64,000 bases of DNA from Curtobacterium sp. VKM Ac-1393. Lineage in GTDB: Bacteria; Actinomycetota; Actinomycetes; Actinomycetales; Microbacteriaceae. Within the stretch, counting starts at the first letter, position 1, and each line of letters begins with the position of its first letter. Made by a program: the position numbers and the translations under genes. Shown piece after piece: positions 1-64,000 of this stretch. Below the pieces are notes generated by a model that did not search any database, was not told the DNA's origin, and worked only from the letters and a program-made list of their open reading frames with translations. Location of the stretch: positions 62,001 through 126,000 of the forward strand of contig NZ_JADKRW010000004.1 of NCBI RefSeq assembly GCF_015350995.1. The letters are read 5' to 3'.

Positions 1-464
1 GACCGGTTCGACAGGATCGCGACGGGGTGGATGTCGACGGTGGCCGCCCCGGAGTCGACCAGGCTCTCGATGTAGTCGCCGTTGGCCTGCTCGAACTCGC
101 CGCAGGTCGGGCAGAGGTAGTCGACGTACAGGGTGATGCGCACGGTGCCGGCACCTGCGGTGGCCGAGGCGCTCGGCGACGCACTGCTCGAGGCGGTCAC
201 CGGCTTCAGACCCTGGCCGAGCGTGATGCCGCCCTGCGACATGGTCGACGGACCGGGGCCGGCGGGCTTCACGGAGTCGACGAGGACGAGCGTCACGATC
301 GTGGCCGCGGCGAGGAGCACGACACCGATCCCGATCTGCAGTCCGAGCCGGGTTCCGCGCTGACGGCGCTTCTGCTGTGTCCTGTGGCGCTGCGCTCGCT
401 GTCGGGCGGCTTCGCGGCGCTCGTTCCGCGCGGCGCGGGCGTCACCCTCGGGGCGGTTGGTCAT
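1..464 (-). CDS. DsbA-family thiol:disulfide protein (C-terminus cut off by window edge)
   Basis: The 5' part of a membrane-anchored thioredoxin-fold protein. An Arg/Gln-rich cytoplasmic stretch of about 38 residues precedes one transmembrane segment (about residues 42-62), then a Ser/Ala-rich linker and the thioredoxin-fold start, where a CPTC redox motif follows a YVDYL strand. The CxxC motif and anchor suggest an extracytoplasmic oxidase or isomerase of the DsbA/DSBA-like family, substrate unknown. The ATG at 464 is preceded by GGAGG about 11 nt upstream, and a consensus -10 TACAAT lies at 529-534. The gene diverges from the ABC ATPase gene. The rest of the protein lies outside the window. 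Confidence 0.85.
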   Translation of the reverse strand, partial: MTNRPEGDARAARNERREAARQRAQRHRTQQKRRQRGTRLGLQIGIGVVLLAAATIVTLVLVDSVKPAGPGPSTMSQGGITLGQGLKPVTASSSASPSASATAGAGTVRITLYVDYLCPTCGEFEQANGDYIESLVDSGAATVDIHPVAILSNR

Positions 465-528
465 CGGTGCGTCGTCCTCCTGATCGGCGTCCGCACGACC
501 TACCCCCGCTCGGCGGACGGACCCGGCG

Positions 529-574
529 ATTGTAGTAGGCCGCTCTGGGAACCACCCAACCACGCTCTGGGAAC
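529..574. promoter_or_regulatory. Divergent promoter region with a 12-bp direct repeat
   Basis: A -10 TACAAT for the leftward DsbA-like gene lies at 529-534 (minus strand). Two exact copies of CGCTCTGGGAAC at 541-552 and 563-574 are spaced 22 bp, two helical turns, over the expected -35 region. This looks like a site for a dimeric regulator, and the regulator is not identifiable. The rest of the 264-bp gap holds a hairpin at 633-652 in the leader of the ABC ATPase gene and a weak -10 near 620-625. Confidence 0.45.
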
Positions 575-728
575 GGCCCGGCCGGGTGGAAAACACTGGC
601 GCAGCCGCGAGAACTCGTGTTGTATGAAGCTCGATGGTCGACGACGACCATCCGGGGCCCTCGCGGGCTGACCGCTTCACTCGGATCGTCCGGCACGTAC
701 CTGCCGGTGAAGAAAGGACCGAACGCTC

Positions 729-1829
<1,101 letters not shown>

Positions 1830-1845
1830 CCGAAGCGCACTCCCC

Positions 1846-1886
1846 GAGAGCCCGCGCCGCCTCACAAGGGCGGGTCGCGGGCTCTC
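1846..1886. terminator. Hairpin after the ABC ATPase gene
   Basis: Perfect 11-bp inverted repeat GAGAGCCCGCG / CGCGGGCTCTC with a 19-nt loop, 17 nt after the stop codon and without a T-run, as is usual in this GC range. Confidence 0.6.
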
Positions 1887-1917
1887 GGCTGTCCCCCACG
1901 ACACCGAAGGATCCACC

Positions 1918-3231
1918 GTGCCCGACTCGATGTCCATCACCGCAGCCACCGTCGACCCCGGCCTGCTCGACCTGCCGTGGGACCTGCCGCTCGCGGACTG
2001 GCCGGACGAGACCATCGTCGCCCTGCCGAAGGGCATCTCGCGGCACCTCGTGCGGTTCGTGCACCTGAGCGGCTACGTCGCAGCGGTCAAGGAGACCGGC
2101 GAAGAGGTCGCCCGGTCCGAGTACGACATGCTCCGCACACTGCAGCGGATGGACGTGCCGTGCGTGGACCCCGTCGCCGTGATCACGAACCGGGTGGACG
2201 CCGACGGCGAGCAGCTGCACCCCGTGCTCGTGACGCGGCACCTGCGCTTCTCGCTGCCCTACCGCGCGCTGTACTCGCAGACGCTGCGCCCGGAGACCGC
2301 GACCCGACTCGTCGACGCCCTCGCACTGCTGCTGGTCCGACTGCACGTCATCGGCTTCTACTGGGGCGACGTCTCGCTCTCGAACACGCTGTTCCGGCGC
2401 GACGCCGGCTCGTTCGCCGCGTACCTGGTCGACGCCGAGACCGGCAAGCTCTACCCCGGCGGCCTCTCGAACGGGCAGCGCGAGAACGACCTCGAGGTCG
2501 CACGCGTGAACATCGCCGGCGAACTCCTCGACCTCGAGGCGGGCGGCCGGCTGGACGAGAACGCCGACCCCGTCGACGTCTCGAACCGCATCGTGGCGCA
2601 GTACCGGACGCTCTGGACGGAGCTCACCGGCACCGAGCAGTTCGACATCAAGGAACGCTGGCGCATCAACGACCGCGTCGAGCGACTCAACGAGCTCGGC
2701 TTCGACATCGAGGAGCTCTCGATCCACACGACCGAGGGTGGTTCGCAGGTGCGGATCCAGCCGAAGGTCGTCGACGCCGGACACCACCAGCGTCGTCTGC
2801 TCCGGCTCACCGGCCTGGACGCCGGCGAGAACCAGGCCCGACGCCTGCTCAACGACCTCGACTCGTACCGCGCACGCAACGGGCGCGACGAACTCGACGA
2901 GGAGATGGTGGCGCACGAGTGGGTCTCGCGGGTGTTCGAGCCCGTCGTCCGCTCGATCCCCCGCGACCTGCGCGGCCGGCTCGAGCCCGCCGAGGTGTTC
3001 CACGAGCTGCTCGAGCATCGCTGGTTCATGTCGCAGGAAGAGGAGCGCTCGGTCTCGCTGCCCGAGGCCACGACCGCGTACATCAACGACGTGCTGCGAC
3101 ACCGTCGTGACGAGCGCCTGCTCATCAACCCGCCGACCTCGTCGATGACGCTGCCGATCCCCGTCGTCGACGACGCCGAGCCCGCAGCCGACGAGTCCGA
3201 CGACGTCGAGGACTGGCGCGCCACCGTCTGA
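1918..3231 (+). CDS. DUF4032 protein with a kinase-like fold
   Basis: A 437-aa soluble protein matching the actinobacterial DUF4032 type, which is related to lipopolysaccharide-kinase-like folds. A kinase-like catalytic segment is visible around residues 150-175: GFYWGDVSLSNTLF has the D-x4-N spacing of a catalytic loop, and YLVDAET about 20 residues later sits where a DFG motif would. An ExxxY segment (EEVARSEYDML) resembles the kinase C-helix. The substrate is unknown, and phosphotransfer is an inference from the motif pattern. The start is GTG at 1918 after AAGGATC. It follows the ABC ATPase gene but is separated from it by a terminator-like hairpin. Confidence 0.75.
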   Translation: MPDSMSITAATVDPGLLDLPWDLPLADWPDETIVALPKGISRHLVRFVHLSGYVAAVKETGEEVARSEYDMLRTLQRMDVPCVDPVAVITNRVDADGEQLHPVLVTRHLRFSLPYRALYSQTLRPETATRLVDALALLLVRLHVIGFYWGDVSLSNTLFRRDAGSFAAYLVDAETGKLYPGGLSNGQRENDLEVARVNIAGELLDLEAGGRLDENADPVDVSNRIVAQYRTLWTELTGTEQFDIKERWRINDRVERLNELGFDIEELSIHTTEGGSQVRIQPKVVDAGHHQRRLLRLTGLDAGENQARRLLNDLDSYRARNGRDELDEEMVAHEWVSRVFEPVVRSIPRDLRGRLEPAEVFHELLEHRWFMSQEEERSVSLPEATTAYINDVLRHRRDERLLINPPTSSMTLPIPVVDDAEPAADESDDVEDWRATV

Positions 3232-3275
3232 CCCGCGCGCGCAGCCCCGCCAGCCCGCGCCCCGCCCCGCCCCGT

Positions 3276-3301
3276 CGAGGTTCCGAAATCTCGGAACCTC
3301 G
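3276..3301. repeat. 11-bp perfect inverted repeat, tight loop
   Basis: CGAGGTTCCGA, loop AATC, TCGGAACCTCG. Further GGAACC(T)C half-copies follow at about 3322 and 3355, so the 3232-3373 gap looks like a small cluster of the same half-site. It could be a terminator for the DUF4032 gene or a REP-like element. Confidence 0.5.
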
Positions 3302-3373
3302 GCGCACCGAACGTCCGTCTGTGGAACCTCGGCACGACGCACGCGGCATGTCGTGGAACCCCACGGACGCACA

Positions 3374-3414
3374 GGAGGCCCGGTGCCGGTCTCGCGGACC
3401 GGCCCCGGGCCTCC
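3374..3414. terminator. Bidirectional terminator hairpin of the ggaggcccggtgc family
   Basis: An 18-bp near-perfect stem whose left arm begins GGAGGCCCGGTGC and whose right arm ends GGGCCTCC, between the convergent DUF4032 and rlmB genes. The same left-arm word opens hairpins at 8418 and 43749. Confidence 0.7.
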
Positions 3415-3427
3415 AGGGTGGTGGCGT

Positions 3428-4438
3428 CTACTCGGCGCGACGGCGCCGGGCGACCTCCCACAGGGTGACACTCGCGGCGATGCCGGCGTTGAGGGACTCG
3501 GTCGCGCTCGAGATCGGGATCGACACGATCGCGTCGCACGTCTCGGTGACCAGGCGCGACAGGCCCTTGCCCTCGGAACCCACGACGATCACGATCGGCC
3601 GGTCGGCGAGCGCGAGGCCGTCGAGCTCCACGTCGCCGTCGCCGTCCAGCCCGAGGACGAACAGGCCCATCGACTTGAGGGACTTCAGCGTCTGGGTGAG
3701 GTTCGGGGCCATCGCGACGGGCGTGCGGGCCGCGGCACCGGCCGAGGTCTTCCATGCCGAGGCCGTCACGCCGACCGAGCGACGCTGCGGCACGATGACG
3801 CCGTGCCCACCGAAGGCCGCAGTCGAGCGGATGATCGCACCGAGGTTGCGCGGGTCGGTGATGCCGTCGAGTGCGACGAGCAGCGGGACCTGGTCGCGCG
3901 AGAAGGCCTGCTCGACGATGTCCTCGGACACGGCGTACTCGTACGCCGGCACCTTGAGCGCGACGCCCTGGTGCACGCTGTCGTGGCCGGTGATGCGGTC
4001 GAGCTCGGGACGCATGAGCTCGATGATCGGCACGCTGCGGTGGTTCGCGAGCGTCAGGATCTCCTTGACGCGGTCGTCGACCTCGATGCGCGACGCGATG
4101 TAGAGCGTCGTCGACGGGGTCTTCGTGCGCAGCGCCTCGAGCACGGAGTTGCGTCCGGTCACCAGCTCGGAGTCGTCGGTCTTCCGAGCAGGCGGACGAC
4201 CGGTGCGGCCCTGCGAGCTGCTCGAGGAACCGTGCCGGCCCTTGGCCGCCTCGAAGCGGTCCTTCGCGGCCTTGCGCTTGCCGGCGGGGTGGTACGGCCG
4301 GTCCTCGGCCTTCGGGGTCGGCTTGCGACCCTCGAGCGCCTGGGCACCCTGACCACCGGAGCCGACCTGCTTGTTGCCCTTGCGACCGGCGCGGACGGCG
4401 CCGGGCCGACCCTTCTTGCTTCCCGAGACGTTCTTCAT
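3428..4438 (-). CDS. rlmB: 23S rRNA (guanosine-2'-O-)-methyltransferase RlmB, TrmH/SpoU family
   Basis: A 336-aa SPOUT methyltransferase. Residues 1-90 are a Lys/Arg/Gly-rich low-complexity extension common in actinobacterial RlmB. The L30e-like substrate-binding domain is at about 92-165. The catalytic trefoil knot carries the DPRNLGAIIRS motif (Asn199, Arg204), GSEGKGLSR (287-295) and SLNAGIA (about 315-321). Family knowledge: it 2'-O-methylates a guanosine of the 23S peptidyl-transferase loop using SAM. The ATG at 4438 has GGAG upstream. It lies 28 nt after cysS and is probably co-transcribed with cysS and ispDF. Confidence 0.93.
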   Translation of the reverse strand: MKNVSGSKKGRPGAVRAGRKGNKQVGSGGQGAQALEGRKPTPKAEDRPYHPAGKRKAAKDRFEAAKGRHGSSSSSQGRTGRPPARKTDDSELVTGRNSVLEALRTKTPSTTLYIASRIEVDDRVKEILTLANHRSVPIIELMRPELDRITGHDSVHQGVALKVPAYEYAVSEDIVEQAFSRDQVPLLVALDGITDPRNLGAIIRSTAAFGGHGVIVPQRRSVGVTASAWKTSAGAAARTPVAMAPNLTQTLKSLKSMGLFVLGLDGDGDVELDGLALADRPIVIVVGSEGKGLSRLVTETCDAIVSIPISSATESLNAGIAASVTLWEVARRRRAE

Positions 4439-4466
4439 GCGTAGCTCCTGTTCGGCACTGCCGTGT

Positions 4467-5876
4467 TCAGGCGATGCTCCAGCGTGTTCCGGACGGCGTG
4501 TCCTCGATCGTGATGCCCGCGGCTGCGAGGTCGTCGCGCACGCGGTCGGCCGCAGCGAAGTCCCGTGCTGCCCTTGCGTCCGCGCGCTCCTGCACGAGGC
4601 GTTCGACGAGAGCGGCGAGCGGGCCTGCCGAGGTGTCCTGGCCGCCCCCCGACCAGTGGGCGGCTCGCGGGTCGATGCCGAGGACCTCTACCATCGCGGC
4701 CACCTGATGGTACGCGACGCCGAGCGTTTCCGCATTGTCGGCGTCCAGCGCTGCGTTGCCGGCCCGGACGGTCTCGTGCAGGACGGCCAGCGCCTGGGGC
4801 ACGGCGAGGTCGTCGTCCATGGCCGCAGCGAAGGCATCCGGTACGGCCGGGGCGTCGGCGAGGTGCACGCCCTCGAGCCGCTTCTCGCCCCGCGCCAGGA
4901 ACCCGTCGATGCGGTCGTAGGCGGCCTCGGCCTCGGCCAACGAGCCGTCGTGGTGGTCGATCGAGGAACGGTAGTGCGCGGCGCCGAGGAAGTACCGCAC
5001 GACGGCGGGCCGGGCCGCGGCGAGGAAGTCGGCGGCGAAGATCGAGTTGCCGAGCGACTTCGACATCTTCTGGCCCTCGACCGTGACGAGGCCGTTGTGC
5101 AGCCAGTACGACGCGAACGGGTCACCCGCGGCGGTCGACTGCGCGAGCTCGTTCTCGTGGTGCGGGAAGCGCAGGTCGAGGCCACCGCCGTGGATGTCGA
5201 ACGCCGGGCCGAGGTAGCGCCGGGACATCGCGGAGCACTCGATGTGCCAGCCCGGACGGCCGGGTCCCCACGGGGAGTCCCACGACGCGGTCGACGGCTC
5301 ACCGGGCTTCGCGCCCTTCCAGAGGGCGAAGTCGCGGGCGTCGCGCTTGCCGCGGGGGTCGGCGTCGGCGGCTTCGACCATGTCCTCGCGACGCTGTCGG
5401 GTGAGCGCCCCGTAGGACTCCCAGCTGCCGGTGTCGAAGTAGACGTCACCCGAGTCGTCGGCGGCGACGTAGGCGTGGCCACGCTCGAGGAGCTTCGTGA
5501 TGATGTCGTGCATCTGCGGCACGCTCGCGGTGGCACGCGGCTCGTACGTCGGGGGCAGGATGCCGAGGGCGTTGTACGCGGCGGTGAACTCGAGTTCGAC
5601 GCGGTACGCGCGGGCGAACCACGCTTCGTCGGTGCCGGCGGCCAGGTCGAGCACCTTGTCGTCGATGTCGGTGACGTTCCGCACGAGGGTGACGCGCAGG
5701 CCGCGGTACGTCAGCCAGCGCCGCCAGATGTCGTAGACCAGTGCCGAGCGCAGGTGCCCGATGTGCGGCGACGACTGCACCGTCGGACCGCAGACGTAGA
5801 CGCTGACCTGTCCGTCGACCAGGGGGACGAGGTCGACGACGGCTGCGGCGCGGGAGTCGTAGAGGCGAACGGTCAC
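4467..5876 (-). CDS. cysS: Cysteinyl-tRNA synthetase
   Basis: A 469-aa class I aminoacyl-tRNA synthetase that charges tRNA-Cys in the cytoplasm. Signatures are HIGH as HIGH at 38-41 in [13 protein letters not shown] at 270-274, and zinc ligands consistent with Cys29, Cys214, His239/240 and Glu243. The start is GTG at 5876, seven bases after a -10 TAGGCT (5884-5889, minus strand), so the mRNA is probably leaderless. The neighbours ispDF upstream and rlmB downstream form the gene order usual in actinobacteria, where ispF, cysS and an rRNA 2'-O-methyltransferase cluster. Confidence 0.96.
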
Positions 5877-5894
5877 GATCCCCAGCCTAGGACG

Positions 5895-7178
<1,284 letters not shown>

Positions 7179-7222
7179 CCCTTCGGGGAACCGCGCGGTC
7201 GTGGTCGTTGCGTGCAGTGCGC

Positions 7223-7705
7223 TCAGGACGCGAGGACTTCGTCGAGGACGGTCGATGCCTTGTCCTCGTCGGTCTTCTCGGCCAGGGCCAGCTCGGAGAT
7301 CAGGATCTGGCGCGCCTTGGCCAACATCCGCTTCTCGCCGGCGGACAGGCCGCGGTCCTGGTCTCGTCGCCAGAGGTCGCGGACGACCTCGGACACCTTG
7401 ATGACGTCCCCGGAAGCGAGCTTCTCGAGGTTCGCCTTGTACCGGCGCGACCAGTTGGTGGGCTCTTCGGTGAACGGAGCCCGGAGGACCTCGAACACCT
7501 TGTCGAGCCCTTCCTTGCCGATCACGTCGCGGACCCCGACCAGGTCGACGTTGTCCGCCGGTACCTCGATCGTCAGGTCGCCCTGCGTGACCCGCAGTTT
7601 CAGGTAGACCTTTTCCTCACCCTTGATGACGCGCGTCTTGACTTCAGAGATGGTTGCCGCCCCGTGGTGGGGGTAGACGACGGTCTCGCCGACCTCGAAT
7701 TGCAT
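7223..7705 (-). CDS. carD: CarD-family RNA polymerase-binding transcription regulator
   Basis: A 160-aa protein. The N-terminal RNAP-interacting Tudor-like domain begins [17 protein letters not shown] (1-17), and a basic helical DNA-binding C-terminal domain includes [13 protein letters not shown] and the [12 protein letters not shown] region. CarD stabilises RNA polymerase open complexes, notably at rRNA promoters. The start ATG at 7705 has GGAG upstream. An extended -10, TGG-TAAACT, is readable at about 7732-7740 on the minus strand. ispDF follows in the same direction, the usual actinobacterial order. Confidence 0.95.
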
Positions 7706-7731
7706 GTATCAGGCTCCGTTCCCAGACTTCC

Positions 7732-7740
7732 AGTTTACCA
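7732..7740 (-). promoter_or_regulatory. Extended -10 promoter of carD
   Basis: TGG followed by TAAACT on the minus strand, 27 nt upstream of the carD start. No convincing -35 hexamer is visible, as expected for an extended -10 promoter. Confidence 0.4.
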
Positions 7741-7842
7741 CAAGGGGTGTTCGGGTAAGGGGACCCTCAGCACTCGGGCTTCCCGGTGATCGCTAAGATG
7801 GAGCGGGACCGTCTGGTCCTCATCGTCTTACGGAGGAATATC

Positions 7843-8379
7843 TTGCGAGCTCGGGTACTCGTGTCCGTCGCCGTTGCGGCAACCATCGCGCTGGGCGCCA
7901 CCGGGTGCGAGTTCATGTCGCCCGCGCACACCGTCGACATCAAGCAGATCACCGACGGCGTGAACGTGACGACCGGCAAGGTCGACGTCCGCAACGCGAT
8001 CCTGATCTCGGACGACGGCGAGGGTGCACGCTTCATCGGCACGTTGGTGAACAACTCGGACACCGACGGCATCACCGTCTCCGTCGAGATCGGCGGCGAC
8101 ACCGAGACCGTGCTGCTGCCGGCGAACTCGACCGTCGACCTGGCGAACGACTCGCAGCACGCCACCCTCGACTTCGACAGCGCGGACGCGAAGCCCGGCT
8201 CGCTCGTCAAGGTGTACTTCTCGTACCCCGACGCCGAGGGCGTCTCGGCCAACGTCCCGGTGCTGACCACCTCGCAAGAGGAGTACGCCACCCTCGCGCC
8301 GACCTCGACCCCCGAGCCGACCGGCGGGGTCACGCTGCCCGTCGAGACCCCGTCGGCCACGCCGACGGACGGCGAGTAG
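7843..8379 (+). CDS. Small secreted lipoprotein, function unknown
   Basis: A 178-aa predicted lipoprotein. A short basic N-terminus and hydrophobic segment end in a lipobox-like ATGC (Cys at about residue 24). The mature part is Thr/Val/Asp-rich and beta-rich with no catalytic motif, and the C-terminus is a Pro/Thr-rich tail. I chose TTG at 7843 because GGAGG (7832-7836) lies 6 nt upstream. A longer reading from 7786 would put charged residues before the signal sequence. A -10-like TAAGAT lies at 7794-7799. It diverges from carD. I do not recognise the family beyond an IgG-like or copper-chaperone-like beta fold possibility. Confidence 0.7.
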   Translation: MRARVLVSVAVAATIALGATGCEFMSPAHTVDIKQITDGVNVTTGKVDVRNAILISDDGEGARFIGTLVNNSDTDGITVSVEIGGDTETVLLPANSTVDLANDSQHATLDFDSADAKPGSLVKVYFSYPDAEGVSANVPVLTTSQEEYATLAPTSTPEPTGGVTLPVETPSATPTDGE

Positions 8380-8417
8380 CCGCTCCGCGCACGCGCGAGC
8401 GCACGCGCTTCAGACCG

Positions 8418-8458
8418 GGAGGCCCGGTGCGAGTCCCTGGGACTCGCACCGGGCCTCC
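8418..8458. terminator. Bidirectional terminator hairpin, 19-bp perfect stem
   Basis: GGAGGCCCGGTGCGAGTCC with a 3-nt loop and its exact complement, midway between two convergent genes (lipoprotein and regX3). Confidence 0.85.
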
Positions 8459-8470
8459 TGTCCGTGCGTC

Positions 8471-9151
8471 TCAGGCCTCGATGCGGTACCCGAGTCCGCG
8501 CACCGTCACCAGGATCTCCGGGGTGGAGGGCACCCGCTCGATCTTCGAGCGAATGCGCTTGATGTGCACGTCGAGCGTCTTCGTGTCGCCGAAGTAGTCG
8601 GAGCCCCACACCCGGTCGATGAGCTGGCCGCGGGTCAGCACCCGGCCAGCGTTGCGGAGCAGCAGCTCGAGCAGCTCGAACTCCTTGAGCGGCATCGCCG
8701 TCTCCGACCCGTCCACCGACACGGTGTGCCGCTCGACGTCCATGCGGATGCCGCCGACCTGCAGGATCCCGCTGTCCGCCGGGTCGTCCTCGGTGCGGCG
8801 ACGCAGGACCGCACGGATCCGAGCCAGCAGCTCCCGGGTCGAGTACGGCTTCGTCACGTAGTCGTCGGCGCCGAGCTCGAGCCCGACCACGATGTCGACC
8901 TCGGAGTCCTTCGCCGTCAACATGATGATCGGTGCGTTCGACCTGGTGCGGATCTGACGGCAGACCTCGGTGCCGGACAACCCCGGCAGCATGAGGTCGA
9001 GGAGCACCAGGTCCGGGTTCTCCGAGTCGAACTTCGACAGCGCGGTCACGCCGTCGGCGGCGACGGAGGTCTCGTACCCTTCGCGCTGCAGCAGGAACTC
9101 CAGGGGCTCGCTCAGGGCCGGCTCGTCGTCGACGATGAGGATCTTGGTCAC
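8471..9151 (-). CDS. regX3: Phosphate-responsive response regulator RegX3 (OmpR/PhoB class)
   Basis: A 226-aa response regulator. Receiver domain 1-115 has the acidic pocket DDE (8-10), phospho-acceptor Asp52 in LLDLMLPG and Lys101 in VTKPY. The winged-helix DNA-binding domain is at about 130-226, with the recognition region in LDVHIKRIRSKI. The GTG start at 9151 overlaps the senX3 stop by GTGA, so translation is coupled to the kinase gene. Pairing with SenX3, a divergent phoU and PHO-box-like repeats supports a role in phosphate-starvation control. Longer starts upstream would lie inside senX3 and are unlikely. Confidence 0.92.
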   Translation of the reverse strand: MTKILIVDDEPALSEPLEFLLQREGYETSVAADGVTALSKFDSENPDLVLLDLMLPGLSGTEVCRQIRTRSNAPIIMLTAKDSEVDIVVGLELGADDYVTKPYSTRELLARIRAVLRRRTEDDPADSGILQVGGIRMDVERHTVSVDGSETAMPLKEFELLELLLRNAGRVLTRGQLIDRVWGSDYFGDTKTLDVHIKRIRSKIERVPSTPEILVTVRGLGYRIEA

Positions 9152-10314
9152 GATGGCTGCTCTTCCAGTTGCTCTTCGAGTGCGGTGGTCAGTTCGGTGT
9201 CCGCCTCGGGCAGGCGGATGGTGAAGGTCGAGCCCTTGCCGGGCTGCGACCACACACGGACGTCGCCGCCGTGGTTGCCCACGACGTGCTTGACGATGGC
9301 GAGGCCCAGGCCGGTGCCACCGGTGGCCCGCGAGCGCGCCGGATCGACACGGTAGAACCGCTCGAACACGCGGTCCAGGTCGGCCTCGGGGATACCGACG
9401 CCCTGGTCGGTGATCGCGATCTCGACGAACCCCTTGGCGGAGCGGACACCCACGCCGACACGGGTGTTGTCCGGCGAGTACTTCACCGCGTTGGCGATGA
9501 GGTTCGACACGGCGACCTGCAGCAGGCCGGGGTCGCCCATCACCCGGAGCTTGGACTTCTTCGCCCGGATGATCTCGATCGAACGGGCCCGGGCGACCAC
9601 CTCGTTGGCGTCGATCGCGGCCTGCACGATCTTGTCGATGCCGGTCTCCTCGCTGTTCTCCAACGTGTCGACCGACTGCAGCCGGGACAGCTCGATGATG
9701 TCCTTCGTCAGCGCGCCGAGTCGTTCGGACTCGGTGATGAGCTGCGCGGCGAACTTCTTGACGTGTTCCGGGTCGTCGGCCGCGATCACGAGCGTCTCGG
9801 ACAGCAGGCCGATGGCGCCGATCGGGGTCTTCAGCTCGTGCGAGATGTTGGCGACGAAGTCACGGCGGACCTCGTCGATGCGCCGGCTCTCGGTCAGGTC
9901 GTCCGCGGTGATGAGCACGTACCGGTTGCCGAGCTGCGCGGCCCGGAAGCTGAGGTACCCGATGAGCTCGCCGTGCCGACCACGTGGGAGTTCGAGGTCC
10001 TCCGCCCCCATCTCACCGCTCTTGCGGACCCGGTCGACCAGGTCGAGGAGCTCCTGGTGGGCGAGCCGGCGGCGCACGACCAGTCCGACGGTCAGTGCCT
10101 GCGGGGAGGCGGCGACGACGGTGTTCGACGGGTCGATGACCACCGCCGGGTTGTGCATCGTCGCGATCACCGCGGCGACGCCGTCCGGCAGGGTCCGCTC
10201 CGCCACGTCGGCAGCACGTGCCGTGCGCTCGGCGGTGATGATCAGCACCACGACGCCCGCGCCGAAGACCCCGCCGAGGAGCATCGACAGTGGCACGAGC
10301 CACGCGTTGTCCAT
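9148..10314 (-). CDS. senX3: Sensor histidine kinase SenX3
   Basis: A 388-aa membrane kinase. One transmembrane helix lies at about residues 5-26, then a PAS-like sensor region (about 45-140), a HisKA domain with the phospho-acceptor His159 in NISHELKTPIGA, and a HATPase with N-box NLIANAVKYSP (271-281), G1 DQGVGIP (303-309), F-box ERFYR and G2 GTGLGLAI (333-340). It phosphorylates RegX3 in response to low phosphate, with PhoU and Pst as negative inputs in relatives. The ATG at 10314 lies 6 nt after a -10 TACACT (10321-10326, minus), so the transcript is probably leaderless. Confidence 0.93.
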   Translation of the reverse strand: MDNAWLVPLSMLLGGVFGAGVVVLIITAERTARAADVAERTLPDGVAAVIATMHNPAVVIDPSNTVVAASPQALTVGLVVRRRLAHQELLDLVDRVRKSGEMGAEDLELPRGRHGELIGYLSFRAAQLGNRYVLITADDLTESRRIDEVRRDFVANISHELKTPIGAIGLLSETLVIAADDPEHVKKFAAQLITESERLGALTKDIIELSRLQSVDTLENSEETGIDKIVQAAIDANEVVARARSIEIIRAKKSKLRVMGDPGLLQVAVSNLIANAVKYSPDNTRVGVGVRSAKGFVEIAITDQGVGIPEADLDRVFERFYRVDPARSRATGGTGLGLAIVKHVVGNHGGDVRVWSQPGKGSTFTIRLPEADTELTTALEEQLEEQPS

Positions 10315-10353
10315 GTCGCCAGTGTAGGGATGGTCATGCGGGGTTCCGGTACC

Positions 10354-10419
10354 GTTCACCCGCCCCGGAAGGCCGGATCGCGAAGCGTTCAGCCCCACGT
10401 CACCGTTCGTTCACCTGGG
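10354..10419. promoter_or_regulatory. PHO-box-like 11-bp repeat array between senX3 and phoU
   Basis: Units GTTCAGCCCCA (10387-10397), CGTCACCGTTC (10398-10408) and GTTCACCTGGG (10409-10419) run head to tail with an 11-bp period. A fourth, GTTCACCCGCC (10354-10364), is in phase exactly 33 bp upstream. This matches the direct-repeat PHO box known for actinobacterial phosphate regulators. The array is upstream of both divergent genes and would overlap the -35 of phoU, suggesting activation and autoregulation. Confidence 0.6.
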
Positions 10420-10460
10420 CTGACGACACTCGTCCGGTACGCAGAGAGAGGTACTCCCCC

Positions 10461-11129
10461 ATGCGCGAAGTCTTCCAGCAGGAACTCCAGGACGTCCAGG
10501 AGCGACTGACCGAGATCGCAGGACTCGTCGAGTCCGCCATCACCCGGGCCACCCAGGCCTTCAGCGACTCCGACGTCGCCCTCGCCGAGGAGGTGATCGC
10601 CGACGACCAGAAGATCGACGAGGCCGCCAACAGCCTCGACGAGATCGCCATCGACATCCTGGCCCGCCAGGCACCGGTCGCCCGCGACCTGCGCGTCGTC
10701 GTCACCGCCCTGCGCGTGAGCTCCTCGCTCGAGCGCATGGGTGACATGGCCGAGCACATCGCGCAGCTCGCCCGCCAGCGCTTCCCCGAGAAGGTGGTGC
10801 CGAAGGGCCTCCGCGGCACCTTCAAGGAGATGGGTCGACACGACGTCGCGATGTCGCAGAAGCTCACGCGGCTGCTCGCGACCGAGGACATCGCCCTGGC
10901 GGCCGAGATCCGCGACGAGGACGACGCCGTCGACGAACTGCACGCGAGCGTTTTCGACTTCGTGCTCGGCGAGGCCTGGAAGGGCGGGCCGATCGACACG
11001 GTCGACGCCACCCTGGCCTCGCGGTACCACGAGCGCTTCGCCGACCACGCGGTGTCGATCGCCAAGAAGGTCGAGTACCTGGCGACCGGCGACTGGACCG
11101 GCGCCTCGAACTCGACCGCCGCGGTCTGA
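10461..11129 (+). CDS. phoU: Phosphate signalling protein PhoU (PhoY)
   Basis: A 222-aa all-helical protein with two PhoU repeats, each a three-helix bundle. The acidic metal-binding signatures are visible as ERMGDMAEHIAQ in the first repeat and ERFADHAVSIAKK in the second. PhoU links the Pst transporter to the sensor kinase and keeps the Pho regulon off when phosphate is plentiful. The ATG at 10461 is preceded by GAGAGAGG. It is divergent from senX3-regX3 across the PHO-box array, away from the pst genes at 39.6 kb. Confidence 0.95.
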   Translation: MREVFQQELQDVQERLTEIAGLVESAITRATQAFSDSDVALAEEVIADDQKIDEAANSLDEIAIDILARQAPVARDLRVVVTALRVSSSLERMGDMAEHIAQLARQRFPEKVVPKGLRGTFKEMGRHDVAMSQKLTRLLATEDIALAAEIRDEDDAVDELHASVFDFVLGEAWKGGPIDTVDATLASRYHERFADHAVSIAKKVEYLATGDWTGASNSTAAV

Positions 11130-11184
11130 CCCGGTTCGGGCCGCTCGGTCCGTCCGGGCCGCTCGGTTCTGCGAGGATCGTGAC

Positions 11185-11733
11185 ATGGCCCAGGTCGCGA
11201 TCATCGTCAACGGCATGCCCGGTTCCGGCAAGAGCACGATCGGCACGGCGCTGGCCGAGGTGCTCGGGTGTCCCTTCCTGTCGAAGGACCGGATCAAAGA
11301 ACCCCTCGCCGACATCGTCGGGCCGATGATCGCGTCGCGTCCCCTCGGTGGCATCGCCATGGACACCATGTGGTCCATGACGCGGGCCGTCGAGAACGGG
11401 GTCGTCCTCGACGCCGTCTGGCTGCCGTCACGTGATCGCGCCCTCCTGGAGGCTGGGCTCGCGTCCGCGGGATCGCCTCGCGCCGTCGAGGTGTGGTGCG
11501 ACACGGACCGCGCCACCGCCGAGGACCGGCTGCACGACCGCTACGACCCGGGCACCGTCCCGGTGCGGCACGAGGTGCACGGGGACCTGGCCGACGTGCT
11601 GGCCTTCTGGGACGAGCACGGCGACGCCGCGCAGCCGGTCGGTCTGCCGGGTGTCCCGGTGGTCCGCGTCGACACGACGAAGCCCTACGACGTCGGAGCC
11701 CTCGTGCAGGAGATCGCGTCGCACTTCGTCTGA
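11185..11733 (+). CDS. P-loop AAA kinase, small-molecule kinase-like
   Basis: A 182-aa P-loop NTPase. Walker A GMPGSGKST is at about residues 10-18, and a short lid-like region with paired arginines (about 110-125, DRLHDRYD) resembles zeta-toxin/gluconate-kinase type small kinases of the AAA_33 class. Substrate unknown. The ATG at 11185 lies 6 nt after GAGGAT, a near match to the leaderless promoter pattern used elsewhere in this window. It follows phoU by 55 nt and ends at a strong terminator. Confidence 0.75.
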   Translation: MAQVAIIVNGMPGSGKSTIGTALAEVLGCPFLSKDRIKEPLADIVGPMIASRPLGGIAMDTMWSMTRAVENGVVLDAVWLPSRDRALLEAGLASAGSPRAVEVWCDTDRATAEDRLHDRYDPGTVPVRHEVHGDLADVLAFWDEHGDAAQPVGLPGVPVVRVDTTKPYDVGALVQEIASHFV

Positions 11734-11746
11734 CCAGCTGGAACCA

Positions 11747-11780
11747 CGAACGCCCCGTCCGGACTCGGACGGGGCGTTCG
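11747..11780. terminator. Bidirectional terminator hairpin
   Basis: Perfect 14-bp stem CGAACGCCCCGTCC / GGACGGGGCGTTCG with a 6-nt loop between the convergent kinase gene and gpmA. Confidence 0.85.
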
Positions 11781-11791
11781 CGTTTGCCGTG

Positions 11792-12538
11792 CTACTTCTT
11801 GGCGCCCTGGGCGGCCACGGCGGCAGCGCCGGCGGCAGCGGCCTCGGGGTCGAGGTAGTACGCCGGCTTCGTCGGACGGAAGTCGTCGTCGAGCTCGTAC
11901 ACCAGCGGGATGCCCGTCGGGATGTTCAGCCCGGCGATGTCGTCGTCGGAGATGTCGTCGAGGTGCTTGACGAGCGCGCGGAGCGAGTTGCCGTGCGCCG
12001 TGACCAGCACGGTCTTGCCCTCGCCGAGGTCCTTCGTGATGTCGGACTCCCAGTACGGCAGCAGGCGGTCGATCACGAGCTTGAGCGACTCGGTGCGGGG
12101 CAGCTGGTCACCGAGGTCGGCGTAGCGGCGGTCGCCGGCCTGCGACCACTCGGCGCCGTCGGCGATGGGGGGCGGCGGGACGTCGAACGAGCGGCGCCAC
12201 TCCATGAACTGCTGCTCGCCGTACTCGGCCAGCGTCTGGGCCTTGTCCTTGCCCTGCAGGGCGCCGTAGTGGCGCTCGTTGAGTCGCCAGTCACGCTTCA
12301 CCGGCAGCCACGCCAGGTCGGCCTGCAGCAGCGCGATGTCCGCCGTCTGGATCGCGCGGGTCAGGAGCGAGGTGTACAGGACGTCCGGGACGATGCCCGA
12401 CTCGGCGATGAGGTCGCCGGCGCGCTTCGCCTCCTTCTCGCCCAGCTCGCTGAGCCGGACGTCGACCCAACCGGTGAACAGGTTCTTCTGGTTCCAGTCA
12501 CTGTTTCCGTGACGGAGCAGGACGAGCGTGGAGGTCAT
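11792..12538 (-). CDS. gpmA: 2,3-bisphosphoglycerate-dependent phosphoglycerate mutase
   Basis: A 248-aa histidine-phosphatase-superfamily enzyme that interconverts 3- and 2-phosphoglycerate in glycolysis. The phosphohistidine motif RHGNSDWN has its catalytic His at residue 10. Downstream [13 protein letters not shown] and the second catalytic His in VTAHGNSLR match dPGM. The C-terminus is Ala-rich. I chose ATG at 12538, 7 nt after -10 TAGACT (12546-12551, minus), giving a leaderless mRNA. A GTG two codons upstream is possible. It diverges from the methyltransferase gene, which has its own leaderless promoter. Confidence 0.95.
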
Positions 12539-12583
12539 GGTCACGAGTCTACCGAGCGTCGGCAGGCCCGTACCCTTGACGTC

Positions 12584-13357
12584 ATGCCCATCGGGAACGT
12601 GACGCGCGGGACGACCGGGTACAACCGGCTCCGCCGTGTCGACCGGTGGATCGCGTCGCTGCCGGCGCTCCGCAGGGCCGACGATCCGCTGGTCGCCGAC
12701 GTCGGGTACGGGGCTTCTCCGACGACGACGCTCGAGCTGCGCGACCGCCTGGCCCGGGGGCGTCCGGACGTCGAGGTCACCGGCATCGAGATCGAGCCGG
12801 CACGCGTGGCGTTCGCGAACGCTGGTGCCCGCGACGGGGTGACGTTCCGGCTCGGCGGCTTCGAGACCCCGACGCCCGGGCAGCGCCGGCCCGCCGTGAT
12901 CCGGGCGTTCAACGTGCTGCGGCAGTACGACGAGTCCGCGGTGGTCGGGTCGTGGCGGATCATGCAGGACCGGTTGCAGCCCGGCGGCGCACTCGTCGAG
13001 GGGACGTGCAACGAGGTCGGACGGGTGGCCTCGTGGGTGACGCTCGACGCGTTCGCGCCGGTGACCTTCACGGTGTCACTGCGGCTCGCCGGACTCGACG
13101 TGCCCTCGATCGTCGCGGAACGGCTGCCCAAGGCGCTCATCCACCGGAACGTGCCCGGCGAGCGGGTGCACGCGTTCCTGCGCGACCTCGACCTGTCGTG
13201 GGCGGTCGCGGCGCCGCTCGGCACGTACGGACCCCGGCAGCGGTGGATCGCCACGGTGCGGGGCATGCGCGACCGCGGGTGGCCGGTGCTGCACGGGCCG
13301 ACCAGGTGGCGACTCGGGGAGCTCAGCGTGCCGTGGTCCGCGGTCGCACCGGCCTGA
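12584..13357 (+). CDS. Class I SAM-dependent methyltransferase-like protein
   Basis: A 257-aa protein with a glycine-rich SAM-binding motif I variant ([11 protein letters not shown], about 38-48) and an acidic motif II ([13 protein letters not shown]). The N-terminus ([15 protein letters not shown]) and C-terminus ([14 protein letters not shown]) are conserved-looking and basic or aromatic. The substrate cannot be read. The ATG at 12584 follows -10 TACCCT (12571-12576) by 7 nt, so it is probably leaderless. It converges with ygfZ with only 8 bp between stops. Confidence 0.72.
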
Positions 13358-13365
13358 CGGCGGAC

Positions 13366-14433
13366 CTAGGAGCGCTTGACGGCTCCGAGGCGGGGCAGCC
13401 GCGGGACGTTCGCCGTGGCGCCGGCCTCCGGCGGGACGATGGTCTCCTGCGCCGCCGTCACCACGACGTCGTCGGCGGTGAGCGTCAGCGTCGCGGTGGG
13501 GTCGAGGGACCGCTTGACCACGGCGAGCCCGATCGGTCCGAGTTCGTGGTGGACCGCCGAGGCCGACAGGCGCCCGACTTCCTTGTCACCGAGCATGACC
13601 GGCGTTCCCGGAGCGGGCAGCACCGCGTCGGACCCGTCGAGGTGCAGCTGCACGACACGACGCGGTGGGTGGCCCAGGTTGTGCACCTTCGCGACGGTCT
13701 CCTGCCCGCGGTAGCAGCCCTTCGACAGGTGCACGGCGGAGCGGAGCCAGTCGAGCTCGTGCGGGATGGTGCGCTCGTCGGCGTCGGACAGCGTCGGCCG
13801 CCAGGCGGCGATGCGCAGCGCCTCGAACGCCAGCAGCCCCGCGACGGACCGGTCGGACGCTGCCAGACCGGCCGCGGCCTCGGGCGTGAGCACCGCGATC
13901 CGGAGGGTCCAGTCGGAGCCGGGGTGGGCCTCCAGGCTGGCGTAGCTCCACCCACCGGGCGTGACGGACGCCCACGGGTCGACCCACTCGACGACCGCGT
14001 CGGTGACGGCACCGGTTTCGGTGAAGGAGCCGACGGTGACGAAGTCGGCGCTGCGGTCCGTGACCTCGACCCGGAGCATGAAGCGCATCGAGTCGAGCCA
14101 GGCGGCGAGCGGCGCCGCATCGGCACGCTCGGCCAGGAGCCAGACCGTCGCGCCGTCGTCGACCACGCGGGCCGCGTGCTCGACGCGACCGGACTGGTCG
14201 AGCACGAGGGTCTCGGTGCTGACCCCCGTCGGCAGGCCGCTCAGCTGCTGCGAGGTGATCGAGTTGAGCCACGACAGGCGGTCCGGGCCGGAGACGGTGA
14301 CGACGCCCAGGCCGAGATCGACGACGGCCGAGCCACGTTCGAGCAGTCGCTGCTCGCCGATGGGGTTCCCGAAGTGCGCAGCAGGGCCGCTCGCGGAGGC
14401 GACGAAGCCGTCGCGCGCGCCGAAGACGGCCAT
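13366..14433 (-). CDS. ygfZ: Folate-binding YgfZ/GcvT-like protein
   Basis: A 355-aa aminomethyltransferase-fold protein carrying the YgfZ signature KGCYRGQE (238-245). Relatives bind tetrahydrofolate and help assemble or repair Fe-S clusters in the cytoplasm. The N-terminal domain (about 30-120) and the beta-barrel C-terminal domain (about 260-350) follow the family layout. The ATG at 14433 overlaps the stop of the upstream nitrobindin-like gene as TGATG, so the two are translationally coupled. Confidence 0.88.
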   Translation of the reverse strand: MAVFGARDGFVASASGPAAHFGNPIGEQRLLERGSAVVDLGLGVVTVSGPDRLSWLNSITSQQLSGLPTGVSTETLVLDQSGRVEHAARVVDDGATVWLLAERADAAPLAAWLDSMRFMLRVEVTDRSADFVTVGSFTETGAVTDAVVEWVDPWASVTPGGWSYASLEAHPGSDWTLRIAVLTPEAAAGLAASDRSVAGLLAFEALRIAAWRPTLSDADERTIPHELDWLRSAVHLSKGCYRGQETVAKVHNLGHPPRRVVQLHLDGSDAVLPAPGTPVMLGDKEVGRLSASAVHHELGPIGLAVVKRSLDPTATLTLTADDVVVTAAQETIVPPEAGATANVPRLPRLGAVKRS

Positions 14434-15035
14434 CAGTCGACCTTCGCGAGCTGCCCCGAGGCGTGCGAGGTGAGTTCGCGGCCGAGCGCCGCGATGTCCC
14501 AGGCCCAGAAGAGCTTGCCCTCGACCAAGCCGTACAGGCGGGTCGCGGCGGAGTAGTCCTTGGCGTTCGGCGAGCGCATCACGGCGTCGGTGGCCAGGTC
14601 GATGCGGCCCTTCAGCACGCGACCGACGTAGAGCTCGTTGACGCCCGTCGGGTGCACGATCGCCGCTTCGACGTCGAAGCCGTCGGTGGCGTTGCGCAGC
14701 GCCTCGACGCTCTCGACGGTGCTGAACGGGGTCGGCCCCTCGCCCAGGAGCATCGCGGGGCCGCGGTCACCGGGTTCGGTCGGCCGGTCGATCCGCCAGT
14801 AGCCCATCTCGGCGGCGAGCGGGGTGTGGTCGTCGTCGAGCAGCCAGGTGGTGGACGAGTAGTTGAGGTAGGGCAGGCCGTCGTGGCTGAAGCTCACGCG
14901 CTGGCCGAACTCGTGCGTCCGGACCTCGTCGTCGGCACCGACGGGGTACTCCACGACGCCGGTTCCCTCCCAGACGCCGACGAGCCACGACAGCGGCACG
15001 AGTTCGGGCGCGAGGCCTTCGGGGAGCTCGATCAA
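14433..15035 (-). CDS. FABP-like/nitrobindin-like heme-binding domain protein
   Basis: A 200-aa beta-barrel protein of the actinobacterial FABP-like (DUF1794) group. The GVWEGTG motif (about 20-26) is the signature GxWxGxG, and a C-terminal WAWDIAALG segment and a conserved His near HPTGVNELYVG fit nitrobindin-type heme pockets. A role in NO or peroxynitrite chemistry is family inference. It starts with TTG at 15035, overlapping the stop of a 38-codon membrane ORF as TTGA, so it depends on coupling from that ORF. It is coupled in turn to ygfZ. Confidence 0.82.
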   Translation of the reverse strand: MIELPEGLAPELVPLSWLVGVWEGTGVVEYPVGADDEVRTHEFGQRVSFSHDGLPYLNYSSTTWLLDDDHTPLAAEMGYWRIDRPTEPGDRGPAMLLGEGPTPFSTVESVEALRNATDGFDVEAAIVHPTGVNELYVGRVLKGRIDLATDAVMRSPNAKDYSAATRLYGLVEGKLFWAWDIAALGRELTSHASGQLAKVD

Positions 15036-15148
15036 CGCTGACCCTTGAACAGCTTCACGACGACGACGACCGAGACGAACGCGATCGCGAGCGACGCCAG
15101 GCCGAGGAGGCCCACGTAGAACAGCTCGAGCGCTAGCAGCGAATCCAT
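15032..15148 (-). CDS. 38-aa single-pass membrane protein, coupled to the nitrobindin-like gene
   Basis: A short open frame starting ATG at 15148. It has an acidic/hydrophobic N-terminus (MDSLLALELFYVG), one strongly hydrophobic helix of about 25 residues including five consecutive valines, and a basic end (KLFKGQR). The stop overlaps the TTG start of the next gene (TTGA). No strong Shine-Dalgarno is visible. Family unknown. Codon third positions are GC-rich like the neighbours, which supports a real gene. It could be a small regulatory membrane peptide or simply the coupling leader of the downstream operon. Confidence 0.6.
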   Translation of the reverse strand: MDSLLALELFYVGLLGLASLAIAFVSVVVVVKLFKGQR

Positions 15149-15172
15149 GCTGCGGAGTCTACGCGGCTCGGC

Positions 15173-15466
15173 TCAACGCGCCAGGAGCACCACCGCGGTG
15201 ACGAGCACGACGACGAAGGCGCCGGACGACGCGATGCTGATCCGTTCGACCAGCCCGTCCTTGGTTGCGGTGATCAGCTGGAGCACGAAGCTCACCATCA
15301 CGCAGGCGACGAACACGAGCAGCAGCCAGGCGAACGCGTCGCGCTCGGCGAGCGCCAGCACGAGCACCGCTCCGACGACGCTGAGGATCCAGACCGGCAG
15401 GACGGACGTCAGCTTGAGACGCCGCTGGTCGGTGGGCTGCACTGGCTGGGTCACGCGTTCCATCAT
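15173..15466 (-). CDS. Small integral membrane protein, unknown
   Basis: A 97-aa protein with a polar N-terminus (about 20 residues) and three hydrophobic helices at about 22-40, 45-62 and 75-95. Two adjacent ATGs at 15466 and 15463 are candidate starts; I give the longer. It lies 24 nt upstream of the 38-aa ORF in the same direction, so it probably heads the operon ending in ygfZ. No domain recognised. Confidence 0.65.
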   Translation of the reverse strand: MMERVTQPVQPTDQRRLKLTSVLPVWILSVVGAVLVLALAERDAFAWLLLVFVACVMVSFVLQLITATKDGLVERISIASSGAFVVVLVTAVVLLAR

Positions 15467-15579
15467 GACAGGGGTCGCGCCCGGCGCTTGCGGCTTCACG
15501 CGCAAACCGTCCGGCCGGATGAGGACTTCCCGAGCATCACTAGGATGTGTCCACGACGTCATCCACCTGCGGAGGTCCT

Positions 15580-16263
15580 GTGGCACAGCTCCTGGTACTC
15601 ACCTCGACCGCGCCCGGCGACGTCCTGCCGAGCCTGGGTCTCCTGAGCCACCGGATCCGTCACGTGCCGGCCGAGGCCGCACAGCTCGTCAACGCGCCGC
15701 AGAGCGACCTGATGTTCGTGGACGCCCGCACCGACCTGGTCAGCGCGAAGGCCCTGTGCAAGATCCTCGCCTCGTCCGGGTCGACGACGCCCATCGTGCT
15801 CGTCGTCACCGAGGGCGGCCTGACCGCCGTCAACAGCGAGTGGAACGTCGACGACGTGGTGCTCGAGAGCGCCGGGCCGGCCGAGATCGACGCTCGCATC
15901 CGGCTGTCCGCCGGCCGTGCGGCCAAGGGGCAGTCCAGCTCGAAGATCCAGGCCTCGGGTGTCGTCATCGACGAGGCCAGCTACTCGGCGAAGGTCCGTG
16001 GCCGGCCGCTCGACCTGACCTTCAAGGAGTTCGAGCTCCTCCGCTTCTTCGCCACGCACCCCTCCCGGGTCTTCACGCGCGAGCAGCTGCTCAGCGAGGT
16101 CTGGGGCTACGACTACTTCGGTGGCACCCGGACCGTCGACGTGCACGTCCGTCGTCTCCGCGCGAAGCTCGGCGACCTCGAGTCGCTCATCGGCACCGTC
16201 CGCAACGTCGGCTACCGCTTCAACGTCTACGACGACGAGGCCGAGCGCCTGATGGGTCAGTAG
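15580..16263 (+). CDS. glnR: GlnR-type orphan OmpR-family transcription regulator
   Basis: A 227-aa protein with a degenerate receiver domain (1-115, opening [19 protein letters not shown], with Asp in the FVDARTDL segment) and a C-terminal winged helix (about 128-220, [19 protein letters not shown] and [13 protein letters not shown]). The [10 protein letters not shown] linker and the immediate downstream mshD reproduce the glnR-mshD order of mycobacteria. Family role: global nitrogen regulator. No partner kinase is adjacent, as expected for an orphan. The GTG at 15580 has GGAGG 5 nt upstream, and a -10 TAGGAT lies at 15541-15546. Confidence 0.85.
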
Positions 16264-17102
16264 TGCCGGACCTCGCACGGTTCGTCGTGCCCGGTGAAGC
16301 ACCGCCGTTCTCCGACCAGACCCTGGTCGACGTCCGCGCGGGGCGCGCGACCGTCCTCGAGGCCGACGACGGGGTCGCCGTGGTCCGCGACCGTGAGCTG
16401 GAACTCGTGGTCGACCGGGAGGCCCGTGGCCGCGGCACCGGGACCGCCCTCGTCACGCGGGCCCTCGCGCTGGGCGGCGGGGCCGCGCCCTTGCTCGCCT
16501 GGGCGCACGGGGACCACCCCGCAGCGCGGGCCCTGGCCGACCGGTTCGGCTGGCGCGCGACCCGCACCCTGCTGCAGCTCCGGGCGCCGATCGACCGGGC
16601 CGGGCCTTCTCCGGACGCGGCTCCTGCCGACGTGCCGGTCGGGTTCCGCCTGTCCGCGTTCCGGCCCGGCACCGAGGACGAGGCCGACTGGCTCGCCCTG
16701 AACGCCGCCGCGTTCGCGCACCACCCCGAGCAGGGGCGGATGACACTCGACGACCTGCACGCCCGCGAAGCGGACGCCTGGTTCTCCGGCGACGACCTCC
16801 TGCTGCTCCGCGACGCCTCCGGGCAGCTCGCGGGCTCGTGCTGGCTCAAGGTCGAGGACGGCATCGGCGAGTTCTACGCCGTCGCAGTCCGACCCGACCT
16901 GCAGGGACAGCGCCTCGGCGGGGTGCTCATGCGTGCCGGGACCGCTCGGTTGACCGGGCGTGGGCTGACCGCCGCCGCCCTGTACGTCGAGGGGGACAAC
17001 GAGCCCGCACTGGCGTTGTACCGGCGGTCCGGATTCGTGCAGTACGCGATCGACGTGCAGTACGCGGCTCCGGGGCACGCCGAGCCGCCGTCCGGCCGGT
17101 AA
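16263..17102 (+). CDS. mshD: Mycothiol synthase MshD
   Basis: A 279-aa tandem GNAT acetyltransferase that makes mycothiol by acetylating Cys-GlcN-Ins with acetyl-CoA. The C-terminal GNAT (about 135-270) has the acetyl-CoA loop VRPDLQGQRLGGVLM and the YVEGDNEPALALYRRSGF motif. The N-terminal half keeps a weaker copy (ARGRGTGTALV). The GTG start overlaps the glnR stop by one base (TAGTG), so the genes are coupled. It is slightly shorter than typical family members (about 290-315). It marks an actinobacterial thiol system. Confidence 0.92.
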   Translation: MPDLARFVVPGEAPPFSDQTLVDVRAGRATVLEADDGVAVVRDRELELVVDREARGRGTGTALVTRALALGGGAAPLLAWAHGDHPAARALADRFGWRATRTLLQLRAPIDRAGPSPDAAPADVPVGFRLSAFRPGTEDEADWLALNAAAFAHHPEQGRMTLDDLHAREADAWFSGDDLLLLRDASGQLAGSCWLKVEDGIGEFYAVAVRPDLQGQRLGGVLMRAGTARLTGRGLTAAALYVEGDNEPALALYRRSGFVQYAIDVQYAAPGHAEPPSGR

Positions 17103-17159
17103 CATTGCGTGGTCGGCGAGGGGTCGGCCAGCGGGGCAATCGGGAAGTCGGGGGACACA

Positions 17160-19166
17160 GTGGCGCAGTACGGTCAGGGTGAGCCGCTCGGCGCGTCCTA
17201 CCGGTTGGTCGAGTTGCTCGGCACCGGTGCGACCGGTGAGGTCTGGCGGACCGAGCACGTTGCGACGGGTGAGCAGTTCGCCGCGAAGCTGCTCCGTGCC
17301 GAGCTCGCCGCCGATCCGCAGATCGTCGAACGCTTCGTCCGCGAACGCTCGGTGCTCCTCGCGCTGCAGCACCCCTCGATCGTGCGGGTACGGGACCTCG
17401 TCGTCGAGGGCGACCGGCTCGCGATCGTCATGGACCTGGTGCCCGGCGGGTCCGCGCGCGATCTGCTCGCCTCGAACGGTCCACTGACCCCGCGGGACGC
17501 CCTCACGATCACCGCCGAGACCCTCGACGCCCTCGCCGCGGCACACGAGCGCGACGTGACCCACCGCGACGTCAAGCCCGACAACGTGCTGCTCCAGACC
17601 CCCTGGGTCCCCGGTGCGACGGGCGACGTCCGGGTCACCGACTTCGGCATCGCGTCGGTGGTCGCCGAGCGGGAGCGCACCACCACGGGGCTCCTCGGTA
17701 CGCCGCAGTACATGGCCCCCGAGTCGATCAGCCACGGTCGCGCGGGTCCTGCTGCGGACGTCTACGGCGCCGGCGTGATGCTCTACGAGCTGCTGTCCGG
17801 TCGGACGCCCTTCGCCGGCCCCGGCACGGACTTCGCCGTCGCGTACCGGCACGTCACCTCGAACCCGCCCCGGCTCGAGGTGCCGGACGCCCTGTGGACC
17901 GCACTGTCCGCGCTGCTCGCGAAGGACCCGGCCGTTCGCCCCTCGGCAGTGGACGCGTCCGCGACCCTTCGTCGTCTGGCGCGCGCACTCGCCTCGACCC
18001 CTGCGCTCGCCGCGACGAGCGACCCGGATGCGTTCGACGAGGTCGAGCGGCCCGCCACCGTGGTCCGCGGGCTCCGGCCGGACGGCGACGCCCCCGGCTC
18101 CCCCGCGGACGGCGACGACGACGCGGCGGACTCCGCCGGGCCGGTGCCGGAACTCGGGCCCGCGGGATCCCAGACCGTCATCCGCCCGATGGTCCGACAG
18201 CCGCTGCCCACCGCCCCCGCTGCCGAGCCGACACCGCCGCGTCGGTTCGGACGCCCCGAGTGGCTGACGAACCGAGCCCTGCTGTTCGGCGGCATCGGCG
18301 TCGTGCTCGTGGCCGTGCTCGTCGTCGCCGGGGTCGTCTGGCTGCCCGGTGCCCTGCGGAAGACACCGGGGCCCGGCACCGCGACCGCGCAGGCTGCCAC
18401 CGCGTACCAGCAGGACCGCCCGCTGCCCACCGGCCTCGCCACCACCCGCCGCGCGACCATCGACCCGGCGAAGGGAACCGTCGACCTGCGCGTCACGTAC
18501 GCGGCGCAGGCATCGGCCCTGACCGGTCCGTTCCTCGAGGTCGTCCCCGGTGCCCGCTCGGGTGCCTCGTGCCCCGCAGTCACCTGGACCGGTGAGGGCA
18601 TCTCGGCGAAGCGCAACCAGCCCTCGCTGACGGGTGTCGACACCGCGTGCGCCTGGGCCCTGTCCGGCGTCGAAGTCCCCGCCGGCGGTGACGTCACGGT
18701 CGAGGCCTCGGTGCCGCTCGCATCCGTCACGGACGGCGCGGCGCTGCAGACGTGGCTCGACGGCGTCGGCGAGGCCACCACCGCTTCCGTGACCAACGAC
18801 GCCGTCCGCGGGACCGCCTACCCGGTGCAGCGGTTGCAGGGCATCGAGGTCCGGACGCCCGACCGCACGGTCAGCCAGACGGCGCTGCCGGTGACGCTCG
18901 TGCCGGTGTGGCCGAGCGGCGCGGACGAGCTCAACCCGCTCTACCGCAGTCCCGCCACGGGGCGCCCGTCACAGATGCTCGTCGACGTGGCCGGCGGAGA
19001 GTCCGGCGTGCGGTTCGCCGACGGTTGCTCGGGAGCGCTGGCGGTGTCGTCCGACGGGCTGGTCGTCACGGCGCTGTCGGTCGCGCCGTCGTGCACGGTG
19101 CGGGCGACGGTGGGGAACTTCACGAACCTCGAGAGCTCGCCGTTCGGGATCACGACGCGCGACTGA
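17160..19166 (+). CDS. Receptor-type Ser/Thr protein kinase (PknB class)
   Basis: A 668-aa kinase. The cytoplasmic domain at about 13-275 has a glycine loop GTGATGEV (21-28), Lys43, the catalytic loop HRDVKPDN (135-142, Asp137), DFG (161-163) and an activation loop rich in Thr (RERTTTGLLGT). A Pro/Asp/Ala-rich juxtamembrane stretch holds two Thr-x-x-V/I-like sites (about 300 and 339). One transmembrane helix (373-395) leads to an extracellular beta-rich C-terminal region of about 270 residues with no PASTA repeats. The GTG at 17160 has GGGGG upstream, and TAACAT at 17100-17105 is a likely -10. It converges on an FHA-containing EccC gene, which suggests the kinase controls that secretion ATPase by phosphothreonine-FHA recognition (inference). 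Confidence 0.9.
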   Translation: MAQYGQGEPLGASYRLVELLGTGATGEVWRTEHVATGEQFAAKLLRAELAADPQIVERFVRERSVLLALQHPSIVRVRDLVVEGDRLAIVMDLVPGGSARDLLASNGPLTPRDALTITAETLDALAAAHERDVTHRDVKPDNVLLQTPWVPGATGDVRVTDFGIASVVAERERTTTGLLGTPQYMAPESISHGRAGPAADVYGAGVMLYELLSGRTPFAGPGTDFAVAYRHVTSNPPRLEVPDALWTALSALLAKDPAVRPSAVDASATLRRLARALASTPALAATSDPDAFDEVERPATVVRGLRPDGDAPGSPADGDDDAADSAGPVPELGPAGSQTVIRPMVRQPLPTAPAAEPTPPRRFGRPEWLTNRALLFGGIGVVLVAVLVVAGVVWLPGALRKTPGPGTATAQAATAYQQDRPLPTGLATTRRATIDPAKGTVDLRVTYAAQASALTGPFLEVVPGARSGASCPAVTWTGEGISAKRNQPSLTGVDTACAWALSGVEVPAGGDVTVEASVPLASVTDGAALQTWLDGVGEATTASVTNDAVRGTAYPVQRLQGIEVRTPDRTVSQTALPVTLVPVWPSGADELNPLYRSPATGRPSQMLVDVAGGESGVRFADGCSGALAVSSDGLVVTALSVAPSCTVRATVGNFTNLESSPFGITTRD

Positions 19167-19238
19167 GCGCGCTGTTCCGGACACCGAGCGGCCGCGCTCG
19201 TGCGCCCGTGTGCCCTGGTCGCGACCACCGTGCGGACT

Positions 19239-19271
19239 GGAGGCGCGTGGCCGTGCCCGCCACGGGCCTCC
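19239..19271. terminator. Terminator hairpin between kinase and eccC
   Basis: GGAGGCGCGTGG pairs with CCACGGGCCTCC (one bulge) across a 9-nt loop, between convergent genes. It resembles a diverged member of the GGAGGCCCGGTGC hairpin family. Confidence 0.65.
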
Positions 19272-19295
19272 CGTCCGTCTGTTCGTGCGTTCCAG

Positions 19296-22200
19296 TCAGC
19301 TGCCGGCAGACGCGGTCTGCACGAGACGGACGGTCCCGCCTGAAGCGGCGTAGCCGCGACCGACGGTCAGCGCGACCGGTGCGCGACGCGGCAGCGTGAC
19401 GCCGAGGAGCTCGCCGTCGTAGTCGACGTCCGGCTGCAGCAGGACACCGCAACGGGACTTCCGGACCGATCGGGTCCAGTGGCTGTACAGCGACCGGAGG
19501 TCAGCTGACCGGCCAGCCGCCACGACGCACAGTCCGGGGCGCTCGGTCGTGAGCAGCGTCGCGATGGCCTGGTCGCCGTCGTCGAACCGCTCCGCGTCGT
19601 CGATGAGCAGCAGGACCGGGCCGCGCTCGAGGCGGAGTCCGGCGAGGAGCGCCGGCACCTCGTCCGCACCGACCGCGATCCGGTCGAACGCTCCCGAGGC
19701 GAGCGGGGAACGGCGGTCACAGATCGCCCAGACCGCCGGACGGACACCCTCGGCTGTCCGTGCGAGCTCGGCGACGGCGAGGAGCACGCTCGACTTGCCG
19801 GACCGCGCCGGGCCGGCGACGAGCACGTGTTCGCCGTCGTAGACCTCGACGGACGCCGGCTGCAGGTCGTCCTCGGCGATGCCGATCGGGATCCGCCAGG
19901 GCTCACCCGCGAACACGGCTCCGGTGCCGAGCTCGTCCACGAGCACGGCATCGGGCAGCCGACCGACGGCGCTCGCCTTCCTGCTGCTGCCCGAACGGCT
20001 CTCCGCGATCCGGGTGACGGCCTCGGCGAGCGGGACGTCCGGTGTCGCGACGTGCGACTGCAGCCGCTTGGTGGAGTCGATGAAGCGGCCGGGCACCGGC
20101 GGCGGGACGTCCTTCGGGCGGACCCCGATGGACGCGTAGTCGTAGGGGTCCGCGAGACGGAACATCCACTTCTGCGTGGTGACCTCGTCCATCGCCGACG
20201 GCACGGCCTTCGCGCGGGTCGTGGAGACCGCGAAGGAGATGCCGAGCGCTGGACCCTCGGCGTACACCCGGTAGAGCGCGTCGAGCAGCTGCTGCCCCTC
20301 GAAGTCCTGGTACTCGTCGCGCAGGGCGGCGAGGCCGTCGATGAGCACCACGGCACGGCGCCCACCGGGTGCCGCACGACGCCGCTCGAGCTCGACACGG
20401 AGGTGCCGCAGGAAGCGGGTCTGCAGCTCACCCGCACCCGCACCGGAGCCGACGTAGGCCGTCGTGTGCGGCAGCTGCGTGAGCGGAGCGAGGTCCCCCG
20501 GACCCATGTCGAGCACCAGGAGGTCGAGTTCGTCGGGGCTCGATGCTGCGGCGAGCTGCAGCGCGATCGTGGCGAGGGCGGTGCTCGTCCCGCTGCCGGG
20601 GATGCCCATGAGCATGAGGTTGCCCTCGTCGAGGTCCCAGCCGCTGGTGACCTGGCGTTGGTGGTCCGGGTCGTCGGCGAGCGCGACGGGCACCGTCCTG
20701 GGTCGCCCGTCGGTCAGTGCGGCGAGCTCGACGCGGTCGCCGAGCGCCTCGGGCCAGATCGGACGCGGCGGGGCGTACCCGGCGGCTTCGTTCGCCTGCC
20801 CGATCGCCTCGATCAGCTGGTCGAGGTCGGTGACGTCCGACGCGGTCGGGGCCGGTGCCGGCATCGGCGCGGGGACACCGAACACGTCGGTCGGCCGGAC
20901 CGAGACCGGCTGCTCGGCACGCTCGTCACGGGCTCGGCCGGTGACCAGGGCGGTCTGCACCGGGGTGATGTCGTCCTGCCCGAGCTTCACGTAAGCGCGG
21001 CCGGTCTGCTGTCGCCCGATGCCGGCTGCCGCGGGGACGCCGATGACGTTCGTCGAGTCCTCGCGGCTCTGCACCCGCAGGGCGACCCGCATGTTCGTGT
21101 TCGCGAGGATGTCCTCGCTCACCACACCGGCCGGCCGCTGGGTCGCCAGGATCATGTGGACGCCGAGCGTGCGACCGACGGCCGCGATGCTGACGAGCGA
21201 CGTCAGGACGTCCGGGAAGTCCTTCGCGAGCATCGCGAACTCGTCGACGACCAGCAGCAGACGCGGCATCGGCTCGACCGGCTTCGTCGCCAGGTAGGCA
21301 TCGAGGTTGTCGATGTCGGCTCCGGCTGCGGCGAACACCCGCTGGCGTCGTTCGAGTTCGGCTTCGAGCGCCCGGATCGCACGGTCGGCGAGTTGTTCGT
21401 CGAGGTTGCTGATCGTGCCGATGGTGTGCGGGAGGCGCTCACACGCCGCGAAGGCCGCCCCGCCCTTGAAGTCGACGAGCAGGAAGTTCAGACGCGTCGG
21501 GTCGTTCCGCGCGGCGAGCCCGGCCACGAGGGACCGGAGGAACTCGCTCTTGCCGGAACCGGTGGTGCCGCCGACCAGGCCGTGGGGGCCGTCGCGGACC
21601 AGGTCGATCTCGAGGACACCGCTCTCCGACGAGCCGATCGGGGTCGAGAAGCCGGTGTGGGTGTCCCACGCCGCGCGGATCCCGTCGCTCGACAGCAGCT
21701 CGGGCAGGCGGACGAGCGAGGGCAAGGACGCCCCCGGCACCAGCAGTTCAGGATCGTCGAAGTGGGCGACGCTCCGTGCACTGCGCTCGGCGGTCTCGAC
21801 GCTGAGGCCGGCGAGCACGACGTCCTCGACACGGGTGCGGTCTTCTGGCCGGTACACGGTGGCTGCGGCGTCCGCACCCACGGTGATGATCGACGTGCAC
21901 GCGGCGGGCAGCTGCTGCTCGTTCGTCGCGATGACGATGCCGCTCACCTTCCGCGGTCGCTCGCCGGGGCGGTGGGACTGCCCTGGCACGGTGCGGCCCT
22001 GGCCGAGCAGGTTGCGGGCGGGGGCGTCCCGCCCCTCGGTGAGCACCTCGGAGTCGACCACGACGAGCAGGTTCGGCGTCGGCAGCTCGTCGAGCGACTC
22101 CCGCAGGCCACGCAGCATCGCCGCGCTCTGGTCGCGTTGTGCCGACATCCAGCGGGCGCCAGTGCTGCTCCCCGCCACACGCGCGTGCGGCAGCCAGGAG

Positions 22201-23513
22201 GCCCACCCCCAGTCGTCCGCGCGGCCTGCGTCGCAGAAGACGCCCAGCGTCAGGTCCGCGGGACCGCAGTGCACGGTGGCTTGCGTGAGCAGGCTGCGCG
22301 CCAGGGCGAGGGCACCCTGACGATCACCGACGATCCCGACCACGCCGGCGTCCGACAGGTCGGCCACCACCGGAGCGGCCGTCAGGCGGCTGTCAGCGAT
22401 GGCGGCCTTCGCCGCGTCCTCGATCTTCGCGGACGCAGCGCGCTGGTCGACCTCGGGCCGCCATGGAGCGTCCCCGGTGCCGGCGTGCAGGCTCAGGAAG
22501 TCCTCGTCGTCCGAGCGACGCTGCCACAGCAGGGTGGTCGGCAGTTCGGCTCGCCGCACCACGGTCGCCGGATCCGGCACGAGCTCCTGGCGGCGGGCAG
22601 CTTCGACGGCCGCGGTTTCGGAGATCTCACCGCGGAAGGACTCCACGGCCTCGGCGAAGCGGGTGTCCTCCTCTTTCAGGTTCTTGGCGCGGCGGTGCTT
22701 CTGCTCGAACCACATGCCGATCGCGGTGACCGGGGAGAGCAGGGCGAAGAGCGCGAACCGTGCGTCGCCGAGCAGGAGCACCATCGCCCCGGCGAGCACC
22801 AGCGGCGCGGCGACGGTGATCCAGCTGAACTTCGACGCCGGTGGCACGTCCTTGCGCCCCGGTGGCACGACCGTCTCGGCGTCGGAGGTCCGTCCGGCGC
22901 GCGGCGGACGGTTGAACGGCGCCGTCGCCGCCGGGGTCAGGTTCGCCAGCGAGCCGGCCGCGGGAACTGGCACCTCGTCGAGCGCCGGCCGGACGAGCAG
23001 CACGGCCCCACCCACGATGACGCTCGTCGTCCCGGTGAGCAGGACGCCCTCGGGATCGATGCGTTCCCCGGCGATGACGGTGCCGTTCGTCGATCCTGCG
23101 TCGCGCACCCGGACGCCGTCGTCTTCGCGCTCGACGGTGCAGTGCTCCCACGACGCGCTCTCGGTGGGGAGCACGACGTCGGCCTGCGGCGCCCTTCCGA
23201 CCACGAGCTTCCGCCCGAGCGGGACCGGCACCACGAGGCCGGCTTCGAGCCCGCCCGCGAGCGTGACGGTCCAGCCGTCGGTGCCGAGCGGACGTCCCGC
23301 GGGCGTCCGGCCGATGCGGGAGCCCTCGAGCAGCACCAGGTCACGGAGCGGGGTGTCGACGCTGGTGCGGTGCCCGTCGACGGCCAGGGTGGTGCCGGGT
23401 TCGAGCGTGACGCCGATGGCCGCGACGACGAGCTCCCCGAGCGAGGATGCGCCGGACCACCCGTCGACCTCGACCGCATCACGTCGGTCGTCGAGCTCGA
23501 TCAGCAGGCGCAT
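19296..23513 (-). CDS. eccC: Type VII secretion FtsK/SpoIIIE ATPase EccC/EssC with N-terminal FHA domain
   Basis: A 1405-aa motor of a type VII secretion system. The N-terminal beta domain and FHA domain (about 100-170: VVGRAPQADV, SWEHCTVE, GSTNGT) precede two transmembrane helices (about 230-248 and 252-268), the LWQRRSDDEDFLSL motif, and three ATPase domains. Walker A sites are GGTTGSGKSE (648-657), GIPGSGTST (970-978, with Thr976 where Lys is expected) and GPARSGKSS (1234-1242). Walker B VVDEFAM is at about 755-761. An N-terminal FHA is typical of EssC (Firmicutes type) rather than mycobacterial EccC. The ATG at 23513 follows GGAAGAGGAA. It is the last gene of the lipoprotein/binding-protein/eccC operon. 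It would bind WXG100-type substrates such as the one at 35.7-36.0 kb. Confidence 0.92.
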   Translation of the reverse strand: MRLLIELDDRRDAVEVDGWSGASSLGELVVAAIGVTLEPGTTLAVDGHRTSVDTPLRDLVLLEGSRIGRTPAGRPLGTDGWTVTLAGGLEAGLVVPVPLGRKLVVGRAPQADVVLPTESASWEHCTVEREDDGVRVRDAGSTNGTVIAGERIDPEGVLLTGTTSVIVGGAVLLVRPALDEVPVPAAGSLANLTPAATAPFNRPPRAGRTSDAETVVPPGRKDVPPASKFSWITVAAPLVLAGAMVLLLGDARFALFALLSPVTAIGMWFEQKHRRAKNLKEEDTRFAEAVESFRGEISETAAVEAARRQELVPDPATVVRRAELPTTLLWQRRSDDEDFLSLHAGTGDAPWRPEVDQRAASAKIEDAAKAAIADSRLTAAPVVADLSDAGVVGIVGDRQGALALARSLLTQATVHCGPADLTLGVFCDAGRADDWGWASWLPHARVAGSSTGARWMSAQRDQSAAMLRGLRESLDELPTPNLLVVVDSEVLTEGRDAPARNLLGQGRTVPGQSHRPGERPRKVSGIVIATNEQQLPAACTSIITVGADAAATVYRPEDRTRVEDVVLAGLSVETAERSARSVAHFDDPELLVPGASLPSLVRLPELLSSDGIRAAWDTHTGFSTPIGSSESGVLEIDLVRDGPHGLVGGTTGSGKSEFLRSLVAGLAARNDPTRLNFLLVDFKGGAAFAACERLPHTIGTISNLDEQLADRAIRALEAELERRQRVFAAAGADIDNLDAYLATKPVEPMPRLLLVVDEFAMLAKDFPDVLTSLVSIAAVGRTLGVHMILATQRPAGVVSEDILANTNMRVALRVQSREDSTNVIGVPAAAGIGRQQTGRAYVKLGQDDITPVQTALVTGRARDERAEQPVSVRPTDVFGVPAPMPAPAPTASDVTDLDQLIEAIGQANEAAGYAPPRPIWPEALGDRVELAALTDGRPRTVPVALADDPDHQRQVTSGWDLDEGNLMLMGIPGSGTSTALATIALQLAAASSPDELDLLVLDMGPGDLAPLTQLPHTTAYVGSGAGAGELQTRFLRHLRVELERRRAAPGGRRAVVLIDGLAALRDEYQDFEGQQLLDALYRVYAEGPALGISFAVSTTRAKAVPSAMDEVTTQKWMFRLADPYDYASIGVRPKDVPPPVPGRFIDSTKRLQSHVATPDVPLAEAVTRIAESRSGSSRKASAVGRLPDAVLVDELGTGAVFAGEPWRIPIGIAEDDLQPASVEVYDGEHVLVAGPARSGKSSVLLAVAELARTAEGVRPAVWAICDRRSPLASGAFDRIAVGADEVPALLAGLRLERGPVLLLIDDAERFDDGDQAIATLLTTERPGLCVVAAGRSADLRSLYSHWTRSVRKSRCGVLLQPDVDYDGELLGVTLPRRAPVALTVGRGYAASGGTVRLVQTASAGS

Positions 23514-23549
23514 GCTCGCGTTCCTCTTCCGGGTCGGTGCGTGGGTGGG

Positions 23550-24962
23550 TCAGTCCGTGCTGGAGTCGTCGAACCAGACGAGCGACGCGGTCTGGGCAGC
23601 GTCGGTTCCGCTGCCGGTGCCGTCGCCGTCGCCGGACACGGTGCTGGCCGGACGGAGACCGAGCTGCTGCGCAGACGCCGCGAGCACCGTCGCGTGTGCG
23701 CCGAGTGCCTGCTGCCGCGTGAAGTCGAGCGCGGGACCGGCGATGCCCGCATCGGCGTCGACATCGAGCGCGGCGAGGGCTTCCGTGACGTCCGCCGGGT
23801 CGACGCTCCGCGCCGCACCGACCGCGCGGACCAGGGCGATGACGGCGTCGTGGCTGCGCGAGTCCGCCGCGCCCGCGACCGCCGAGAACGGCTGGTCGCC
23901 CGTGAGGTTCTCGGCGTCCTGATCACCGGCGAGCACCCGGACACCGCCGAGGAAGGCGGACATCGCGCGGCCCCCGGCGTCGGAGGCGAGTGCTCGGGCG
24001 TCGTCGGTGGCGACGCCCACGGTCCGGAAGGCACCGCTCAGGCTGCCGCCGGCCTCGACGAGTGCGGCGCCGAACGCCGGGCTCGTCGCATCCGGCGTGA
24101 GGACGACCGGCACCGTGACGTTCTCAGCCTGGAGCGCGGCGACGAAGGCACCCTGGCGTTCCGCGGAGCCGCTGACGACGACGGCGTCGGAGTCCGGCGT
24201 CACGGTCTTCGCGTCGGTGTCGGCATCGGCGTCTTGCTCGTTGTTCGTCGCGCCGGTGCGCTCGGCGACGGTCGTCGCGAGCGCTGCGGTGTCCGCGGTG
24301 TCGTCACCGTCCAGGACGTGTGCCACCCGCAGGCCCGCCGGAGCGCCGCCGCCCAGGTCGACCAGCAGTGGATCGTCGGCGTCGCCGAGTGCCGTGGTCA
24401 TCGCCTTGCTGATCGAGCCAGCCGCCGGTGCAGTCGACCAGGAGTCCTTCTCCGCCGGAGCGTAGGGCAGGACGACCGGGATGCCCTTCGCCGCAGCTGC
24501 AGTGAGGGCACCCGACACGTGGCTGCCCGACGAGGCGACGACGATGCCCGCGACACCGCTCTTCGCGAGGGCGTCGACCGCGGCCTTGCCCCCGGCAGCG
24601 GTCCCGCCGTCGTTCTTCGTGACGAGCGCGACGTCCGTGCCACCGAGTGCGAGCCGACGCTCCGCAACCAACGCGCCCTGCGCCGCTTCGTTCCACTCGG
24701 ATCCCTCGCTGTCACCGAGGGTGACGATGATGCCGATCTTCGTCTTCGCCGGGACGTGCGCCACCGTGATCTTCACCGGCACGGTCGCCGACACCGCTTC
24801 GGCCGGGGTACTGCTGCCGAACGCCCGGAACGTCAGGACGGCGGCGACCACCGCGGCCACGAGCAGCACCGCGATGCCGACGAGGACGAGCGGACGACGG
24901 CTGCGTGGACGCGTGCCGTCGGGGCCCTCGGTCTCGGTGGCCTCGGTCGTCTGGTCGCTCAT
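23550..24962 (-). CDS. Membrane-anchored periplasmic-binding-fold protein
   Basis: A 470-aa protein with an Arg-rich N-terminus, one transmembrane helix (about 24-47), and then an extracellular type I periplasmic-binding-like fold (Peripla_BP_6 class). Visible features are KIGIIVTLGDSEGSEWNEAAQGA, the GIVVASSGSHVSGA turn, IPVVLPYAPA and DAVVVSGSAERQGAFVAAL. Ligand unknown. No permease is adjacent, and it sits inside a type VII secretion operon. The ATG overlaps the stop of the upstream lipoprotein (ATGA), and eccC follows after 36 nt. I infer a sensor or structural accessory of this secretion system rather than a nutrient transporter. Confidence 0.75.
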   Translation of the reverse strand: MSDQTTEATETEGPDGTRPRSRRPLVLVGIAVLLVAAVVAAVLTFRAFGSSTPAEAVSATVPVKITVAHVPAKTKIGIIVTLGDSEGSEWNEAAQGALVAERRLALGGTDVALVTKNDGGTAAGGKAAVDALAKSGVAGIVVASSGSHVSGALTAAAAKGIPVVLPYAPAEKDSWSTAPAAGSISKAMTTALGDADDPLLVDLGGGAPAGLRVAHVLDGDDTADTAALATTVAERTGATNNEQDADADTDAKTVTPDSDAVVVSGSAERQGAFVAALQAENVTVPVVLTPDATSPAFGAALVEAGGSLSGAFRTVGVATDDARALASDAGGRAMSAFLGGVRVLAGDQDAENLTGDQPFSAVAGAADSRSHDAVIALVRAVGAARSVDPADVTEALAALDVDADAGIAGPALDFTRQQALGAHATVLAASAQQLGLRPASTVSGDGDGTGSGTDAAQTASLVWFDDSSTD

Positions 24963-27715
24963 CGGTCCGCCCCGATCCGGAAGGTGTACAGCGTGGTCGA
25001 GGTCGCGCTGGCCGGGACCTTCAGCTGGAACGCCGGCAGCGTCGTCGCCGCATCGAGCGACGCGCGGAACTGCTCCTGCTGGAGCAGGATGCCGGCGACG
25101 TCCTCGGCGCGGACGTTCGCGTAGCCCGCGGCGTTCTGCGACGCCAGGGCCAGCTGGTAGTCGGCGGAGTCGGACTTGGCCGCGCTCGTGGCCATCGCGC
25201 CGAGGATGCCGGAGCCGTTGACCTTGCGGTCGCCCAGGTCGAGCATCACCCGGTTGAGGTCGCCGGTCAGCAGCGTCGAAGCGCCCTGCACGTCACGCGT
25301 CGAGGCGCTCGTGCTGGCCGCGATGCGCTCGAGGCTGGACGCCGTCTGCCGGTCGACGGCCGAGGAGAGCGCCGAACCCTCTTGCTCGAGCGTGCCCTTC
25401 TGCTCGTCGATCGTGCCCTTCGAGTCCTTCGTGACCTCGCCCGAGGTCGACCGGAGGCCGGCGATCGACTTGTCGAAGGCGTCGCGGACGGCCTGGTTGC
25501 TCTCGGACGCCGTGGTCGAGACCTTCCGCACCTGCGCGTCGATGGCCTTCTTGAAGGTCTCCGACGACTGGTCAGAGGCATCCTTGAAGGTCTTCTCGAC
25601 CTCGGCAGCCAGGTCGATCTGCGTCTGGCGGACCGTCCCGAGCTGCGTCGCGATGACCGCCTGCGACCCGTCAGCCTTCGTGAGAGCCGCGCGAAGGCTC
25701 TCGATCGTGGAACCCACGTCGTCGCTCCCACCACGGACAGCCTGTCGGACAGCGCGGATGCTGTCGTCGAGCGCGGTCAGATCGGTCCGCAGGCCGGCGA
25801 TGGCGCTGCCGATGGAGCCCTCGGTCGTCGCGTCGGCGCTGGTCGAGTCGACGACCTCTTGCCAGCGCGCCGTCTGGTCGTCCAGTCGTTCGTCCATCGG
25901 GTCGGTGAACCCGAGGCCGGGCTGGAGCACGGTTCCCTCAGGCGCACCGGCGCAGGGCTCGGCCGTCAGGTAGCCGCGGAGGCGATCGGCGTCGGCCTGG
26001 TCGAGCTGTCCGAGCGTCGCGAGGGTGCAGAGCTGGTCCGCGACCGCTGAGTTCTGGCGTTGCATCGACAGCGGGAACCCTGCGCCGTCGACCAGGTCAC
26101 GTGCAGCCTCGGCCCGGTCGTGCGTGGTCTGCACGGCCGTCGCCAGGGCGTCGAGTCGCTTGCCGATCTGGTCTGCGCTCGCCGACAGCGCGCGCAATGC
26201 GTCACCGGTGCCGCCGTCCCCACCGTTCTCGTACTCGTCCAGGGCATCGGAGATGCTGGTCAGCTGCGTGTCGAGGTCGGCGGCGCTCGCGATCGCGGCG
26301 TCGACCGTCTCCGGCTGCAAGCGCGCGGCGAGCGCCTGCCCGGTGCTCACCAGTCCGATCAGCGAACCGTTGATCGCGGTGGACGACTCGTAGAGCGTGC
26401 AGGTCAGCGTGTCTCGTGCTTCCGTCGCAGCGCAGGTCGTCGCGTCCGGGGCCTTCGGGCCGACGGCAGCGGCGAGCTGCGCGCTCACCTGCTGCTTGCA
26501 CGCCTCGCTCGCGTCGGCGTAGCCCTGGAGCTGCGACGAGACGCGGAGCAAGTTGCCGTAGACGCTGCCGCCCGCGGTCGAGGTCTTCGGCGTCGCCGCA
26601 CATCCGTTGCCGTCGAGCACCGTGGCCGGTGCCGTGGCCGAGGTGTCGCCGAGCAGGCTGTCGAGGCTGGTCGTGGTCTGCTGGAGCTGCTGCAACACCG
26701 TCGACTGTGTCGCCTTGACGGTCGTGCCGAGGTCCCCGTTCAAGGAACCGAGCTCGCCGGACAGCGACCGCATGGTGCCCGCGAGGGACGAGCTGCTCTC
26801 CTTGAGCCGCTCGGCCGTGCTGACGCCGAGGGTCTTCGACGTGGTCTCGAGGTTCGACCGGACCTCGGTGATCGTGCCGCCCGCTCGTGCGAGCACCTCG
26901 TTGACCTGCGAGATGAGGTCGATGGTGCGGCGCTGGAGCGCGAGTTCGGAGTCGCTGTCGGACCCGAACGCGGCGTTCACCACGCCGGTCGAGGACAGGT
27001 CCGTGGACAGCCCGGGCTGCGCGGCAACGTCGAACGTCGGCGCCGTGAAGTCCTTGACGTCGGCGACGAGGTGCAGCGTGCTGCTCGCGCCGGACGTCGG
27101 CGGTGCCAGCAGGCGGCCCCACTGGACGACCGCGTCGCCGTCCTCGTTGGTGCTGACAACACCGTCGGTGGACGAACCGGAGTCGGCGGCATCCGTGACG
27201 ATGCGGTCGGCCGCGGTGCCGGCGAGCACGGTCGAGGCCGCGACGCTGAAGGGCGCACCCACGAGCGCCGGCGTCGACCGAGAGGTGCCGGCGACGTCGT
27301 AGGTCAGGTTCTTCGACGTGACCGTGAGGTTCTCGATCGTCAGGTCGATCGCGATCCGGCCCGAGTACCCGTCGAGGTCCGCGAGGTCGGTACCGGTCTT
27401 CTTCGACGTCGAGTACTGCGTCGTGATGCGGAGCGGGAGGTCGCCAGCCGCCTTCGCCGGATCGTGGTCGGTCGTCGCGGACGATGAGTCCTTGCCCGCG
27501 ACGGAGATCGCGGTGTCGGAGATCGACGTGATCGAGCCGTCTGCGGCCAGACGGGTGTCGACCGTCTGCAGGATCCGAGACGGGTCAGCCACCGGCTTGT
27601 CGTCGGACGTGCACCCGGCGAGCACCAGCGCGGCGACGCCGGTGACGGCGACCGCCCCCACGAGCCGTCGAGTGGCACTTCGTGCTCCGGTGTTCCCGGC
27701 ACGCTGGTTGATCAC
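24959..27715 (-). CDS. Large secreted coiled-coil lipoprotein of the type VII locus
   Basis: A 918-aa lipoprotein. The signal peptide ends in lipobox LAGC (Cys35). The mature N-terminal third is beta-rich and Thr/Ser-rich. From about residue 290 to 900 long amphipathic helices dominate, rich in Ala, Gln, Ser, Thr and Asp, with recurrent patterns such as SLAGTMRSLSGELGSL and four to six scattered cysteines (about residues 420-640) that may form disulfides. The layout resembles YhgE/Pip-like or phage-infection-protein ectodomains, but I see no flanking transmembrane helices, so the family is unassigned. The GTG at 27715 follows GGGGGGAAG, and TAGCAT on the minus strand at about 27749-27754 is a possible -10. 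It is the first gene of the operon with the binding protein and eccC. Confidence 0.75.
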   Translation of the reverse strand: MINQRAGNTGARSATRRLVGAVAVTGVAALVLAGCTSDDKPVADPSRILQTVDTRLAADGSITSISDTAISVAGKDSSSATTDHDPAKAAGDLPLRITTQYSTSKKTGTDLADLDGYSGRIAIDLTIENLTVTSKNLTYDVAGTSRSTPALVGAPFSVAASTVLAGTAADRIVTDAADSGSSTDGVVSTNEDGDAVVQWGRLLAPPTSGASSTLHLVADVKDFTAPTFDVAAQPGLSTDLSSTGVVNAAFGSDSDSELALQRRTIDLISQVNEVLARAGGTITEVRSNLETTSKTLGVSTAERLKESSSSLAGTMRSLSGELGSLNGDLGTTVKATQSTVLQQLQQTTTSLDSLLGDTSATAPATVLDGNGCAATPKTSTAGGSVYGNLLRVSSQLQGYADASEACKQQVSAQLAAAVGPKAPDATTCAATEARDTLTCTLYESSTAINGSLIGLVSTGQALAARLQPETVDAAIASAADLDTQLTSISDALDEYENGGDGGTGDALRALSASADQIGKRLDALATAVQTTHDRAEAARDLVDGAGFPLSMQRQNSAVADQLCTLATLGQLDQADADRLRGYLTAEPCAGAPEGTVLQPGLGFTDPMDERLDDQTARWQEVVDSTSADATTEGSIGSAIAGLRTDLTALDDSIRAVRQAVRGGSDDVGSTIESLRAALTKADGSQAVIATQLGTVRQTQIDLAAEVEKTFKDASDQSSETFKKAIDAQVRKVSTTASESNQAVRDAFDKSIAGLRSTSGEVTKDSKGTIDEQKGTLEQEGSALSSAVDRQTASSLERIAASTSASTRDVQGASTLLTGDLNRVMLDLGDRKVNGSGILGAMATSAAKSDSADYQLALASQNAAGYANVRAEDVAGILLQQEQFRASLDAATTLPAFQLKVPASATSTTLYTFRIGADR

Positions 27716-27896
27716 GGTCTTCCCCCCAAGAGAATCGTCGAGCACATCGATGCTAGTTGCTCGATGGCGTCGGGTCCGCGTCGATCGGCCGCCCTGACCG
27801 CCCCCGTTCGGGCCACACGCCCCGACTGGAATACAACGTATCGCATCCGGCGAGCTGCGCGATCGCCGTCCACAGCCGCGCTGATACTCTGCACGC

Positions 27897-27971
27897 ATGA
27901 TCCAGGGGGACCGGGGCTGTCAGCCCGTTCGACGTCGACGTCCAACAGCACGATCGAGGGGCGACCGGTGA
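27897..27971 (+). CDS. 24-aa leaderless upstream ORF overlapping the next gene
   Basis: ATG at 27897, exactly 6 nt after -10 TACTCT (27885-27890), opens a 24-codon Arg-rich frame with one Cys. Its stop overlaps the GTG start of the membrane protein gene as GTGA. The spacing equals that of the leaderless genes elsewhere in the window, so ribosomes should load here first and pass to the downstream start. It may be only a coupling leader, or a regulatory peptide. Confidence 0.5.
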   Translation: MIQGDRGCQPVRRRRPTARSRGDR

Positions 27972-28549
27972 ACATCAACCTCTCGCCGGTGCTCATCGCC
28001 GTTCTCGTGATGATCGCCATCCCGGCCGTCGTCAGCGCGCTCGTCCGCCAGAGCGACCGGAAGCGACCGCCGTCCACCGTCGTCGGGGACGAGGCGAACG
28101 GGGTGCTCTTCACCGTCCGTGCACGCCGGTGGAGCTACCTCCTGCTCCGGATCATCGGGATCGTGTTCATCGTCGTGGGAGGGTTCTTCTTGCTCGTCAC
28201 GCTGACGCTGCTCGACGAGCCTGACGCGATCGGGATGCTCATCACGGCCGTCGGCCTGGTGCTGTTCGGGACCTTGTTCGTCTACCTCGGCATCGGGCAG
28301 AAACGTCGCCGGGTCGAGGCGTACGACGACCAGCTCGTCGTCACACCGATGTTCCGCGCCGCTGGCGCCGTCGGCCCGGGCGCGATCACACGCATCAGTC
28401 CGACCACCAACCGGTTCGGTGGACTGGACATCAGGGCGAAGGGCCGGCGAGGCGTGATCAGCGTCCTGGCGATCGATGCCGCCTACCCCGAGCTGTGTGC
28501 CTGGCTCGAGCAGCGGGCGCCGGGACCGTGGGGTGAGTTCGCGCGCTGA
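27968..28549 (+). CDS. Integral membrane protein, unknown
   Basis: A 193-aa protein with an N-terminal hydrophobic helix (about 6-25), two more adjacent helices (about 58-80 and 85-106), and a basic cytoplasmic C-terminal domain of about 85 residues resembling a PH-like photosystem-assembly or bPH fold (DQLVVTPMF...GLDIRAKGRRG). The GTG at 27968 overlaps the upstream 24-codon ORF, and GAGGGG lies 7 nt upstream. It diverges from the lipoprotein gene and converges on the RHS-tail genes. Function unknown. Confidence 0.68.
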   Translation: MNINLSPVLIAVLVMIAIPAVVSALVRQSDRKRPPSTVVGDEANGVLFTVRARRWSYLLLRIIGIVFIVVGGFFLLVTLTLLDEPDAIGMLITAVGLVLFGTLFVYLGIGQKRRRVEAYDDQLVVTPMFRAAGAVGPGAITRISPTTNRFGGLDIRAKGRRGVISVLAIDAAYPELCAWLEQRAPGPWGEFAR

Positions 28550-28699
28550 GCGCGCGCCACCGCCCGACAGTTGGTGCAAATTGGAGCTATTCACCGTCGG
28601 ACGTCGCACAGACAGCGCCGTGTCGCGGTCCCGCCCAGAACCGTCGCCCCGTTCGTGCGTCGGCAAAGGCGACGCTCGGCCCGTTCCACCGCCGACGAT

Positions 28700-29167
28700 C
28701 TACGCGCTATCCGGACACTCTGTGTAGTGGTAGATCGACGGGACCACTTTCACCAGCTTGAGTACGTTCCGCAACTTGAACGAGCCGGCACCGAGTTCGA
28801 ACCGGTACTCTTCACCCGCGCTCACCGCCGCGGCCACACTCTCCATGGTCGAGCGATCCACCTCACCCCAGAGCAGATTCCCGCAGTCGGTGTGAAAGTT
28901 GACTTGAGCCTGCGAAACACCTCTTGACGCATGGATCTCCGCCGCCGCTGAACGAACCCGACAGACGACGTCCACGCGGTGCTGATCGTCGTACCGTCCC
29001 AGTAGCCACGGGCCGAATCCGATTGCCATCAGGGGGACCACCACCACACCCATGAGAATGACGATCGCGATCGCGCGGTCACGAAGAACACGAGCACGCG
29101 AACCCCGGATGTGCCGCGCAGCCCGTCGGCCGTGCTCCTTGCTGTGTTCTGCACGTTGCACGATCAC
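28700..29167 (-). CDS. Small membrane protein B, paralogue of the 29789-30235 product; candidate immunity protein
   Basis: A 155-aa protein with a basic N-terminus (about 32 residues), one transmembrane helix (about 33-53) and an extracytoplasmic domain of about 95 residues. It shares with the 29789-30235 product a GPW/GPL-LxxYD junction, a single Cys after V-D/S-V-x-C, an x-C-G core (TDCGNL versus SNCGTL), and the stretch Y-x-F-x-I/L-GAGS-x-x-L-R. It lies last in the row of genes behind the RHS toxin, where immunity genes are usual. Base composition is visibly lower in GC than flanking housekeeping genes. The start GTG at 29167 follows GGCAGGA. No database name can be given. Confidence 0.6.
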   Translation of the reverse strand: MIVQRAEHSKEHGRRAARHIRGSRARVLRDRAIAIVILMGVVVVPLMAIGFGPWLLGRYDDQHRVDVVCRVRSAAAEIHASRGVSQAQVNFHTDCGNLLWGEVDRSTMESVAAAVSAGEEYRFELGAGSFKLRNVLKLVKVVPSIYHYTECPDSA

Positions 29168-29269
29168 TCCTGCCTCGTTCGCTCGTATCGGCTGCGCATC
29201 GAGAAGCGGACGCCAATCCCCGACTTCATCCTGAGAATGCGACCGCTTCGCTCATCGGGTAAGTTCGCC

Positions 29270-29584
29270 TCAGCTCAACCGACGAGCCTGCTTCCGAGCG
29301 GTCTCGATCAGCTTGACGAAACGGTCCGACCGTTCGACGTCGGGCCTGCCTTCGCTGTCAACGAAGTACTGATCAGAAAGTGACCCAGGACCCGCGCGCA
29401 ACAATCGCAAGATGTTCTCACGCGTTTTCTCGATCGCAGGCCCCGGTGCGACGACCCTCACCTCCGCCGCGTACTCCGCGAGGGCTGCCGCAGCCTTGCC
29501 TTCGGGCAACTCAGCGGTGAGCCGAGCGAGTTCCTCGAGCACCGCAGGCAAGCGGATGATCTCCTGCTGAACAGCACGCTTCAA
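29270..29584 (-). CDS. 104-aa soluble protein in the RHS tail cassette, unknown
   Basis: A helical, charged protein with an N-terminal amphipathic helix (RAVQQEIIRLPAVLEELARL) and a C-terminal half with RENILRLLRAGPGSLSDQYF and a basic tail (ETARKQARRLS). I chose TTG at 29584 because GGAGGGG sits 9 nt upstream. The frame stays open further upstream, but that stretch has no good start. It sits between the two paralogous membrane proteins and may be an immunity protein, a chaperone or a displaced toxin remnant. The 204-nt gap upstream (29585-29788) has no other gene. Confidence 0.5.
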   Translation of the reverse strand: MKRAVQQEIIRLPAVLEELARLTAELPEGKAAAALAEYAAEVRVVAPGPAIEKTRENILRLLRAGPGSLSDQYFVDSEGRPDVERSDRFVKLIETARKQARRLS

Positions 29585-29788
29585 TGATCTCTCCCCTCCT
29601 CTCGAAGGTCTCGATGTGAGCGACCGGTAACTCCTGATGCCGACTAGATCGTGCACGCGGAGTTCATGTCTGGGCCATCCCGCCCCCAGGCAGAAAAGGC
29701 CCCTTCGAAACCAAGTGGGAGCGTTCCCCATCGACAGCGATTGCCTCCGCGGCTGCTCATCCGAAGTGACGTCAACCGCGGCGCGCTG

Positions 29789-30235
29789 TCAACTCGCCTT
29801 CCGGAATTCCTTCACGAAGACCGCTTGACGCATTGCCTGCAGCAAACCTCGAAGGTTGTACGAACCGGCCCCGATCTGAAATTCGTATCGCTGGCCCGAC
29901 TCCACCGTCGAGGCGAGCCGGTCTTCATTTGCAGGCGTGACTCCCCACCGGAGAACGAGCGTCCCACAATTCGACGATTCGAACACGACCTGTGACGACG
30001 ACGTGCCGACTCCTTTCAACGAGTGCGAGGACGCGGTCCCGCTGTGGGCGGACGTCACTGTACAAGTCACAGAGGTCTGGTGGGCCGCATCGTAGGCTTT
30101 CAGCGTGAGCGGACCGATGAATATGACGAGCAGAGGGACGAGGACGACAACGGCGAGTACGGAGATGGCCTTGACGCGATCGCGCCGAACCGACCGCGGG
30201 CCCTTCGTCCCACTTCTTGTTCTGCTGTCGTTCAA
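29789..30235 (-). CDS. Small membrane protein A directly behind the RHS toxin; candidate immunity protein
   Basis: A 148-aa protein with a basic N-terminus, one transmembrane helix (about 24-43) and an external domain with two cysteines (VTCTVT and SSNCGTLVLRW) and the GAGSYNLRGLL segment. It is paralogous to the 28700-29167 product. I chose TTG at 30235 for the AAGGGG 7 nt upstream; GTG at 30256 is an alternative. It begins 32 nt after the toxin stop. A membrane-spanning immunity candidate would suit a toxin tip that itself looks membrane-active. The role is inferred from position, not proven. Confidence 0.62.
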   Translation of the reverse strand: MNDSRTRSGTKGPRSVRRDRVKAISVLAVVVLVPLLVIFIGPLTLKAYDAAHQTSVTCTVTSAHSGTASSHSLKGVGTSSSQVVFESSNCGTLVLRWGVTPANEDRLASTVESGQRYEFQIGAGSYNLRGLLQAMRQAVFVKEFRKAS

Positions 30236-30267
30236 GTCGTCCCCTTTTCGATCCACCGGTGGCTCAA

Positions 30268-33200
30268 TCAGTGCACCTCGACGGTCGGCCCACTCGCGCC
30301 CGAGATGGCACCGTTGATGCCGTCCTGGAGGTAGTCGCTCGGGTCCTTGCCCACGATGACGTCGTTTGTCACGGCACCGACCGCGCCCGCAAGGCGGTCG
30401 ACTGTACCAGTGGCGATCGTGTTCCAGGCAGCAACGTTCGGCGCCAACGCGTGCTCGGGCACGAAGACATGCCGACCCGTCGGGACAGGGAAGCGTGGGG
30501 TGATGTGGAGATTGTCCACGACGTAGTCACCGAGCTTCCCCGACCCTGCACTGAACACTGTTCCGGTTCCGAAGCCCACTGCCGCCGTCTGGGCGAAGCC
30601 GCCGATCGTCTGGTCCTTGCCGTTCAGCGCGTAGTCAGTCATGTTCGAGGCGGCACCGGACGCTCCTGCGGCCAGGGCAGAACGGCCTGTCGAGCCGAGC
30701 AGAGGAGCGGCAGCACGCTGCACAACGTTGGTGGCGACCTGACCCGTCGCCGGAGCCAGCTTCGCGAGGCCGGTCGCAGCGGCTCCTCCCGCTGCGCCAC
30801 CGGCGGCACCGATGACGGCGTCAACTCCGACCTTGTTCCAGTCCACTGTGCCGTTCTGCACCTTCTGAGTGGCGACTGACACACCGCCGGAGATCAGGGC
30901 ACCCGAGGCCGCCATGAGGGCGATTCCAGCAGGACCGCCCACGCCGGTGAACATCAAGGCGACACCGACCACGATCGCGGCCCCTGCTACGACGTAATCA
31001 CCGTATTCGTTCCACCAGCTCCCTACAGCAGCGATCGCACCCTGGTTCGCATCCCGGTACGCCTGCAGGTCCTTGTCCGTCGCCGGTCGCAACCCGAGCG
31101 GGTCGACGGCCTGCAACGGGTCGTTGCCCGCGTACGAGTAGGGGTTCCCCGACCACGCCGCACCCAGGATCGGCGCAAGCGGGTCGACCGACAGGAAGCC
31201 TCGCGCCGCCGGGTCGTACACACGGGCGCCGAGCCACTCCAGCCCGGCGACGGACACTCCCCCGGAGCCGGTCAGGGACACGCCCGCGGGCAGTCCGAGG
31301 TCGGTGACGGCGGCGAGCGCCGCCCAGGGGTCGGCAGCATCGGTGGCACGAGCGCTGCGCCACGCAGGCTGTGTGACGGACTCGCCGATCGCGGTGACCC
31401 CACCGGGCAGGTCGAGCAACGACGTGTCGGCGATGCTGATGAGCGACGGCACGACCGCGGCGGAGTCCCACCACGCGGCGACCCCAGCTGCCTCGGCGAG
31501 TTCACCGAGGGCATCGACCCAGACATCGAGTCGGCCGGTCTCGGCGTACGAGGCGTCGCGCTCGACGACGGTTGCGAGGTACCCCAGGTCGGACCACGCG
31601 TACTCGGTGGTGGATCCGTCAGCGCCGGTCCGTCGGATGCGTCGGCCGAGACCGTCGTGGACGTACTCGATCCGGCCGGCTTCGGTCGTCGTCGCGAGCA
31701 GCTGGGCCGCGGCGTCGTACTCGTGTCGGGTCTCGGTGCCGCCGATCACCTCGGCCACGAGTCGGCCACCGTCGTCGTAGGTCCAGGTCGAGTCCCCGGC
31801 GCGGACGAGCTGCCCGGCTGCGTCGTACGCGTACGACACCCGCCCGGAGGGTCCGTCGACGGCGGTGATCCGGGCATCGGCGTCGCGCTCGATGCGGGTG
31901 GTGGCGGCACCGTCGAGGCTGGTCGAGACGTGGGCGACGAGGGCACCGCCCTCGTACGACCACGACTGCACCAGGTCGCCGGTGGCCGACTGGAGGATCC
32001 GACCCGAAGCGTCGTACGAGAAGGAGCCGGCGGCGGCACCGTCACGGTCCACACCCACGACCCGGCCGGCGACGTCGCGTCGGTAGGTGGTCCGCGTGCC
32101 GTTCGGGTCGACCCGCGCGGTCCGGTTGCCGTCGGCGTCGTACTCCCACACAACGGACTGGCCACCCCGGGCACGCCGGACGAGCAGCCCCCGACGGTCG
32201 CACTGGAGCTCGTGTTCGATCGTGCGTCCGGCGCCACGGCCGTGGTCGGTCACGACGAGCGTGCGGTGGACGGCGTCGCGGGCGATCTCCGACTGCGCCG
32301 CACCGTCGACGAGCACGGCCCGCTGCCGACCGGCGGCGTCGTACGTCCACTCGGTGGTGCGGCCGTCGGGATCTGTCTGACGGACCTGGCGCCCGGCCTG
32401 GTCGTAGGACGCCGCAGTGGTCCGGCCGAGTGGGTCGGCGACGGCGATCAGACGGTCGGCGGCGTCGTACTCGCGCCGGGTGACCCCGCCCGCGGGGTCG
32501 GTGACGGCCACGAGCCGTCCGCGGTCGTCGTACTCGAACGTGGTGACCCCGTCGAGACCGTTGACGACCTGGATCAACTGCCCCGCGGGGTCGTAGCGGA
32601 ACCGACGACGGCCGAAGCGTGCGTCGTGGCTGGAGACGAGCCTCCCGGCCTGGTCGTACCGGAACCGCGCGGTGCCGGAACCCGGAGTCGTCTGCGTGAC
32701 CACGCGTCCGACAGCGTCGTACGCGACTTCTTCGACCTCGCCGGTGGGCAGGGTCCGGGCGACGACACGGGAGTCCGCGTCGTAGGTGAGGGTCGTCCGT
32801 GCCCCGGCGGCGTCGGTCGCCGCGGCGGGCCGACCGCAGGCGTCGTAATCGTAGGTCGAGCGCGCTCCCGAGGGGGCGACCAGCGCGACGACACGGCCGG
32901 CGAGGTCGCGCTCGAGTCGGGTCAGGCCGCCTTCGCCGTCGACCAGCTCGACGGGTCGGCCGGCGGCGTCGTAGGTGATGAGTTCGGAACCGGTGTCGTC
33001 AGAGGTCGATTCGACGGGTCGGCCGTACTCGTCGAACCGGACGGTCGCCGAGTCGAAGGCGTCACGCAGGGTCGCGACGCCGGTCGCGACGTCGTCCGAG
33101 AACTCCCGGCGGACGCCCGTCGGGTCGACGGTCGCCGTCAGCTCGCCGACGACGTCGTACTCACGACGCCAGGTCGCGCCCGCTGGGTCGGTGACGGCCT

Positions 33201-35601
33201 GGAGGCGCGACAAGGCGTCGTGCGCGAACGTCCAGACCGCGCCGCCCGGCAGTGCGAGCTCCGCCAGGTTCCCCTGGTCGTCGAACGTCCGCGAGACACG
33301 CCGACCCAGCGGATCGGTGGTCGTCGCCAGTTCGCCGTTCGGTGCGTACTCGAAGGCCGTGCGGGCTCCGAGTGGGTCCGTGATCGCGGCGATGCGGGCG
33401 CCCGGGGTGTACTCGAAGCGCCAGACCGCACCGTCGGCGTCATGGCGTGCGACGAGCAGCCCGGCGGCGTCGTAGCGGTACTCGCTCCGTGCGCCGGAGG
33501 GGCTGACCGCGGCGACCGGGCGGCCGGCGGCATCACGCTCGATCCGAGCGGTGTCGCCGACGGCGTTCGTGGTCGCGACGAGCTCGCCGAACGCGTCGTG
33601 GTCGAGGGTCAGGACCACACCGGTCGGGTCGACGACGTGGGTGAGGGCGCCGTCCTGCCAGGTCAGCTCCGTCCGGCCGCCGACCGGGTCGGTGATCACC
33701 GACGGGTCGCGGTCGTCGCCCGCGTACTCGGAGGTGACGACGGCACCGGCCTCGGTGACGACGGTCGTGACGCGGTCCTGCTCGTCGTACCCGAAGGTCA
33801 GGTCGCCGCCGGACGGCGTGACGGTACGGGTCTTCCGGCCGCGGTCGTCGTACGCGTGCACGGTGACGGACCCGTCGCGCTCGGTCGCCGACACCAGGTT
33901 GCCGTACCGGTCGTAGCTCATCGACTGGCGTCGGTCGTCGGAGTCGATGACCCCGACCAGACGCCCCTTGGCATCGGCGATGTAGGAGTTCGACCGCGAC
34001 CCGTCGTGGTCGGACACCACCGTGACCCGGCCGGGCAGGTAGGCGAAGCGCACCGTGCGGCCGTGTGGACTGACCTGCTCGGCCACGCGGCGCTGGTCGT
34101 CGTAGGTGTTGTCGACCTCGACGACACCGGACGCGCTCGTGACCGTCGTGATGAGGTCGTCGTCGTTCCAGCCGTAGCGCCGGGTGCCGACGGCGTCGGT
34201 CGCCGAGACGAGGCGGCCCCGGTCGTCGTACCCGTACTCGACCCGGCGGCCGTCGGACGCGCGGAGGACCGCGACCCGGCCCTCGACGTGGTCGACGTCG
34301 ATCGAGCGGCCTCGTTCGTGCACCAGACGGACGACGACGTCGTCGCTGTCCCGTTCGACACGGACCGCCGTGCCGGCACCGCCGCGCTGTCCGAGCCACT
34401 GGCCCGACGGCGAGAACTCGATGCGCTCGCCCTGGTTGTCACGGACGACGAGCCGGTCGCCCTCGACCGAGAGCCAGCGGTTCTCACCGACTCCGCGCGC
34501 CCAGCCCTCGCCGTCGCGCGGGAACCGGACCTGACGACCGTCGGCGCCGACGAAGGATGCGCCCTCGTCGTCGAGGAGCAGCCGGGTCTCGAGGATCGAT
34601 GCCCAGCCCGGGCCGAAGAGCCCGAGGTGCTGGTCGAGGGAGTTGTACATGCGGGTGACCTGCAGTGCCGCGGATGCACCGGTGAACCCGAGGTCGAGCT
34701 CGGGCTCGAGGAAGTTGCCCGTCGTGGTGTTGACCGGGTCCATGGAGTAGCCGGTCGTCGGCTGGGCACCGTAGGCCGACGGCGGATCGAACTGCAGGTC
34801 GGTTCGGGACTGCGAGACCCCGGCGGCAGCCAGGGCTGCGGCGAGCGCCGAGTCCGCGACGGTGGAGACCGATCCCTCACCCCCGGCAGCAGCGAACGCG
34901 TCGGCGATGGTGTTCGCCCACGTGACGTCCTGCTCGTTGGCGGCGAGCCACTTGTCGAACGCCGACACGAGCCCGTCGGCGTTGATCGTGCCCCACGAGC
35001 ACTTCGTCGCGAAGTCGTCGAGCTTGCCGCGGAGCCCCGCGGGCTTGCCGGCGAGGTCGCTGTTGAGCGAGGCCGATCCGGTGGCGAAGGAACGCAGGTC
35101 CTCCGGCTTCGCCGACGACGTCCCGCCACCACCGCCGCCACCGGCGCCGGGGTTGGGCGTCTGACGCGTCGTCGACTTCGCACTGGCAGGCGCGAAGGTC
35201 GGAGCATCCTCGTGCTTGACCTCGGGCGGGTTGTCGTTGCCGCTGGCCCAGTCGACGGCGACCTCGATGAAGTTGCGGTTCTCGTGGTGTTCGTACCAGT
35301 CGCTCGCCGTCTTGCGGCGAGCGTTCTCGCTCTTGGCGGCTGCCTTCATCTGGTCGACCCACCCCGCGACGGTGCGCAGGTTCGTGGCGATGTCCTCGGC
35401 GTCGCTCTTCGCGGTGCCGGCGTTCTCGGCGAAGAGCTCGGAGAAGTGCCCGCGGAACTCCTGCGATGCGGTGGTGACGTAGGACTGCCGCGAGCCGGCC
35501 TGTCCCTCGATCGATTCGGCCGCGCCGTTCAGCGCCGTGCTGAGTGCGTCGGCCGTCGCGTTGTCGAACTCGACCGGCTCATTGCCGTGCAGGTCAGCCA
35601 T
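30268..35601 (-). CDS. RHS/YD-repeat polymorphic toxin with DUF6531, probably type VII exported
   Basis: A 1777-aa protein. Residues 1-100 are helical, WXG/LXG-like, with no signal peptide. A Gly-rich linker lies at about 152-160 and a second helical region at about 165-260. A DUF6531-type start of the RHS shell ([13 protein letters not shown], about 285) precedes dozens of YD repeats. The core ends at the conserved RHS boundary (FLSVDPLAP...[17 protein letters not shown], about 1460-1504). The 273-residue variable tip (about 1505-1777) has two hydrophobic Gly/Ala-rich segments and no nuclease, deaminase or ADP-ribosylation motif I can see, so it may be membrane-active (inference). WXG100 lies upstream and candidate immunity genes downstream. 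The ATG at 35601 follows a weak GGGGGAT. Confidence 0.9.
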
Positions 35602-35659
35602 GGTTCATCCCCCGAAGTCGTACTGATCGTGCTGGTGACGCGGCCCCACCGACCGCGAA

Positions 35660-35693
35660 CGCCCGGACCGCCGCGAGTGCGACGGTCCGGGCG
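35660..35693 (-). terminator. Hairpin between the WXG100 and RHS genes
   Basis: Perfect 11-bp stem CGCCCGGACCG / CGGTCCGGGCG with a 12-nt loop, 16 nt after the WXG100 stop codon. It is probably a partial terminator or processing site that makes WXG100 mRNA exceed toxin mRNA. Confidence 0.6.
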
Positions 35694-35709
35694 GAACGAG
35701 TGTGGCTGC

Positions 35710-35991
35710 TTACGCGCCGCCACCCGCGGTGAAGATGTCCTGCGAGATCTTGTCGAGCTGTGTGCGGAGCTGCTCGAGTTCGGTCTTCGCCTTGTCCAGC
35801 GCCGCCTTGGTCTCGGGCCAGGTGGACCCGCGGAAGGTCGAGGCGAGCGGGCCGTCCCAGACGTTGGAGTCGGACAGGATCCGGCCCTGGGCGTCGAGCT
35901 GCGAGATCTGGTCGGTGAAACCGCCGTTGATGATCGACTGGACCTGACGGATGGCGGTCTTGGCCTGCTCGGTCGAAAGGACACGCGACAT
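35710..35991 (-). CDS. WXG100-family (ESAT-6-like) secreted protein
   Basis: A 93-aa helical hairpin protein of the WXG100 length class. The turn carries W-D-G in NVWDGPLAS (about residues 43-51). Helix 1 (about 5-40) and helix 2 (about 55-85, [21 protein letters not shown]) are amphipathic. Such proteins are dimeric substrates or partners of EccC/EssC. The ATG at 35991 follows GAAAGAGG. It lies directly upstream of the RHS toxin in the same direction, with a hairpin between them, suggesting a secretion partner or chaperone for it. Confidence 0.9.
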
Positions 35992-36198
35992 GATGAACCT
36001 CTTTCATTCGTAGCTGCACCCCCGCGCAGTGGAATCCCCCCGGAGGCTCTGACAGGACCCACCATACCCACAATCCGGCGCAGATGTCACCGTTCGTATA
36101 TCGTGATCGTTCCTCCAGATACGCTCCGTTCACCGCGGGTTTCCACAGGCGACACCGGAGCCCCTCCGACCATGGGAGCCGGGTGGCAGGATGTGGAC

Positions 36199-38364
36199 AT
36201 GGACACCGAACCGCAGCTCGACGGCGAATCCGTCGCACCCGACCTCGACGACTTCGACGAGGTCGTCGAGATCGAGCACGAGTCGCTGCCGTCGGACCGC
36301 TACTTCGACCGAGAGCTGAGCTGGCTGCGCTTCAACCAGCGGGTGCTCGAACTGGGCGAGGACCGCACGCAGCCCCTGCTCGAGCGGGCGAACTTCCTCG
36401 CGATCTTCGCGTCCAACCTCGACGAGTTCTTCATGGTCCGGGTCGCCGGGCTCAAGCGCCGCATCGACACCGGCATCGCCGTGCCGACCAACGTCGGCCG
36501 CGCACCGAGCGACGTCCTGCGCGACATCGCCAAGAAGGCCCACGAGCTGCAGGACCGCCACGCCCAGGCGTTCATCGGCTCGCTCAAGCCCGACCTCGAC
36601 GCAGCCGGCATCCACATCGAGCACTGGTCCGACCTCGACGAGGCCGACCGGCTGCGGATGCGCGAGTACTTCAACGAGCAGATCTTCCCGGTGCTCATGC
36701 CGCTGGCCGTCGACCCGGCGCATCCGTTCCCCTACATCTCCGGGCTCTCGCTCAACCTGGCGGTCCGGGTCCGCAACCCGAAGTCGCAGCGTCAGGAGTT
36801 CGCGCGCCTCAAGGTGCCGCAGAACTTCTCCCGCTTCATCAAGCTGCCGGACGACAACTCCGGCCGGATGCGGTTCATCCCGCTCGAAGACCTCATCGCG
36901 AACCACCTCGACGACCTGTTCCCGGGGATGGAGGTGCTCGAGCACCACGTGTTCCGGGTCACCCGCAACGAGGACGTCGAGATCGAGGAGGACGAGGCCG
37001 AGAACCTCATCCAGGCCCTCGAACGCGAACTGCTGCGCCGCCGGTTCGGTCCGCCCATCCGCCTCGAGATCACCGAGGACATGGACCCGGTGACCCTCGA
37101 CCTGCTCGTCCGCGAGCTCGACATCACCGAGCAAGAGGTCTTCCGGCTGCCGTCGCCGCTCGACCTCGGCGGCCTGTTCGAGATCTCGAAGATCAACCGT
37201 CCGGACCTGCACTACCCGAAGCACGTGCCGACGACCCCGGTGCAGTTCCAGCCCGGCGAACCGAACACGAAGCCCGACCTGTTCCGCGCGATCAAGGCGA
37301 ATGACGTCCTCGTGCACCACCCGTACGAGTCCTTCGCGACGAGCGTGCAGGCGTTCCTCGAGCAGGCCGCCGCCGACCCGCACGTGCTCGCGATCAAGCA
37401 GACGCTTTACCGCACCTCTGGTGACAGCCCCATCGTCGAGGCCTTGATCGACGCCGCGGCGGCCGGCAAGCAGGTCCTGGCCCTCGTCGAGATCAAGGCG
37501 CGCTTCGACGAGCAGAACAACATCACGTGGGCCCGCAAGCTCGAGAAGGCCGGCGTGCACGTCGTCTACGGCCTGGTCGGGCTGAAGACCCACTCCAAGC
37601 TCGTCCTCGTCATCCGGCAAGAGGGCGGCACGCTCAAGCACTACAGCCACATCGGCACGGGCAACTACAACCCGAAGACCTCGCGGATCTACGAGGACAT
37701 GGGCCTGTTCACGTCGGACGACACCGTGGGCAAGGACCTCACGCGCCTGTTCAACGAGCTGTCCGGCTACGCGATCGAGAAGAAGTTCAAGCGGCTGCTC
37801 GTCGCGCCGTTGCACCTGCGCAAGGGCCTGCTCAAGCGGATCCAGACCGAGGCCGACAACGCCCGCGCCGGCAAGCCCTCCGGCATCCGGATCAAGGTCA
37901 ACTCGATGGTCGACGAACAGATCATCGACGCGCTGTACCTGGCCAGCCAGGCCGGCGTGCCGGTCGATGTGTGGGTCCGCGGCATCTGCTCGCTCAAGCC
38001 GGGCATGGAGGGTGTCAGCGACACCATCCGGGTGCGGAGCATCGTCGGCAGGTACCTCGAGCACTCACGTGCGTTCGCGTTCCACAACGAGGGCGACCCG
38101 GCCGTGTTCATCGGCAGCGCCGACATGATGCACCGCAACCTCGACCGTCGCGTCGAAGCGCTCGTGCGGCTGACGGCGCCGGACCACATCACCGAGGTGC
38201 TCGACATGTTCGACCTGGCGATGGCCGACACCGCGAGTTCGTGGCACCTCGAGTCCGACGGCGAGTGGACGCGGCACTCGACCGACGATGACGGCCGCCC
38301 GCTCGAAGACGTGCAGAATGTGACCATGCGGAAGATCTCGGCTCGGAAGCGCTCCACTCGGTGA
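36199..38364 (+). CDS. ppk1: Polyphosphate kinase 1
   Basis: A 721-aa PPK1 that polymerises ATP gamma-phosphate into polyphosphate. The N-terminal motif [17 protein letters not shown] (about 35-51), [15 protein letters not shown], the catalytic region [17 protein letters not shown], the phosphohistidine region [10 protein letters not shown] and [19 protein letters not shown] are all present. I chose ATG at 36199, with AGGA 8 nt upstream; an in-frame GTG lies two codons earlier. The upstream 207-bp gap, which it shares with the divergent WXG100 gene, has isolated GTTCACC-like half-sites (36086, 36128) that are not phased. It overlaps mutT1 by GTGA. Confidence 0.96.
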
Positions 38365-39308
38365 GCGGCGGTCCCTCGGGCCCCGTCCTCGCCGCCGGCG
38401 CAGTCGTCTGGCGCGAACAGGACGGCACGCCCCTCGTGCTGCTCATCCACCGCGACCACCACAAGGACGTCTCCCTGCCCAAGGGGAAGGTCGACCCGGG
38501 CGAGGCCGTCCCGACGACCGCCGTGCGCGAGATCGACGAGGAGACCGGGTACCGCGTGCACCTCGGCGCCCCGCTCGGCACCGCGGAGTACGTGCTGCCG
38601 AACGGTCGCGACAAGGTCGTGCACTACTGGGCCGCCCGCGTCTCGTCGAAGGAGTACGCCAGAGCCGGTGACTTCACCCCGAACCACGAGGTCGCCGCGC
38701 TCGAGTGGGTCACGATCGACGACGCCCGCAACCGCCTGACGTACGAGCGCGACGTGGCGATCCTCGACCGGTTCGCCGCGCGTGCCGCCGCCGGCCACCA
38801 TCGGACGTTCGCCCTGATCGCCCTGCGGCACGCGAAGACCGTGCCAGGCTCGGACTGGAACGGCCCGGACGCCACCCGCCCGCTCCTGCCCGTCGGTCGT
38901 TCGCAGGCCAAGGCAGCAGCATCGCCCGTCGCCGCGTTCGGCCCGAAGAAGATCGTCAGCAGCACGGCGGCACGGTGCCTCGCGACCGTCGAACCGCTGT
39001 CGGCCACGACGAAGCTCGGCGTCTCGAGCACCGCCGACATCAGCCAGGACGCCCACGACCGCGGCGCCGCCGACGTCAAGGGCGTCGTGCGCCGCCGGCT
39101 CGACAAGGGCAAGAGCGCAGTGCTGTGCTCGCACGGCCCGGTGCTCCCCGACATCATCGCCCGGATCGCCACCGCGACCGCCGACGAGTCCGGCCGGTTC
39201 GACCTGCGCCGCGCCGCGATGCTGTCGGTCGGTGACTTCTCGGTCATGCACATCGCCGGCGAGACCCTCGTCGCCGTCGAGACGCACCGCAACACGATCC
39301 CGGCATAG
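38361..39308 (+). CDS. mutT1: NUDIX hydrolase fused to a histidine phosphatase domain, MutT1-like
   Basis: A 315-aa two-domain enzyme. The N-terminal NUDIX domain has the Gx5Ex7REUxEExGU box at about 42-64 (key residues Gly42, REIDEETGY). The C-terminal histidine-phosphatase domain has LRHAKT (155-160) and a second His in CSHGPVLPD. This architecture is that of mycobacterial MutT1, which degrades 8-oxo-dGTP and diadenosine polyphosphates. The GTG start overlaps the ppk1 stop, a coupled arrangement known in mycobacteria. It is followed by a terminator. Confidence 0.9.
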
Positions 39309-39313
39309 CGACC

Positions 39314-39347
39314 GCACGCCCTGCACCCGGCCACGCGCCGGGCGTGC
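39314..39347. terminator. Hairpin after mutT1
   Basis: GCACGCCC / GGGCGTGC, with a GC-rich loop that can extend pairing, 6 nt after the mutT1 stop. The rest of 39348-39491 shows no gene. Confidence 0.5.
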
Positions 39348-39491
39348 GCCGTGCCCGCAGAACGTGATCCGGGCCTCCCGGCCAGCGCCCTTCGGAACAT
39401 GCATCTGCATCTTCCGCGCGCACGCACAATGCTCCCGATCCTGCTCCCCGCGCAGAGGCGGCGCACGCCGCCCCGTCCAGGACAACCCCTC

Positions 39492-39546
39492 GTTCACCTC
39501 CCGTTCACCAACGCGCGTGATCCCCGTCACCTCGCGTCCCTACAGT
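39492..39546 (+). promoter_or_regulatory. PHO box and promoter of pstS
   Basis: Tandem 11-bp units GTTCACCTCCC (39492-39502) and GTTCACCAACG (39503-39513), with a third in-phase CGTCACCTCGC (39525-39535), run up to a -10 TACAGT at 39541-39546. The array covers the -35 position, as expected for a PhoP/RegX3-type activator. It matches the array upstream of phoU. Confidence 0.7.
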
Positions 39547-39615
39547 CGCTCCCGGGTCGGCACCGGCCCAGGGACCGCAGTGGTCCCACTGCATTCCATT
39601 CCCGAAGGGACCCCT

Positions 39616-40719
39616 GTGAACATCAAGCGAATCGGTTCGATCGCAGCAATCGCGATCGCCGGCGCCGTCGTGCTCTCCTCCTGCGCGGCGAACGAGGACG
39701 CGGGCAGCACCGAGTCCTCCTCGAGCAACACCGGCTCCTCGAGCCTCACCGGCACCCTGACCGGCTCCGGCTCGTCCGCCCAGCAGACCGCGCAGGCCAC
39801 CTGGGCCGCCGGTTTCCAGGACGTCGCCAAGGGCGTCACGGTGAACTACTCGCCCGACGGCTCGGGCGCTGGTCGCAAGAACTTCATCTCGGGCGCCGCG
39901 GACTTCGCCGGCTCCGATGCAGCACTGAACGACGAGGAGCTCTCGGGCTCCTTCGACCTGTGCAAGGCCGACACCAAGGCCATCGACATCCCGGTCTACA
40001 TCTCCCCGATCGCGATCGCCTACAAGGTCGACGGCGTCAGCGACCTGACCCTCGACGCGAAGACCATCGCGGGCATCTTCTCGGGCAAGATCACCAAGTG
40101 GAACGACTCGGAGATCGCCGCCCTGAACAAGGACGCGAAGCTGCCGTCCGCGAACATCACGGTCGTGCACCGCTCCGACGACTCGGGCACCACGCAGAAC
40201 TTCTCGGAGTACCTCTCGGCGAACGCCGGTGACGTCTGGACCGAAGCGCCGAGCCAGACCTTCCCGTACTCCGTGGGCGACAGCGCCAAGGGCGGCTCGG
40301 GTGTGGCCTCCGCGATGGGCAGCGCCACCAACGCGATCACCTACATCGACGACTCCGGTGCGGGCGACCTCGACAAGGCGAAGCTCATGGTCGGCGACAA
40401 GGCCACCGAGATCTCCGCCGACGGCGCCGCACAGGTCGTCGCCGACTCGAAGGTCGCCACCGGCCGCGAGGACAACGACCTCGCGATCGACATCGACCGC
40501 AAGGACACCGCTGACGGCGCCTGGCCGCTCGTCCTCGTCTCCTACGCCATCGCGTGCCAGGAGTACAAGGACTCCGACAAGGCCGACCTGGTCAAGGGCT
40601 TCCTGAACTACGTCGTCTCCGGCGACGCACAGGACGCCGCGGCGAAGGAGGCCAAGTCGGCCGCCCTGTCGTCCGACCTGGCGAAGAAGGCCGCAGCAGC
40701 GGTCGACTCCATCAAGTAG
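39616..40719 (+). CDS. pstS: Phosphate ABC transporter substrate-binding lipoprotein PstS
   Basis: A 367-aa lipoprotein with signal peptide and lipobox LSSC (Cys23), a Ser/Thr-rich linker (about 25-55), then a type II binding fold. Phosphate-contact motifs are TLTGSGSSAQ, SPDGSGAGRKNF, FAGSDAAL and the RSDDSGTTQNF loop. It captures phosphate outside the membrane for PstCAB. The GTG at 39616 has GAAGGGA (39604-39610) upstream; reading further upstream would put frame before the signal peptide. It is first in pstSCAB under a PHO box. Confidence 0.97.
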   Translation: MNIKRIGSIAAIAIAGAVVLSSCAANEDAGSTESSSSNTGSSSLTGTLTGSGSSAQQTAQATWAAGFQDVAKGVTVNYSPDGSGAGRKNFISGAADFAGSDAALNDEELSGSFDLCKADTKAIDIPVYISPIAIAYKVDGVSDLTLDAKTIAGIFSGKITKWNDSEIAALNKDAKLPSANITVVHRSDDSGTTQNFSEYLSANAGDVWTEAPSQTFPYSVGDSAKGGSGVASAMGSATNAITYIDDSGAGDLDKAKLMVGDKATEISADGAAQVVADSKVATGREDNDLAIDIDRKDTADGAWPLVLVSYAIACQEYKDSDKADLVKGFLNYVVSGDAQDAAAKEAKSAALSSDLAKKAAAAVDSIK

Positions 40720-40731
40720 CACTCCTCGAGC

Positions 40732-40771
40732 GCCCGGACGCCGGTCCCACCCACACGACCGGCGTCCGGGC
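40732..40771 (+). terminator. Hairpin between pstS and pstC
   Basis: Perfect 15-bp stem GCCCGGACGCCGGTC / GACCGGCGTCCGGGC with a 10-nt loop and no T-run, 13 nt after pstS. It is probably an attenuator or 3'-end stabiliser letting PstS be made in excess of the membrane subunits. Confidence 0.65.
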
Positions 40772-40852
40772 TCTTCGCCCGTCCGGGCGCCCCGCACCAC
40801 GCACCACCCCCGAACCCGTCGCCTCCCCCGGCGTTCCTCCGACAGGAGTCCC

Positions 40853-41803
40853 ATGACGACCGCACCGGCCCAGCCAGGGGCCACCGTCACCCCGACCAAG
40901 CCGAAGGCCGTCGTCCGCGTCGGCGACCGGGTCTTCTCCGCCGCATCGGTCATCGCCGGCGGACTCATCCTCTTCGTGCTCGTGCTCGTCGCAGCCTTCC
41001 TCGTCTGGCAGAGCATCCCGGCGTTCTCCGCCAAGGTCGGTGAGCTGCCGAACAACGCCACCAACTTCTGGGACTACGTCGGCCCCCTGGTCTTCGGCAC
41101 CGTCTGGTCCGCGCTCATCGCGCTCGTGATCTCCGTGCCGCTCGCCCTCGGGATCGCGCTGTTCATCTCGCACTACGCACCGCGGCGACTCGCCCCGGTG
41201 CTCGGCTACGTCATCGACCTGCTCGCCGCGGTGCCGTCGGTCGTCTACGGCCTCTGGGGCATCGTGGTCCTGGCGCCGTTCGTGAAGCCGTTCTACGGCT
41301 TCCTGAACGAGTACCTCGGCTGGTTCCCGCTCTTCTCCGGCCAGGTCTCCGGTACCGGCCGCACCATCCTGACCGCGTCGATCGTGCTCGCCGTGATGGC
41401 GATCCCGATCATGACGGCCGTGATGCGCGAGATCTTCCTGCAGGCCCCGACGCTCAACGAAGAGGCCGCCCTGGCCCTCGGCGCGACGCGCTGGGAGATG
41501 ATCCGCCTGTCGGTGCTGCCGTTCGCCAAGTCCGGCATCGTGTCCGCGATCATGCTCGGGCTCGGACGTGCCCTCGGCGAGACGATGGCGATCGCCCTGG
41601 TGCTGTCGGTGTCGACGAACGTCACCTTCCAGATGCTGACCTCGCAGAACCCCTCCACGATCGCGGCGAACATCGCGCTGCAGTTCGCCGAGGCATCGGG
41701 GACCGCCCTGAACGCCCTGATCGCGTCGGGTCTGATCCTGTTCGTCATCACCCTGGTCATCAACATGCTCGCGCGGTACATCGTCCGCACGCGAGTCAGC
41801 TGA
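40853..41803 (+). CDS. pstC: Phosphate ABC transporter permease PstC
   Basis: A 316-aa inner-membrane permease with six transmembrane segments. The first is at about 30-52, and the ABC-coupling EAA loop reads NEEAALALGATRWEMIRLSVLP (about residues 202-223). It forms the channel with PstA. The ATG at 40853 follows CGACAGGAG. It begins 133 nt after pstS, across the hairpin, and pstA starts 12 nt after it. Confidence 0.96.
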   Translation: MTTAPAQPGATVTPTKPKAVVRVGDRVFSAASVIAGGLILFVLVLVAAFLVWQSIPAFSAKVGELPNNATNFWDYVGPLVFGTVWSALIALVISVPLALGIALFISHYAPRRLAPVLGYVIDLLAAVPSVVYGLWGIVVLAPFVKPFYGFLNEYLGWFPLFSGQVSGTGRTILTASIVLAVMAIPIMTAVMREIFLQAPTLNEEAALALGATRWEMIRLSVLPFAKSGIVSAIMLGLGRALGETMAIALVLSVSTNVTFQMLTSQNPSTIAANIALQFAEASGTALNALIASGLILFVITLVINMLARYIVRTRVS

Positions 41804-41815
41804 GAGGTCCACCCG

Positions 41816-42901
41816 ATGTCCCTCGCTCTCCGTCAGACCGGCACCGCCGGCAACGTCTACGCCAACGGCAAGCTGCACCGCTCGGTGCCGTGGCTGCTGC
41901 TGGTCGGCAGCTGGGTCGCCCTGGTGGCCGTGTTCGCCCTGCTCAACGCCGGTGGCTCGGTCAAGGACTTCAACGTCGTCGCCGCGCTGTTCCTCGGCAC
42001 GGTCCTGTTCGACGTCCTCATCGTGGTCGTCTCGCGCATCGTCGAGGGTGGCCGCCAGGCAGTCGACCGGCTGATCACCTCGCTCGTCATCACCGCGTTC
42101 GTCGTCGCGGTCCTGCCGCTGGTGTCGCTGCTCTGGACCGTCCTGGCCGACGGTCTCGCCCGCTTCGACGCGAACTTCTTCTCGTACTCGATGCGCGGCG
42201 TGATCTCCGAGGGCGGCGGCGCGGTCCACGCCCTGGTCGGCACGCTCGAGATCACCCTGTTCGCCGCGCTCATCTCGGTGCCGATCGGTCTGCTCACCTC
42301 GATCTACCTGGTCGAGTACGGCCGCGGTGCACTGGCCAAGGGCATCACGTTCTTCGTCGACGTCATGACGGGCATCCCGTCCATCGTGGCCGGCCTGTTC
42401 GCCTACTCGCTCTTCGCCCTGTTCCTCGGCCCCGGCGCCCGCTTCGGCCTCGTCGGCTCGGTCGCCCTGTCGGTACTGATGATCCCGATCGTCGTGCGCT
42501 CCACCGAAGAGGTGCTGAAGATCGTGCCGATGGAACTCCGCGAAGCGTCCTACGCCCTCGGGGTGCCGAAGTACCTCACGATCCTCAAGGTCGTGCTCCC
42601 CACGTCGCTCGCCGGCATCACCACCGGCGTCATGCTCTCCATCGCCCGCGTCATCGGCGAGACGGCACCACTGCTCGTCACGGCCGGGTTCACCGCGAGC
42701 ATGAACTACGACCTGTTCCGCGACCCGATGATGACCCTGCCGGTGTACGCGTACACGCAGTACTCGCAGCAGGGCGCCAACCCGATGCCGTTCATCGACC
42801 GTGCCTGGACCGCAGCCCTGGTGCTCATCCTCATCGTGATGGCCCTCAACCTGCTCGCCCGGTTCGTCACCCGACTCTTCGCCCCCAAGCTCTCGCGCTA
42901 G
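41816..42901 (+). CDS. pstA: Phosphate ABC transporter permease PstA
   Basis: A 361-aa permease with an extended N-terminal portion (about 75 residues containing two extra helices) before the six-helix BPD_transp_1 core. The coupling loop is [19 protein letters not shown], followed by the VIGETAPLL segment typical of PstA. The ATG at 41816 follows GAGAGG, 12 nt after pstC. It works with PstC and PstB. Confidence 0.96.
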
Positions 42902-42935
42902 CGAATCCGCTTCCCCACCCACAAGAAGGATCAAC

Positions 42936-43715
42936 GTGTCCAAGCGCATCGAGGTCGACGGCCTCAACGTCTACTACTCGAAGTTCAAGGCGGTCGAGGG
43001 TGTCGACATCACCATCGAACCCCGCACCGTCACGGCCTTCATCGGCCCGTCGGGCTGCGGCAAGTCCACCTTCCTCCGCACCCTGAACCGCATGCACGAG
43101 GTCATCCCCGGCGCATGGGTCGAGGGCTCGGTCAAGATCGACGGCGACGACCTGTATGGTGCCGGCGTCGACCCCGTGCTCGTCCGTCGACAGGTCGGCA
43201 TGGTCTTCCAGCGTCCGAACCCGTTCCCGACGATGTCCATCAAGGACAACGTGCTCGCGGGCGTGAAGCTCAACAACAAGCGCGTCTCGAAGTCCGAGGC
43301 GGACGACATCGTCGAGCGGTCCCTGCAGGGCGCGAACCTGTGGAACGAGGTCAAGGACCGCCTCGACAAGCCCGGCATGGGCCTGTCCGGTGGGCAGCAG
43401 CAGCGTCTCTGCATCGCCCGCGCCATCGCGGTGCAGCCGGACGTGCTCCTGATGGACGAGCCCTGCTCGGCGCTCGACCCCATCTCGACCCTGGCCATCG
43501 AGGACCTGATCGGCGAGCTCAAGAAGGAGTTCACGATCGTCATCGTCACGCACAACATGCAGCAGGCGTCGCGCGTCAGCGACAGGACGGCCTTCTTCAA
43601 CATCGCGGGCACCGGTGCGCCGGGCAAGCTCATCGAGTTCGACGACACCGCCACGATCTTCTCGAACCCGTCCGTCCAGGCCACCGAGGACTACGTCTCG
43701 GGTCGCTTCGGTTGA
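42936..43715 (+). CDS. pstB: Phosphate ABC transporter ATPase PstB
   Basis: A 259-aa ABC ATPase. Walker [10 protein letters not shown] is at about 34-42, the Q-loop in [12 protein letters not shown] is diagnostic of PstB, the signature is LSGGQQQR, Walker B is VLLMDEP, and the H-loop is in [11 protein letters not shown]. The GTG at 42936 has AAGGA upstream, 35 nt after pstA. It closes the operon and is followed by two hairpins. Confidence 0.97.
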
Positions 43716-43748
43716 TCGCTGTCCGTCCGTCGTGCTGACGGACGACCG

Positions 43749-43790
43749 GGAGGCCCGGTGCACGTCCGCCACGGACGCGCACCGGGCCTT
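43749..43790. terminator. Terminator of pstSCAB, ggaggcccggtgc family
   Basis: Left arm beginning GGAGGCCCGGTGC and right arm GCACCGGGCCTT, one mismatch, 34 nt after pstB. The following 43791-43922 stretch has a short GGGCGGGCGT direct repeat and a duplicated TTGCAGGCGC and no gene. Confidence 0.75.
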
Positions 43791-43922
43791 CGTGGTTGCG
43801 CCGGCCGCGGGGCGGGCGTGGGGCGGGCGTGGGGCGGGCGCGCCGACTCGGAACGACAGTCGCGACGTCGTGCGACGTCGACCTCGTCGCTCGTTGCAGG
43901 CGCTTCCCGTTGCAGGCGCGCA

Positions 43923-43966
43923 AGAACGACGAAACCGCTGTCGTGTGACAGCGGTTTCGTCGTTCT
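43923..43966. terminator. 20-bp perfect-stem bidirectional terminator
   Basis: AGAACGACGAAACCGCTGTC, loop GTGT, and its exact complement, 25 nt beyond the anti-sigma gene stop. It is AT-richer than other hairpins here and shields the pst and sigK transcription units from each other. Confidence 0.85.
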
Positions 43967-43990
43967 GCGTCGGAGCCCGGCCCGAGCGGA

Positions 43991-44872
43991 TCAGACCGAG
44001 GTGGTCGGCACCGCCATGATCGGCGTCGTCGTCGGCTGCTTCGAACCACCGGCGGGCTCGACGGTCATGCCGATCGTCGCACCGTCGGACATCGAGCCCT
44101 CCAGCACGGCGGAGTGCACACCGTCGGCAGCCCCGTCGACCAGGCCGGCCGACTTGATGGTGCCGCCCTCGTTCTCGGAGCCGATGTACCAGAGCTCGTA
44201 CGTCTTGCCCTTCGGCGCCTGGGCGACACCGTCGAGGATCACCGCGGACTTGCCGAGGTCGCTCGACCACACGACCGTGGCCGTGCCGCCGCCCTCGACC
44301 TTGGTCGTGCTGCGCTGGAAGTCCGACGCGGCGTAGATGCGGTCGAGGCCACTGGAGGCCTGCGTCGTACCGGTGCCCGGTCCGTCAGCCGGACCGTTCA
44401 CGGCGCCGACACCGAGGCCGACGCCCATGAACACCACGGCCACCGCAGCGGCACTGGCGAGCATGGCCGCCGGACGCTGGAACCAGCGGCGGCGGGCCTC
44501 ACCGGAAGCCCGGCCACCGGCGGTGGAGCCGTCGGCGATCGAGGCGACGTGCCTGGCGGGCTCGGGACGGGCCTCCTGGACGGAAGCGGTCTCGGCGACC
44601 GGGGTCTCGTCGACGGTCGTGTCGGCCAGTGGTGCAGCCTGCGGGGTCGTCGCGATCTGGGCCAGCAGCGATGCCCGGAGGGACGTCGGCGGCTCGATCG
44701 GAGCGGCGGCGAAGGCGAGCTGCAGCGCGGTCTCGCGCAGCGAGTCGGCCTCGGCCTGGAGTTCTGGGGACGTCGTGAGGACGTCCTCGAGGAGCTGGCG
44801 CTCGTCATCGGACAGTGCGTCGACTGCGTAGGAGCCCGTCAACAGGGCCAGGTCGTCGTATCGGTCGTTCAT
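43991..44872 (-). CDS. rskA: Anti-sigma-K factor RskA-like
   Basis: A 293-aa membrane protein. The N-terminal cytoplasmic anti-sigma part (1-85) has LLTGSYAVDALSDDERQLLE but no zinc-binding HxxxCxxC. A Pro/Ala-rich linker precedes one transmembrane helix (about 133-155), and an extracytoplasmic RskA domain ends in SKQPTTTPIMAVPTT. It holds the cognate ECF sigma factor inactive until released, in the family by regulated proteolysis. The ATG overlaps the sigK stop by ATGA, so the partners are made together. Confidence 0.88.
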   Translation of the reverse strand: MNDRYDDLALLTGSYAVDALSDDERQLLEDVLTTSPELQAEADSLRETALQLAFAAAPIEPPTSLRASLLAQIATTPQAAPLADTTVDETPVAETASVQEARPEPARHVASIADGSTAGGRASGEARRRWFQRPAAMLASAAAVAVVFMGVGLGVGAVNGPADGPGTGTTQASSGLDRIYAASDFQRSTTKVEGGGTATVVWSSDLGKSAVILDGVAQAPKGKTYELWYIGSENEGGTIKSAGLVDGAADGVHSAVLEGSMSDGATIGMTVEPAGGSKQPTTTPIMAVPTTSV

Positions 44873-45468
44873 GAGGTCACCCCCATCTCGTCTCGGAGTC
44901 GGATCATCCCGTCACGGAGACGGGTCTTGACGGTGCCGATGGGGACACCGAGTTGTTCGGCCATCTCGCTGTGCGAGAAGCCTCCGTAGTACGCGAGCTG
45001 CACGGCCTGCCGTTGGAACTCGGTCAGCTTGCCGAGGGCCCGGCCGACCCGTTCGTGCTCGATGCGGATCTCGACCGACTCGGACACCTGGTCGAAACCG
45101 GCCTCGAGGTCGCGGATGCCGATCTTGGTGTCGCGGTCGTGCGATGCCTGCGAGGCCCGGACCCGGTCCACCGCTCGGCGGTGCGCCATGGTGAGGACCC
45201 AGCTGGAGGCGGTTCCGCGCTTCCGGTCGAATCGGGTGGCCTGCTGCCAGACTTCGAGGAAGACCTCTTGCGTGACCTCTTCGGACTGGGCGCGATCCCG
45301 CAGGAGACGCGTCACGAGTCCGAGGACCCGGCCGGAGAGGACGTCGTAGAGGTCCGCGAAGGCGGCCTGGTCACCGGAGGCAACCCGCGCCAAGAGGTCG
45401 TCCGGCGATGCCTGAGCCGGCTCTGACGAGCTCCAGCGTTCGGTGTCGCTATCCACGAGGGCAAGCAT
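44869..45468 (-). CDS. sigK: ECF RNA polymerase sigma factor, SigK-like
   Basis: A 199-aa ECF sigma factor. Region 2 (about 40-105: LVTRLLRDRAQSEEVTQEVF, WVLTMAHRRAVDRVRA) and region 4 (about 145-195: QAVQLAYYGGFSHSEMAEQL, PIGTVKTRLRDGMIRLR) are clear. It directs transcription of a small stress regulon when released by RskA. I kept the ATG at 45468 (MLALVDSD), with GGAGGG upstream. The long 5' region holds an inverted repeat but no evident autoregulatory promoter that I can assign. Confidence 0.9.
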   Translation of the reverse strand: MLALVDSDTERWSSSEPAQASPDDLLARVASGDQAAFADLYDVLSGRVLGLVTRLLRDRAQSEEVTQEVFLEVWQQATRFDRKRGTASSWVLTMAHRRAVDRVRASQASHDRDTKIGIRDLEAGFDQVSESVEIRIEHERVGRALGKLTEFQRQAVQLAYYGGFSHSEMAEQLGVPIGTVKTRLRDGMIRLRDEMGVTS

Positions 45469-45559
45469 TGCAGGTTTCCCTCCTTCCGGGTGCGTCGGCG
45501 GCCGGTTGTGGCCGTTCTGTCAGGGGCGGTGCTGGTGATGCCGTGCGGTGCTTCGAGAC

Positions 45560-45625
45560 GAGAGGCCGGCGTGACCCACAGGGAATTGACCGGCTGACGC
45601 CGATCCGGGTCACGCCGGGCCTCTC
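45560..45625. repeat. Inverted repeat upstream of sigK
   Basis: GAGAGGCCGGCGTGACCC (45560-45577) pairs with GGGTCACGCCGGGCCTCTC (45607-45625), one bulge, around a 29-nt centre that itself has GTCAGCCGG-like pairing. It lies about 90 nt upstream of the sigK start, so it is either in the 5' leader or at the promoter. Confidence 0.55.
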
Positions 45626-45800
45626 GCGTTCGTGACGGTCATCAAGTCCGTCACGCTGATGATTCGGCGCGGGGCCCGTGATGGATTGGATCAGTCGCCG
45701 AGAACTTGTGGGCGGGTCGTCGCCGGACTGGCACGCCCGGGTCCGGTTCTGTCCACCGAGAGTGAACAGGGCAGCGGACACAGCTCGCGTCTCGTAGACT

Positions 45801-45891
45801 GAGCCTCGCCGGGCCGCAGCAAGCCCCGGGCTCCAAAATTCGCCGCTTCGAGCGGCCTCGCGCCGAGAGGCGCTTCTGCGGCCCGGTTTTT
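45801..45891 (+). ncRNA. Candidate structured small RNA with intrinsic terminator
   Basis: A -10 TAGACT at 45795-45800 is followed by about 90 nt that fold into a closing stem CCGGGCCGCAG (45809-45819) / CTGCGGCCCGG (45876-45886), two perfect internal hairpins (GCCGC-TTCGA-GCGGC at 45842-45856 and GCGCC-GAGA-GGCGC at 45860-45873) and a terminal TTTTT run (45887-45891). No frame is open. It is the only classical T-tailed terminator I see in the window. It does not match tmRNA, SRP RNA, RNase P, 6S or the C-rich-loop 6C RNA as I know them. It sits between sigK and the gene at 46011. Confidence 0.5.
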
Positions 45892-45966
45892 CTGTGCCCG
45901 GTTCGCCTGTGTCCGGTTTGTCGGTGCGCGGTTCGTCTGTGCCCGGTTACGGGTGCGCGGCTGTCG
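45892..45966. repeat. Five-unit 15-bp imperfect tandem repeat
   Basis: Units begin at 45892, 45907, 45922, 45937 and 45952 with consensus CTGTGCCCGGTTCGT. They directly follow the T-run of the candidate RNA. An orphan GGAGGCCCGGTGC arm lies at 45978-45990. The 45469-46010 region (542 bp) thus contains repeats and a candidate RNA but no protein gene. Confidence 0.75.
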
Positions 45967-46010
45967 CCGTTCGGCCGGGAGGCCCGGTGCGGGTCCGGCG
46001 CGTTCGCTCG

Positions 46011-46640
46011 CTAGTCCAGGCTCTCGCGACGCCAGAGCGCCGCAGCCTCGGTCAGGTCGGCCGCCAGCTCCGTGAGCCGGAGGGCCCGCCGCGTCAGCTC
46101 GCTCGCGCGGCCGGTCGCGGTCAGGTCGGAGTCGTCCGCCACCGCCGTCGCGCCGGCCGCGGTCAGCCGGCAGAACGCCGCCCCACGGTCGAGCGCCACC
46201 GCGAAGTCACCCGTGTACAGCCCGTGCAGGATGCGGTCCGCCAGCGTCAGGATCTCGGCGGGCCCCGTCGGCTGCTCGGCCCCCGCGACGGCCTGGTCGA
46301 TGGTGCCGATGCGCTCGGTGCCGCGCTGGAAGAAGAACGCGATCTCCTCCGGGTTCTGCCGGATCACGGTGCGGACGAGGTACACCCGCCACAACGCACC
46401 CGGCAGCGTGTGCGCACCGACGCGGGCCCAGAGTTCGGCGATCGCGTCGATGCCGTGCACGTCCGTGTAGGTCACGAGCCGCTCGACCACCGCGGGGTCG
46501 GGGTCCTCGCGCACCCGGTGCAGCAGTGCGTTCGCGGTCTCGTGCGCGACACGGTTCACGACGGCAGGGTCCTCGCCGCCCTGGATCGCGGCGAACTCGG
46601 CATCGGTGAAGTGGACAGGACGGTGGTGATCGCGAGGCAC
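46011..46640 (-). CDS. Conserved-looking cytoplasmic protein, unknown
   Basis: A 209-aa, largely helical acidic/Arg-rich protein without signal or membrane segment. Recognisable stretches include HFTDAEFAAIQGGEDP near the N-terminus, LWRVYLVRTVIRQNPEEIAFFFQRG in the middle and an Ala/Leu-rich C-terminal helix. I do not recognise a domain. The start GTG at 46640 lies 6 nt after -10 TACACT (46647-46652, minus), so it is probably leaderless. It stands alone between the sigK region and a small divergent membrane-protein gene. Confidence 0.65.
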   Translation of the reverse strand: MPRDHHRPVHFTDAEFAAIQGGEDPAVVNRVAHETANALLHRVREDPDPAVVERLVTYTDVHGIDAIAELWARVGAHTLPGALWRVYLVRTVIRQNPEEIAFFFQRGTERIGTIDQAVAGAEQPTGPAEILTLADRILHGLYTGDFAVALDRGAAFCRLTAAGATAVADDSDLTATGRASELTRRALRLTELAADLTEAAALWRRESLD

Positions 46641-46765
46641 CGCGTCAGTGTAGGCACGGCCGGTGACAGGACCTGCTTCCGTTCGCCCAGAACGCAACCG
46701 CCCCGTCGCGCGTACGGTGTCTGGTCGGGAGGCGCTCCTCCCGCACGCGAAGGAAGAGGACTCCC

Positions 46766-46927
46766 ATGAACCCCCTGCTCATCATCCTGGCCGTGATCGC
46801 GGTCGTCCTGCTGTTCGTCGGTGGCTTCACCGCGAGCCTGAAGTTCCTGCTCTGGGTCGGCTTCGTGCTGCTCATCGTCGCGGTCATCCTGTGGCTGCTC
46901 CGCACGCTCACCGGACGCCGCGGCTGA
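46766..46927 (+). CDS. 53-aa two-helix membrane protein
   Basis: A short frame with a strong [15 protein letters not shown] 4-5 nt before ATG 46766. Two hydrophobic helices (about 3-20 and 25-46) are joined by a GGFTASLK turn, with a basic tail (RTLTGRRG). Small hydrophobic proteins of this shape are widespread in actinobacteria and their function is unknown. -10-like TACGGT lies at about 46711-46716. The gene stands alone before tRNA-Lys. Confidence 0.75.
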   Translation: MNPLLIILAVIAVVLLFVGGFTASLKFLLWVGFVLLIVAVILWLLRTLTGRRG

Positions 46928-46949
46928 CCCGCACACTTGGTTCTTCCCA

Positions 46950-46986
46950 GAGGCCCTCACCCGCTAATCTTGCGGGTGAGGGCCTC
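46950..46986 (+). promoter_or_regulatory. 15-bp inverted repeat containing the tRNA-Lys -10
   Basis: GAGGCCCTCACCCGC (46950-46964) and its exact complement (46972-46986) flank a 7-nt loop carrying TAATCT (46965-46970), a likely -10. The right arm is the 5' acceptor strand of the tRNA gene itself. Confidence 0.6.
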
Positions 46987-47052
46987 TAGCTCAGTTGGTA
47001 GAGCACCGGACTTTTAATCCGAGGGTCGTGGGTTCGAGCCCCACGGGGCCCA
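46980..47052 (+). tRNA. tRNA-Lys(TTT)
   Basis: A 73-nt cloverleaf. The acceptor stem is GGGCCTC / GGGGCCC with one G-T pair and discriminator A. The D-arm is GCTC...GAGC with AGTTGGTA, the anticodon stem-loop CCGGA-CTTTTAA-TCCGA gives anticodon TTT, the variable loop is GGGTC, and the T-arm is GTGGG-TTCGAGC-CCCAC. The 3' CCA is not encoded. Confidence 0.97.
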
Positions 47053-47095
47053 CTCCTCAGTCGTGGTCACGTCTCCGTTGTCTAAGATGTGGCGG

Positions 47096-47848
47096 ATGGC
47101 ACGACGACTCCTCCCCGGCATCGCGCTCGGAGCAATGGCTCTCGGCGTGAGCGGGCTGCTCGTCATCCTGCCGACGGTGTCGAACGCCTGCCAGCCCGCG
47201 ACCACGTCGTCGAGCGTCTCGTCCGCCGAGGTCGCCGACGCCATCGCCCCCGGTGCAAGCGTCCTGATCGTCGGTGACTCGTACACGTCGGGCCGCGGGT
47301 CGACCAGCGAGGACACCGGCTGGGCGCAGGACCTCGTCGCCGACCGCCACTGGAAGGCCACCATCGACGGCTACCCCGGCACGGGCTACGTCGACACCGG
47401 CCGCACCGGGTCGTCGCACTACACCTTCGGGCCGCGCCTCGAGCGGCATGCCGAGGATCTCGACCCCCAGCTCGTCATCGTGCAGGGCAGCCAGAACGAC
47501 TGGCTCGTCGACTCCTCGACCCTGCAGGAGCGGGTCGAACGCACGCTCCGGAACGCCGAGCAGACCTGGCCGGACGCCGTCGTCGTGGCCCTCGGCCCGT
47601 CGGCGCCGCTGCCGTGGGCGAACGCCACGGTCGGGGTCGCCGCCTCGGTCTCGGCGGGCGCCGCCGCAGCGGGTGTGCCGTACATCGACGCGCTGGCGGG
47701 TCAGTGGTTCACGACGGCGAACAGCCCCGGGTACGCGGCCATCGACGGCGGACACCTCAACGACGCGGGCTACCAGTACCTGGCGGACCGGGTCGGCGAG
47801 TCCCTCGATGCCCTCGCCGCGCCGGACGACGGCGACCGCTGCGCCTGA
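47096..47848 (+). CDS. SGNH-family secreted hydrolase (GDSL lipase/esterase)
   Basis: A 250-aa exported protein. The N-terminal signal/anchor (RRLLPGIALGAMALGVSGLL) precedes a SGNH fold with block I GDSYTSG (catalytic Ser), block III GSQND (Asn) and block V DGGHLNDAGY (Asp/His). Substrate unknown; such enzymes deacylate or de-esterify glycans or lipids. The ATG at 47096 lies 7 nt after -10 TAAGAT (47083-47088), so it is probably leaderless. It follows tRNA-Lys by 43 nt. The 187-nt gap after it holds only a GGATCCGATCACCGGATCC inverted repeat. Confidence 0.82.
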   Translation: MARRLLPGIALGAMALGVSGLLVILPTVSNACQPATTSSSVSSAEVADAIAPGASVLIVGDSYTSGRGSTSEDTGWAQDLVADRHWKATIDGYPGTGYVDTGRTGSSHYTFGPRLERHAEDLDPQLVIVQGSQNDWLVDSSTLQERVERTLRNAEQTWPDAVVVALGPSAPLPWANATVGVAASVSAGAAAAGVPYIDALAGQWFTTANSPGYAAIDGGHLNDAGYQYLADRVGESLDALAAPDDGDRCA

Positions 47849-48035
47849 TCGCCTCCGAGCGGGCCACGTCGCCGCTCGACCGGGGTACAAGTCGTCCCCA
47901 GCTGGCTCATGGCAGATCCCCTGCACACCTCAGCCGGCGCACAGCCGACTGGTGGGCTGCCGCCGATAGTGTCGTTCCCGGATCCGATCACCGGATCCTG
48001 CAGCACCGCACCACCACGAACGAACGGGGTACACC

Positions 48036-48356
48036 GTGATCGAGCCCATCGAAGCCACGCAGACCAGCAGCACCGGGGACGCGCGCCGCATCGTCGAGCT
48101 CGCCGCAGCGACCAACACGACGATGAGCAACGAGCTCCTGCTCGACACGCTCCGCCGCAACGCGAAGGTCACGACCCGGCACATCCGCAAGGACTTCATC
48201 GAGGTCGCGACGGCCACCGCCGTGCTCGGCTACGTGTGCCGGCAGCGCAAGGACTTCATCGCCCTGCGCGGCGACGACCCGGCGTGGGCGCACGAGGTCG
48301 GTCGGTACGCCAGCGAGTCCCTCGCGGTCGAGGCCCTGCGCATGCGCCGCGGCTGA
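48036..48356 (+). CDS. 106-aa helical protein, unknown
   Basis: A small soluble protein rich in Ala, Arg and Thr, predicted helical, with LLLDTLRRNAKVTTRHIRKDF in the middle. No recognisable domain. The GTG at 48036 has a moderate GGGG upstream, and TAGTGT near 47968 could be its -10. It is monocistronic, bounded by a strong terminator. Confidence 0.6.
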   Translation: MIEPIEATQTSSTGDARRIVELAAATNTTMSNELLLDTLRRNAKVTTRHIRKDFIEVATATAVLGYVCRQRKDFIALRGDDPAWAHEVGRYASESLAVEALRMRRG

Positions 48357-48381
48357 CCACAAACGCCCCAGCTGAACGAGG

Positions 48382-48411
48382 AAGGCCCCGCCGGACGTCC
48401 GGCGGGGCCTT
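48382..48411. terminator. Bidirectional terminator hairpin
   Basis: Perfect 13-bp stem AAGGCCCCGCCGG / CCGGCGGGGCCTT with loop ACGT, between the convergent 106-aa gene and galM. Confidence 0.9.
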
Positions 48412-48429
48412 CGTCGTGCGGTGCGGCGG

Positions 48430-49362
48430 TCAGGACCAGACGCGGCGGATGCCCCAGGTACCGGTCCAGGTCTCGTCGGGCTCGAGCCAGCGCAGGCCCT
48501 CACCGGAGTTCAGCGCGTTGGCCGGAGCGGTCATCGGCTCGACCGCCACGGCCAGGCCCTTGCCGTCACCGCGCGGGTACTCCCGCGAGGTGAACACCTG
48601 CACGTACGGGAACGACGCGTCCTGCCAGAGCTGGACTCCGTCGCCCTCGGGGCCGTGCAGCGTGGTGTGACGGACCCCGTCGGCGTCGGGCGTGATGTCC
48701 GAGTACGCGGTGTCGAGGTCCGAGTCGCCCGCTCGGCGTCCCGGTCGCAGGTCGAACGGCGTGCCCTCGACCGGCACCGACCCGTTCGGCACCTTCTGCT
48801 CGTCCGTGGTGAACGCGGTCGCGGCGTCGAGCGTGACGACGAGGTCGTCGGCCGGGGTGTCGCCGGCGCGCAGGTACGGGTGCGCACCCACGGCGAAGGG
48901 AGCCCGGACGCCGGAGCGGTTCGTGATCTCGTGCGTCACCCGGATGCCGTCGTCGACGAGCTCGTGGTGCACGCGGGTCTCGAGGGTGAACGGCCAGCCG
49001 TGCTGCGGGTGGATCGTGGCTTCCTGCACGATGCCCGTCTCGGTCTGCGACACCAGGCGGTACGGCGCGAAGCGGAGCAGGCCGTGCGAGGCGTTGCCGT
49101 ACTTCGGCTCCGAGACGTCCAGCTGCTGGCGCTTGCCGTCGAGCTCCCAGACGCCACCGGCGACGCGGTTCGGCCACGGCACGAGCACGATCCCGTTCGC
49201 GCCCGGCGGCTGCTCGGTGACGGGGAACGGCTCGGTCAGGTCGAAGCCGGCGACGCGGAGTTCACGGATGCCGGCGGCGACCTCGGTCACGACGGCCTCG
49301 ACGACGCCGTCGGGTCCGGCGTGGTGCAGGCGGTACTGGCCACCGGTGGGTGCTGCGGTCAT
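48430..49362 (-). CDS. galM: Aldose 1-epimerase (galactose mutarotase)
   Basis: A 310-aa galactose-mutarotase-fold enzyme that interconverts alpha and beta anomers for the Leloir pathway. Substrate-binding and catalytic residues are visible in PWPNRVAGG, the His of ASHGLLR, the His of VGAHPYLRAG and the Glu of VAVEPMTAPANA. The ATG at 49362 overlaps the DeoR-family gene stop by ATGA, so regulator and enzyme are co-translated. It diverges as a unit from galT-galK. Confidence 0.9.
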   Translation of the reverse strand: MTAAPTGGQYRLHHAGPDGVVEAVVTEVAAGIRELRVAGFDLTEPFPVTEQPPGANGIVLVPWPNRVAGGVWELDGKRQQLDVSEPKYGNASHGLLRFAPYRLVSQTETGIVQEATIHPQHGWPFTLETRVHHELVDDGIRVTHEITNRSGVRAPFAVGAHPYLRAGDTPADDLVVTLDAATAFTTDEQKVPNGSVPVEGTPFDLRPGRRAGDSDLDTAYSDITPDADGVRHTTLHGPEGDGVQLWQDASFPYVQVFTSREYPRGDGKGLAVAVEPMTAPANALNSGEGLRWLEPDETWTGTWGIRRVWS

Positions 49363-50204
49363 GGGGTGTGGTTCCTTCCGGCTGTGTCCTCGCCGTCCGC
49401 GACGACGACCTCGACGCCGGCCGCACGGATCGTGGCGACCGCATCGGCCTCGGCCTCGGCGGTGACGACGACGTCGATGTCCTCGAGCGCGCGGACGACC
49501 CCGATGTGGGCTCGGCCGAACTTCGACCCGTCCGCGACGACGACGGTACGCCGAGCCGTGGCCGCGAGCATGCGCTTCGCCTCGGTCTCGGGCAGGTTCA
49601 CGTTGGTCAGACCGTGCGCTTCGTCGACGCCGGTGCCGCCGAGGAACACGATGTCAGCGGCGATCATCGGCAGGATCGATCCGTTGAACGGTGCGACCAG
49701 GGAGTGCTGCAGGGGGCGGAGCGTCCCGCCCGTGACGATCACGGTGAAGCGCGGCACAGCGCGCTCGAGGGCCAGGGCCGTGGTCAACGAGTTCGTGACG
49801 ACGGTGACGTCGGACAGCTCCGTTCGGGCGACGAGCGCCTCGGCGACCGCGGCGGGGGTCGTGCCGACGTCGAGCACCACGCACTCGCCGGAGCGCACGA
49901 GCGCCGCGGCCGCACGGCCGATGGCGGCCTTGGCCACCTGGTGTTCGACGGCGGTCTCCTCGAAGGGACGCTCGGTGGACCCGGCCCCGAGGCGGACCGC
50001 GCCGCCGTGCACCCGACGGATCCGGGCCTCCTGGTCGAGGACCGCGAGGTCCTGCCGGACCGTCACCTCACTCGTGCCGAGCGACGCGGCCAACGCGGCG
50101 GTCCGGACCATGCCGGGCGCGCCCTCGACGATGGAGACGATGCGGTCCTGCCGCAGCGGCGCGGGCAGCGATCCGGCCAGGAAGGAGATGTCGTCGTCGG
50201 TCAC
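49359..50204 (-). CDS. DeoR-family transcriptional regulator of the galactose genes
   Basis: A 281-aa repressor. The N-terminal helix-turn-helix (about 15-70: ALAASLGTSEVTVRQDLAVLD) and the RRVHGGAVR turn are typical of DeoR, and the C-terminal DeoRC sugar-phosphate sensor domain (about 80-270) has VLDVGTTPAAVAEAL and VVADGSKFGR. I placed the start at GTG 50204; a TTG at 50240 would extend it by 12 codons. Its position between galM and divergent galTK implies it senses a galactose intermediate and represses both units (inference). Confidence 0.88.
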   Translation of the reverse strand: MTDDDISFLAGSLPAPLRQDRIVSIVEGAPGMVRTAALAASLGTSEVTVRQDLAVLDQEARIRRVHGGAVRLGAGSTERPFEETAVEHQVAKAAIGRAAAALVRSGECVVLDVGTTPAAVAEALVARTELSDVTVVTNSLTTALALERAVPRFTVIVTGGTLRPLQHSLVAPFNGSILPMIAADIVFLGGTGVDEAHGLTNVNLPETEAKRMLAATARRTVVVADGSKFGRAHIGVVRALEDIDVVVTAEAEADAVATIRAAGVEVVVADGEDTAGRNHTP

Positions 50205-50212
50205 GACCCTAG

Positions 50213-50262
50213 TTTCGCTTGCTTCCGAAGACTTTCGCAACGCTTCGGATCGGCACTAGGCT
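50213..50262. promoter_or_regulatory. Intergenic operator candidates and leaderless galT promoter
   Basis: TTTCGC followed by CTTC recurs at 50213 and 50233, exactly 20 bp apart; each copy ends in a CTTCCGAAG or CTTCGG half. The second abuts -10 TAGGCT (50257-50262), which lies 6 nt before the galT GTG. These are plausible DeoR-family operators. Confidence 0.5.
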
Positions 50263-50268
50263 GTTCCG

Positions 50269-51366
50269 GTGATCACCAAGCGCGTGACGAAGCTCGCGGA
50301 CGGCCGCGACCTGTTCTACTTCGACGATGCGGACAGCACCCTGCCCGCTGACCGTGCCATCGACGAGCGTGCGCTCGACCCCCGGCCCGACACCGCGCGG
50401 ATGCGCCAGGACGTCCTGACCGGCGAGTGGGTCTCCATCGCCGCGAGTCGCCAGAACCGCGCGTTCCTGCCCCCGGCCGACCAGGACCCACTCGCGCCGC
50501 AGACGCCGCAGAACCCTTCCGAGATCCCCAGCACCTACGACGTCGCCGTGTTCGAGAACCGCTCGCCGTCGTTCGGTCCCCTGCTCGAGGCCGAGGACGC
50601 CCCCGGGTCGCTCGACGCCCTGACCGACGTCGGTCTGAACCGCCAGCTCCGGTCCGTCGGCCGTTGCGAGGTCGTGTGCTTCTCCCCCGCGACCGAGGGC
50701 TCGTTCGCGTCGATCTCCGAGTCGCGCGCCCGCACCGTGGTCGAGGCATGGGCGGACCGCACCGCCGCGCTCTCCGCGATGCCCGGCATCCAGCAGGTCT
50801 TCCCGTTCGAGAACCGCGGCGAGGCGATCGGCGTCACGCTGCACCACCCGCACGGGCAGATCTACTCGTACCCGTACATCACGCCCCGCACGCAGCGCCT
50901 GCTCGACTCCATCGAGCGCTTCGGGCCGGACCTGTTCGAGCAGCACCTGGCGAACGAGCGAGCCTCGGACCGGGTCGTGCTGCAGGGCGAGCACTTCACG
51001 GCGTTCGTCCCGTTCGCCGCGCGCTGGCCCATCGAGATCCACATGCTGCCGCACCGACACGTCCCCGACTTCGCCGGTCTGACCGACGCCGAGAAGGACG
51101 AGCTGGCGCACATGCACCTGCGGCTGACCCGCGGCATCGACAAGCTCTACGACGACCCGACTCCGTACATCGCCGCGTGGCACCAGGCGCCGGTGCACGT
51201 CGGTCGCGACACCGTGCGGCTCATGCTGCAGATCACCTCGCCGCGTCGGGCGGCGGACAAGTTGAAGTTCCTGGCCGGCAGCGAAGCCGCCATGGGCGCC
51301 TGGATCGGGGACCTCGTGCCCGAGAAGGCGGCCGAGTTCATCCGAGGAGGGATCGAGCGCGCATGA
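50269..51366 (+). CDS. galT: Galactose-1-phosphate uridylyltransferase
   Basis: A 365-aa HIT-superfamily transferase that exchanges UMP between UDP-glucose and galactose-1-phosphate. The active-site HPH triad is in HHPHGQIYSYP (193-195). An N-terminal DVLTGEWV motif and a C-terminal MLPHRHVPDFA segment fit GalT. The GTG at 50269 is leaderless behind TAGGCT. It overlaps galK by ATGA. Confidence 0.94.
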   Translation: MITKRVTKLADGRDLFYFDDADSTLPADRAIDERALDPRPDTARMRQDVLTGEWVSIAASRQNRAFLPPADQDPLAPQTPQNPSEIPSTYDVAVFENRSPSFGPLLEAEDAPGSLDALTDVGLNRQLRSVGRCEVVCFSPATEGSFASISESRARTVVEAWADRTAALSAMPGIQQVFPFENRGEAIGVTLHHPHGQIYSYPYITPRTQRLLDSIERFGPDLFEQHLANERASDRVVLQGEHFTAFVPFAARWPIEIHMLPHRHVPDFAGLTDAEKDELAHMHLRLTRGIDKLYDDPTPYIAAWHQAPVHVGRDTVRLMLQITSPRRAADKLKFLAGSEAAMGAWIGDLVPEKAAEFIRGGIERA

Positions 51367-52502
51367 CGTTCCAGCAGGTCTACGGGTACGAGCCGACGGT
51401 GCACTACTCCGCACCCGGCCGGGTCAACCTGATCGGTGAGCACACCGACTACAACGACGGTTTCGTCCTGCCGTTCGCCATCGACCGGCGCACCACGGCA
51501 TCCATCGCGCAGCGCGACGACCGTGTCCTGCGCGTCGCCTCGGCGTTCGACGCCGCGGCCGAACCGATCACGCTGACGCTCGACGCGCTGTCCCCGGAGC
51601 ACATGGACGGCTGGTCGGCCTACGTGCTCGGCATCGCCTGGGCGCTCCGTGAGCAGGCCGGCATCGACCTCGCCGACAAGACCGGGTTCGACGTCTTCAT
51701 CGAGTCCGAGGTGCCGGTGGGCGCCGGGCTGTCCTCCAGTGCGGCGATCGAGTGCGGTGTCGCACTCGCCTTCAACGACCTGTGGGAGCTCGGCCTCGAC
51801 CGCAAGACCCTGGCGCGCGTCGGTCAGTACTCCGAGAACCACGCGGTCGGTGCCCCCACGGGGATCATGGACCAGTCCGCCTCGCTGCTCGGCGAGCAGG
51901 ACGCCGTCGTCTTCCTCGACTGTCGCACGCTCGACACCGCCGTCGTCGACCTCGCACTCGAGGCAAACGGACTCGAGGTCCTGGTCGTCGACACCCGCGT
52001 CGAGCACGCGCACGCCACGGGTGGGTACAAGGCCCGACGCGAATCGTGTGAGCGTGGCGCGCAGGTGCTCGGCGTCGAAGCGCTGCGGGACGTCGGCGTC
52101 GACGACCTTCCTCGTGCGCAAGAGCTGCTCGACGACGAGACCTTCCGTCGTGTGCGCCACATCGTGACCGAGAACCAGCGCGTCCTCGACACCGTCCGGA
52201 CGCTGCGCGAGCAGGGTCCGCGGGCCATCGGGTCCCTGCTCGTCGCATCGCACGAGTCGATGCGCGACGACTTCGAGATCTCCGTACCGGAACTCGACCT
52301 GGCCGTCGCGACCACCGTCGAGCACGGCGCTGTCGGTGCTCGGATGACCGGTGGCGGGTTCGGCGGCGCGGCGATCGCTTTGGTCGACCAGGAATCGCGT
52401 GGTGCGATCACCGAGGCCGTCACCGCCGCGTTCGCAGCCGCCGGGTACCGCGAGCCGAACGTCTTCACGGTGCACGCCGCACAGGGCGCCCGCCGCGACT
52501 GA
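51363..52502 (+). CDS. galK: Galactokinase
   Basis: A 379-aa GHMP kinase that phosphorylates galactose at C1. The galactokinase signature APGRVNLIGEHTDYNDG (17-33), the ATP-binding VGAGLSSSAA (about 121-130) and the C-terminal motif GARMTGGGFGGAAIAL are all intact. It is translated by overlap with galT, and no galE is in the window. It ends before a long inverted repeat. Confidence 0.96.
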   Translation: MTFQQVYGYEPTVHYSAPGRVNLIGEHTDYNDGFVLPFAIDRRTTASIAQRDDRVLRVASAFDAAAEPITLTLDALSPEHMDGWSAYVLGIAWALREQAGIDLADKTGFDVFIESEVPVGAGLSSSAAIECGVALAFNDLWELGLDRKTLARVGQYSENHAVGAPTGIMDQSASLLGEQDAVVFLDCRTLDTAVVDLALEANGLEVLVVDTRVEHAHATGGYKARRESCERGAQVLGVEALRDVGVDDLPRAQELLDDETFRRVRHIVTENQRVLDTVRTLREQGPRAIGSLLVASHESMRDDFEISVPELDLAVATTVEHGAVGARMTGGGFGGAAIALVDQESRGAITEAVTAAFAAAGYREPNVFTVHAAQGARRD

Positions 52503-52514
52503 GCCTGACCGGCG

Positions 52515-52581
52515 GAGTTTCGCGCTCAGCGACACGTCACGCGGCGATCAGCCCGTGAACTGTCGCTGACCGCGAAAACTC
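52515..52581. repeat. 27-bp imperfect inverted repeat
   Basis: GAGTTTCGCGCTCAGCGACA... pairs with ...TGTCGCTGACCGCGAAAACTC with few mismatches around a short centre. It lies 13 nt after galK and 83 nt before the folD stop (convergent). It could act as terminator for galTK. The remaining 52582-52664 stretch has no gene. Confidence 0.6.
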
Positions 52582-52664
52582 GGTGGAAGCCGCCGGGCGG
52601 CACGAACGGACGAACCGACCGGACGGCAGCACGCCCGGACGAACCGGCGGCACGGCCCGCGCGC

Positions 52665-53600
52665 CTACTTCAGGTGGCGCTCCGCAGCCTCGACGACGTT
52701 CTTCATGAGCATCGCGCGCGTCATCGGCCCGACGCCTCCGGGCACCGGCGACATGAACCCGGCGACGGACGCGACCGCCGGGTCGACGTCGCCGTGCAGC
52801 TTGGCCTTGCCGGTCTCCGGGGAGACCACGCGCGTGATGCCCACGTCGATCACGGCCGCACCGGGCTGGATCCAGTCCGGCTTGACGAGCCCGGCGACCC
52901 CGGCGGCCGCGACGACGATGTCGGCGCGACGGCACTCCGCGGCGACGTCGGCCGTCAAGGAGTGGGTGAGGGTGGCGGTGGCCTCGAGGCGGGTGAGCAG
53001 CAGCCCGAGCGGGCGACCGACCGTCAGACCCTGCCCGATGATCGTGACGTGCGCGCCGCGGATCGGGATGTCGTACGCCTCGAGCATCGCGACGATGCCC
53101 CGCGGGGTGCAGGGCAGCGGTGCGTCGATCGTGCCGGCCCCACCGGGCACGGCGAGCACGAGCTCACCGAGGTTCGTCGGGTGCAGGCCGTCGGCGTCCT
53201 TCGACGGGTCCATGAGCTCGAGCATCGGCGTCGGGTCGATGCCCTCCGGCAGGGGCAGCTGCACGATGAACGCGGTGACCCGGGGGTCGTCGTTCATCTG
53301 CAGGATCGCGGCGCGGATGTCCGCGGCGGACGCCGTCGCTGGCAGGTCGATGCGGTGCGAGTCGAGCCCGATCTGCGCCGAGTCGCGGTGCTTTCCCGCG
53401 ACGTAGGACAGCGAACCCGGGTTCTCACCGACCAGGATCGTGCCGAGCCCCGGGCGGATGCCGTGCTCGTGCAACCGGTCGATGCGGACACGCAGTTCGT
53501 CGAGCGTCCGGGCGGCGAGTGCGGTGCCGTCGATGCGGACGGCACTGCCCTCACCAGCCCAGTGCTCGCGAGCCAGCGGAGCAGCCACGAAACCGCTCAC
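52665..53600 (-). CDS. folD: Bifunctional methylene-THF dehydrogenase / methenyl-THF cyclohydrolase
   Basis: A 311-aa FolD that interconverts 5,10-methylene- and 10-formyl-tetrahydrofolate. The [14 protein letters not shown] catalytic Tyr/Lys, [10 protein letters not shown], the [13 protein letters not shown] loop, PCTPRGI, a Rossmann variant [15 protein letters not shown] (usually GRSxxVGxP) and [10 protein letters not shown] are present. The loop GQGLTVGRP is an actinobacterial variation. The start ATG at 53600 overlaps glyA by ATGA, so it shares the ZTP riboswitch control. Confidence 0.95.
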
Positions 53601-54901
53601 GCGTACAGCGGGAACGCGTCGGTCAGGGTCTTCACCCGGGCCGAGAGCGCTGCGATGTCCGGGTTCGGCATGAGGGTCAGCGCGATGATGTCCGCGACCT
53701 CGGTGAACTCGGCGTCGCCGAAACCACGCGTGGCCAGCGCCGACGTGCCGATGCGGACACCCGAGGTGACCATCGGCGGACGCGGGTCGAACGGCACGGA
53801 GTTGCGGTTCACGGTGATGCCGACCTCGTGCAGCAGGTCTTCGGCCTGCTTGCCGTCGACCTCGGAGGTGCGGAGGTCGACCAGCACCAGGTGCACGTCG
53901 GTGCCGCCGGTGAGGACGTCGACGCCGGCCGCGCGGGCATCCGGCTGCGTGAGCCGATCCGCGAGCAGGCGGGCACCGCGGATGGTGCGCTCCTGACGGG
54001 CCTTGAACTCGGGGGTGCCGGCGAGCAGGAACGCGGTGGCCTTGGCGGCGATCACGTGCATGAGCGGGCCGCCCTGCTGGCCCGGGAAGACCGCGGAGTT
54101 CAGCTTCTTGAACAGGGTCTCGTCGTTGGACAGGATGATGCCCGACCGGGGGCCGCCGAGGGTCTTGTGCACCGTCGACGAGACGACGTGGGCGTGCGGC
54201 ACCGGCGACGGGTGCAGACCGGCGGCGACGAGGCCGGCGAAGTGCGCCATGTCGACCCAGAGCTTCGCGCCGACCTCGTCCGCGATCTCACGGAACTTCG
54301 CGAAGTCGAGCTGGCGCGGGTACGCGGACCAGCCGGCGATGAGGACCTTCGGCTGGTGCTCGATGGCCTTGGCACGGATGTCGTCGTAGTCGACCTCGAA
54401 CGTCTCGGGGTCGACGCCGTACGCCACGGCGTTGTAGATGCGGCCGGAGAAGTTGAGCTTCATGCCGTGGGTCAGGTGACCGCCGTGCGCGAGCTCGAGG
54501 CCGAGGATGGTGTCGCCGGCCGAGGCGATGGCGTGCAGGACAGCGGCGTTGGCGGTGGCGCCCGAGTGCGGCTGGACGTTGGCGTAGGAAGCCCCGAAGA
54601 GCGCCTTGGCACGGTCGATGGCGAGCTGCTCGGCGACGTCGACGTACTCGCAGCCGCCGTAGTAGCGCTTGCCGGGGTAGCCCTCGGCGTACTTGTTGGT
54701 GAGGACGGAGCCCTGGGACTCGAGCACGGCGCGCGGCACGAAGTTCTCGGACGCGATCATCTCGAGGGTGTCGCGCTGACGGCCGAGCTCCTGCTGCAGG
54801 ACGGCGGCGATCTCGGGGTCGACCTGGTCGAGCGGGGCGTTGAATGCTGCGCGGTCGGTGTCGACGGAGCCGTCGACGGCGGGCAGATCGGTGATGGACA
54901 C
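53597..54901 (-). CDS. glyA: Serine hydroxymethyltransferase
   Basis: A 434-aa PLP enzyme that makes glycine and 5,10-methylene-THF from serine. The PLP lysine is Lys246 in [32 protein letters not shown] and [11 protein letters not shown] are conserved. I chose GTG at 54901, preceded by GGAG. A long leader of about 130 nt contains a ZTP riboswitch, and the gene is coupled to folD. Confidence 0.97.
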
Positions 54902-54956
54902 GGTTCTCCTACGTGGGTTGGCGACGACCGGGAGGTCGCGCACGGACGATCGGTCG

Positions 54957-55036
54957 GTGCAGCCCAGGCGTACGGCCGCGCACCGTGTCAGGTGTCGCTC
55001 CCCGATGGTGACCCATCCAACGCCAGTCGCGACGTG
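54957..55036 (-). ncRNA. ZTP (pfl) riboswitch in the glyA-folD leader
   Basis: Read on the minus strand, the leader has the pfl-motif core in order: GCGACTGGCG, then GGGTCACCATCGGGGAGCGA, a variable hairpin, and GCCGTACGCCTGGGC. These are the conserved J1/P3 elements of the Z nucleotide sensor, which responds to ZMP/ZTP when 10-formyl-THF is short, normally turning on folate and purine one-carbon genes. It is placed between promoter and RBS; the expression platform is not obvious. Confidence 0.9.
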
Positions 55037-55039
55037 ACG

Positions 55040-55068
55040 ATCGTACCGAGCCGTCCGCCCTGTGTCAC
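55040..55068 (-). promoter_or_regulatory. Promoter of the glyA-folD operon
   Basis: -35 GTGACA (55063-55068) and -10 TACGAT (55040-55045) on the minus strand with an exact 17-nt spacer. The predicted start is a few bases before the riboswitch. The -35 overlaps the divergent clpS promoter region. Confidence 0.75.
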
Positions 55069-55077
55069 CCTGGATGC

Positions 55078-55383
55078 ATGACGCTGACCTCGCCCGACGT
55101 GGATGAACGGACCACCCCGGACGAACGGACCAGTGCGCGCGCGGACACCCCGTGGGTCACCGTCGTGTGGGATGACCCGGTGAACCTGATGTCGTACGTC
55201 ACCTACGTGTTCCAGCGGCACTTCGGCTTCGGTCGCGAGCAGGCCGAGCGGCTCATGCACCAGGTCGACACCGAGGGGCGGGCCATCGTGGCGACGGGGC
55301 CGCGCGAATCGATGGAGGCCCACGTCCAGTCGATGCACGGCTACGGCCTGCAGGCGACCGTCGACAAGGCCCCCGAGGCGTGA
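55078..55383 (+). CDS. clpS: ATP-dependent Clp protease adaptor ClpS
   Basis: A 101-aa adaptor that delivers N-degron substrates to ClpC/ClpA. After a disordered acidic N-terminus (about 25 residues) the fold shows [16 protein letters not shown] (substrate pocket), the VFQRHFGF motif and [11 protein letters not shown]. The ATG at 55078 lies 6 nt after CACCCT, a weak form of the leaderless -10. It overlaps the DUF2017 gene. Confidence 0.95.
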
Positions 55384-55856
55384 TCCCCTTCGTCCGCCGC
55401 TCCGACGGCGTCCACCTCGGCATGTCCTCCGGCGAGCGCGGTCTGCTCACGTCCCTGACCGAGCAGCTCCGCCAGGTGCTCGACGGCGACCTGTCGGTGG
55501 ACCCGGTCACCGAGCGGATGTTCCCGGATGCCTACCCGGACGACGACGACGCCAGCGCGGAGTTCCGGAAGTACACGCAGTCCGACCTGCTGGTGCAGAA
55601 GACCTCGAACGCGACGACCGTGCACGAGTGGCTGACGGGGACGCGCGACGGCGCCCTCGATGCCGAGGACGAGCAGGCCTGGCTCCGCACCCTGACCGAC
55701 CTGCGGCTGACGATCGCCGACCGCCTCGGGATCGTCGACGCCGACGACGAGGAACGCTCGGTCGAGGCCGACGCGGGCGTCGGCCTGCGCGACGTCTACG
55801 ACTGGCTCGGGTACGTGCAGGAGCACCTGATCACGACGATGACCGACCCGCGGTGA
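55380..55856 (+). CDS. DUF2017 protein
   Basis: A 158-aa acidic protein of the actinobacterial DUF2017 class, always next to clpS. It has an N-terminal PFVRRSDGVHLGMSSGERGLL, an acidic DAYPDDDDAS loop and a helical C-terminus (DVYDWLGYVQEHLI). Role unknown; the genomic link suggests a proteolysis accessory. It is coupled to clpS by GTGA. Confidence 0.88.
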   Translation: MIPFVRRSDGVHLGMSSGERGLLTSLTEQLRQVLDGDLSVDPVTERMFPDAYPDDDDASAEFRKYTQSDLLVQKTSNATTVHEWLTGTRDGALDAEDEQAWLRTLTDLRLTIADRLGIVDADDEERSVEADAGVGLRDVYDWLGYVQEHLITTMTDPR

Positions 55857-55945
55857 CGGTCACCTTCCGCGCGACCACCGAGGACGACCGGGAGGCCCTG
55901 CTCGCGTTCTCGACGGAGGAACCGGTCGCGTGCCCCGAGCGTTGA
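55853..55945 (+). pseudogene. Truncated GNAT-like N-terminus (30 codons)
   Basis: GTG at 55853 overlaps the DUF2017 stop and encodes a start typical of GNAT acetyltransferases (VTFRATTEDDREALLAFSTEEPV), then ends at 55945 before any acetyl-CoA motif. The frame after the stop does not resume a GNAT domain. It is probably a deletion remnant of a third gene in the clpS operon, cut 6 bp before the convergent NmrA-like gene. Confidence 0.5.
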
Positions 55946-55951
55946 ACCCCG

Positions 55952-56824
55952 TCACCCGAGCAGGTCGTCGCGGTGGGCCCTCGCCCAGTCGGTCAGGCTG
56001 CGCGGTGCGGTCCCGGTGATCCGCAGCACGTCGTCGCTCATCACGTCGACACCGTCGAGTCCGCGCCGCACCACCCGGCCGAACTGCTGCCGGAGCCCCT
56101 CGGCCAGCCACGCCGGCACGCCGCTGCGTCGCAGCACGCCGGCGTAGACCCGGCTCGGCAGGTGGAGCGCCCGCACCGGACGCCCGAGGCCAGCGGCGAG
56201 CGCGGCAGCGACCCCACGGGCGTCGAGCAGGTCCGGGCCGGTGAGCACGGGCTCGGTACCGTCGTGGCCGTCGCTCGTCAGCACGCGAGCAGCTGACCGG
56301 GCGATGTCCTCGGTGTCGATCCAGCCGATCACACCACGACCCGTCGTGTGCGGGAACCACCCACGACGGATCGCGGGCGCCGACGGGGTCACGTTGGTCA
56401 TGAACGACGACGGGTGCAGGATCGTCCACGCCAGGCCGCTGTCGCGCACCAGGCGGTCGGTACGCCAGGCGGCACTCGCCCACGGCATCGGCGAGTGCTC
56501 GGCGGCGTCGCCGCCGGACAGGTGCACGATGCGCCCGACGCCGGCCCGTTGCGCCGCTCGGACCCCGGCGGCGCCCTGCGCCGCCTGCTGCGGACTGACC
56601 GGGGTGACGAGGAAGAACCGGTCGACCCCGTCGAGTGCTGCGGTCAGCGCGTCCTCGTCGTCGAGGTCGGCGCGGCGCGCGTCGATCCCCTGGGCGCGGA
56701 GCGCCGCGACCTGCTCCGGTCGGCGGACGATCGCACGCACCGAGGCGCCCTCCCGCCGGAGTTCGTCCATCGTCTTGCCACCGACGTCTCCGGTCACGCC
56801 GGTCACCGCCACGATCTCGCTCAT
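55952..56824 (-). CDS. NmrA/SDR-like NAD(P)-binding protein
   Basis: A 290-aa atypical short-chain-dehydrogenase-like protein. The NAD(P) motif is VTGVTGDVGGKTM (about 7-19), a core of the type VGRIVHLSGG follows, and a C-terminal NmrA-like region ends with RSLTDWARAHRDDLLG. Members act as quinone reductase-like or redox-sensing proteins. I chose ATG at 56824, with GAGGAG 5 nt upstream. It is divergent from a MarR gene, with a palindrome between them. Confidence 0.85.
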   Translation of the reverse strand: MSEIVAVTGVTGDVGGKTMDELRREGASVRAIVRRPEQVAALRAQGIDARRADLDDEDALTAALDGVDRFFLVTPVSPQQAAQGAAGVRAAQRAGVGRIVHLSGGDAAEHSPMPWASAAWRTDRLVRDSGLAWTILHPSSFMTNVTPSAPAIRRGWFPHTTGRGVIGWIDTEDIARSAARVLTSDGHDGTEPVLTGPDLLDARGVAAALAAGLGRPVRALHLPSRVYAGVLRRSGVPAWLAEGLRQQFGRVVRRGLDGVDVMSDDVLRITGTAPRSLTDWARAHRDDLLG

Positions 56825-56838
56825 ACGCACTCCTCGTT

Positions 56839-56858
56839 GGTATCAGTTTTCTGATACC
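56839..56858. promoter_or_regulatory. MarR operator candidate
   Basis: GGTATCAG-TTTT-CTGATACC, perfect 8-bp arms, between the divergent NmrA-like gene and the MarR gene. The MarR gene's -10 TACGAT (56873-56878) lies just downstream. It is probably autoregulated and controls the NmrA-like gene. Confidence 0.65.
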
Positions 56859-56884
56859 TGACCCTACGTCGGTACGATCGCCTC

Positions 56885-57343
56885 GTGTCCCAGGAACCCG
56901 CAGCGCCACGCACCGACGTCGACGGGATCGTGGCGTGGACGGTGATCCGCGCAGCCCGGACCCTGTCACGGAGACTGGCGGTCGACCTGGCACCACTCGG
57001 ACTCACGCCCGTCGAGTTCGGGGTGCTCATCCAGCTCGCCGCCGCGGGCGAGCTCAGCCAGGCCGACCTCGCTCGCGCCGTCGGCGTGCGACCGCAGAGC
57101 ATGACGACGCTCGTCGGCGGGTTGTCGACGCGCGGACTCGTCGAGCGGGGCGCCGCGCCGGGCCGGGGGCGGGCCTCCCGGATGCACCTGACGCCGGAAG
57201 GTGACGCGCTGCTGGCGCGCGCCCATCCCGTGGTGTCCGCGAGCAACGCGTGGTTCGGACACCTCGGCGACCAGGTCAACGATGCGTTGCACCCGCTGCT
57301 CGGATCGGAGGACACGAGCGACGACGACGCAGCCGTCCCCTGA
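56885..57343 (+). CDS. MarR-family transcriptional regulator (1)
   Basis: A 152-aa winged-helix dimer regulator. The HTH is LSQADLARAVGVRPQSMTTLVGGLSTRGLVE and the wing RGRASRMHLTPEG. The ligand is unknown. The GTG at 56885 follows -10 TACGAT by 6 nt, so it is probably leaderless. It is divergent from the NmrA-like gene. Confidence 0.88.
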   Translation: MSQEPAAPRTDVDGIVAWTVIRAARTLSRRLAVDLAPLGLTPVEFGVLIQLAAAGELSQADLARAVGVRPQSMTTLVGGLSTRGLVERGAAPGRGRASRMHLTPEGDALLARAHPVVSASNAWFGHLGDQVNDALHPLLGSEDTSDDDAAVP

Positions 57344-57358
57344 CCGATACCAGAAGGA

Positions 57359-57372
57359 CAACTTGCAAGTTG
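57359..57372. promoter_or_regulatory. Palindromic operator candidate for the second MarR
   Basis: Perfect 14-bp palindrome CAACTTGCAAGTTG, ending 13 bp before -10 TAGCGT (57386-57391) of the second marR gene, so it would cover the -35. Confidence 0.65.
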
Positions 57373-57397
57373 CCCTGGTGAGGCGTAGCGTCCGAGC

Positions 57398-57832
57398 GTG
57401 ACCGACGCACCCAAGACCGACGCGACCGACCTCGCCGACGCCGTCCTCACGATGCACGGCCGACTCCGACGGTCGCTGCTCGCCTCGAAGGCCGACGAGG
57501 TCACCGCCTCACAGACCGCCGCACTCGGGCGGTTGCTGCGGTACGGCCCCGCCACCGTGGCCGACCTGGCACGTGCCGAGGGCGTCCGGCCGCAGTCGAT
57601 GGGCGCGACCGTGCAGGCCCTCGTCGACCTCGGTCTCGCCGAGCGCCAGGCCGACCCGACCGACGGGCGCCGCTCGATCATCAGCGCGACCCAGGCCGGG
57701 GCGACCGCGCGCGAGGCCACGTGGGCCGTCCGGAACCGCGAGCTCGCCGATCGACTGGCCACGCTGTCCGAGGCGGACCGTCGGGTCGTCGCACGCGCGA
57801 TGGCGGTGCTCGGGCCGGTCGTCGAACCCTGA
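57398..57832 (+). CDS. MarR-family transcriptional regulator (2)
   Basis: A 144-aa winged-helix regulator. The HTH is ATVADLARAEGVRPQSMGATVQALVDLGL and the wing DPTDGRRSIISAT. The HTH resembles that of the first MarR (GVRPQSM in both), suggesting duplication. The GTG at 57398 lies 6 nt after TAGCGT. It directly precedes the MFS exporter, which it probably represses. Confidence 0.88.
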   Translation: MTDAPKTDATDLADAVLTMHGRLRRSLLASKADEVTASQTAALGRLLRYGPATVADLARAEGVRPQSMGATVQALVDLGLAERQADPTDGRRSIISATQAGATAREATWAVRNRELADRLATLSEADRRVVARAMAVLGPVVEP

Positions 57833-57852
57833 ACCGAGAGAGAAGCCACACC

Positions 57853-59292
57853 ACGTCCACCTCGACCACCCCCGCTCCCGTCGTCGACCCGGCAGCCACC
57901 GGCAGCGGCTTCGGCCCGAAGCTCCTCATCCCGGTGCTCGTCGGGCCGCTGCTCAACCCGATCAACACCACGATGGTGTCCGTCGCCCTCACACCGATCT
58001 CCCGCGACCTCGGGATCGGTGCGGCACAGGCGATCTGGCTCGTCGCAGCCCTGTACCTGGCGAGTGCGATCGCGCAGCCGACGATGGGCAAGCTCGCCGA
58101 CCGCTTCGGCCCGAAGAAGGTCTTCCTGACCGGGCTCGTGATCGTCGGCGTCGCCGGGGTCGTCCCCGAGTTCCTGACCGGCTTCGGCGGCGCGGTGTTC
58201 GCCCGCGTCCTGATCGGCATCGGGACCTCGTCCGCGTACCCGGCGGCCCTCACCACCCTGCGGCAGCACTCGGCGCGGATCGGGAAGCCGACCCCGCCGC
58301 TCGTGCTCGGAGCGCTGTCGATCACCTCGCTCGTGTCCGCCGCGGCCGGGCCGCCCCTCGGCGGTGCGCTCATCGCGGCGTTCGGCTGGCACGCGATCTT
58401 CCTGGTGAACGTGCCCCTGGCGGCGTTCGGCATCGTCGTCGCGTCGATGTGGCTGCCGTCTGACCGTCTCCGTCCGCGTGACGACGAGGCCCTGCCCGTC
58501 CTGCAGGCGCTCGACCCGTTCGGCATGCTGCTGATGACGGGCACGGTCTCCGCGCTGCTCGTGTTCCTGCTCGACCTGTCCGCCGGGCTGTGGTGGCTGC
58601 TCGCGGTGGCGATCGTGCTGCTCGTCGCCCTGGTGCTCTGGGAGCTGCGGGCGGTCCGGCCGTTCGTGGACGTCCGGATGCTCGCGCGGAACGGCGCCCT
58701 GTCCCGCACCTACGTGCGGCTGTTCCTGACCTACCTGCTCGCGTACACGATGACCTACGGGTTCTCGCAGTGGGTGCAGGACGTCGCCGGGTACTCGAGC
58801 GACGTCGCCGGGTACATCCAGCTGCCCGCAGCGATCGTGGCCGGGATCGCGTCGTTCGTCGTCGCCCGGAAGACCGCCGTGCGCGGACCCCTGATCGTCG
58901 CGGCCGTCGTGCCGATCGTCGGCGGGGCGCTCCTGCTCTTCCTGCACACCGGGTCGCCGGTCGTGCTGCTCGCCCTCGCGCCGGCGCTGTTCGGCGTCCC
59001 ACAGGCCCTGGCGTCGGTGTCGAATCAGGCGGCGCTGTACCGACTGGTGCCCGCGTCGTACATCGGCACCGCGGCCGGGCTGTCCCGCACGGCGGTGTAC
59101 ATCGGGGCGATCGGGGCGTCGTCGCTCATCGGTGGTGTGTTCGGGCAGGCCCCGACCACGCCGGACCTGCACGTGCTGGCGTGGGTGATCCTCGGCGTCG
59201 CGGTGCTCCTGACGGTCCTGACCCTGGCCGACCGGCGCCTGCGCGCGGCCGCCGCGCCCGCCGCCGCCGCGCCCGGTACCCTGATCCGGTGA
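57853..59292 (+). CDS. MFS multidrug-type exporter (DHA2-like), apparent ACG start
   Basis: An MFS transporter of about 479 aa with 12-14 hydrophobic helices; the motif between helices 2 and 3 is GKLADRFGPKKVF. It is probably a proton-coupled drug exporter under the adjacent MarR. No ATG, GTG or TTG exists near the natural N-terminus. The expected start position, 15 nt after GAGAGAG, reads ACG followed by STSTTP. A GTG at 57721 would add 44 residues and overlap marR by 112 bp; a CTG overlaps the marR stop. It overlaps purU by GTGA. Confidence 0.8.
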   Translation, partial: TSTSTTPAPVVDPAATGSGFGPKLLIPVLVGPLLNPINTTMVSVALTPISRDLGIGAAQAIWLVAALYLASAIAQPTMGKLADRFGPKKVFLTGLVIVGVAGVVPEFLTGFGGAVFARVLIGIGTSSAYPAALTTLRQHSARIGKPTPPLVLGALSITSLVSAAAGPPLGGALIAAFGWHAIFLVNVPLAAFGIVVASMWLPSDRLRPRDDEALPVLQALDPFGMLLMTGTVSALLVFLLDLSAGLWWLLAVAIVLLVALVLWELRAVRPFVDVRMLARNGALSRTYVRLFLTYLLAYTMTYGFSQWVQDVAGYSSDVAGYIQLPAAIVAGIASFVVARKTAVRGPLIVAAVVPIVGGALLLFLHTGSPVVLLALAPALFGVPQALASVSNQAALYRLVPASYIGTAAGLSRTAVYIGAIGASSLIGGVFGQAPTTPDLHVLAWVILGVAVLLTVLTLADRRLRAAAAPAAAAPGTLIR

Positions 59293-60149
59293 CCGACCCG
59301 ACCCCCACGCACTGGACCCTGACGCTCGTCTGCGACGACCAGCCCGGGATCGTGCACGCCGTCTCCGGAGCGGTCGTCGCCGCCCACGGCAACATCACCG
59401 AGTCGCAGCAGTTCTCGAGCGTCGACACGAACACGTTCTTCATGCGCCTGCAGGTCATGGCGCCGGTGGACCGCGCGACCTTCGAGGCAGCACTCGCCCC
59501 CGTCGCCGCCCGCTACGACGCCCGTGTCCAGCTCGACGTCGTCGGTCGCCCGCTGCGCACCCTGGTCCTCGTGTCGAAGGCCGGCCACTGCCTGAACGAC
59601 CTGCTCTACCGGCAGCGCGGCGGACAGCTGCCGATCGAGGTCCCCCTCGTCCTGTCGAACCACCCGGACCTGGCCGAGCTCGCGTCGTTCTACTCGGTGC
59701 CGTTCGAGCACCGGCCGGTGTCGGACGCGCAGAGCAAGGCCGCCATGGAGCGCCGTGTGCTCGAGGCGGTGGAGGAGCACGACATCGAACTGGTCGTCCT
59801 CGCCCGCTACATGCAGATCCTGTCGCCGGAGCTCTGCGCGGCGCTCGAGGGCCGCGCGGTCAACATCCACCACTCGTTCCTGCCCGGCTTCAAGGGCGCG
59901 AACCCCTACCGCCAGGCGCACGCCCGCGGCGTGAAGCTCATCGGTGCGACGGCGCACTTCGTCACGAGCGACCTGGACGAGGGCCCGATCATCGAGCAGA
60001 ACGTCGTCCGCGTCGACCACACGAAGGACCCCGCCGAGCTGGTCTCCATCGGCCAGGACGAAGAGTCCCGCACCCTCACCCAGGCGGTGCGCTGGATCGC
60101 AGAGGACCGCGTCCTGCTCGACGGCGCCCGCACCATCATCTTCAAGTAG
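59289..60149 (+). CDS. purU: Formyltetrahydrofolate deformylase
   Basis: A 286-aa enzyme that hydrolyses 10-formyl-THF to formate and THF, balancing one-carbon units. An N-terminal ACT-like domain (about 8-80) precedes the formyltransferase fold with NIHHSFLPGFKGANPY and GATAHFVTSDLDEGPI (catalytic Asn/His/Asp). The GTG at 59289 overlaps the exporter stop and also lies 6 nt after -10 TACCCT (59277-59282), so it can be expressed on its own as a leaderless mRNA. Confidence 0.94.
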   Translation: MTDPTPTHWTLTLVCDDQPGIVHAVSGAVVAAHGNITESQQFSSVDTNTFFMRLQVMAPVDRATFEAALAPVAARYDARVQLDVVGRPLRTLVLVSKAGHCLNDLLYRQRGGQLPIEVPLVLSNHPDLAELASFYSVPFEHRPVSDAQSKAAMERRVLEAVEEHDIELVVLARYMQILSPELCAALEGRAVNIHHSFLPGFKGANPYRQAHARGVKLIGATAHFVTSDLDEGPIIEQNVVRVDHTKDPAELVSIGQDEESRTLTQAVRWIAEDRVLLDGARTIIFK

Positions 60150-60157
60150 GCAGCACC

Positions 60158-60565
60158 ATGACGAACGCCCCGCAGTCCCCCGTCGACTGGGAAGCGGTCC
60201 CCGGCCCGTCCCCCGCCGGCAAGCAGCGACGACCGTTCGACGCCTGGCGCGTGCTCCGCATCCTGGTCTGCACGTTCGGCCTGCTCTCGCTGGCGTTCTG
60301 GGGCTACTGGTCGTGGCAGCTCCCCCTGCCCGGCTACCTGTTCATGATCGGCGCTCCGCTGTTCGCCGCCGTCGTCTGGTACTTCTTCCGCTCGCCGGCC
60401 TCGCCGATCGAGACCGACATCGTCGGCAAGACGATCGTCGAGGTCGCCCTGGTCATCGCCGCAGGCGCGACCTGGCTCTCCATCGGCCACCCGGTCGTGG
60501 GCTTCGTCTTCATCGTGATCGCCGCCCTGAGCGGCGTGATCGCGTTCCGCAGGGAGACCGCATGA
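60158..60565 (+). CDS. YrdB-like (DUF2568-like) membrane protein
   Basis: A 135-aa protein with a cytoplasmic N-terminus (about 28 residues) and four hydrophobic helices, with a P-L-P-G-Y-L turn between helices 1 and 2 as in YrdB. Function unknown. The ATG at 60158 lies 8 nt after purU, with weak AGGCAG upstream. It overlaps nagA by ATGA. Confidence 0.72.
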   Translation: MTNAPQSPVDWEAVPGPSPAGKQRRPFDAWRVLRILVCTFGLLSLAFWGYWSWQLPLPGYLFMIGAPLFAAVVWYFFRSPASPIETDIVGKTIVEVALVIAAGATWLSIGHPVVGFVFIVIAALSGVIAFRRETA

Positions 60566-61728
60566 GTGCCACGGGCCTCCAGGCCGGCCGGGAGGCCCAG
60601 CGCACCCTGGTGCGCGCATCCCGCGTCGTCGACGCGGCCGGGTCCACGGCGGACGGCTGGGTCCTGCTCACCGGTGACGTGGTCCACGCGGTCGGCTCCG
60701 GCCCCGAAGCTCCCGCGGCGGACCGGGTCGTCGACCTGGGTGACGCGGTCCTGACGCCCGGGTTCACCGACCTGCACGGACACGGCGGAGCGACCGAGTC
60801 CTACGAGGACGACTCGTTCGCCGGGTCGCTCGCGATGCACCGGTCGCACGGCACGACCCGCTCGGTCTTGTCGCTCGTCGCGAACCCGATCCCGGCCCTC
60901 GCGGCGTCGCTCGCGCAGGTCCGTGCCGTGATGGCGGCCGACCCGCTCGTGCTCGGGGTGCACCTGGAGGGGCCGTTCCTGTCCCCGCACAACAAGGGTG
61001 CCCACAACGAGTCGTTCCTCGTCGACCCGTCACCCGCAGCGGCCGAGGCGCTGCTCGAGGCCGGCGAGGGCGTCATCCGCCAGGTCACCATCGCGCCGGA
61101 ACTCCCCGGTGCCCTCGACGCCGTCCGCCGGTTCGTCGCCGCCGGGGTCACCGTCGCCGTCGGCCACACCGTCAGCACCCATGACCAGGCCCGTGCCGCG
61201 TTCGACGCCGGCGCGACGCTGCTGACCCACGCGTTCAACGCGATGCCGGGGCTGCACCACCGTGCACCGGGGCCGATCGGTGCCGCCGTGGCCGACGACC
61301 GGGTGACGCTCGAGCTCATCCTCGACGCCGTGCACGTGCACCCCGTCGTCGCGGACACCCTGTTCCGGGCTGCTCCGGGCCGGGTCGCGCTCATCACCGA
61401 CGCCATGGGTGCTGCTGGAGCGGCCGACGGCTCGTACCGGCTGGGGTCGCTCGACGTCACCGTGACCGACGGCGTGGCACACGTCGCCGGCACCGAGACC
61501 ATCGCGGGTTCGACGTTGACGCAGGACGTGGCGCTGCGGAATGCGGTGTCGCTCGCCGGACGGACGCTGCCCGAGGCCGTGGCGGCGCTGACGAGCGTGC
61601 CGACTGCGGCGCTGGGGCTCGGCGACCGGCTGGGGCGGCTCGCGCCGGGGTACGCGGCGGATCTCGTGGCGCTGTCGCCGGCGCTCGAGGTACAACGGGT
61701 GTGGGGCGGCGGGCGCGAGCTGCGCTGA
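60562..61728 (+). CDS. nagA: N-acetylglucosamine-6-phosphate deacetylase
   Basis: A 388-aa amidohydrolase. The metal site DLHGHGG (His72, His74), HLEGPFLSPHNKGAHNE, VGHT, LTHAFNAM and the catalytic Asp in ITDAMGAAG are present. It converts GlcNAc-6-P to GlcN-6-P and acetate. No nagB is in the window. The ATG at 60562 overlaps the YrdB-like gene. Confidence 0.94.
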   Translation: MSATGLQAGREAQRTLVRASRVVDAAGSTADGWVLLTGDVVHAVGSGPEAPAADRVVDLGDAVLTPGFTDLHGHGGATESYEDDSFAGSLAMHRSHGTTRSVLSLVANPIPALAASLAQVRAVMAADPLVLGVHLEGPFLSPHNKGAHNESFLVDPSPAAAEALLEAGEGVIRQVTIAPELPGALDAVRRFVAAGVTVAVGHTVSTHDQARAAFDAGATLLTHAFNAMPGLHHRAPGPIGAAVADDRVTLELILDAVHVHPVVADTLFRAAPGRVALITDAMGAAGAADGSYRLGSLDVTVTDGVAHVAGTETIAGSTLTQDVALRNAVSLAGRTLPEAVAALTSVPTAALGLGDRLGRLAPGYAADLVALSPALEVQRVWGGGRELR

Positions 61729-61733
61729 CCCGG

Positions 61734-62036
61734 TCAGTGCCGGACGAGCGCTCCTGCGACGAGCCGGAGCAGCAGGGCGACCGCGCCGACCACTGCGACG
61801 GCCGCGCCGATGACGACGACGATCACGAGTCGGGCGACGAAGTGCGCCTCGGTCTCGTCCTCACGGAGGCCGAGTGCTGCGGCGCCGACGAACACGAACA
61901 GCGCAGCGACGAGCAGCAGCACGCCGATCCAGGTCGTGGCGCGGAGCGCGGCCGGCGCCGGTACCCGGTTGCGGTCATCCGGGGTCGCCGGTCGGGCCTT
62001 GGCGCCCTCGGTCTCCCAATCGGCGAGCTCGGTCAT
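61734..62036 (-). CDS. Small two-helix membrane protein, unknown
   Basis: A 100-aa protein with a charged N-terminus (about 33 residues) and two hydrophobic helices (about 36-56 and 70-95) with a short charged loop. The ATG at 62036 follows AAGGGGG. A -10-like TACGAT lies at about 62059-62064 (minus). Convergent with nagA, 5 bp between stops. No domain recognised. Confidence 0.65.
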   Translation of the reverse strand: MTELADWETEGAKARPATPDDRNRVPAPAALRATTWIGVLLLVAALFVFVGAAALGLREDETEAHFVARLVIVVVIGAAVAVVGAVALLLRLVAGALVRH

Positions 62037-62112
62037 GGTGATCCCCCTTCGTCGGGACGATCGTAGGGGACGGCACGCGCCGAGGCCCGCACGTTCCGCT
62101 CCCGTCGCGCGG

Positions 62113-62772
62113 TCACTCGACGGGGTGGTCCGCCTCGTGCTGGAAGATGCCGTGGAGTTCAGCCATGGTGATGGGGTCGCCGGGCAGCGGTTGGCGGGTG
62201 CCGTCAGCGCGGAGCCCGTCGAGCACGATGCCGACCTGCCTGCCGATGATGCGACCGGCGTCGTCGGGGGGAAGGTTCGAGTAGCTGCCGATGCGGAACG
62301 CGGCGAACGTCACGTCGTTCGCGGTGACGTCGGCTCGGAGCGATCCCTCCGCCTGCGCTGCGTGGATCAAGGCGTCGAGATGGTCGTTCCACGTCGAGGT
62401 GAACTGGTCGCTGTCGTCCAGCGCGACCATCTTCCGGTTGAGGCGCGGGATCGCGGGGTGCTCCTGGAGGACGTCGATGATGCCCATGACCAGGGCGACC
62501 ACGGCGTCCCATGCGGTCGATCGTGCTGCGACCATGTCCTCGACCCGTGTGAAGTGCACGATGAGTCGAGCGTGGAGTGCGCGGATGACGTCGTCGACGC
62601 TCGCGTACCGGCGGTAGAGCGTGGCGATCCCGACACCGGCGAGCTGCGCGAGCTGCACCATCGACGGGTCGGCGTCCTTCACCGCGTAGTGCGCCTCTGC
62701 CGCCGCGAGGATCGCCTCGCGACTGCGACGTACTTCGACACGTTCCGCTCGCACACGACGGTTGTCGGACAT
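62113..62772 (-). CDS. TetR-family transcriptional regulator
   Basis: A 219-aa regulator with an N-terminal HTH (about 20-65: AQLAGVGIATLYRRYASVDDV) and a C-terminal ligand domain of mostly helical, less typical sequence ending in HQADHPVE-like residues. The ligand is unknown. The ATG at 62772 is leaderless behind -10 TAGGTT (62779-62784, minus). The upstream GGTTC...GAACC arms (62788-62809) could be its operator but are weak. Confidence 0.85.
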   Translation of the reverse strand: MSDNRRVRAERVEVRRSREAILAAAEAHYAVKDADPSMVQLAQLAGVGIATLYRRYASVDDVIRALHARLIVHFTRVEDMVAARSTAWDAVVALVMGIIDVLQEHPAIPRLNRKMVALDDSDQFTSTWNDHLDALIHAAQAEGSLRADVTANDVTFAAFRIGSYSNLPPDDAGRIIGRQVGIVLDGLRADGTRQPLPGDPITMAELHGIFQHEADHPVE

Positions 62773-62833
62773 GCAGGCAACCTATCCGGTTCTTATCTGG
62801 AGAGGAACCTCCGTTTCGGAGTACCCTCGCTGA

Positions 62834-62872
62834 GGGCGCCTGCTTCCAGACCCGAACTCGAAGCAGGCGCCC
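62834..62872. terminator. Hairpin downstream of the flavin reductase remnant
   Basis: Perfect 13-bp stem GGGCGCCTGCTTC / GAAGCAGGCGCCC with a 13-nt loop, between the remnant and the TetR gene. Confidence 0.65.
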
Positions 62873-62889
62873 GCACCCCCTGAGTCGTG

Positions 62890-63400
62890 TCAGCGGTACC
62901 ACTCCTCGTCGATCCCGGCCAGCCGAGACGGGTGGAGCGCCGCGGACAGCCCGTAGAAGCGCTGGAAGCTCATGATCAGGGGACGCCAGCGATCCGGATC
63001 GATCCGATCGGCGGTTCCCGGAGCGCGGATCGAGTCGTGGACGTGGACCCGGGTGATCGCGGCCTCGAACAAGAAGGTCGCGCTGTCGTCCGTGTCCCCC
63101 GTCCCCAGCGGTCGAACGTGCACGACGCGGGCTTCGAGGTTCACGGGGCAGTCGTCGATGCGTTCCGCGCGCACGGTGTCCCCGGTTCTGCCGTGCAGGC
63201 CGGCCGAACGCAGCTTGTCCGGTTCGTGGCGGTACCCGGCGGCGGCCTTGTCGATCGGCACCGGTGACCGGCCGGTGGTCAGGGCGAGGTCGTCGACTGC
63301 AGGTTGATGACGCACTCCCCGGTGGCGCGCAGGTTCTGGGCGGTCTGTGATCGGCCGCCCATCCCGAGGATGGCGGTCTGCCCTCGCGGCGGTCACGAGG
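62890..63400 (-). pseudogene. Decayed flavin reductase-like gene
   Basis: The C-terminal part of a FMN-binding split-barrel flavin reductase is readable in one frame (about 62890-63300, DRWRPLIMSFQRFYGL and YRHEPDKLRSAGL). The upstream FMN-site segment (ILGMGGRSQTAQNLRATGEC, then VINLQS) is in another frame and stops at about 63290, so a frameshift or deletion separates them. The normal N-terminal 40 residues cannot be found upstream. It is 5' truncated and frameshifted, hence non-functional unless a sequencing error is involved. The 109-bp gap to the next gene is empty. Confidence 0.7.
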
Positions 63401-63509
63401 CATCTGCGAGTCTCTCGATCCGTGACACGTTCCGCTGGCGGGTTCGCGACATCGCAACCGCCTGCCACGGCCGAGCGATGTGCAGCGGCGAGCGCCGTAC
63501 TCTGGTCCA

Positions 63510-64000
63510 GTGGCAGGGGGAAGCACGAGGGCGCAGCCGGATCAGCGCAGACGACGACCGCGGAAGCGTCGCCCTCACCGACCACTGACGTGGGCCCGCT
63601 TCTGGCAGGGCCTCCGGACGTACGCCCGCAACACCTGGGCGCGCTGGTTCACGATCATCGGCGGCCTCGCCATCCTGCTGACGGTGCCGTACCTGCCCGG
63701 CGACGTGTCCGCACTCCGGCAGAACACCGACCTCCAGCAGCGTGGCCGCACGGCGCAGGCGGTCGTCGTCGAGGTCAGGCACGAACACCACGGCGGGTAC
63801 CGGGGAGGCTCCTGGGACGAGTACTGGCCGGTGACCCAGCAGTCCGTCGACGGCGACGTGTTCACTGCTTCGCTGCGCCGGTACTCCACGCGGGATCCCG
63901 ACGTCTACGAGCGCGGGAGCCGCCTCGCGGTGCTCTACGATCCGGACCACCGCTGGACGGTCGCGCTCGCAGGCGACGACGCGCGAGCCTTCTTGGAGCG
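63510..64000 (+). CDS. DUF3592-like membrane protein (C-terminus outside window)
   Basis: The first 163 residues of a protein with a very basic N-terminus (about 30 residues with 10 Arg), a transmembrane helix (about 45-62, FTIIGGLAILLTVPYL), and an extracellular DUF3592-like portion with RTAQAVVVEVRHEH and YERGSRLAVLYDPDHR. The GTG at 63510 is leaderless behind TACTCT (63498-63503), N6. It continues past the window edge. Confidence 0.65.
   Translation, partial: MAGGSTRAQPDQRRRRPRKRRPHRPLTWARFWQGLRTYARNTWARWFTIIGGLAILLTVPYLPGDVSALRQNTDLQQRGRTAQAVVVEVRHEHHGGYRGGSWDEYWPVTQQSVDGDVFTASLRRYSTRDPDVYERGSRLAVLYDPDHRWTVALAGDDARAFLE

Follow-up and report, generated by a model that had tools for sequence, protein, structure and literature searches.

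The locus at 28700..35991, on which an earlier reading of the sequence alone had focused, lies in a 64,000-nt stretch of DNA from Curtobacterium sp. VKM Ac-1393 (GCF_015350995.1, NZ_JADKRW010000004.1, positions 62,001–126,000 of the forward strand; hereafter the window) and is best explained, with a probability of about 0.7, as an exchangeable locus for Rhs toxins, seen here in one of its alleles, which a type VII secretion system (T7SS) would serve. According to this explanation, the Rhs protein would be built from an N-terminal secretion-type domain, a YD-repeat shell, a hydrophobic pre-toxin common to several tip classes and, last, a class A toxin end of about 80 residues. This end would work at the outer membrane face, independently of an enzymatic active site. 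The protein encoded directly downstream, T1, would be anchored in the cytoplasmic membrane, expose its folded domain on the outside and act as the cognate immunity protein, and two further small genes, T2 and T3, would be orphan immunity genes stockpiled against other toxins. The modularity of the locus, the pairing of T1 with the tip, the view of T2 and T3 as orphans, and the topology of T1 by the charge rule are supported by sequence comparison; secretion, toxicity, protection, the site of action and membrane perturbation are what we infer.

Locus Layout and T7SS Neighborhood

The cassette consists of a WXG100-like gene, the Rhs gene, T1, T2 and T3, all on the minus strand, with T1 beginning 11 nt past the Rhs stop. 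The WXG100-like gene stands on one side of the Rhs cassette and an FHA-ATPase operon on the other. The sequence-only reading had described a WXG100 gene, a 1777-aa DUF6531/YD-repeat protein and three small genes running in one direction near an FHA-EccC operon, and both its coordinates and its domains were confirmed.

35710..35991, minus strand: WXG100-like T7SS partner gene, 93 aa (NCBIfam TIGR03930 E 0.001, Pfam PF06013 E 0.0048, both below curated cut-offs)
30268..35601, minus strand: Rhs/YD-repeat toxin carrier, 1777 aa, with class A tip (DUF6531, Rhs repeats, Rhs_assc_core)
29789..30256, minus strand: T1, cognate immunity candidate (single N-terminal helix and predicted outward two-Cys domain)
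29270..29731, minus strand: T2, putative orphan gene for a soluble immunity protein, class C type (relatives behind cluster 2 tips)
28700..29167, minus strand: T3, putative orphan paralogue of T1 (sequence comparison)
24959..27898, minus strand: 979-aa putative exported protein of the T7SS operon (position; one hydrophobic segment, then LAGC, lipoprotein-like)
23550..24962, minus strand: 470-aa protein of the T7SS operon, one N-terminal helix
19296..23513, minus strand: FHA and FtsK/SpoIIIE ATPase, EccC/EssC-like (PF00498 E 2.9e-12, PF01580 E 7.2e-47)
17109..19166, plus strand: Ser/Thr protein kinase beside the ATPase gene (PF00069 E 8.4e-51; hydrophobic segment 392–410)

A VWDG motif is visible in the WXG100-like protein. 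The features of T7SSd (PMC11217815) found in the window are the WXG100 protein (below cut-off), the FHA-bearing ATPase, the membrane Ser/Thr kinase and the actinobacterial host. By its gene company, that is, the WXG100 partner and the T7SS operon, the Rhs protein would be a T7SS substrate and is presumably secreted. The same flanks (ppk, WXG100 and the 979-aa gene) enclose class A tips in 5 loci, class B tips in 3 and class C tips in 4. Among the 38 other A/B/C loci, for which the lengths of the stretches differ and some are short, all three flanking genes are present in 12, and the 979-aa gene was found in 25 and not in 13.

A Shared Pre-Toxin with Exchangeable Ends

The Rhs protein matches DUF6531 (PF20148, E 3.5e-19), PF05593 (E 1.4e-114; 27 Rhs-repeat stretches) and Rhs_assc_core (TIGR03696, E 2.5e-10), the last of these matches ending at residue 1504, beyond which the tip comprises 273 aa. 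Its parts, all on the minus strand, are as follows.

35164..35568: N-terminal helical domain, Rhs residues 12–146, common to an Rhs-less short protein
31090..31104: DPLGL boundary, residues 1500–1504 (sequence; coincides with the end of Rhs_assc_core)
30754..31089: shared hydrophobic pre-toxin, tip residues 1–112 (profile match, hydropathy)
30520..30753: Gly-rich part, tip residues 113–190 (122–190 weakly common to class C tips)
30271..30519: putative class A-specific toxin end, about tip residues 191–273 (clustering of 21 tails)

A survey of the genus yielded 59 tips from 35 of 66 genomes; they were retrieved with the window tip as query, so that classes with a diverged pre-toxin were missed. 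Grouping the tails on their own sequence alone gave 10 tail clusters behind one boundary, with class A accounting for 21 tips from 20 genomes. Variable tips behind a conserved boundary are the mark of a polymorphic Rhs toxin, to which type the locus can be assigned on this comparison. The pre-toxin matches the equivalent region in tips of classes B, C and D in profile comparison with probabilities of 99–100%, and the following segment, tip residues 122–190, matches class C with an hhalign probability of 84% over 65 columns. The class A-specific part starts at about residue 191, as read from the alignment, and is retained in parts by orphan tails; between class A and class B tails the hhalign probability is only 25%, and no kinship is claimed.

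The sequence-only reading had pointed to hydrophobic Gly/Ala-rich segments in the tip; that these are the warhead is not supported. The only strongly hydrophobic segment of the tip, residues 33–51 (30937–30993), lies inside the pre-toxin, and tip residues 1–112 precede unrelated toxin ends elsewhere, one of them an EndoU nuclease, which marks them as a shared pre-toxin and not the warhead; the tips that share it and end in other domains stand next to mostly soluble neighbors. The tip had also been described as unrecognized beyond DPLGL, and here the description stands: neither Pfam nor NCBIfam offered a match close to its curated cut-off, PHROGs had nothing below E 0.02, and a sequence comparison with PDB entries gave a single chance-level match (E 0.44). 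The last 160 tip residues had no match among PLSDB plasmids. The profile search and AlphaFold modeling proposed earlier as a check brought no known toxin family from the former and, from the latter, an all-helical model with a mean pLDDT of 42, which was unusable and was kept out of the fold search. The toxin family of the tip is absent from the reference libraries searched, while the type of system is itself known. A search of Rhs residues 1640–1777 against about 5.8 billion proteins returned 3 clusters, one of them named Curtobacterium; that search takes proteins of 0.55–1.75 times the query length, so that short carriers stay hidden from it.

T1 Follows Class A Tips

The T1 family is the first downstream gene in all 21 class A tips and in none of the 38 other tips (Fisher p 1.9e-16, the rows not being independent), and the result is the same whether the family is detected with a profile made from 12 surveyed T1s and T3 or, separately, with the window T1 alone (worst E 6.1e-16). 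Displaced orphan tails behave alike: six of the seven have T1 behind them, at a distance of −3 to 90 nt, and the seventh lacks it, a repeat of one locus (L035, repeating that of G005) having been omitted from the count. The distances of tails and T1s correlate with r 0.72, falling to a partial r of 0.37 given the pre-toxin (n 18); since pre-toxin and T1 distances correlate as well (r 0.71), part of this co-variation reflects shared descent.

Beyond the genus, T1 was matched in 13 of 398 genomes including its own, and nine neighborhoods were examined after setting aside the own genome and the marginal G133, G143 and G415 (E 3.7e-4 to 5.8e-4). The tail–T1 pairing recurs in Frondihabitans, Microbacteriaceae PS02332, G437 and G107, and weakly in G212. 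An Rhs tip stands directly upstream of T1 in four of the nine neighborhoods, one of them that of G212, which the tail profile left unscored; the five neighborhoods without such a tip indicate that the T1 family has other settings too. A further genome search matched 3 of 396 genomes, namely the own genome, a Devriesea (G512) and G692, the last without a tail. In Devriesea, an Rhs-less protein of 346 aa combines the same N-terminal domain (33% identity over 137 alignment columns, E 2e-16) with a class A tail and is paired with T1. One Devriesea locus (L137) holds two adjacent tail–T1 pairs plus another in which the tail is a remnant (E 0.026); in a second (L136), tail and T1 are separated by 488 nt; and a third (L138) has T1 without a tail. 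As a query, the short protein retrieved no record but its own from the 7995 candidates scored.

Taken together, the 21/21 against 0/38 distribution, the orphan tails and the recurrence in other genera make T1 the likely cognate immunity protein of the class A tip, a pairing that these sequence data strongly support. The toxin–immunity cassette with a membrane-protein immunity candidate, as originally proposed, is thereby borne out for T1, with its single hydrophobic segment, in all 21 class A loci.

Predicted Topology of T1

One hydrophobic segment was computed for T1, and the charge rule gives an N-in/C-out orientation in 21 of 21 T1s, so that the helix is predicted to lie in the cytoplasmic membrane with the folded domain, about residues 58–155, outside; two Cys residues are invariant, and a TTG at 30235 is a plausible alternative start. 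The structure model of T1 (pLDDT 84.6) gave poor E-values throughout in Foldseek, with no TipC among the matches listed, a result that excludes nothing. These matches were dominated by what we take to be OB-fold proteins, and the outward domain is tentatively predicted to be OB-like. By sequence, T1 reached only E 0.3–1 against the PDB, mostly to a receptor helix and taken as chance. For T1, T2 and T3, too, PHROGs gave nothing below E 0.02, and no match in Pfam or NCBIfam came close to the curated cut-offs. A protein search with the T1 alignment returned 39 proteins, for none of which a Pfam domain was listed. T1 would therefore represent an immunity candidate family without an entry in the profile libraries searched.

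Proposed Site and Mode of Action of the Class A End

The predicted position of the T1 domain outside the membrane implies that the toxin is most likely stopped on the outer membrane face. Among 18 non-redundant class A tails, eight columns are kept at at least 90% (6 Gly, 1 Asn and 1 Pro), with no conserved D, E, H, K, R, C, Y or W among them, and this absence of a candidate catalytic residue favors non-enzymatic action at that face. Class C, for comparison, has 13 catalytic-type columns, although its 5 sequences at 53% identity and the 18 of class A at 36% are not matched in divergence. A C-terminal GxxxGxxGP has two invariant Gly residues, the third Gly and the Pro being kept in 20 of 21 tips; a GxxxGxxxS at tip residues 172–180 (Gly and Gly in 21/21, Ser in 19/21) lies within the region weakly common to class C. 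Glycine zippers in the window tail stand at shuffle level (1 vs 1.0, p 0.598), and only one of the 21 class A tails, that of G084, falls below p 0.05 (0.018). After tip residue 100, no 19-residue segment of at least 1.7 in hydropathy occurs in any of the 21 class A tips.

The downstream neighbors have one hydrophobic segment in 21/21 class A loci, two to four in 11/11 class B loci (one via an alternative ORF) and none in 25 of the 27 tips outside A and B. The locus is in this respect a naturally replicated experiment in which, behind one pre-toxin and between the same flanks, three toxin classes come with immunity candidates that are single-pass, polytopic or soluble. The role of the pre-toxin and the determinant of the compartment thereby become testable.

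A membrane-active tip with membrane immunity, suggested already by the sequence-only reading, is still the leading idea, but its grounds have shifted from the hydrophobic segments to the predicted topology of T1 and a tail devoid of conserved catalytic residues. The toxin would probably insert into or perturb the membrane with the pre-toxin helping, and pore formation by the class A end is what we infer from this.

A tentative alternative, to which we give clearly less than an even chance, is that the class A end binds or modifies a specific envelope target, such as lipid II, a cell-wall enzyme or another membrane protein, without forming a pore, and that T1 blocks it there. The predicted outside position of the immunity domain and the lack of a hydrophobic segment in the tail itself would suit this, and there is a T7SS precedent in TelC, a lipid II phosphatase blocked by TipC (PMC5555719, PMC9484751). 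By these descriptions, TipC resembles what T1 would be, immunity to a T7SS toxin acting outside the membrane (PMC5555719), and tandem tipC paralogues resemble the T1 arrays (PMC9484751). TelC, however, is an enzyme on an LXG carrier (PMC5555719). Against the alternative as such, 18 non-redundant class A tails share no candidate catalytic residue, and their specific part measures just about 80 residues.

That the tail is instead a cytoplasmic toxin, directed for example at nucleic acid or translation, with T1 protecting by an unusual route or not being the real immunity gene, appears unlikely. Cytoplasmic delivery is plausible for this pre-toxin, since EndoU is among the ends it carries and their neighbors are mostly soluble, and no profile names the tail; yet T1, with its domain predicted outside, is the next gene after each of the 21 class A tails, and the 11 nt between tip and T1 in the window leave no soluble gene between them. 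A decayed Rhs end that lost its toxin domain and kept only the pre-toxin, T1 being retained against others, would fit a Gly/Ala-rich tip without a known domain but is highly improbable for a tail that is conserved with its GxxxGxxGP in 21 tips from 20 genomes, co-varies with T1 and occurs also on the short Rhs-less Devriesea carrier.

Returning to the non-enzymatic membrane-face toxin, a wider proposal, which we put at somewhat below even odds, is that of an actinomycetotal family in which an envelope end of about 80 residues is neutralized outside by a tethered OB-like domain and travels on at least two T7SS carriers, the Rhs shell and the Rhs-less short protein, with the pre-toxin as a generic entry module. 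If so, the pre-toxin would take enzyme ends to the cytoplasm and class A ends to the membrane, the end and not the carrier deciding the compartment.

Comparison with Known Systems

To our knowledge, descriptions of T7SS toxins from Actinomycetota other than mycobacteria are few. No paper on a Curtobacterium toxin of this kind was found among the literature matches listed, subscription literature being mostly outside their coverage.

The closest known analogue, judged from the architecture described in the paper, is LrhA/LrhI of the Listeria T7SSb (PMC10327511), which shares a DUF6531 Rhs protein at a T7SS locus (1656 aa there, 1777 aa here), an adjoining WXG100 gene, orphan immunity copies elsewhere and an immediately downstream immunity candidate whose single N-terminal helix is followed by a globular part on the outside; its authors likewise infer an envelope target. 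LrhI differs from T1 in its 261 aa, and the carrier system of LrhA is a T7SSb of Bacillota. Set beside LrhA/LrhI, the exchange at one locus of tips including classes with soluble and polytopic neighbors is documented here for Curtobacterium.

EsxX/ExiCD and TspA/TsaI (PMC12744356) are membrane-depolarizing toxins that are exported by a T7SS, as the Rhs protein would be, and likewise lack a recognized enzyme domain; they come with membrane immunity acting from outside and orphan immunity islands, but they have LXG carriers, polytopic immunity (ExiCD) and a glycine zipper that has been described for them. Set beside the glycine-zipper toxins EsxX, TelE and TspA, the class A tail has no hydrophobic segment of its own; its GxxxGxxxS is conserved, but its zipper count is not above chance. 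Tse5 of the T6SS (PMC10684867) has an Rhs shell with a C-terminal toxin fragment acting on the membrane, as would be the case here, and Tsi5 is, as predicted for T1, a membrane-bound immunity protein (PMC12744356); the system is a Gram-negative T6SS, however, and the pores of Tse5 are experimentally shown (PMC10684867), those of the class A end a proposal. The CDI ionophore toxins (PMC11630599) offer two-part tips, with an entry domain and an ionophore end, and highly polymorphic cognate immunity, but on Gram-negative CdiA carriers, and in contrast to them the entry-like part is here common to envelope-type and enzyme-type ends.

T2 and T3 as Putative Orphan Immunity Genes

The sequence-only reading had placed two membrane paralogues in immunity position. 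T1 is indeed adjacent to the tip, but T2, in which no hydrophobic segment is visible, lies between it and T3. As a paired immunity the two paralogues do not hold up either, T1 alone being tied to the tip. The neighborhood survey, proposed as a further check, preserved the linkage for T1 in 21/21 class A loci, pointed to another class for T2 and made T3 a probable orphan. Relatives of T2 directly follow 7 of the 10 tips in cluster 2 as the first gene and none of the 49 others, by which T2 looks like an orphan immunity gene belonging to the class C tip type; a TTG start at 29584, behind a strong ribosome-binding-site-like sequence, suits its relatives of about 105 aa better.

T3, with one hydrophobic segment by inspection, is 41% identical to T1 over 128 aligned residues; among cognate T1s, the closest to it belongs to another class A subtype (L067, 47%), to which T3 looks tied as an orphan. 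The T1 family forms tandem arrays, which show how immunity repertoires may be stockpiled, and 94 T1 places were counted, duplicates included where one locus is covered by two overlapping stretches. A copy of T3, 77% identical, is present in the genome G011.

Locus Organization and T7SS Neighborhood

The window (G000:C15:62001-126000, from an actinobacterial genome of 3.95 Mb) carries the 1777-aa Rhs protein, whose last 273 residues form the tip, together with the following features.

Features of the Rhs locus and its surroundings
35710-35991, minus strand: WXG100-like gene
30268-35601, minus strand: Rhs protein, 1777 aa
29789-30256, minus strand: T1, the candidate cognate immunity gene
29270-29731, minus strand: T2, start probably TTG at 29584
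28700-29167, minus strand: T3
Behind the small genes, past one plus-strand gene: a 979-aa protein, a 470-aa protein, and an FHA plus FtsK/SpoIIIE ATPase
17109-19166, plus strand: Ser/Thr kinase with one hydrophobic segment, beyond and adjoining the FHA-bearing T7SS ATPase gene

In its WXG100-like gene, FHA-bearing ATPase and Ser/Thr kinase, this gene make-up is similar to that of the T7SSd of Actinomycetota, reported from Olsenella and Bifidobacterium (PMC11217815), in which a Ser/Thr kinase likewise lies next to the FHA-bearing ATPase gene. GC at the third codon position drops from 0.90 across the Rhs core to 0.74-0.81 for the tip and 0.69-0.71 for T1-T3, the lower values being those expected if the cassette was exchanged.

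Linkage of T1 to Class A Tips

With the tip as query, matches were found in 35 of 66 genomes of the genus; Curtobacterium is the source of the sole named protein within the three nearest tip clusters and of 14 of the 18 named loci in a tip-alignment search. The 59 full tips from fetched loci, representing all 35 genomes and cut at the conserved boundary, were clustered using only the sequence from residue 161 onward. This resulted in 10 tail clusters, namely class A (21 tips from 20 genomes, the window included), class B (11 tips), a cluster of 10 tips comprising seven of class C and three others (cluster 2), and seven small clusters holding the remaining 17.

The sequence-only reading had proposed a neighborhood survey of Rhs proteins sharing the tip. 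In the survey made here, the gene immediately downstream belongs to the T1 family for all 21 class A tips vs none of the 38 others (Fisher p 1.9e-16, for related species whose rows are not independent), with the same counts whether T1 was sought by a profile from 12 of the 21 T1s plus T3 or by the window T1 alone. T1 is tied to class A tips. Tail and T1 distances correlate (r 0.72, with a partial r of 0.37 once the pre-toxin, tip residues 1-112, is removed; 18 non-redundant pairs, 5000 permutations, p 0.0002), as do pre-toxin and T1 distances (r 0.71).

The survey loci also contain seven displaced class A tail fragments that are not part of a full Rhs gene (omitting L035, a repeat of the G005 locus), and T1 comes next within -3 to 90 nt in six of them, the exception being locus L039. 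Outside the genus, an Rhs protein with a class A end is followed directly by T1 in Frondihabitans sucicola, Microbacteriaceae bacterium PS02332 and genomes G437 and G107, with a weaker such pair in G212. Five of the nine neighborhoods fetched from the T1 family search have no upstream Rhs tip.

Two further arrangements were observed. Locus L021 (G005:C1, 3472000-3484000) has a complete Rhs gene bearing a class B tip; behind it come an open frame of 664 residues whose end is a class A tip, an orphan Rhs end, and then T1 genes. In loci L120, L122 and L126, which have no Rhs tip upstream, T1-like domains form the C-terminus of longer open frames (311-530 residues between stops), possibly as fusions or in another role of the domain.

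Shared Pre-toxin and a Separable Toxin End

Tip residues 1-112 match among classes A, B, C and D (hhalign probability 99-100%), and the strong hydrophobic segments of class A, one near tip residues 28-56 and in some tips a second near 53-76, are confined to this pre-toxin. The tip of genome G006 (locus L075), alignable to the window tip over residues 1-147 only, has an EndoU nuclease as its end (PF14436, E 6.4e-12). Because the hydrophobic region pointed out in the sequence-only reading is thus shared across classes and precedes an EndoU end, it belongs to the common pre-toxin, which does not support taking it for the toxin itself. Residues 122-190 are weakly common to classes A and C (hhalign probability 84%), so that roughly 80 residues at the very end remain specific to class A.

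In Devriesea agamarum, a 346-aa protein (L137:7804-8841, minus strand), whose database record is a hypothetical protein of 268 aa with a later start, has an N-terminal domain like that of the Rhs proteins of Curtobacterium (33% over 137 columns), putatively of Rhs secretion type. This is joined directly to a class A end (32% over 156 columns), with neither YD repeats nor hydrophobic pre-toxin segments in between. A T1 gene overlaps the end of its gene, and behind these lies another orphan tail with a T1. The class A end is thus separated here from both the Rhs shell and the hydrophobic pre-toxin, though the short carrier may have arisen from an Rhs gene by an ancient internal deletion.

Rothia Rhs proteins have the pre-toxin in common with the window tip, and a search of them with the class A tail profile gave no match. 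In a Rothia nasimurium locus (L101, 8001-9026 plus the next gene, also 11495-12149), the gene after an Rhs tip with the shared pre-toxin encodes a single-helix protein whose two cysteines are similarly placed by eye (C...ECG); farther downstream, the T1 profile gives a weak match (E 0.00018).

Proposed Mode of Action

In the simplest reading of the whole, the Rhs toxin would be exported by the T7SS, its class A end would act on the target's cytoplasmic membrane from the outer face, with no enzymatic site involved, and T1 would block it there; we infer every step past linkage and topology. Perturbation of the membrane is our preferred guess, given that class A tails have no conserved candidate catalytic residue and that Tse5 (PMC10684867) and EsxX (PMC12744356) offer precedents. 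Against this guess, hydropathy of the class A tail revealed no strong hydrophobic segment and glycine-zipper counts no excess, so that a toxin end which binds one particular envelope component, on the model of TelC/TipC, is a serious rival.

The layout is closely alike to that of Listeria LrhA/LrhI, where the immunity protein has a single helix, faces outward and has orphan copies, from which its authors also deduce a target in the envelope (PMC10327511), so the kind of system is already known. The tip and T1 match no profile family in Pfam, NCBIfam or PHROGs, and named T1 relatives are hypothetical proteins; within reach of the searches made, the toxin and immunity families are new, as are the swapping of three compartment types of neighbor behind one pre-toxin and the Rhs-less carrier of Devriesea.

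Other Tip Classes and Possible Immunity Stockpiling

Class B tips (L036, L021, L041, L046, L025, L027, L030, L024, L070-L072) have the motif AGPAGG, likewise lack conserved candidate catalytic residues, and neighbor multi-helix membrane proteins of 125-270 aa; they are likely another unnamed envelope toxin family. Class C tips (L037, L040, L043, L022, L045, L064, L068) share the conserved motifs YRSxY and GGTxQ, have soluble neighbors of the T2 type, and look like an undescribed enzyme family; two of them gave no hit in Pfam and NCBIfam. A second Rhs locus of the window's own genome (contig C12, L028:4393-5253, minus strand) has another tip (cluster 5), without a Pfam match, and a 232-aa neighbor.

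T2 and T3 look like orphans by their relatives. Those of T2 (E 1.4e-25 to 0.002) stand first downstream of seven cluster 2 tips, all class C, and of none of the 49 tips in other clusters; the simplest reading is that T2 is a putative class C immunity gene kept without its toxin. T3 has its nearest cognate T1 in locus L067 (47%) and a 77% copy behind another tip in genome G011. A locus can carry as many as six T1 copies in an array, which suggests that immunity stockpiling is general. Among firmicutes, T7SS toxins with tandem paralogues of their immunity genes are known (PMC9484751).
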